Source: Salminus brasiliensis (lineage: Eukaryota > Chordata > Actinopteri > Characiformes > Bryconidae). Taken from it: a DNA stretch of 64,000 nucleotides. Position 1 is the first letter of the stretch. The number at the start of each line of letters is the position of its first letter. A model generated the notes under the pieces. The model searched no databases. It saw only the letters and a program-made list of their open reading frames with translations, and was not told the DNA's origin. Location: contig NC_132880.1 of NCBI RefSeq assembly GCF_030463535.1, positions 43,899,842-43,963,841 on the forward strand. Reading direction: 5' to 3'. Shown piece by piece: positions 1-64,000 of this stretch. A program made the position numbers and the translations under genes.

Positions 1-1499
1 CAAACCAGTGTTGGATTTTATTAAATGTGACCGATTTCCAACCACAGTTTAACATCCGTCTAACGTTGGAGATTGACATCAAACCAGTGTTGGATTTTAT
101 TAAATGTGACTGATTTCCAACCACAGTTTAACATCCGTCTAACGTTGGAGATGACATCAAACCAGTGTTGGATTTTATTAAATGTGACCGATTTCCAACC
201 ACAGTTTAACATCCGTCTAACGTTGGAAATTGACATCAAACCAGTGTTGGATTTTATTAAATGTGACTGATTTCCAACCACAGTTTAACATCTGTCTAAC
301 GTTGGAGATGACATCAACACAGTGTTAGATTTTATTAAATGTGACCGATTTCCAACCACAGTTTAACATCTGTCTAACGTTGGAGATGACATCAACACAG
401 TGTTGGATTTTATTAAATGTGACCGATTTCCAACCACAGTTTAACGTCCGTCTAACGTTGGAAATTGACATCAAACCAGTGTTGGATTTTATTAAATGTG
501 ACCGATTTCCAACCACAGTTTAACATCTGTCTAACGTTGGAAATTGACATCAAACCAGTGTTGGATTTTATTAAATGTGACTGATTTCCAACCACAGTTT
601 AACGTCCGTCTAACGTTGGAGATGACATCAAACCAGTGTTGGATTTTATTAAATGTGACCGATTTCCAACCACAGTTTAACGTCCGTCTAACGTTGGAGA
701 TGACATCAAACCAGTGTTGGACTTTATTAAATGTGACTGATTTCCAACCACAGTTTAACATCCGTCTAACGTTGGAGATGACATCAAACCAGTGTTGGAT
801 TTTATTAAATGTGACTGATTTCCAACCACAGTTTAACATCCGTCTAACGTTGGAGATGACATCAAACCAGTGTTGGACTTTATTAAATGTGACTGATTTC
901 CAACCACAGTTTAACATCCGTCTAACGTTGGAGATGACATCAAACCAGTGTTGGATTTTATTAAATGTGACCGATTTCCAACCACAGTTTAACATCTGTC
1001 TAACGTTGGAGATGACATCAAACCAGTGTTGGATTTTATTAAATGTGACTGATTTCCAACCACAGTTTAACATCCGTCTAACGTTGGAGATGACATCAAA
1101 CCAGTGTTGGATTTTATTAAATGTGACCGATTTCCAACCACAGTTTAACATCCGTCTAACGTTGGAGATGACATCAAACCAGTGTTGGATTTTATTAAAT
1201 GTGACTGATTTCCAACCACAGTTTAACATCCGTCTAACGTTGGAGATGACATCAAACCAGTGTTGGATTTTATTAAATGTGACCGATTTCCAACCACAGT
1301 TTAACGTCCGTCTAACGTTGGAGATGACATCAAACCAGTGTTGGATTTTATTAAATGTGACTGATTTCCAACCACAGTTTAACATCCGTCTAACGTTGGA
1401 GATGACATCAAACCAGTGTTGGATTTTATTAAATGTGACTGATTTCCAACCACAGTTTAACATCCGTCTAACGTTGGAGATGACATCAAACCAGTGTTG
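1..1499. repeat. 78/79-bp minisatellite, about 19 units
   Basis: Tandem units beginning CAAACCAGTGTTGG recur at positions 1, 80, 158 and 237 and then on to 1499. Units are 78 bp, or 79 bp where GAGATGAC becomes GAGATTGAC. From about 551 all units are 78 bp, a multiple of three, so both strands stay open for hundreds of codons there. Units differ at a few fixed sites (GACC/GACT, ATCCG/GTCCG/ATCTG, GGATTT/GGACTT). The array lies in ADAP2 intron 2 and continues past the left edge. I read it as non-coding satellite DNA. Confidence 0.95.
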
Positions 1500-1805
1500 A
1501 TGGATAAAATTCAACGTCTGTGCTATGCTCGTTTTTAACGTTAACCTAAGCTTCATTTTCATCTAAAATTCAATGTCTGTCCAACGTTAGAGTCCAACAT
1601 CTTTCTGAGGTCCGGTGCCTGCTAGGCAACTCCACACTGTTTGATTATGAACATCTTTATGATCCCCAATCATAACAACAATCAGATCAATCCATCCAAA
1701 CCAGTCAGCTTACGGCGACATCTGAACGTCAGGACTTCCAGGAGATCCCTACAAATGAAGCCAGGTAAACCATTACACCCATAGTTACACCCATAGTTTC
1801 CATAC
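1500..1805. other. ADAP2 intron 2, array flank
   Basis: The first 100 or so bases contain degenerate fragments of the minisatellite unit (AACGTC and CCAACGTTAGA motifs), as expected at the edge of a tandem array. The rest, up to the splice donor at 1805, looks like single-copy intron with no recognisable feature. Confidence 0.6.
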
Positions 1806-2377
1806 CTGCACAAGGTCATCATCCCAGAAGTCCAAGCGGATGGATTTGACTCTGCTCACACTGGACAGATTGCGGTGAGTACCAGAGCAGTTCAGACAAA
1901 CAAAGATGCCAAGTTTATATGAAGCCCAGTCTGGGTCTGTAGAGAACATGAGCAGAGAGTTAACATGGTCTAACCTCAACTGGCCTGAAATACAAGATAC
2001 TCTAGACTAGACTGGACTAGACTGGACCAGAGCCTCCACTACTGAAACTGCTGGTGACTAACCTACATGGTGAAAACCACAACAACTCTAAGGCGTGGTG
2101 CTGTAGCCCTCTGTAGCTCAGGCAGACATGCTGACAGGCTGTAAACAGCATGACCACCAACGAGTAATTTCACTGTTTCAATTAAAATGGTAAAATGAAC
2201 AGATTTAAAGTCTCTTAAAGTCTCTTAATTAGCATTAAAGTCCAGCGAGGAGCAGAAGCTCAGTGTAGCTCAGTGGGACCGTCCCTCACCTGGAGCTCCA
2301 CAGTCAGCACAACTGCTGTTGTCCGGCAGCCTGGCCAAGTCCAGAAGAGCCTTTTTATTCTTTTCTCGGTTGGCCAT
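1806..2377 (-). CDS. adap2: ADAP2, ArfGAP with dual PH domains 2 (first two exons)
   Basis: Exon 1 is 2377-2290 and exon 2 is 1936-1806; they join as 73 residues starting MANREKNKK. The protein is an Arf GTPase-activating protein: an N-terminal zinc finger stimulates GTP hydrolysis on Arf6-type GTPases and two PH domains bind phosphoinositides at the plasma membrane. Visible here is the finger CX2CX16CX2C (Cys 23, 26, 43, 46) with the arginine finger Arg51 in the context GTHRN. The stretch DPDWASYKLGIF and the closing RLDFWDDDLVQ fit ADAP2 better than ADAP1. Splice sites are canonical (donors at 2289 and 1805, acceptor before 1936). Later exons, including both PH domains, lie beyond the left edge, so intron 2 is at least 1.8 kb. 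The neighbour ATAD5 matches the human gene order. Confidence 0.9.
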
Positions 2378-3228
2378 ATGAAAAGTCGCTTGGAAAACTG
2401 AAGAAATAAGCTTTTAAAAACCGCTCTCCATTTCCTCTGCTAAATTGATGCTACTCGTTGAGCGGTGGTTGAACTGGGCAGCCACCCGCCTGCCTGCCCA
2501 CCCACCCACTGCTGCGAGGCTGGGCTTCCGTGTGTGACGGTGGGGAAAGAGCCTATCCCATGTCCTCTATCCTCAGCCTATATCCTCCTGAGAGCCAGGG
2601 AAAAAAGTTTAGATATTTAAATAGATTTAAAATGAAATATGATTTAATATTGTAGGTGAAAAAAATAAACACATGTTACAGAAAATATTTTGTTTTTATT
2701 TTTATTTTTTATTATATAATAATAATTTTTTTATTTAAATCATATGTCCCTCACATCTACCTCATCTGACAGCTCAAAATCTTGACTTTCCTTCCACAAC
2801 TCTGACTAAAATCTTTTTTTTTTTTTGACCCCAATGAACCTCACCCCACTGCTTCTTCAAGTACGGAAATTAAAGCTAGGTCAAAATGTGAGTTAGTAAG
2901 TCCTGCTGTCCACTACAGAGGACACTGTTTTTTTTACAGGGTTAAAATGGCTGTACATTCCTGAAATCTTACTACACTGACATTAGGAATCTCATATTGA
3001 AGACTGGAGAGCCAACAGATACAAAATACCTGCAAACAACTGCCCACTAAACTCCTTGGTGCCACAAAATGTGCAAGCTGCGATGGCAGCCACTAAAGAA
3101 AGTACATGTGGTGTGTCAGCCGCACCCGCACATCTGCGGCATCACTACAAGGCCCAGAATATCCCCCTGACAGTAGTGTGATTCAAATAGATTTTATAAA
3201 TAGTGCCTGACTTATAGCTATCAGAACT
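2378..3228. other. ADAP2 upstream region
   Basis: This holds the 5' UTR and promoter side of ADAP2 (minus strand). A pyrimidine/CCACC-rich stretch lies near 2470-2560, followed by AT-rich spacer with T runs. I see no open reading frame or further gene. Confidence 0.5.
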
Positions 3229-3525
3229 ACACTATATGGGCACAAGTATTGGGACACCTGCTCATTCATTGTTTCTTCTGAAATCCAGAGAATTAAAAAA
3301 AAGAGTTGATCCTGCTTTTGTTGGAGTAACTGTCTCTCCTGTCCAGGGAAGAAAGCTTTTACTAGATGTAGACCACATTTAGCAACAAGAGCAGGGCAGA
3401 GGGCAATACTTCTCTACAGGGACTAGACAAGCTGTGTGTGTGTGTGTGTGTGTGTATGTGTGTGTGTTTGTGATCATTTGCGCCAGCAACCTAAAGTAGC
3501 TGAATGCATCCACAAACATTTGGAC
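3229..3525 (+). mobile_element. CACTATA-type mariner-like MITE, truncated copy
   Basis: The copy begins with the terminal motif CACTATATGG and the block AGTATTGGGACACC. It contains a GT microsatellite (about 3432-3470) and ends near the opposite terminus (ACAAACATTTGGACATA). The interior is shorter than in the full copy at 18260-18786. Confidence 0.75.
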
Positions 3526-3879
3526 ATATTTTTTATCCACCCCACACACAGTGGATAAAAATGAACTGGTAGGCCTCAGGAGGATGTAACATCAACACAT
3601 GATTGTGTAAATTTATCCATCAAAAATATATAAATGCTGTACATCCGTCTGAACGGGGAAGGCAGACACTGTACACAACTGTGAAACTGATATCCATTGT
3701 GGACTAAAGAAGATGAAGCTCATAGGTTTTGTTTTTAGCTTGGTCTGGGAGGACAGTTTTGATGATAAAATTAAATAACTTTACATTATTACAACATTTT
3801 AAAATTAGTATTTAAAAATTCTGTATCAAAAATATAAAATAAGAATTTCCACTCATCATATCACCACAGCCTCAATTCC

Positions 3880-4005
3880 ATGATGAATGGACTAATAGAA
3901 ATGCTCCAAAATGACTTGATAATAAATAAAATAATAATATCATAATATATAAATCTTTTTACATTGACTTGTGAAAAAGTGAAGTTGCAATTTTGGAGAA
4001 ATGTG
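3880..4005 (+). repeat. Dispersed repeat, AATGCTCCAAAATGACTTG family
   Basis: This copy carries the family core ATGGACTAATAGAAATGCTCC followed by AAAATGACTTG, with an AT-rich expansion in the middle. The same core recurs at seven other places in the window. No coding capacity was seen and the class is unknown. Confidence 0.65.
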
Positions 4006-4142
4006 GCAGAGAGGCAGAGACTGTATGAAACCATAAAATTATACCATAAATATCTTTAAAAAAACAAAAAAAAACATGAATACATCAATTAAAGCTAAAT
4101 GCATGTTAAATTTCAGTGACCCGAAGTGTACAGAAATAGATG

Positions 4143-4804
4143 TACACTATATGTCCAATTGTTTGTGGACACCCCATCTTATGAATGCATTCACCTACTA
4201 GGACTCTCTAAAGCAGGTAAACATAAACCTATTGGCACCATGCTGCCTACTGCTAGATGTGGACTAGAGGGGCATAAAGCCCCCCAGAATTGAGCTGTGG
4301 AAGAATTGTGTTCTCTGGAATGATAGTGCTCCGTCCAGAACTTTCAGGACAAGTTGGGGGTGAACACATTTTAGATGATACATTTTGTTATCGTGATGCA
4401 CAACATTCTTTAGAATATGCTTTTCTAATATTTTGAGGATATTGTTAGTGCTTAAAGAACACTGATCAACTACACATTTCAGTACAGTGTAATTAGAATG
4501 GTTTATTTAGATGAAAAAAACAATCACTGTATTCAGAACAGGAGAGTATCTGAATAGTAGGTTGTAAGAATGTCACTTATAATAAATGTAATATTGGGAT
4601 AAATATTGTGTATCATGAAAAATGCATTTAAATATTGTGAAAAAGTAGTTAGGAATTCAAACCTCACAGTAAGGTTGCATAATTATTATATAAAAAGTAA
4701 GCAGGCCATTAGTTATCCAAACAAAAGCAGTATAAACTCTTAATACCTTTGACAGAACAACAAACAATGAATGAGCAAGTGTCCAAATACTTTTGTCCAT
4801 ATAG
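4143..4804 (-). mobile_element. CACTATA-type MITE split by a hAT-like MITE
   Basis: The outer element runs from CACTATATGTCC at the left to CTTTTGTCCATATAG at the right, in reverse orientation. Between about 4366 and 4730 it is interrupted by a second repeat that aligns, reverse-complemented, with the element at 19687-20010 (shared blocks include ATTGTGTATCATGA and AATATTGTGAAAAA). The inner element is therefore younger than the outer one. Confidence 0.7.
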
Positions 4805-5267
4805 CAAAAATGACAATTGAGATCTTGCGAGTCAGCAGTTCTGTCTTCTCAAAAAAATGGTCAAGTGTTCAAAGACTCAGTTTGATGAGCAGACTGAACG
4901 ATGGTATAGTTGGCTGCTGAGGGCACTGAAAAACATATGTGAAGATATGAGAGCTTTGTAAGAAACACATTTTTATTGTCTTTGGAAATCTTAAATAGGA
5001 CAGTCTTTGTGAATATTTAAATACACTGATTAAGAGGTATTAAATTGTATAGAAAGCAAGTGAGAAATGGTGGAGGAGGTTCATTTTTAGTGCCCAGGAA
5101 CAAACTAGTGTGTTATTTTAAGTCTACTTTGTGAAGAGGTGATGAACTAACAAAGAAGTTGGTTTAAAACAGCTTAGGCTTTTATAAGAACAGCTAACAA
5201 AACCCAGTGTAACAATACATACATTTCTCAGAGAAAACATGTTTTCTGACCAGTTGGCAAGCCCAAA

Positions 5268-5273
5268 TTTATT
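5268..5273 (-). terminator. Likely ATAD5 polyadenylation signal
   Basis: The plus-strand hexamer TTTATT reads AATAAA on the minus strand, about 190 bp beyond the ATAD5 stop codon. It is the nearest canonical hexamer that I noticed, which would give a short 3' UTR. Confidence 0.55.
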
Positions 5274-5463
5274 ACTTGATAAAAAATATTACATGACAAA
5301 AGGACAATACAAAAGGATCTCCATAGCAAGTCAGATATAAAACAGAAGACAGTCGTGTGCTGTCCACTAGGAAACATAAAAACCTCACTAATTAGGGTAT
5401 ATTATATTACTGTACAAATTCATATTAACCAGCTGCCAGGAAAAGGCTGCCTTAACGAGTGAT

Positions 5464-5728
5464 TCAAGGAAAGTCTGAGGCGAGGTGTTGCACTGTGCTT
5501 TTAGGTAGATCAAGGTGAATGCCATTGAAGTAGTGCATGAACCTGTAAGGAAGAAAACAGAGCATGTGAGCACAATTTAAGCACCACTTCACCTCTTGTA
5601 GTAGGTCAATTTACATTAAAACAAATGAATACTGTTATTGTTGACTGCCCACATTTCTCTACACACTCTGATGTAGTCTACAACCTAGATAAATGCTTAC
5701 TGGTTTGTGGTGCAACAGTATATTTAGA

Positions 5729-5792
<64 letters not shown>

Positions 5793-8700
5793 TCAACAGG
5801 CTTCTGGTATTAAAGCTCATGCATTTTTAAGCCACATGCAAAATGTGAAACCCACTTCCTGTCCTTGCACATTTACTAATATGATTCATCCGGAAACTTT
5901 ACAGCATAGAAGGGCACATATGTATATATTTTTATTTGCAAGTTTTATGAAGTCATTGTTTGCACAGAATAAAGTTACCACCCTCACAGAATAATTCGTG
6001 TTAAGATATAGGGTCTTTCCAGTGTCCTTTTTGTAAAGTAGATTAAAAACAAAAGCAAATTACAAACCTTAGTGGACAAAACCTCATGTATAACGCCTTA
6101 TATGCCATAGTGTGTTGTCCATATCTGCACTTTTGTCCTCACCACCTGCATTCACTGTCCTGCCTGATTCCTGTGACTGATGTCTGTTGTAATTCTCATA
6201 TTTATGGTATTGCTTTTCTCTGTATGCACACTGCTTGTTATGTAGTCTATTGTGGTGTTGTGTTGCTCAATATTGCACCATAGATCTTAATTTTGCTCCT
6301 CTGTGTACTTGCAAACATTTGAAACAACAATAAAAGTGTCTTGACTTGACTTGTAGCATCTGTGTAATTAAACATATGGAATTACATTCATGGTGAGTGA
6401 TGGCAGCCTATCCTGGGACAACTGGGATTAAGTCTAATATGTATATAATATCTAGTATGTTTTTCCTCAATATTTCAGTTAGGTCAATTAGATCAGGATC
6501 TGGATCTTGAACTGATATAGAATTCTAAGAAACATGGTGCCATGCAGTGAACTGACACCAGCTTTGATCAGGACCAAGGCTACATCAATGGGTGTTAACC
6601 ACTGCATGCTCTTTAAGGGTGGTGACATTGTCACGTTCTCATTCCTGTACAACTTGACACACCCATAGATGTAGTCATCGTTCATGTTGAAAAGCCTACC
6701 CTTCTTTGGTTCATGCTGGGGATAAACTTTTTAGGTTCCAGATTTATTTTGGTAGCATTTATTTTGAGTGATAACTAATGTAGAACTGTTCCGTGCATTG
6801 CGCTACCTGAAACTGCACCCAGTTCACGTTAGTCGAAACGTTCTAACAGAAGATCTGAGCTCTATAGCAGGAACCTTGCAATGCAATGCCTTCAAAATGC
6901 CTTCTCACCTGCGCTTGACCTTGCCCTGCTCCTTTAACCTCTCTGATCTGCATATGGTGCGCAGAGAGGGCAGGAAGTCCACTGCTGCTGCCACTCTGTT
7001 ACCCAGGGTGTTTAATGAGCGGCTGTTGAGAACTGTGCTCATTACCTCCCTCCGCATCTCCATTACCCTGTAAAGCACAATGGCACATGCACATGGGTTT
7101 AAAACTTATAAGAATTAGTTAGTTGGTGAGTGATCAGCATAAGCGCTCTTACTAGTTGCTCTGAGGAGAAATGAGTTGTTGGTAAACACTAACCTGGGTT
7201 CACAGGGTGTGCTGTGAGCAAGGCTGAAACTCCGTCTGTGTGAGGGCACTGGAAGAGTCAGCTCCTCCACAGCTTCCCTCCTGACCTCCTCCTCCTCCAG
7301 TGCCTGGGCCTTTTCCCAGGCGTCAGAGACCCCAGCCCTACACTTCCAAAAACTCAGACCTGCTATCACAGCATTGATTTCATCTGACTCGAACCCGCTC
7401 GTATGGCCTCCACACTCAAGACGAACTTCATCAGTCATTCCACTCTTGACTTCTGCTCCAGTCCAGTCAAAAGCTTGTGGTCTACAGGCGCCCTCTGTGT
7501 GAGGATGCTGATAGTGCAGAGATGAATCAAGGAATGACATGTGGTCCAGATATTCAGCTATGGACCTCAGGCACTGTGATACAGGCTTACTTCTCTTCCT
7601 CTCAGCTTCAGAAAGCGGGACCCTCCTTGTCCTCACAGAAGCAGCTTCAGAAGCTGGTGCCTCCTGAGAAGCCTGATCCTGCCCTTGCTTTGTATCTGGA
7701 TTTCCAGCAGGGTTACAGTTGGGGTTTGGCAGGGACAGAAAGCCATCTTCTGACTCGGAGTCCGACTGAAACACATTCTTATCATCCAAACACAGCTGCT
7801 TTTTCCGCCTCATCCTGGACGACACTTTGAGAGGGCTTGTGTCGTCTGTGTGCTCCTCCTGCTGGGCTACATTTCCTAGTCTGGCTATGTGCCCAGTCTG
7901 GGGTTCTGGGTTTGATATGGGCAGTGGTGGAAGAGAAGGCTCTGCTAAAGCACTGATGGGAAGAGGTAGCAACACTTCCATATTTGAGTAGAGCAAATTC
8001 AAACCTCTCCTTTTAGTCTCTGAAAGGAGATCCAAGCAACTTGTACTCTGCACTGCTGAAAGATCACACTGAAAGAAGAAATGCGAGAAATGAATAATCT
8101 AGAATAAAAAATAAAAAAATGGAGTAAAACAAGACATTTAGGAGAGGAACTTACCTTAAGCAAATCTTCTACCTTCTTATCTTGCTGCAGGTTCAGAAGA
8201 CCCAGAAATGACTCTGTGCATCCAGTATGACAGGGCGGTACAGAGTGTAGCGGTCCAGCACTAGAAGCATTTTCCACTTTAACAGTTTCTTTCTTCACCT
8301 CACACTCATGAGTTCCTGAAAAAAAGACAAGAAACATTAGTCATTTGTCCCAATTTTTATTTGTCTTTATTTTCTCCCGACACTAGGAGGGTATGATGTA
8401 GAACTTGTCTATTTCGATAAGGATGCAACGCCAGCACCACCCCTTTTCAAACTGCTTCCAATGCAGCGTTACTGGGCAGCTGACATGCTTGGAAGAAAGC
8501 ACTGGGCCTCCAGCTCTGCCACACCAGCTAACAGACATCAGTCCCAGCCAACATTGCTTGAGACTTGGCAACTCATCCGGAGAGCATGGCCAATTGTGCC
8601 CTCTCGCCTTTAGAATAATTTTTATGCTCCACTGTCTGTAATAGTGAGAATAGGGTCTCTGTTATTGGCACTGTGAGCCAGAATGCTTCAAATGAACTAT

Positions 8701-11700
8701 GTAACTTTGGTGAAGCAGGCAGGACCATGCTTGCGAGAACTGTGTAATGCTGTGTGGCAATATTTGTGTAAAACACTGCAATATTACTGCCTCAGTCCAA
8801 TGCCACTTCTGCATCGCTTTGCTTGTCTAAAAATGGAAGCGTAGGTCATGTCCTTTAGGCGTGATTCAAAATGCAAATTACACACCCCAAGAAATACTCA
8901 CATAATACTGCTTTAACCAAGCAATTTAATATATGAAAATAAATACATAAATAAAATAGCAAGCACATTAATGCACTTACCTGATGAGACAGGGAGCAGC
9001 ATCTGTCGTCCTCCTCCACTGCGTACCCAAAACTGCAGGTGCAGGAGGCTCTGCCGAACATCACATCTGTTCCAACGCAGCAAACTTGCCAAGTCCTGAG
9101 TGTCTGTTCGCACATTTTCCACCAGACACATCAGCTGCAGGTAACTTGCCACATTGACCTGAAAAAAACGAAAGCCAATCAATCACATTTGACCCACATA
9201 CCATAGCAGACTAATTACCAGTCATAAACAGTCAAATCAGAAAGGGTCTTACCACAGAAGGAGCTTTGAAATGGATTTCATCAAAGTAGCCATCAAACAT
9301 TGCACTGAATGTCGGGTCTGAAAAAGGAGTTAGTAGAGCTCACATATTTTATATTTGACAATGGTTTTCTGATTTACCAAACAGGTATTATAATTACTCA
9401 CCACTGGTAGTCAGAATGACTGGTCTTTTTGTTGTGGCCATAAAGGTTTTAATTGCAGCCAGGAACCCAGAGTCATCATCAAATATAACATCAACCTCCT
9501 CAAACAGGATGAGAGAGGTGGCAGTTCTCTTGCCTTGCTCTTCAGTTGTGGGGTTGGCAGGCTCCTGATTCTTGCCCTCACTTTGAGTCATTTTGGCTGA
9601 TTTCTTGGAGCAAGCTTTTTTAACAGCAAGAAATAAGAAACAAGCCACAGTTTAAACCATGATTGAAGACTTTACAGCCACTGAACAAATATTTACAATA
9701 TTTGTAAATTGACTAGTAGAAAGACTTGTCCGAATTACCTGTTTGAGACTTCTTGTCCTTATTTCCTGCATCTTTGCCTGTGGGCCTCCCACCCATTTTA
9801 AAGAAATTGGCCAGTGAAGTTGGTGCCAAGCCACCTTTTCTCACAGCACCTCGAGGGGACTGAGGAGGTTTTCTGGGAGATGACATGACTCTCCTAGGGG
9901 AGTTAAGCTTTCCTGTGATAAGAGGAGAAACAATCACTTAAAGTCTAGATAACACTTTTCTAAACCAAAGATTTGGAAAGAAAGACTGAATCTATAATGG
10001 AGAAAACAACAAATATAAGCAGAAAATTAAAAAGTAAGAAAAAGGCATAGAAGTAATAGTTTTGCTGTTAGCAGCGGCCAGAGGACTAGTGCATGTAGAA
10101 AGCACTTACTAGGTGAGGAGCCTGTTTTGGCCGAGCTGCTGCTGCTACTGTAACTGTTAAAGTAGGTGGGCTTATGGGCATTGACACCCTGTATGTCCAC
10201 TTGGTGAGACTGGGTAGCCTCCTTCAGCTGAGACAAGATCTGTCGACCACTTCGCTGGGACGAGCAATTCACCTCGAAAACCTAGAGCAAAAAATTAATT
10301 ATTTAATTCATGTTTTTTTTTTTTACACATTTATTTTGTAATCAGAAAACGGATGTTTTCATTAAAAGAACACACACCTTAAAGCCCAACTCTTGGGCAC
10401 AAGCATATACAGCAGCAGTCTTGCCTACACCAGTGGGCCCTGTGATGAGCAGTGTGTTGCAGAGCAGATCCTCTGCATCCTCCAACCACTCACTACTGTC
10501 ACCAGTCCAGGAATCTACAGTCATACAGTATGGTTAGAAACAGAGATCTGGAAAATGGGACATTAACTGGATTGATCATTAAACTTTGCAGGTTTCTTTA
10601 CCATTACTGTCATCCCCTTGCTTTGCCTCCTGTTGTTTCTTTCTCTCTTCACGGTCAGCCCTGAGTTTCCACTCCTTTAACCAGCTAATGGAAATGATAA
10701 AACAACATAAGCGATGTGCCTTCCCATTCCATAGGATAATTTCTCTAAAAATAGCCAGAACACCTTTCATCCAATCATGTTTATCAACTGTGTTATACAG
10801 TACAAACCTGTGCAACTTTCTAACAGAAGCGGTGTTTCCAATGATGTCATTAGAGTGCTGTGGCTGGTACTTCTCAGTCCATAACATATCCTCCCTCACA
10901 CCATCTGGGGAAATAGGACATTCAGATTTTACAAAGTGAATCTAAGAGAAGAGGAACAGTAGCTTATCAGATTGAATAACAGCCAGATATAGTAGCACTA
11001 AAAATAAGGACGGGGAAGGGAAATCACCTTCAGTGGATGCAGTCTCTGAGGATGGCGAATCAAGTATAATCACAGTGTCACACTGTTTGTTTTCAGGTGC
11101 TGAGTGTTTAGTTTCTTCCTCTGTCTGTTTCTGCCTCAGTGATCTTCTCCTTCGGCCTCTACTGGAATCCAGAGAGTCGGTGGTCTCTGGTGTCGCGCCA
11201 CTTTCTGTGCCTGAGATCTCTGATATGAGCATGATCTCCTCCTCTGTAGGATTTGACTTCTGTTTTTTGGCTAACTTGCCCAATTTCTCCCCCTCATCTA
11301 CACGTTTACGCTTTCCTCCGATAGGCTTCGTCAAGCCGGCAACACAAGGCGTTTTAGACCCACAATCAGGTTCTGAGAAAATTCAAAACAAGAACAATGA
11401 AATTATTATTTACTTCAGACAAGCCTCTTGCCAGAAATATCAAAAGAATATGCTGATATTAAGAAGTTTGAGTCCTACAAGACACAAATATTCTTACCTG
11501 TAGTAGCAGCAGACTGCAACAAATAGTCTGTGTATCTTTTAAGGAACCGGGTAAAATATCTTTGGACGGGGAAAGAGGGATTTGATGAGCTAATTTCTTC
11601 TAACAGACGCTGTTTAACGGACTCTGTAAAATCTTCTTGACAACCAGACACCTGAAAAGATTAGAGAAAGAGATGTTTCCATAACCATACTATGGTTTGT

Positions 11701-14700
11701 ATACTTGCATATCTCAAACTCCTATCTGCCATAAACACAGTCAAATTATATTACAAGTAAATCGCCAGACCAGAACACAGTTATCATTTAACAGATCTAC
11801 CTTTTCTCTGCAGGTCCGAAGAGCAGCTGTAGTGTGGCCTGCAAGGCCTGTCGAGGACAACCGTGGCATCAATGGTAACTGGGGAAACTCTTTTAGACCA
11901 CTCAGGAAAGATCCTTTGGGCCACTGGAGTGTCCACATAGAGCAATCTGTCAAAACAAACACAAAAAGGTGTCTCAGATTAGGATTAAGATCATTCTAAA
12001 TGGCTAATGCACAGCAATATGGAATGGATGGAATTCTGCCGTCTGGTCCCAACCCTACTTCTCTAACATTTAAACCATGTTCTCTAACATTTAAACCAAC
12101 ACATTGTTTTCATGTATATCTCAATCATTTCTGATACAGAAACATCATCTTACCCATGACTCTCTGCTGGACATGCACCACAGGCTGGAATGAAGCACAG
12201 GCCTGGGTGTAGGCCTCTCTGTTAGCTGCAGTCTTGGCAATCTGCTTTTTAAAAGACTCTGGTAGGCCACTCTTCAGAAACTCACGCTTTGCTCTGAACT
12301 GCTCGTCATCTTGAGAGTTTTCAGAGCCGTCACGACTGCGGAAAGTCAAAAATATACTTGCATGTTTTCAATAGTGAACAAATAAATTCATTAAAAGATT
12401 CTTCTTTTTAGTTGTTTCTCAGGTAATACCTGTTGTCATCAAATATGGAGATCACTGCTGTGGGTTTCTGGGCTTTTTTATCCAAAAACATGGGGGCCAG
12501 TTTAGAAGCTGCAAAAGCCAAAAGAACAGATATTAAACAAATAATCAATGTTTACGAATAAATAAAATTAACACTGAACAAAGGAGACATAAGATTGTAA
12601 GGCCCACTTAAGACTAAAGCTAAATTATTTAGTAAGGGTTATAATTACTAATATATAATTTGTCAGTTAAGGGTGAGCAATAAAGTATGGGCCAATATTC
12701 AAGTCTTAAATATGTAAAGGGTTAAGTTACATATTGTTAACATATTGCATTACCTGGAGCGTTCTTAGAAGTCTTCTGAGGTATGTGTTTGCCTAAAACA
12801 TCATTCAAACTGCGAAGACTTTTCTGATTTCGGCCACTTTCTTGAGAGGTAGGCACAGGGTTGCTTAAATTATCTTCCACAAAGACTACAGAGTCCTAAA
12901 AACAGACAATTATGTGATGCAAAGATATCAGAAGACAGAAAGCAAAATTTCATTCAGACATTGTAATTAAGCTAATAACTGTACATGTACATACATAATA
13001 TAAAGCTGGACATAAACGAAAAAAAAAAAGGCCATACCTCATCCTCACAGTAATTCGTGTTGACAGTTTCCTTTCTTCGTGCAGAGCGGCGCACAGGAGG
13101 CTGCTCCTCTGCAGCAGTCTGTTTACTTTGCTGAAGTGCTTTGGCTTTCTGGACCAACTTCTTAGCTTGTTTCCTTTTCTTCAGTGAATTTGATTCCTGT
13201 TAAAATGATTTATTTTAAAGGTCGTCATTGAGATGTAAATCATTTAAAACATAAACAGAAGATTCATAAGGACACCATACAATTACCTGCATAGAAACAG
13301 GACTTGATATGTCAAACTCTCCAACTTTTGTGGCCGAAGATGGAAACACTCTGGTGAATTTCATTCTGATTGACAAAACATGCAGAAATAAAACCATGTT
13401 AAACTTGCTAATGACACAAACTGCTATAAATAAAAGGTTAAACATCAGAGACTCGAGGTGAAACCCACCTGATGGGGCTTTCTTTTCTGTCAGGTGGACA
13501 GAGCATCTCTGCTCTGTAAACACTCTTTTTGGGTCGGTGAGATTTTGGAGTAGAAGCCAGAGCTGGGTCATCCTGGGACACTGTAGACTTTTCCACCTTC
13601 TCCTGGCTCCTTTTTCTGCGAGTGGGCAGAATCTTTTCGGGTACAGAAGCTGTCTGTCTGCGTGTGCACTCTCTTGCAGACCTTCTAACTTCCTTGGGAG
13701 GTTGTGTTTCATGATCATCAACAGAGCCACTCTCCATATCCACATCCATGGATGTGGGAAGGTTCTCATGCTTTTGTGCCTCTTCAGATGCACAATTCTG
13801 TTTTTTCTTCCCAGACTTCTTAGATCGCTTTTTCCCAACACTACTAGACGTTTTTTGCTCTATACTCTGCTTTTGTTCTGCAGCGGCCTCATCGGGCTTG
13901 CTCTCAGCAGCTTTCTCGTCGGGCTCTTTCTCTGCCAACTCTGGAGCTTTTTCCTGGACCTGTTTCGGTTTTCCAGGGCACTTGGTGGGTTTCCCTTTAG
14001 ATCCGTCCAGACTTGGTTGCTTGAAGGCATTCATGAACTGCTTCCTTTCTTCCTGAGTGCACTTGGGAGTGGAGCTGGATTCAACTACAGCAAGCTCCAA
14101 ATCTTCTTCATGAAGAACAACGTTGGATTTCCTCTTAAGGTCAGGCAGAATGTCTGCGGTCACCTGAAGGGTAGCAGAGGACGTCTTGCCATCTTTTACT
14201 TGTCTCTCCTTTTTATTCCTACTGAATATTGATGCCACTCTCACTTCAGGGCTCTTAGCTGAATCGTGGTTGGGGGAGATGGGATGCACTTCAGCTCTGA
14301 CTGTAAGGGTTCTTGGTGACACCTGTGGAGCTGCAACTACCGCTTCACTCACGTCATTACAAGACTTGGCATCACTGAATGCTTCAGCACCACATGTGTC
14401 AGGCTCAGGACCTTCCTCGTCCTGGCTCTGACTCTGTAAAAAGTCTTCAAAGGACACTGTGACGGTGCTTCTGTTCAGCACGGACGTCTCATCCAAATTG
14501 ACTTCCAGACTAGCATCAGCCAGAGACTGCTCTAGCTCAGTACACGAGTCACTCTGGCTGACTCTTGCCTTCCTACTTTTACGCACCACAGACTTCATAT
14601 TTCTACAGTTCTCTTCTCCAGGTGATGCACCATCATTTGCAGACCCATCCTCATCCCTGCTTTGGTTCTTACTTTTACGATTACACAACACATCCTTCAC

Positions 14701-15452
14701 TTTTCCGTCATTCGCACAGGTCTCTGTGGTATTCTTTCTTTTAGGAGATTTTTCATCTATGCAGATGTCACTGCTGATCTGAGAGAGCAGGGCGGCAGTA
14801 TCACTGCCAAGCATGCAGAGGTTGCCATCTTCCTTTACTAAAGACTCACTGTAACTCCCCAACACTACACAGCCATCACTGAGCACCTCCTGTTCCTCTT
14901 GCCGAGGCTTGCTTTGCTCCTTGGACTTTCTGGTGCGTTTCTGCCTCGGAGCCCTACCCAGCTTAGCAGAGACCTCCTCACCACTGACTGGCTCTGCAGA
15001 CTGAAGGGGGCTGCATTTCTGCGACGGGCCGATCTTCTCCTGAGCAGGCGAAGTCTTCCTGAAGTAATCCATTATGTTGCTGGACCGAGGTGGAGAGAAA
15101 GGCTTTTCCACAGACTTCGGCAAGGGCATGAAGTAGTTTGTGATGGTCTTCGGAGGTGGCAGTTCATCATCTTTCCTCAACTTCTTGCATGGCTGAATAA
15201 ATACACAAATAGTACAATTTACCAAGCCCCTAAAATATCACGGTAGGTAGACCCCCTCTGTTTAACAATCCATTCTATCAATTTAACATTGTATAAATTG
15301 TTCCCTCAAATTAGTTAAGATATTTTAAGAGCTTTTAATAAAGTCAGCACATTCAGAACCATCAAAGCTATAGAGATACACATAATATGACCACAAACCT
15401 GAGTAGCCTCAAAGTCCTCAATAACAGCTGCCATTGCAACAACGCCAGCCAT
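5464..15452 (-). CDS. atad5: ATAD5 (Elg1), PCNA-unloading clamp-loader subunit
   Basis: Coding exons: 15452-15399, 15192-13469, 13365-13287, 13196-13038, 12895-12754, 12508-12430, 12335-12154, 11946-11801, 11651-11498, 11372-11028, 10904-10808, 10684-10602, 10514-10378, 10281-10110, 9912-9739, 9614-9402, 9317-9253, 9158-8981, 8315-8155, 8068-7194, 7067-6909, 5542-5464. They total 5457 nt, a whole number of codons: 1818 aa against 1844 in human. ATAD5 replaces RFC1 in an RFC-like complex that removes PCNA after replication and recruits USP1-UAF1 to deubiquitinate it. The N-terminus MAGVVAMAA and the TITNYF and NIMDYFRKTSP motifs match the family. The AAA+ core shows Walker A GPTGVGKT (about 1107-1114), Walker B LILFEEVD (about 1277-1284) and a sensor-1 segment RPVILTTSD. 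The C-terminus YFNGIHLDLP is typical. The long acidic exon 2 is disordered, with DLELAVVE in the conserved N-terminal region. The acceptor before 9614 (AAAAAAG) is weak, and the 5' UTR is not resolved. Confidence 0.96.
5734..5788. repeat. (CA)n microsatellite in the last ATAD5 intron
   Basis: A nearly pure CA dinucleotide run of about 50 bp lies in the intron between exons 21 and 22 (5543-6908). A short reading frame over it codes only for His-Thr repeats and is not a gene. Confidence 0.95.
6090..6356 (+). repeat. Retrotransposon-like 3' tail in the last ATAD5 intron
   Basis: T-rich sequence ends in CAACAATAAAAGTG followed by CTTGACTTGACTT, a tail style common on fish non-LTR or SINE insertions. 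A similar TTGACTTGACTTG ending closes the repeat at 50150-50830. No reverse transcriptase is visible. The remainder of this intron (6357-6908) shows no other feature. Confidence 0.4.
8375..8790 (-). repeat. Two adjoining dispersed repeats in ATAD5 intron 19
   Basis: Positions 8375-8605 resemble, in reverse, the SINE-like repeats at 25190-25470 and 58885-59215 (shared block GGCCAATTGTGCCCTCTC). Positions 8610-8790 resemble the repeat at 22690-22880 (TTATGCTCCACT, AACTTTGGTG, GAACTGTGTAATGCT). Both lie in the intron between the exons ending at 8981 and starting at 8315. Confidence 0.55.
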
Positions 15453-16047
15453 AGTTGGTGCTGCTTTTCCAGTGCTTAGGTCTATAAAGACAACATTACA
15501 GTCCCAGTGAAATACACAGTGTCTATTAGCTATGTGATTCAGCAACAGGTGTGTTCAGGACAGGTATGCTTTAACTGTAAACACTTAAAACATCTGAAAT
15601 GAATAAAAGAAACAGGGAAGCTCGGTTCTACTGTAACGTGACTTACAGCACTAGCGAGCTCCTGTCCTCGAAAACAAGGAAACTTACGACGCCACTCACC
15701 AGAGTTTTCTCCATATATCCAAGCCCAGGTAATACATTGTCGGTGTCTCCTACAGTACAGTGCTGTGGTTAATCAAATTAACATGAATCTCATGATGATA
15801 CTAAAAGCGAGTGACCAAACAGACGTCTACTAACCGAGATCCTCACCAACCCAACTGGCTAACCGGGTTAGCTGGCCAGCTAGCGCTAGTTACCCACTCC
15901 TCCAAAACAATCACATATCTACATGCCTACGGGTTGACGAAAAACAGACGACACACGCGTGAATAACACTATACAGTTACTCATTTAGGTGGAAACATCA
16001 ACGAACAACATAGAAAGCAAAGAAACTGGCCGCTTTTCTCTCACTGT

Positions 16048-16200
16048 AAAACAAAACAAATACAATCTACATCTGATACAGTGCGCGCAGCTCCTTCTCC
16101 CACAAATGGCGCCAAACAGCAGCGCCCGCCTCCCAGCACCAAATCCACCAATCAGAGGGCGCTTCGTCACCTTCCCATTCAGGATATCGCGTCATTTCAG
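16048..16200 (-). promoter_or_regulatory. Candidate ATAD5 promoter with E2F and CCAAT motifs
   Basis: A GC-richer block upstream of ATAD5 holds GGCGCCAAA at 16108-16116, which reads TTTGGCGCC on the minus strand (E2F consensus TTTSGCGC). A CCAATCAG box (NF-Y type) is at 16148-16155. E2F control suits a replication gene such as ATAD5. The site is about 650 bp from the start codon, so a 5' UTR intron or long leader is implied. Control of PRPSAP2 from here is possible but less likely. Confidence 0.5.
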
Positions 16201-16210
16201 AGCTGTAAGT

Positions 16211-16502
16211 TTATAATAATAATAACAATAACAATAACGGCAATAATAATAATAATAATAATAACAATAATAATAACAACGGCAATAATAATAATAATAA
16301 TAACAATAATAATAATAATAACGGCAATAATTATAATAATAATACTAATAATAATAACAACAATAATAATAATAACAACAACAACAACAATAATAATAAT
16401 AACAACAACAATAATAATAATAATAATAACGGCAATAATAACAATAATAATAACAACGGCAATAATAATAATGATAATAATAATAATAATAATAACAACA
16501 AC

Positions 16503-16537
<35 letters not shown>

Positions 16538-16733
16538 CAACAATAATAATAATAATAACAACGGCAATAATAATAATAATAACAATAACAATAATAATAA
16601 CGGCAATAATAATAATAATAATAATAATAACGGCAATAATAATAATAATAATAATAATAACGGCAATAATAATAATAATAATAATAACAATAATAATAAC
16701 GGCAATAATAATAATAACAATCATGATAACGGC

Positions 16734-16771
<38 letters not shown>

Positions 16772-16932
16772 CGGCAATAATAACAGTAATAATAACAACG
16801 GCAATAATAATAATAATAATAATAACAATAACAATAATAATAACAACGGTAATACTACTAATACTACTACTAATAATAATGACGGTAATAATAAGAATAA
16901 GAATAACAACAACGACGACAATAACAACTACG

Positions 16933-16963
<31 letters not shown>

Positions 16964-17003
16964 GAATAAAAATAACAACAACGACGACAATAACAACTAC
17001 GAC

Positions 17004-17040
<37 letters not shown>
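16211..17040. repeat. 830-bp imperfect TAA/AAC trinucleotide array
   Basis: Almost every triplet on the plus strand is AAT/ATA or AAC. ACGGCAAT-type interruptions occur at least a dozen times at irregular spacing, and a GACGACAATAACAACTA block is repeated near the right end. Triplet periodicity keeps several frames on both strands open (Ile/Thr or Leu/Val homopolymers). These are artefacts of composition. The array separates the ATAD5 promoter from the PRPSAP2 5' end. Confidence 0.95.
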
Positions 17041-17699
17041 GTTTTATACGCGGTACAACTAGCAGTGAGATGCTTTTACAATTTAAAAAGCAAATGAAAA
17101 CACCTAAAAAGTCCAGACATATGATTAAATATAGGTTAAATATAGCTAGTCACACACCTTTTGTCTCATATATTGCACCTAAATATCGATCAAAATATAT
17201 AGCAATAATCTTAAGATAACACTAAGAGGTTCATTTGAATGTTTCTACATGCAGTTCTTAATCTCCACTAATTGAATTGTTTAAAATCACAACAATGAAT
17301 TCAACATTAATTTAAACTATTCATTTTAGGCTTTTTTCATTTTTAAAAACTATTTATCTTCCATTTTTTCATTTTATCACGTAAAGACAAAAGCATCTAA
17401 TAAGATATAAAACACTTCACAAAAGGTGGGAACATTTTATAACATTAGAATAAATCTTAAATACTAGCTATTTAATTTGACTTCTCTCTTAAGAATTTCT
17501 TTCTTTAATCGCTTCTGTGACTCTGGCCCCCATTAACCACCACCAAACACCTTTAACATCAGAATAATATTAGAATAAATGCAAAGTTAAAATGACAAAA
17601 TTCGTAAGAATATATTTGAAGAATATCTTAATCTTTTTTTTTCTAAGTAGGAAGGTAAAATGTCCATCTGAGAGCACGCTTATTCCTAAATCCGCCCTA
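17041..17699. other. AT-rich spacer before PRPSAP2
   Basis: Plain AT-rich sequence; no gene, RNA or recognised repeat was seen. Confidence 0.5.
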
Positions 17700-17858
17700 G
17701 GGAGCGATTGCCTTGGACTTGGACTTTTATTTTGAAAGGTGGTGCAGCGAGCGACGGTTGTTTCTTATCCAGCGCTGTTGCTCTTATGTCCACTTTGAAA
17801 CCCGTGCTCTCCATGTAATAAAGTAAGTCAGTCGGAGAGGCCGAACGAAGACAAACTG
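17700..17858 (+). other. Candidate PRPSAP2 5' non-coding exon and promoter
   Basis: Composition turns GC-richer here. A strong donor, AAACTG|GTGAGA, lies at 17858/17859 on the plus strand. It could splice to the acceptor TTTTTCCTTACAG ending at 18905, which begins the exon holding the PRPSAP2 start codon. The transcription start cannot be read from sequence alone. The 17859-18259 intron segment shows only CTAGC-rich simple sequence. Confidence 0.4.
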
Positions 17859-18259
17859 GTGAGAGAAATCACCACATCAATACAGCTAACTGATAACACG
17901 AACCATGGCTCTGTTTTATCCTAACTCTGGCTGTGGTGTTGAAGCTGTAGCTAGCGGAACGTCCCATATGTAGCTAGTATAGTGCTAGCGTCTGCTAGCC
18001 AAGTTAGCTTGCTAGCTAGCTAGTGTGAGCCTGTGTAACTCGAGTGTCAGGTGGGATTGATGTAGTGTGGATCTTTTCGGAGATACCTGCACATCTGCTC
18101 TTTTCCGTGCTTGATTTTGGCTGCGGGTAGTTTACGTTTAACAGTAAATAGACAATAAGTTAGCCTTGCAGGCTAGCTAGCCAGCTAGCTACGATCCTTG
18201 GGGGTTTCCTGTCACGAGAAAGCCTTGTTGTCATGGACACTTGAAGACACTTTCAGATA

Positions 18260-18786
18260 CACTATATGGACAAAAGTTTTGGGACATCTTCTCATATATA
18301 GTTTCTTTTGAAATCAAGCATATTTAAAAAAAAGAGTGTCTCCTGCTTTTGTTGGAGCAACTGGCTTAATACTAGATCTTGGAGAATAATTGCTGTGATG
18401 ATTTGATTGCATTCAGCGACAAGAGTGTTTTTGGGGTCAGGGTGTTGGATGAGCACCATCTCACCTCATGCCCAACTCCCTAACTCATCCCAAAAGTACT
18501 GGATGCACCACCATCCATCATTCCAGAGGACACGGCTCTTCCACGCCTCCACAGCTCAATTCAGGGGGCTTTGTACCCCTCTAGCTCACGCCTGGCATTA
18601 GGCAGCATGGTGCCAATAGGTTCATGTTTATCTGCTCCAGAGAGTCCTATTCTATATGACAATAATTGTCTACAGGGACTAGAGAAGCTGTGTGCATTTG
18701 CTCATCTGTGTCTGCAATGGGTGAAATGTCAAGTAGCGGAATGCATTCATTAGAATGGGTGTCCACAAACATTTGGACATATAGTG
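18260..18786 (+). mobile_element. CACTATA-type mariner-like MITE, complete copy
   Basis: A 527-bp non-autonomous element starts CACTATATGGACAAAAG after a TA and ends GGACATATAGTG. The terminal motifs CACTATA and TATAGTG are inverted. The interior includes GATTTGATTGCATTCAGCG and a CATCTCACCTCAT block shared with the other copies. It sits in the PRPSAP2 5' intron. A short open frame inside it is not a gene. Confidence 0.85.
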
Positions 18787-19050
18787 TGTCTTTTAGAAAC
18801 TCTGAAACATGCTGTTGTTTATAAGGTTATCTGGCAAACCTCACTAATGTGTTATAATTTGTGTTACAGCTGAATGTGTCGTATTCCTGCTGTTTTTCCT
18901 TACAGGCTTTGACCCGACATACTTGTGTTGTGTAGTGTTAAACTAACAGTCTGCCTGTGAAACTGTTATTAGGAAGGGCTCAGCAGTGCCTGGGAGCCCA
19001 GGGAGCCACTGCCTGAGTCCCTCGAGGTAGTAACCAAGAAGCAACTGGAC

Positions 19051-22000
19051 ATGAACGCCGCAAAGGGAGGCCTGGTCATTTTTACGGCCAACTCCAACCC
19101 CTCCAGCAGGGAGCTGGGTAAAAGGATTGCAGAGTAGGTTACTATTGGGGTAATATATTCTAATGCAGTTGATTCAGAATCAGTGTTGTGTGAATAACTG
19201 TTACCTTATTAGGTCTCACATATAGTGGAATGAGATTCCGCCTGGTGGAAATATTGAGCTGTCAGCATAACGTGCAGCTGCTAATCTGAGAAAGGCTTGT
19301 GCCTGTCACGGAGTTGAGCAATATTCTGGTTAATAATTCACCTTAGGTGGTGTGAACTTATTGAAAGAGAAGATGTCACCTTTAGTTTGCTGTGTCTTTT
19401 AAATTGGCCTTTTCTTACTGATGATTATTTTTCTTCCTTGTTTGTCACAGACGCTTAGGTGTGGAGCTTGGCAAGGTGCAAGTCTATCAAGAAGCAAACA
19501 GAGGTGAGATGAAACCCAGTATCCAGTAAATGAAGTTGTAAGCTCAAGCTGTGGTGTGTCTGTCTGTGATCTGTACAGGCACAACAGTATAACGTTTCGT
19601 GTGGTCTGGGGGTATAAGTGCTTTGCATTTAAAAAGCCTTGTTAAGTGAGCATGGGTGCGTGTATAGCATATACATAACTCCCTCTAGGGTTGGCCGATA
19701 TGGTGAAAATACAATTTCACAATATTATAAGATTTTTTTTTCACAATACTTATCACAATACATGTAATCACACACTAATTGAATCAGTTGCAACATATTC
19801 TTAAACTACTATTCAGATTTTTTTTTTACTCAAAATCTGCTGCACTTCATCAAGTTAAACAGCACTAATTACACAGTTTATAATGAAACGTGCAGCTGAT
19901 CAGTCTTATTTAAGCACTGACCATATCCTTGATGTAGAAAAGCATATTGTGTATCACGAAAACAGAATTTATCACAATACAATAAAATATCGTCATATTG
20001 CCCAGCTCTAACTCACTCCCATCTCTGCTCTCCCCATCCTACTTTCCTCTGCTAGGATGCACTGAGGTGCTTCGTTTTTGATTAATGACTGTGGATACAT
20101 TTGACATGTTTAGTAACACATCATTTCTTGTTTGCTTTTCTAGATTTAGTTTGATGGAAAGGACGTTTTAAAGTATTTGGGGCTCAGACAGTGGTTCTGA
20201 GGAAGACCACAACTGTTTTTGACAGGATATTATTTATTTATTTATACATACATTGGCATCATCATGCTTTTATTGATCTGATTGGGGTGTGATAAATGTA
20301 CGTTCACAGTGGCAAGTTAGTCATGGGAATGTCATTTTGGATGTCCTAGTAGGGATAACTAGGGCTGAGGGGCACAATCTGAATTGTTGATTTTGCAGAG
20401 GGGCTGCTCATTCTTTGCATTCCACGCTGGACGTTGCAGACAAAACAAAGTGGATGGCTGAGCCACTGTTCACCAATGGAAGCGAGACACACTTTGTTTT
20501 GACTGTGTGTGTATGAGTCTAATAGAATATAAACATCAGAGGGTGGGTGGGTATAGTTTAAAAAACAGACTGGTGTGTGTTAGGGTTCAGAAGGGATTTG
20601 CATAGATTTCACAAACAAATAAACTCCATGCAGGCTGAAGAATATACATGTAAAAGGCTTTTGTTTCCATACAGAAACACGTGTTCAGATCCAGGAGTCA
20701 GTGCGTGGTAAAGATGTCTTCATCATCCAGACTGTATCCAAGTAAGACCCACATCTATTCAGGCCCCCCCACTATTCAGTTTAATCAAAACTCCTCTCGA
20801 TCAGTACGTGTGGAAGGGACCTGTTGATTCCCTTCTGTCTTTTTTTCCCTCCCCTCACAGGGACGTTAACACAACCATCATGGAACTGCTCATCATGGTG
20901 TATGCCTGTAGAACCTCCTGTGCTCGGAATATCATCGGAGTCATTCCCTATTTCCCCTACAGTAAACAGTGCAAAATGAGGAAGAGAGGTTCCATCGTCT
21001 CTAAGCTGCTGGCCTCTATGATGTGTAAAGCAGGTAAACATGTTTTTTTATATATATATATTTTTTTTTTGTTATTAAAATACTGCAGACTTCACAGCTC
21101 ATCAAGCTATTCTAAAGCACCACATTTTTATTAAAACTACTTCAAATGGTTCTTTGGGCCGTGCCATAGAATAACCACATCAGTTTCCATAAAGAACCAA
21201 GTTTGATGTAAAGGTTCTTTACCAATTTAAAGAACAAGGTTCTTTGTTTAACCAAAGTTGGTTCTTCAGTGGCATGTGTCTTTCACATCGTAGGGTATTC
21301 TGGGAAAGCATACAGTGTAAAAACACAGTGCGGTACTCTCTTGTTAATCTGGTTGAAGGTTACAAAATGGGCGGGGGTGAGGGTGGGGGGGTGAACAAAA
21401 AGATCAGCAGTATCCGAGTTTTCACAATCAGTTCCACTTTTGCCAGGTCTTACTCATCTCATCACTATGGATTTGCATCAAAAGGAAATCCAAGGTTTCT
21501 TCAACATTCCAGTAGACAACCTACGAGCGTCTCCATTTCTGCTACAGTACATTCAGGAAGAGGTACAGCTTCAGTCTCAGTGCTGGCTGCACAATCTGCT
21601 TGTGCTCTAGCAGTAGAGAACTGCTGACGTTCAGAACTGTAACCGGCAGATATAGAGTCAATAATAAACTAGCTGTAAACCACCCTTAGGCCTTCAAGGT
21701 TATTAATTTCTAACTTTGACCCAAACACACTTGTTTATGTTCTGTTTGAGGTTACAGATACAGTCTTCAGTGTATGGCTGTTTAAACTGCATATCTATAT
21801 CTATCTATCTATATGTATGTATGTGTGTGTGTGTGTGTATGTCTCCATGCTCACCCATGCATCTCTTCTAAATGTTCTGCCTTTTCCCTGAAATGCAGAT
21901 TCCTGATTACAGAAATGCTGTGATTGTGGCCAAATCTCCATCCTCAGCTAAAAGGTAAGTACACAGCTTGCCTCATAACCACATAAGCTCTTTCAGAGCA

Positions 22001-23709
22001 GGTATGGAACAACAAGCAGACGCCTGTCTTGTGCATCGCAGGGCCCAGTCGTTCGCTGAAAGGCTTCGGCTAGGCATCGCCGTGATCCATGGTGAAGCAC
22101 AGGATGCTGAATCGGATCTTGTGGATGGACGGCACTCTCCACCTACTGTGAAAAACATGGGAGCCATCCATCCCAGTCTGGAGATACCATGTGAGCACCT
22201 TAGTTCTCTAGATTTGGACTGTGACTTCTGTGCCTCTCCTCTCACTGGAAGATGAATCTGTTTTTGTAAATCTCTTTGTTGTCTCCCACACAGTGCTGAT
22301 CCCAAAAGAAAAGCCTCCAATAACTGTGGTGGGAGATGTAGGTGGCCGAATTGCTATCATTGTGGTGAGTTTCAAATCTGGAGGTTTTCGAGGTAATGTT
22401 CAGGCGTCACATCATTGGAATTTGCAGCTCTGATATGATGCCTTAGCACATTGAAGCCACGCTTTCACACTTTCACATTAAATGTCATGTTAAACAGGAT
22501 GTGACCTCTTCAGCTTGACACACCCATAGCTCAGGTCTGAATCATGTTTTAAAAATACACTCTTGGAATGGAAACAACTGTACAAACACAGACATTCTGC
22601 TTTTCTCAAATTCCTATTTTTACTAGCTGTCTATAAGCTCTTGCAGGTAAACTGGTCAGTCAGTCCTATCAGGGTTTCAGTTACAGTTAAAGCAATATTA
22701 TGTAGCGATTTTACCTTAAAGTAGCAGCTTCAGAATGCTGTTGATGCTCCACTCACTGTAGAAGAGAGAATGACATCTCGCTCCTTATCGTTCTGGGCAG
22801 GAACAGTGCTACTGTACTATGAAACTTTGGTGGGGCTGCATGAAACCTCTCACCAGAACTGCATAATGCTTGCGTAACCAGAAGCATCATTGGAATTTGC
22901 AGCTCTGATATGATGCCTTATCACATTGAAGCCACGCTTTCACGCTATCACATTGAATGTCATTTTAAACAGGATGTGACCTCCTCAGCTTGACACATCC
23001 TGTTTAACATGACATTCAATTACATTTTTTGTGTAAAAATCCTGTAGTATTTCTCGACCACCTCAGTCCACATGCTTCTTTTGCAGTTTTGTATCCTTGT
23101 AGTGTAATTTGTGATTTGCAGCAGTGTTGTAAAAGAGAATTACACTTCCCAACTGTAGGGGGAGCCCTTAAGCAAAGAAATTTAATTCATTCTTAAAGAC
23201 TTTAAATTCCATATAAAGGCATGTTTGAAGGAGGCTGTATGTTCCTATATAGACATTTTATCCAGACTTCTGTAATGTAGTTGCTAAAAACACCTTTTAT
23301 TGTCTCATCCATAACTTTGAATCCAAGTTTCAATGTTTTTCTTCCCCCTCATAGGATGACATTATTGATGATGTGGATAGTTTTCTGGCAGCAGCTGAGA
23401 CACTGAAGGAACGAGGGGCCTACAAAATTTTTGTGATGGCTACTCATGGAATCCTCTCTTCTGATGCACCTCGCCTCATAGAGGAGTCTGCTATTGATGA
23501 GGTCTGTATTAGAACCTAATTTGCAAAACCACAAAAAACATCATTTTTTGTCATTTGATTCTTTTTACATGGTATTTAAATGTCCTGACGAATGCACTAA
23601 TAGAAATGCTCCAAAATGACTTGAAATAAAACCTTTTACACTGATTTCCATTGATCGTTCTACTATATTGAAAGTTCTTTTTCTGTGAAGTTTCCGTTTT
23701 GGAGGTACG

Positions 23710-23783
<74 letters not shown>

Positions 23784-24031
23784 TAGTGACGATATACAGT
23801 GTATATATGTTCTAAAAATAGAAACTGAGATGAGCTGTCAGAACAACTATGATCTTCCCATACACCCTGCAGGTGGTTGTCACAAACACCATTCCACACG
23901 AGATCCAGAAACTGCAGTGTCCCAAAATCAAGACGGTCGACATCAGCATGATCTTGTCGGAGGCGATTCGCCGCATCCACAACGGAGAGTCGATGTCTTA
24001 CCTGTTTCGCAACATAGGCATGGATGATTGA
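19051..24031 (+). CDS. prpsap2: PRPSAP2, PRPP synthetase-associated protein 2
   Basis: Coding exons: 19051-19133, 19451-19503, 20675-20741, 20861-21033, 21447-21562, 21899-21954, 22042-22190, 22294-22364, 23355-23501, 23873-24031. They total 1074 nt (357 aa) with consistent phases. The product is a non-catalytic homologue of phosphoribosyl-pyrophosphate synthetase that joins PRPS1/2 in a cytosolic complex and dampens its activity. It keeps the family fold: [35 protein letters not shown], a PRPP-site-like [15 protein letters not shown] (about 244-258) and the C-terminal [26 protein letters not shown] and [10 protein letters not shown] favour PRPSAP2 over PRPSAP1. The start is the first ATG after the strong acceptor at 18905, and the length equals that of human PRPSAP2 counted from its internal MN. 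A frame open upstream from a second acceptor (18972) could add residues. Confidence 0.96.
19687..20010 (+). mobile_element. hAT-like MITE in PRPSAP2 intron 2
   Basis: The ends are inverted relatives: AGGGTTGGCCGATATGG at the left and CATATTGCCCAGCTCT at the right, of the GGGCTGGGCGATATG type common in fish. The AT-rich interior has no reading frame. A diverged copy in reverse orientation is nested at about 4366-4730. Assignment to hAT is by resemblance of the ends only. Confidence 0.65.
21120..21280 (+). repeat. AAAGAACC-family MITE remnant in PRPSAP2 intron 4
   Basis: The sequence has repeated and inverted GGTTCTTT/AAAGAACC motifs (CCATAAAGAACCAAG, AAAGGTTCTTTACC). They match the complete copy at 57775-57960 and the remnant at 27470-27735. 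Confidence 0.6.
22410..23020. repeat. Duplicated 120-bp segment and hairpin in PRPSAP2 intron 8
   Basis: Positions 22410-22530 and 22885-23001 are direct repeats sharing CATCATTGGAATTTGCAGC through GCTTGACACA. Just inside the second copy, 22952-22978 and 22994-23020 are inverted (26 of 27 pair) around a 15-nt loop. Between the copies, 22690-22880 belongs to the dispersed repeat also seen at 8610-8790 and 41345-41530. The rest of the intron (23021-23354) shows nothing. Confidence 0.8.
23580..23782 (+). repeat. Dispersed AATGCTCC repeat and (GT)n in PRPSAP2 intron 9
   Basis: The core AATAGAAATGCTCCAAAATG is at about 23600, and the copy continues to GGAGGTACGAGGT. It is followed directly by a (GT) run at 23712-23782. 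The acceptor of exon 10 lies 90 bp further on. Confidence 0.75.
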
Positions 24032-25023
24032 CAGCCTGGCTGGCTGCTGCCCCATCACTGCCAGTTGCGTAATGTGCACAGAGGTCCAATTTTCTCCCCC
24101 TCATCATATGTATGTAAAACGTGGCCAAGAGTAAAAAGTACATTCTTGTTCTTTTTTTTTTTTCTTTGCTGATGTTTTCATTCTGTAGCTTGCTACATTG
24201 AAATCTGTGTTCGTGCTCAAAGGCCACTATCATTTGTAAGACGTGTTTGTTTGTGATGTTTACTCATTAATTGCTGCGGTGGAATTCCCAGAAATGCTTG
24301 AAAAGGGGAAGGTTCTTGGAAACGCCCCTTATTGATGTTTGACTGAAGTTGGTCACTGATATTGAATGATTGGGTGTTTTATTTTTTTTCCACTGGATTT
24401 AAATGCTGCACTTAATATCTAAAGGGTCAAAGTACTCTGCTGTGTCGGAGTGTTCAGCGATAGGGCCTTTTTGTAGTACTTGAGGAGTCAGAACTCCTGT
24501 TTGTGGCCAACAACAACAACATTAAATAATACAGTAGTAATCTGTTAGCACTATGCCAGAATACTGTATACCAGTGTCCTCGTCTCGAGACTTGTGTAAT
24601 CACTGTGCCCCTAGATAATTATTGTTTAATTGAATTGGTGAGTGCTGAGCAACACTTATGATAGATTTAATGAATATTTATTTTTTACAAGCAGGTTTAA
24701 ATGCAAATTTCCACTGCAGCTATTTAATGTGCGGCATTCGATTGCCACTTACACTAGAAGTAGTGAGACATGGTAATGTACAGAGTTGAATGTCATTCAT
24801 GCTAAGATGCTCCACTAATACTTAAAGCGTATAAAAGGCTGACTTGCTTTTGCCAGTATGGGGACCATAGGAGCATTCTTGCTTCATAACTCGAGCAGTG
24901 GTCATCATTACAGTGTGTTGCCTAAAGAGAACTCGTTTCTCTCATTTTCTGGTCAAATGCAGGGTTTTTTGTTATGGTACTAATCCTTCAGGCTTTTATA
25001 TTTATTCACTGCACTTGATGATG

Positions 25024-25033
25024 AATAAATAAA
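25024..25033 (+). terminator. PRPSAP2 polyadenylation signals
   Basis: Two overlapping AATAAA hexamers (25024-25029 and 25028-25033) lie about 1 kb after the PRPSAP2 stop codon, followed by T-rich sequence. This implies a 3' UTR from 24032 to about 25050; nothing else was seen in it. Confidence 0.65.
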
Positions 25034-25189
25034 ATGATATAAAGACTGACTCTGATTTTGTGTCTGTTGTAAGATTGCACTTTTTATATTCTATATAAAT
25101 AAAAATATATTAAGTTATTGTATTTCATACAATAATGTATACAGTTGATATCAAAATACAAATTAGGTTGGTTAATATTAATTTTTTAG

Positions 25190-25797
25190 GTTTTATTTAT
25201 AATTTATTTACCCTTTTCCTCCCCAATTTGGGTCACCATTTAACCTACCCATACATATTCTCCCTCATCACATGCAGTGGGACACTGACACTGGGAGGAT
25301 GTAGATGACACATGCCTTCTCTGACACGTGAGCAGCCAGCCAGTGCCTTTTTCCGAACTGATGCCAGTGCTGGCCAGCATTGTACTAGAGTGATGTTGGG
25401 GGAAAAGTGCCATTTAGCCACCCTGGAGAGAGCAAGGCCATTGTGCTCTCTCGGGGCCAGGAGGCCGGTAGGTGGTACAACGCCCCCCAGCTTTAAGCTG
25501 TGGGGCAAAGGAACTGTGTTCTCTGAAATGATGGATGGTGGTGCTCCATCCAATACCTTTGGGGTGTTAGGGGTGAAGTGGGGTGGTAATCATCCAACAT
25601 TCTGACCTCACTAACACTCTTGTCGCTGAATGCAATCAAATCCACACAGCAATGCTCCTCCAAAATCTAGTAGAAAGCCTTCTTCGCTAGACAGTAGAGA
25701 TGGTTACCTCAACAAAAGCAGGATACACTTTTTTAACATCCTTGATTTCAGAAGACAAAATAAATAAGCAGGTGTCCCAATACTTTTGTCCATTTAT
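25190..25797 (-). mobile_element. SINE-like repeat joined to a CACTATA-type MITE end
   Basis: Positions 25190-25470 resemble the SINE-like repeat at 58885-59215, in reverse (CATTGTGCTCTCTCGGGGCC). From about 25475 the sequence is a reversed CACTATA-type MITE, running through CTTGTCGCTGAATGCAATC to the end block CAATACTTTTGTCC. The far half of the MITE is missing, so the two elements are fused at the break. Confidence 0.65.
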
Positions 25798-25799
25798 TA

Positions 25800-26293
25800 T
25801 AAGGTTTTTATTATAAGGCCTGGGACCTTGGTCAAAGTTTTCTGTGAGGTCAAGTCTTTTTGGGTGGCCAAATGTTTGCTTGGTGCTCATTTCCCTTGCC
25901 CCTCTAAATGAACATTTAAAAAGGAAAATAAAATAATGCACTAATGGTGAAAAGACTTGTTCAGCTTTAGCTTTAAGCCTTCTGGAGATCAGATCATCTT
26001 CTACTCACCTAACTATTCACAGTAACAGATATTCTGACCAGGCCTGCCCAAACCTTTCCATGCCACTGGCATAACAGGCATTTAACCTTTATCAGGGCGG
26101 TCAGCAGGGGGCACTCAAAGCATAGCATGCTTACTGTCTGCATGAACCATGAACAAAGTTATGAATGCCCATCAGGCAAGTGGCTTAGTGAGGGAATTAT
26201 GCAGCAGGGCTATTTTCATAACTCATCACTCAAACACATTTTGACAGCTCTTCTGGTAATTGTGAGACTGCTGGGACTGTAGTGATACTGAAG

Positions 26294-26352
<59 letters not shown>

Positions 26353-26942
26353 TGTGTTTTTCCCCAGGAAAAGGGTGTGAATCTCCTATCATCTGCTTTA
26401 ACAGCCTCCCACATGCAAGTGTGCAGGTGGCTCACAGCAGGGTTTGGGAAATGACGAAGGGCTTCAGTATCCATGCATTGTCTCTGTGTTTTGTTTTTAG
26501 AGGTACGGGTGGGTACGCGGGGAATGGAGTGGAGGGATTTTTAATCTAGTTTCTAGAAAGAGGAACTAGACGCCTGTACAGACACGCTGCTGGGATTCTA
26601 CTTTGAGCTAAAAACAACAACAAAAAAAAAACAAAGCAACTAATAAAAGCACTTCTTAAAGTTCCTGGAATGTAAAAGATCAGATTTCTGGACGTACTGT
26701 CTCCACTGACTGGTCTCATCAGTACTCAGAATCAGTAATGCCCTACATTCCACAACACAGTGGATAAACAATGGAGCACATGTGGCATGAACTGGCTTAT
26801 TACCCAGCCTCATGTGGAACTACCAAAGCTGTCTGGTATTCATTCCTCTTTCACATCCACAGCTTAAAATAGAAACCAGATCTCTTGAGGAGACAGTCTT
26901 ACTAGAAATATGCAGTTTTGTATCATTTGAATAATAATAATG

Positions 26943-26976
<34 letters not shown>

Positions 26977-27454
26977 CAATGATAATAACAATAATGATAA
27001 TAGTAATAATACAATTTTGCAGACCAAAGGTTCTTGATAAGTCACCGTCACTCAGCTCTAGTCCAGTAGGCAGGGCCAGCGCATGGGGGAGGTGGGGGTT
27101 AGGATTCTAAGGGCATGTGACTATCAAGGGCCCTCCAAAATGAATTATGTTCATTACTGATGTGATTCAGGTACAGGGAAAGCACAGGGCAGGTGGACTC
27201 CAGGGCCAGGACCAGGATCTCTGTCATTATGATACAAACTACAAATTACATTATACATTAAATGAAAGGGGTAAAGCATGTGAGCCTCTAGGACAACACC
27301 TTCTGGAAAGGAGGGTAATGGAAGTCAGAGGTTCCACTCATATATACTCAATTCCAATCAACCATTTCAAAATATTAGACAAAAAACACACCTTTTGATT
27401 TTCTGCTGAATTCAGTTCCAGTGCAAAAGGTCTACATTTACAGAGTTCGGGAGA
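25800..27454. other. PRPSAP2-FAM83G spacer, no gene
   Basis: I see no coding exon here. The stretch holds a (GT)n microsatellite at 26297-26350 and an imperfect TAA/CAA array at 26931-27009. In human, SLC5A10 lies between PRPSAP2 and FAM83G and overlaps the latter; no sodium/glucose-transporter-like frame was recognised. Confidence 0.5.
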
Positions 27455-27469
27455 AACTCAGCTCTGCCT

Positions 27470-27735
27470 ACAGTCTTAAAATAAAGGTGCTACAAAGGGT
27501 TCCTTGAACGATGCCATGGAAGGACCACTTTGGGTTCCATAAAGAACCATGGGTATTATTCACCAACTGTTCTTAATCAGAAACTCTTTACAAAGGTTTT
27601 TTCTTAATTGTGTTTTCTTTCTTAAACCGTTTATTGGTTTGATGTAAATGTTCTTTACGAATTTGATGTAATGGTTCTTTACAGGGTTATTTATCTCTGT
27701 TACAAACATGGTTTGGCTCTTTAGAGAACCAAATG
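27470..27735 (+). repeat. AAAGAACC-family MITE remnant
   Basis: It opens with TTAAAATAAAGGTGCTACAAA, which is nearly the start of the complete copy at 57775-57960. It carries several AAAGAACC and GGTTCTTT motifs. It is followed by AT- and AC-rich simple sequence to about 27895. Confidence 0.65.
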
Positions 27736-28529
27736 TTTTGGTGTTTACAAAAATGTAGAGAGTGTGCACACATATAGACATAAGATAATATATATATATA
27801 AGAGTGCATGCAATGTATATACATATATACGTAATATATAAATGTATGAGTGTATGCAGTAAATACACACACACACATATATATATACATATACACTACG
27901 CATTTTAATTCCACTAAAGACCATCAATATGAGTAGCACTACTAGAACTGTATGTGACAAACTGCACACTGACAAAAGAGCAAAAGACTGACAAAAGATT
28001 AACCTTCTGGTAAGTTTTCAATAATAATCAAAATGTTTTCAATAAAATGTAACAAAAATAATATTATTGTAATATGTCAGTTCTGTGCATCTTCGCCATT
28101 TTTATAATCTGTAGAAAAAAGCTTCAGATCGTCAATAATGAAGTATATGATTTATCATTATAAAATCATTATGTAATTCTATTGACATTAAAAACCTCAG
28201 TGGTCAAAATACATTGAGTTTCATATCTATATTCTATATATCTATTCTAAAGTCTATATTGTAAATTATTACTGTATATAAAACAAAACAAAAAATGTTT
28301 AACATGACAAGTGATTATACATGCCTGAATGACACACTCTTCAGACAATGATTCAATACAGAACCGTGATAACTCAGGTAAAGGGTTATTCACACTGGTG
28401 GAAGACCTTTTGTGGATGTTCCTATGGTTCCTAGGCTACATTATGTTCTGTTTGGAGAACAGAGTTTGCTGAAGACTATCTGCATCTACTGAACTATTAA
28501 AATGTTGCACACTAGGAACCAAACTGTTA

Positions 28530-28650
28530 CGGCCAGACGACTGGGTCATCTAGAAACTCCAAAACATCAGACAGGTCTTGTGGGGGTTTTCTGGTATGCA
28601 GTGGTCAGTACCTACCAGCAGTGTTCCAAGAAAGGACAACTGGTGAACCA
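28530..28650 (+). pseudogene. Tc1-like element fragment, decayed
   Basis: The block CAGTGGTCAGTACCTACCA, with AAGAAAGGACAACTGGTGAACC, resembles part of a fish Tc1-like transposon whose C-terminal part seems to be represented at 37310-37490. Frames are broken. Identification is by memory of the family and weak. Confidence 0.35.
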
Positions 28651-29361
28651 GTGACAGGTTTTTAGGTTTATAGGCTCCCTTAGTGAAAAAAGTGCACTTA
28701 ATTGTATTTAAACATGCTGAGATTTGTCTAAGTATGTTGTAAATACACTAGCATATTTATGTAATAAAACAAATACTTGAATAATATTCTTGCATCAAAT
28801 GATTGCAGGTAAACTTTGATCACAATTTAAAAACATATAATATAGTATATTTAGATAAACACATGATAAAGTATACTTTTAATTAAAAATGAGTTACTTT
28901 TCATTTAATATACATTGGAAATACTTTTGGTAGACTTTTATAATAATAATAGACTTTTGTCATTTTTTTTGTCTTTAAGTGTATTAAAAACTATTACAGT
29001 AATTCACTTAAAGCACACCTGCAGTGTCACATTAAATGATGTCAGTCTACTGTAATCCCAAAAGTTGTACGTAAAACTAGAGAGTTAGGTAAATGTTTGT
29101 GATCAGATCTTTGAATTCAATCAATGTAAAATTATTGCGTTCATTCGGTCACCATTGGCAAATGGACAGTGATTGTCTCATTCAAAATTTAACAAAGTGG
29201 TACACACAAAACCTAAACTGCACTGATGTTGGATTTAATATTTTTTTCATTTATCAAACCCAACAACCCAACAACCCTTCATCAATAGCCTAGTGCTCTA
29301 ACCGCTGAGCCACCCCTGCCCCAAATTGCTGATCCAGTAATTATATATATATATATAATAC

Positions 29362-29403
<42 letters not shown>

Positions 29404-29467
29404 CTGTAAGCTTTTACCTGCGTCTTTACGACCTCCATTATTTAAACCATATATTCATTAAATAGGG
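28651..29467. other. AT-rich spacer with (TA)n and a SINE head
   Basis: This holds a 41-bp reversed SINE head at about 29285-29325 (GCTCTAACCGCTGAGCCACC) and a (TA)n run at 29341-29402. No gene was seen. Confidence 0.55.
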
Positions 29468-29635
29468 AGGTAAAATAATAGGTTTGCTGCATGAAAGCCT
29501 TCTTCCCTGCACAGTAGAGACAGTTACTCCAACAAAATCAGCATAAACTCCTTTTAATACCCTTAATTTCAGAAGAAACAATGAATGAGCAGGTGTCCCA
29601 ATACTTTATACTTTTGTCCATATAGTGTACCATTC
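29468..29635 (-). mobile_element. CACTATA-type MITE, terminal fragment
   Basis: Only one end of the element is left: GAAAGCCTTCTTCCCTGC through GAGCAGGTGTCCCAATAC to CCATATAGTGTA. Confidence 0.75.
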
Positions 29636-30604
29636 TCTTTCTCTCTCTCTCCCTCTGAAAAAGAGTGTCGCAGCCTCCCTTACAGCTAGAATTTGCCTGC
29701 TGCTGCTGATATGACACATTTGCTTGCTGTATAAGCATAAACCTCATACAGATGGCACTGGGAGAATATTTGAATTGATAATCGCTTCTCAAAAATTGAT
29801 CTGAAAACTTTATGCTTTGCAGTTTTCAACTTCCAAACGGCTCCACCGTGGTGCAGTCAGCACAAAGCTTCTGTTTTTCTTTCTTTTTCTTTTCTTTTTT
29901 TGTTGAAATGTAAAATATTGCCCAGAATGCCTCCACCCACTGCTCCAGGAACAGCACACCCAGTCTAATGCTTAATGTCATGCATTCATTAGATGATTTG
30001 CAAAGTCATCACAGCACGTTCCATCAATCGCTCTGTCAGAATGGCATTTTATGGCGGCTGTCTTTCAGTAAATGGCTTTCTCTATGCAGGTGTTTCTCAA
30101 GCCAGTCCTCAGTGCTATGCAAATAACTGTCACTCTATTCCGACACCCAATCCACCTGTTCTGGTATTCAGCGTTGTTCTGAGGACAATTTAAAGAAAGG
30201 GTTAAAGGATTCTTCACATTGATGGAGAAACACCTTCTGAAGGTGTTTCTCATCCACAGTGGAGTTCCTTTTAACTGAATCATCCAATGAAAACAATGGC
30301 AGATGTTAATATCACCACCACATATATAGAAATATTTTCTAATTGTTTGGAGGTTTTTATGCACGGATTAATCAAATATGCACTATAGATAATAATTTCC
30401 ACTTACTTCCACATATATCATCAATCAAAAGTTGCAATGCTTGTACACACACTCAGCTTTCAGCTTAGCTCATCACAACAGGTAGGATGTGATTCTGTTC
30501 AAATACTTTTAATATAATTTAAAATATCATTTTTACACCTGTGTTGTACAGCATGAAGGTGATCCGGCAACAGCCCATATAACACTGCAGAGTTTCACTT
30601 TCTG

Positions 30605-30945
30605 ACATGACATAAAACCCAGGCTATAAAGGAATGGTTGGGTGAGCTAGGTGTGGAAAAACTCAACTGGCCCGCAGCTGACCTCAACCTCACTGAACAA
30701 GAGATTATGAGCCAGGCCCTCTTATCCAACATCACTGTCTGTTCCTCTGGACAAATGAGCAAAACTTCCCACAGACACTCCAAAATCTCATACCTTCCTA
30801 GAGTACTGGAAGCTGCTACAGCTGCAAAGAGGGGACCAACTTCATATTAATGCCTATGGATTCAGAATGGGATGTAAAAAAAGGTCCTGTAGGTGTAATG
30901 TGTAGGTGTCCCAATACTTTTGTCCTGATAGTGTATATATAAATA
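30605..30945 (+). pseudogene. Decayed mariner/Tc1-like transposase C-terminus with terminal repeat
   Basis: A frame reads GELGVEKLNWPAADLNLTEQ and later AATAAKRGPTSY before a stop, which fits the DDE-family C-terminus ([12 protein letters not shown] through AAKGGPTxY). The catalytic PIE segment is lost. The block ends GGTGTCCCAATACTTTTGTC then GATAGTGTA, the same terminal sequence as the CACTATA-type MITEs, so this looks like a remnant of their autonomous relative. Confidence 0.7.
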
Positions 30946-31007
30946 TAGTATGACCTAATAGTGGGAATAACCACCCTTGGCTAAGTGACACTTAAATGAC
31001 ACTAGCA

Positions 31008-31443
31008 AGAAGGTGTTCACTATAGAGGTTCATGGGTCCTCAGTGGCTTCTCGAATGCTGTACCACTCGCTGGAGTTGTCGTTCCCCTTTGGCATCAATG
31101 GCCCATGGGGCACCACTGTTATGCCGTTGGATGTTCCACAAAGTTAACAGTTTCCGAGATACTACCACCCTTCACTCAGTACTCTATTAATATTACCTTT
31201 TGGACATCATGTCACCATGTCAACTGGCATCTGTGACATCTCGGGCTGAGTTCATTCCAAACCAGGGGTGGTCCTAGTATTCTGATATGACTGTGGCAGT
31301 GGGGGAAGGGTGGTAGCATCTCAAATACTGCTTAACAGTGGAGCCCCATGGGTCACAAGAGGGGAACGACGGCTCCGTTGAGTGGTACAGAGCAATCGAC
31401 GCAACATTCTGGACCAGTTAACCTCTATAATGAACCCCTTCCA
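31008..31443. mobile_element. Fold-back element with long inverted arms
   Basis: The left arm (about 31008-31190) pairs with the right arm (about 31275-31443). Matching outer blocks include ACTATAGAGGTT with AACCTCTATAATG, TGTACCACTCG with AGTGGTACAG, and CCCATGGGGC on both sides. Inner blocks GATACTACCACCC and GGGTGGTAGCATC also pair. No reading frame was seen, and the class is unknown. Confidence 0.65.
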
Positions 31444-32015
31444 TCACCTAATACAGTCCATGTCATGGCGTCTTGTGTGTGTGTGTATATATATATATAT
31501 AACCAGGAACCATTCCATGGATGGATTTGCATAAGTAAAGATATCATTGCACAGTAAAACAAACCATTTCTATATAAATGGTTTCTCACAGAGCTAATTT
31601 TCCTGCCCTACTTCTCTGACTGGTGCAAACATAAGTAATTCTTTGTAATTTGCAGAAAGTATGTAAAGTTAAATGGCTGGAGGTGCCACAAACCCCAGAT
31701 GTGGTAGCTGCATCACAGCAGGAGGGAAGGAGGGGAAGATCCTGGGCTCTGTTCACTCACGCAAGCAAAAGCACATTCATATCATGAGCAGGCTTCCTGC
31801 ACTTGGGTCTGTGTCAAAGTCTTAACTACGCAGAACGGAGATGCCGACAGCTACAGCTTTGGGCTCGATAGGTAGCACAGTTTTACATCTTGCAAGTATT
31901 TCACAGCAGTTTTAATCAGTAAAGTTTTCCAATTTAAAAATAATAATAAAAAAGAAAAGAAAAGAAAAATGAACACTAAAATGATCCTTATTGTTCTTTC
32001 TCCTTAATACTCGGG
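31444..32015. other. FAM83G 3' side
   Basis: This probably contains the FAM83G 3' UTR. It includes a short (TA)n tract near 31480-31500 and an AAGAAAAGAAAA tract near 31950. I did not find a convincing AATAAA on the minus strand. Confidence 0.4.
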
Positions 32016-43358
<11,343 letters not shown>

Positions 43359-43534
43359 TGGGCTGCTGGATACCCGAGGAACCAGGCCAAAGGGTGTCTA
43401 CTGAATTCGCCTAATTTATCCCATATGTGCAAACTCAGGCCGGCTGGAGATTACCTGTGGAGCTCAGGGCGAGTTATACTGTGTTAGGTGTTGCTTTTGC
43501 CCACCTGTATTCAGACAAGCTCCTCCTCCTTGGT

Positions 43535-43690
43535 GGAGATTGGCTGGCTAATCATTTATACTTTGAAGAAGTCTGCCAAACTGTGTATATGAACTATTAG
43601 CCAATCAGAGCACAGGAAGAAGCCATACAATGACCAATCAGAATGCAGGAAGAGGCCACATACTAGCCAATTAGAATGCAAGGAGGTGCT
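43535..43690 (-). promoter_or_regulatory. FAM83G proximal promoter with 33-bp CCAAT repeats
   Basis: CCAAT boxes begin at 43601, 43634 and 43667, exactly 33 bp apart, within tandem units that also share CAGGAAGA or CAAGGAGG (ETS-like GGAA). A reversed box (ATTGG) lies at 43539-43543. The block is 180-330 bp upstream of the FAM83G start codon. NF-Y binding is an inference. Confidence 0.6.
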
Positions 43691-43954
43691 CCACCCCTAG
43701 GCAGTCGCAGTCTACTACAAGAAGCACAGGGGGTTTGTTGAAAAACGTGCATTCCAGCTCACCTGTATGACCAGTCACGTGACTGGCTCCCAGCATAGTG
43801 ACTGCTGGTGTTGCTGAAGTCCTGGATTGTAGGCCAACACACCTCAAATATTACACTGTGCTGAGAGGGAGAGTAAAGTCAACAGAACCAGCCAGCACCG
43901 GTCTGAGAACCTCGTCAGGCCTCGCCGTGGAGCCCAGCGAGAACTTGAACTCTG

Positions 43955-44130
43955 TGGTCTCCAACCCTCCTCCTGGAGAGGTGCGTTCCTGCAGCTTTCT
44001 CCAACCCAAACATAACACACCCCAATTAGCCAGTCAAGCACTTCTGAAGACTGTAATTAGGTGGATCGGGGATAGGTTTGAAGTCTGTGGGACAGTAGCT
44101 CTCCAGGAGCAGGGTTGGAGACCATTGAGT
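43955..44130. mobile_element. Short MITE with TCTCCAACC inverted ends
   Basis: GTGGTCTCCAACCCTCCTCC at the left is the inverted counterpart of AGGAGCAGGGTTGGAGACC at the right, with CTCTCC/GGAGAG next to each. The about 175-bp element has no frame. It resembles hAT-type MITEs of fish; that class call is tentative. Confidence 0.7.
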
Positions 44131-44715
44131 TACAGTCCTCGCTGGGATCCACTGCTTTATCTACTGTGTACAGCTGTCATAGCGTCACGAGGAGTAAAAC
44201 AAATATGTGATGAAAATAAACAAATAAATAAATAAATTACTGGCCCGTGGAGCTTATCGTTAACACATCTTTATTTTCACCTAGTGACAGTATTCATATA
44301 CAGCTCAGTTATGTATGAAACAGTACTTAGGTCAAAGACAATGGAATAAAAATACCACATAACAAAACACACAACAGGCAATATAGAAGGACAAATGCAA
44401 CACAGTTAGAACAAAATGACTGACATTTATAAAGAAAGTGCTGTAAATGTTGCATTTGAGGGCTATGTACAGATCTTCAGATGGACAGTGCTGTGAAAGA
44501 AGTATTCCCAGCTCTCAGCTCCTGTTCCAGATCAATCAACTACATTTATAATATACAACAATGCTGCGTTCCATTACGCTAAAGACTTTACTGGTTTACT
44601 GATTTTAAGACGAATCTAACCAAACTATGTCACAATTTTAATATTCCAGGTCAGCGTTGTTAGCATTTTCCCATACCAGTTGATAACAGCGCATTTCAGT
44701 ATTTTGGGGGCGTGG

Positions 44716-44754
44716 GGGCGCTGCTCGTTTTCAGGAACTGCTCGAAAACCTCCC
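44716..44754. other. 39-bp exact copy of FAM83G exon 1
   Basis: This segment (from GGGCGCTGCTCG to CGAAAACCTCCC) is identical to 43193-43231 inside FAM83G exon 1 and in the same orientation. It lies 1.4 kb upstream of the FAM83G start codon and ends 6 bp before a SINE. Confidence 0.85.
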
Positions 44755-44760
44755 TGGAGT

Positions 44761-45065
44761 GGGGCAGTGGTGGCTCAGCAGTTAGAGCGCCGGGCTATCG
44801 ATAACAGGGTTGTAGGTTCGATTCCCGGGCTTGGCAAGCTGCCACTGTTGGGCCCTTGAGCAAGGCCCTTTACCCTCTCTGCTCCCCGGGCGCTGGAGTT
44901 GGCTGCCCACCACTCTGGGTGTGTGTGTGTACTCACTGCCCCTAGTTTGCTAGTGTGTGTGTGTGTGTTCACAACCTTCACTACCACAGATGGGTTAAAT
45001 GCGGAGGACACATTTTGCTGTGCAGTGTACACTGTACAGTGACAAATACGTGCACCTTTAAGTTA
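44761..45065 (+). repeat. tRNA-derived SINE, near complete
   Basis: The head GTGGCTCAGCAGTTAGAGCG and the B box GGTTCGATTCCCG give an RNA polymerase III promoter. A CACTCTGGGTGTGTGTG tract follows, then CAGATGGGTTAAATGCGGAG and a tail ending ATACGTGCACCTTTA. A weak reverse frame across it is not a gene. The about 300 bp after it hold no feature that I recognise. Confidence 0.85.
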
Positions 45066-45949
45066 AGTAGAAGTTGGACAGTATGACAGTATGAGGGTAC
45101 GTATGATTTAATGAGACACAAACAGATACAAGTTAATAAACTGCTAATAAACTGTATAATACTACTGCCTTTATTACTGTTGATGTGCAGTGCGGCCATC
45201 TTGGATTGTGAACTCGTGGTTGGTGAGGCTCATGAGACTTTTCGAGTAGGAAATCCAATCTGAGGACATCCAGTTGAAATTTCATACTTGGAACTCCAAC
45301 ATAAAAATCCGACATCCCAAGTTCAAATGGAATGCAGCATAAAGACAACACGGGTAAACACATTATACAGCTTTTTAAATGACGGTACATTAATTGATTA
45401 ATTGAACCTATATCACCCAAATAGAAAAAGCATTTGCCTCCTTAGCATCTAACATCCCATCCACACGTATCAGGCTATTTTTAAAAACAGAGGTTTTTGT
45501 CTCTGTTGGGCCTCCCGTCCACATGACAGCGCTGTGTTTGCTCACTAAAAAGGCTGTCGTGAAAAAATTGTTGTGTAGACTGAGAAACCGTTTGTTGGCT
45601 GAATCTCAAATACCTCCTAACTCCCTGTATAGTGAGCTACAAAAGTTATAAAACTACAACAACCACACGCAGATAGCCCTAGATTTCAGATTTCCGCATA
45701 TCAATAAATACTGTTGTAGTACAGATATATAATGCTCTATTAATAGAATCTGTTATTTTGTGACGTGCAGAGTACACTACATAGGGAGTAGTGTGTCCTT
45801 TGAGATGAAACCTTCCATGTGGTGTTCTGATGTCTCTCTTTATGAGGTACTGTCACCCATACGGGGCTAGCATGCAAGCATTTATGTCGCTGTGTGGACG
45901 AAATTAGTTTTAAAAAACAAAGGGAGGAAAATCTATTTTTTAAATCAAC

Positions 45950-46730
45950 CAGTTAACCAAATTCAACTAACAACTGGATTCAATTTTACAAGCATGATTA
46001 CTGCCCATTCTGTTGAATCTGGACATCACTTCATTAAAACCTGTCTGGCAAAATGAAGCAGGCTAGAAGGTCTCAAAAAGCAGCACATGATGCCATGTGC
46101 AGATGCAGATGCAAAGTCACTGAAATCTTCCAGTCTAGAAAGAGTTATAAAGCCATTGCTGAGGCTCTGGGACTCCAGTAGTGGACGACCTAGCGAACTT
46201 TCGTATGCAGGCCTATCTTGCCTCAGTTAACGTCACCATACACAATACTGGTCCAACAATAAGAAAGACACTGGGCATGAATGGCATCCATGGGAGAGTT
46301 GCAAGGGCACAATCGACTGGTGACCAAAAAGAACGCAAAGGCTTGTCTCACGTTTGCCAAAACACATCTAGACAGCCCTCAAGACGTTTGTGCTATTATT
46401 CTGTGAGTCTGACTGATGAGTCAAATGAGGAACTTTTTGGAGGACATGGGTCTTGTTCCTCCACAACGATGTAAAAGACTCCTCACAAGTTATCGTAACC
46501 GCTTGACTGCAGTTGTAACTGCCAAGAGTGGCACAAGCGGCTATTAGGTTTAGGGGGGCAATTACTTTTTTCTATGGGTGATGCAGAATTAGTTGATTGT
46601 GTGTGTTTCCTCATTTTGACTTCATCTTATATTAAAAGTAGTGGGACAATGTGATGATTTCATTGTGATAAATATGCAACAGTAGAAGAAATGGAAAAGG
46701 GGCACATACTTATTCACAGCACTGTATGCG
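45950..46730 (+). pseudogene. Degenerate Tc1-like transposon with internal deletion
   Basis: Pieces of a Tc1 transposase appear in shifting frames: SYKAIAEALGLQ, then LASVNVTIHNT with TIRKTLGMNGIHGRV, then LTDESNEELFGG (the first catalytic Asp region). After a deletion comes SYRNRLTAVVTAKSGTSGY followed by a stop. The middle of the catalytic domain, including the second Asp and the Glu, is missing. The 3' end shows TTATTCACAGCACTGTA, like the terminal repeats of this family; a possible matching left end lies at about 44482. The 45365-45440 stretch may be 5' element sequence. Confidence 0.8.
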
Positions 46731-46988
46731 TTTCTTTCTGTGTTTAGTGACACCTCCCTCTCCTCTCTGGACACAGTCAAATAGTCCATCAGTAGCCTCT
46801 TAGTGTCAACATCATTGCTCCTCTACGCTGGTGGCTAAATGACCGTAATCACATCTGGGTTCTTGTCTGGAAAGTCACCGGTCTACGTGCCTTCTTCACC
46901 TCATCTCAGACACCATGTTACTAAACGCTGGTCTCTGGTTTCTGGCAGTCCACGTATGAAACCAGTGCCCACTGCCCCGGTTCAGAGG

Positions 46989-61223
<14,235 letters not shown>

Positions 61224-61516
61224 CCCGCGACCCCCCTGTACAGCAGCTGGAGCAGCTGGAAACCGATCTACAGTAAAGGAGTAGGTGTAGGTGAGAGGAT
61301 CCACAGCCTGGCAGACCCAAAAAGAGGAGCGTGCTGAGAGAGCAGCAGTGATAAGAGCAGAGCAGGAGGGAGAGTCCAATTCAGCACAAGCAGGCGAAGA
61401 GACTGTCCACTGGTGCAGAGCAAAGCTGGCTGTTAGATACAACACCAGCACATGAGACAGACTAAGTGGGTGAGAGAGTGTGAGTGTGAAAGAGAGTGGA
61501 AGAGGAGGAGGGGAGA

Positions 61517-61520
<4 letters not shown>

Positions 61521-61586
<66 letters not shown>
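61521..61586. repeat. (GA)n tract upstream of GRAP
   Basis: A pure GA run of about 65 bp lies 300 bp upstream of the GRAP start codon, in the likely 5' UTR or promoter. On the GRAP strand it reads (CT)n. Confidence 0.95.
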
Positions 61587-61588
<2 letters not shown>

Positions 61589-61589
61589 T

Positions 61590-62414
61590 AGGAGGCAGGG
61601 AGGGGGTGGCAGTTCCTGTCTTTGCATTCTCTAACACAAGGAAATACAGCAATATGAGAAACAGGAAAACTAGAAAAAAGAGGTGAGAAGGAAGAAGAGA
61701 GGAACATGTGAGAAATTTCCATCACTCCGGGAAGTGGAAAACTCCTCTAACCGTTTATGATGGCAAAAAAACTATATTTATAAACACTGTAAAATATCCA
61801 CATTTTATGGAAAATTAGTTTTCCTTTTAAAATGACACATTCTCTGTAAATGAACAAACCAACTGTTATTTTAATAGGTATGCCAATACTTACAAATTAC
61901 ATGAATTAATTAATTTATTAATTAATTTACTCTATTAGACTAAATACTATTTTTTTGCTTTCAGATTTACCTAAAATTACAAGGAAGCTGTAATTAAACA
62001 TACACATAATAATATAATTTTACATACTAGCAATTTATTTTTTTTGCTTTTTAATTTTAGGGTAAATTTAATTTGTCATCTGCCAAACGAAAGCTGCAAA
62101 ATTAAAGTAAAAAAAAATTACAGAAATTGTCCTGAATTATTGACAGAACATCTTCAAAAAAGTGACAACACTACTGCAGCAAACATATACATCTCTCCAA
62201 TTGGCTCCTGGCACCATCTGTTTGCATACGGGGCGTGTCCTCCTCACTGTCCGTGTGTTGTCGTTTCCCCCAGGCTACCATCTCTATGGTGTCCTTCCAT
62301 GTTTTATATCTTTGGTTGACTGCCTGGTGTCAGTGCTGTAGGCTGTAAGAGCAGGTTGCCACTTTCTGTGTTAATGAGTCTGGCTGTGCTGCGCTGGTTA
62401 TATATATATATATA
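61590..62414. other. Spacer upstream of GRAP
   Basis: AT-rich sequence with no gene seen, ending in a short (TA)n tract (62400-62414) that served as the target of the Tc1 element. Confidence 0.5.
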
Positions 62415-63690
62415 CAGTGGGGGAAAAAGTATTTAGTCAGTCACCAATTGTGCAAGTTCTCCCACTTAAAAAGATGAGAGAGGCCTGTAATTGACATCAT
62501 AGGTAGACCTCAACTATGAGAGACAAAATGAGAAAAAAAATTCTGAAAATCACACTGTCTGATTTTTAAAGAATTTATTTGCAAATAATGGTGGAAAATA
62601 AGTATTTGGTCAATAACAAAAGTTCATCTCGATACTTTGTTATATATCCTTTGTTGGCAATGACAGAGGTCAAACGTTTTCTGTAAGTCTTCACAAGGTT
62701 GGCACACACCGTTGCTGGTATGTTGGCCCATTCCTCCATGCAGATCTTCTCTAGAGAGATGTATTGGGGTTGTCGGCGGGCAACACGGACTTTCAACTCC
62801 CTCCAAAGGTTTTCTATGGGGTTGAGATCTGGAGACAGGCTAGGCCACTCCAGGACCTTGAAATGCTTCTTACGAAGCCACTCCTTTGTTGCCCTGGCAG
62901 TGTGCTTGGGATCATTGTCATGCTGAAAGACCCAGCCACGTTTCATCTTCAGTGGTTTTGCCAAAATCTCACAATACATGGCCCCATTCATTCTTTCATG
63001 TACACGGACCAGTCGCTCTAGTCCCTTTGCAGAGAAACAGCCCCAAAGCATGATGTTGTCACCCCCATGCTTCACAGTTGGTATGGTGTTCTTTGGATGC
63101 AAGTTGCGAGTTGTGTTTGTACCAAACAGTTCTACTTTGGTTTCGTCTGCCCATAAGACATTCTCCCAATACTCTTCCGGAACATCCAAATGCTCTCTAG
63201 CAAACTTCAGACGCGTCCGGATATGTACTGGCTTAAGCAGGGGAACGCATCTGGTACTGCAAGATCTGAGTCCCTGGTGGCGTAGTGTGTTACTGACGGT
63301 AGCCTTTGTAACGTTAGTCCCAGCTTTCTGCAGGTCATTCACTAGGTCCCCCCGTGTGGTTCTGGGGTTTTTGCTCACCGTTCTTGTGATCATTTTGACC
63401 CCACGGGCTGAGATCTTGCGTGGAGCCCCTGATCGAGGGAGATTAGCAGTGGTCTTGTAGGTCTCCGATTTTCTGATTATTGCTCCCACAGTAGATTTCT
63501 TCACACCAAGCTGCTTGCCTATTGCAGATTCAGTCTTTTTTTTCTCATTTTGTCTCTCATAGTTGAGGTCTACCTATGATGTCAATACAGGCCTCTCTCA
63601 TTTTGTTAAGTGGGAGAACTTGCACAATTGGTATATACATACAGTGGGGAAAAAGTATTTAGTCAGTCACCAATTGTGCAAGTTCTCCCA

Positions 63691-63695
<5 letters not shown>
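62415..63695 (-). mobile_element. Tc1-like DNA transposon with abnormal right end
   Basis: The left terminal repeat starts CAGTGGGGGAAAAAG after TA and reads inward to GAGACAAAATGAG. The right repeat mirrors it (CTCATTTTGTCTCTCATAG...) but stops at about 63631 (GCACAATTGG), missing the last 35 or so bases. Then, at 63642-63695, a direct copy of the first 54 bases of the left terminus follows and runs into (TA)n. The element sits inside a (TA)n tract on both sides, as expected for TA-targeting Tc1. Confidence 0.85.
62575..63504 (-). pseudogene. Tc1 transposase, N-terminally truncated
   Basis: A 309-codon frame covers most of a DD34E transposase: the second part of the DNA-binding region ([32 protein letters not shown]), first Asp in [11 protein letters not shown], second Asp in [11 protein letters not shown] and Glu in DLNPIENLW. 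There are 34 residues between the second Asp and Glu, as in active Tc1. Upstream the frame continues through [12 protein letters not shown] into AAG/AAA codons and then the terminal repeat without an in-frame ATG, so the first helix-turn-helix and the start codon are deleted. The listed start is a GTG. Related sites are about 340 aa. It is probably inactive, but young because no internal stop is seen. Confidence 0.9.
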
Positions 63696-63754
<59 letters not shown>

Positions 63755-64000
63755 TACAGAATTAATTAAGTTAATTCACTTTAGATAAGCATGGCTAATT
63801 ATGCATGATTAAGAACACATAAGAAAAGTACTAATGAAGTTCATCAGTATATTAAATACACTTAACTAACCAACAGATTTAATATTTAGTCATCAATCTC
63901 ACGACTTAAGTAGCAATGAAAATTATTCAAGCCTCATTGCAAATTAGTTTTATCATAGACCTTTACAAACTTTCAGCTGTTTACCAGTCAGATCCATCGC
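63696..64000. other. (TA)n tract and right-edge spacer
   Basis: (TA)n fills about 63696-63748; the remaining 250 bases are AT-rich without a recognised feature. Confidence 0.7.

Follow-up and report, generated by a model that had tools for sequence, protein, structure and literature searches.

How did a short piece of coding sequence from a FAM83-family gene come to lie, base for base, beside a SINE outside that gene in Salminus brasiliensis? We examined the locus in a window of 64,000 nucleotides (64 kb; C3:43899842-43963841, in an assembly of 1,066,335,885 bases, 1.07 Gb, in 103 contigs), whose own numbering is used below unless contig positions are given. Exact comparison across the window showed that positions 43193-43231 and 44716-44754 agree at 39 of 39 bases in the same orientation, 1,523 bp apart, exactly as the first-pass annotation had claimed. 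No third exact copy of the 39-mer was found on either strand of the 64-kb window. To the left, beyond one mismatch, the bases TG also agree, extending the similarity to 42 bases, while none of the next eight bases to the right brings donor and copy into a match. A search of the whole assembly with the 131 bases at 43150-43280 gave two places, the source itself (131/131) and the copy (42 bases, 98%, one mismatch, at 44713-44754), repeat counts from this search being lower bounds. When 20 sequences of 64 kb were simulated with an order-3 model, their longest direct repeats within 5 kb came to 14-18 bases; as the maximum was 18 bases, chance is excluded for the 39-base identity, which the annotation had rightly called negligible as an explanation. 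Its worry that the copy might mislead short-read mapping looks minor, because the shared 39-42 bases are far below the length of ordinary short reads.

The features of the donor and its gene neighbourhood are as follows.

43193-43231, minus strand: donor, 39 bases at about codons 43-55 in the first coding exon of a FAM83-family gene, matching the copy exactly.
43191-43232, minus strand: donor in its reading frame, 42 bases or 14 codons.
42867-43358, minus strand: open reading frame with the first FAM83 coding exon, starting at 43358; the exon probably ends near 42909 (by eye).
40338-40748 and 34233-36443: further open reading frames bearing the FAM83 domain, at profile positions 139-197 and 237-273 of 274.
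48100-48342: SH2 domain of a GRAP-like neighbour (E 2e-5).
61056-61721: SH3 domain of the GRAP-like neighbour (E 2.8e-8).
Near 47 kb: candidate C-terminal SH3-like reading, by eye.

The product of the frame at 42867-43358 matches the Pfam SACK1 profile (the FAM83 domain) with an E value of 7.2e-40 over residues 17-151, which include the donor codons. Profile positions 198-236 of 274 were not located, and the FAM83 exon had no PDB relative by sequence at E 0.001. We take the gene to be FAM83G and its neighbour to be GRAP, names that we assume from the families and their neighbourhood. The copy falls between these two genes, some 1.36 kb upstream of the FAM83 start codon. Polarity is clear because the coding version lies inside a conserved domain: 43193-43231 is the source and 44716-44754 the derivative. 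The reading frame of the donor exon remains open. A second copy of the same SINE, in minus-strand orientation at 42449-42692, flanks the first FAM83 coding exon on its other side, leaving that exon between two inverted SINEs. This inverted pair (42449-42692 on minus, 44761 on plus) was considered as a cause of local template switching and set aside, as no specific evidence pointed to it.

At the acceptor site, the copy, its junctions and the SINE follow each other directly.

44706-44720, plus strand: left junction, GGGGGCG-T-GGGGGCG, the second GGGCG being common to the donor.
44716-44754, plus strand: acceptor copy, in the same plus-strand orientation as the donor; in the reading direction of the SINE it is antisense to FAM83.
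44755-44760, plus strand: six-base filler TGGAGT between the copy and the SINE head.
44761-45060, plus strand: full-length SINE copy with a tRNA-like head (by eye) and a CACCTTTA tail.

The sequence of the left junction is TATTTTGGGGGCGTGGGGGCGCTGC, in which the second GGGGGCG continues into the donor's GGGCGCTG. GGGGGCG occurs four times in the 64-kb window on both strands, and two of these occurrences stand at the left junction, one base apart. GGGCG is a possible microhomology of five bases that may have served for annealing at the left junction, and the doubled GGGGGCG may be a trace of slippage or re-annealing. At the right junction the copy ends in CCTCCC, followed by TGGAGT and the SINE start GGGGCAGTGGTGG, with no shared bases evident, unlike the GGGCG at the left; the six bases of TGGAGT are the 6-bp gap to the SINE head at 44761 described by the annotation. 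The source of TGGAGT cannot be assigned because the motif is too frequent in the window (19 times on the plus and 15 times on the minus strand, counting the filler itself and a further occurrence within the SINE at 44894). By eye, no poly(A) or poly(T) tract of at least five bases was found at the ends of the insert (44706-44765), and a run of four T lies further left at 44702-44705.

Matches to the SINE were found at 12 places in a contiguous block of 263,841 bases, with 6 of the 12 reaching the head. Rfam and ARAGORN made no call on 44600-45200. The eight longest of the 12 places were aligned and the four shorter ones dropped, and a column was counted where at least four other copies were present and agreement reached 70%. 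On this basis the SINE at 44761 carries 8 private differences in 273 columns against the seven other copies, four at CpG and four at non-CpG positions. The five other aligned copies that bear a head begin with GGGGCAGTGG or close to it, from which GGGGCAGTGGTGG differs slightly. The tail of the SINE, ...GACAAATACGTGCACCTTTA, recurs at 50686-50711 on the plus strand with 25 of 26 bases and without the SINE body. The stretch preceding the tail there is what we take to be the 3' UTR of an L2-type LINE, and 50686-50711 is likely a remnant of the LINE partner of this SINE. The shared tail points to an L2-like partner mobilising the SINE, where the L2 clade label is our assumption.

The background rate of similar repeats was surveyed in the same 263,841-base block, by counting direct repeats no more than 5 kb apart, with 25 or more exact bases, that passed filters for complexity and for a middle 20-mer with at most two copies; three inverted repeats were left out of the count. 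Nineteen direct repeats passed, and in 3 of the 19 the 30 bases to either side both showed ungapped identity no higher than 30%, namely the 39-base pair described here, a 53-base pair and one repeat at the ends of a Tc1-like transposon. The 53-base pair (C3:43764764 and 43765146; 4764-4816 and 5146-5198 of L009), 382 bp apart with dissimilar flanks and near a larger local duplication, is a candidate for another repair-mediated copy. A 26-base pair at contig positions 43847409 and 43848965 had one dissimilar flank (0.30) and another at 0.60. Such scars perhaps occur at a rate of one or two per 264 kb, as judged from one small sample of one chromosome, and a repeat pair of this kind is uncommon but not unique. 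Short paired or local duplications are likewise short dispersed local direct copies. Other repeats in the window are direct repeats of 36 and 22 bases at 22410-22943, on one diagonal, separated by 475 bp and unlike in their left flank; a tandem array at 1-1499 with a unit of about 78 bases and many nearly identical copies; and a Tc1-like transposon at 62420-63694, whose open frame of 332 residues matches the transposase domains HTH_Tnp_Tc3_2 and DDE_3 and whose ends are repeated in both orientations.

Local templated insertion by DNA repair, taking SINE-coupled and SINE-independent events together, is very probable as the class of process that made the copy. Within it, we give a probability of about one half to the copy being templated filler formed at the 5' junction of the SINE during its integration. 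LINEs and SINEs both integrate by a nick in the target and reverse transcription of their RNA by LINE machinery. Here, the machinery of the partner LINE would have carried out both steps for the SINE, so that the opposite genomic end, ...TTTTGGGGGCG, was left with a free 3' terminus. Through roughly five bases, GGGCG, this terminus could have annealed to the FAM83G exon nearby, been extended by about 34 bases and then released, and would finally have been joined to the end of the completed SINE cDNA with a few extra bases (TGGAGT). The outcome would be a 45-base "5' extra" stretch, 39 bases of which come from the local exon. We infer the timing with SINE insertion, the direction of priming and the polymerase, which may be Pol theta-like or the LINE enzyme. 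The distance of 1.5 kb favours priming of the left end on local DNA over a transcript, which would be possible in principle.

The SINE-coupled version is preferred because of the position of the copy and the behaviour of fish L2 systems. The copy lies exactly between the target DNA and the intact SINE 5' end, six bases from the head, and SINE heads are sparse, the head being present at only 6 of the 12 SINE places of the 263,841-base block. The tail common to the SINE and the LINE-like remnant at 50686-50711 counts on the same side, as does GGGCG at the left junction. If copy and SINE were of the same age, an unchanged 39-base stretch would be unsurprising, because the divergence of the SINE is low (four non-CpG private differences in 273 columns). 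Extra nucleotides are present at the 5' end of about 40-50% of zebrafish ZfL2-2 LINEs (about 40% according to PMC2666801), and when ZfL2-2 was made to insert in cultured cells of chicken and human, many of these extras proved to be derived from the flank (PMC4245944, PMC2666801). The present locus resembles them in having extras between the target and the 5' end of the element, often flanking DNA in the published cases, in a fish system that may likewise be L2-type: an intact head follows the copy and six bases, and 39 of the 45 bases come from flanking DNA. It differs in that the element is a SINE with a 45-base filler from 1.5 kb away, whereas the published flank origin is from cultured cells. 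The published extras are described as "several" nucleotides and as rare in human HeLa cells (PMC4245944, PMC2666801), beside which 45 bases from 1.5 kb away are long and tell against SINE coupling.

The close rival, somewhat less probable, is a repair-mediated duplication unrelated to the SINE, in which a double-strand break next to the SINE, whether this was already in place or yet to insert, was mended through synthesis-dependent strand annealing or theta-mediated joining, with copying of the exon 1.5 kb away. A donor within 5 kb, the absence of poly(A) and possible microhomology and filler are the profile of the 39 proximal cases inspected by Pace et al. 2009 (PMC2671141), and a second isolated pair, of 53 bases, is present in the same 263,841-base block. 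Yet a break unrelated to the SINE would have fallen within six bases of its first base by coincidence, with 6 of 12 places reaching the head; this argument covers this SINE only, and other repeat families would dilute it. The published set counts 824 such duplications in human and 80 in zebrafish, inside transposable elements only and under a stricter length cut (PMC2671141). As described there, the likeness covers a short local duplication, a donor within 5 kb, no poly(A), exons as possible donors and, at junctions that here are only candidates for it, microhomology or filler, while the set needs at least 50 bases and insertion inside a transposable element, against 39 bases at the edge of a SINE read from one genome here (PMC2671141). 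The donor at this locus is on the same chromosome, 1,523 bp away, and no poly(A)/T of at least five was seen by eye at the ends of the insert. The copy therefore works like these duplications and is not filed among them because its 39 bases fall below the 50-base cut, a detection threshold of the published pipeline and not a mechanistic limit. Templated sequence insertion polymorphisms of class 2 are likewise DNA patches copied from elsewhere at a break, but the patches described come from distant regions and the copy here is local (PMC5110952). Of the marks of class 1, LINE-mediated insertion of cellular RNA, neither polyadenylation at the insert nor a target-site duplication of seven bases or more was found at this locus.

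No word of at least seven bases is common to 44621-44760 and 45049-45130, so no target-site duplication of that length spans copy and SINE, and the lack of one enclosing both speaks against SINE coupling. TTTAAT and CAGTAT are shared as 6-mers, but at a distance from the junctions. By eye, the SINE head is immediately preceded by AGT, and the same three bases follow CACCTTTA without a gap (45061-45063); the 4-mer GAGT was not found in 45049-45130. AGT is a possible 3-bp target-site duplication of the SINE alone; if real, it would mean that the copy is no part of the SINE insertion, in favour of SINE-independent repair, three bases being weak either way. Among the other head-bearing copies, read by eye, c1 has TAAAAC on both sides plus one extra base; c2 (189032, minus strand) is flanked on either side by AGATGGATGGA and has 10 extra bases ahead of its head, which would fit SINE coupling but could also be a microsatellite; and c3, c6 and c7, with no clear duplication, give no normal pattern for the family. 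The age of the SINE was tried as a separator of the two versions, since a SINE much older than the copy would point to separate events, and is powerless, because 8 private differences in 273 columns predict about one change or fewer in 39 bases. Neither SINE age nor target-site duplication separates SINE-coupled from SINE-independent repair. The annotation had proposed templated filler during break repair or template switching during SINE insertion; both fit and the class is uncontradicted, so that the proposal is partly supported.

Improbable in our view is a template jump, in which the reverse transcriptase went from the SINE RNA onto a second RNA bearing the exon. Template jumping has been offered, as unpublished data, for ZfL2-2 5' extras in DT40 cells, as far as PMC2666801 reports it, but the insert is SINE-sense and FAM83G-antisense on the plus strand, which requires an antisense transcript. 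Orientation rules out FAM83G mRNA as the target of a jump from the SINE cDNA, with the SINE sense on the plus and the gene on the minus strand: the reverse transcriptase would copy the second RNA in the SINE sense, so FAM83G mRNA is impossible as second template. An assembly or library artefact is very improbable, as the 263,841-base block is without any N, 103 contigs for 1.07 Gb suggest long reads, and filler bases stand at the junction where a contig-end overlap would be clean. We give as little credit to functional reuse, in which selection kept the copy as a regulatory element or 5' exon and which would accord with its zero divergence; zero changes in 39 bases are also expected of a young neutral copy with the divergence of the SINE, and no minus-strand open frame of at least 75 residues runs over the copy, which appears, as judged from the bases, to bear no sign of function.

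Whichever version of repair holds, the finding is real and ordinary. A wider reading, which we consider unlikely, is that SINEs inserting in this fish lineage pick up tens of bases from adjacent DNA, and so also from coding exons, at their 5' ends as a matter of routine; if so, SINE heads would be a recurrent place where short exon fragments are scattered. The locus is a small, clean natural example of a known process, a short templated filler beside a fish SINE, and it is mainly useful as a trace left by the joining of SINE 5' ends or of breaks nearby.
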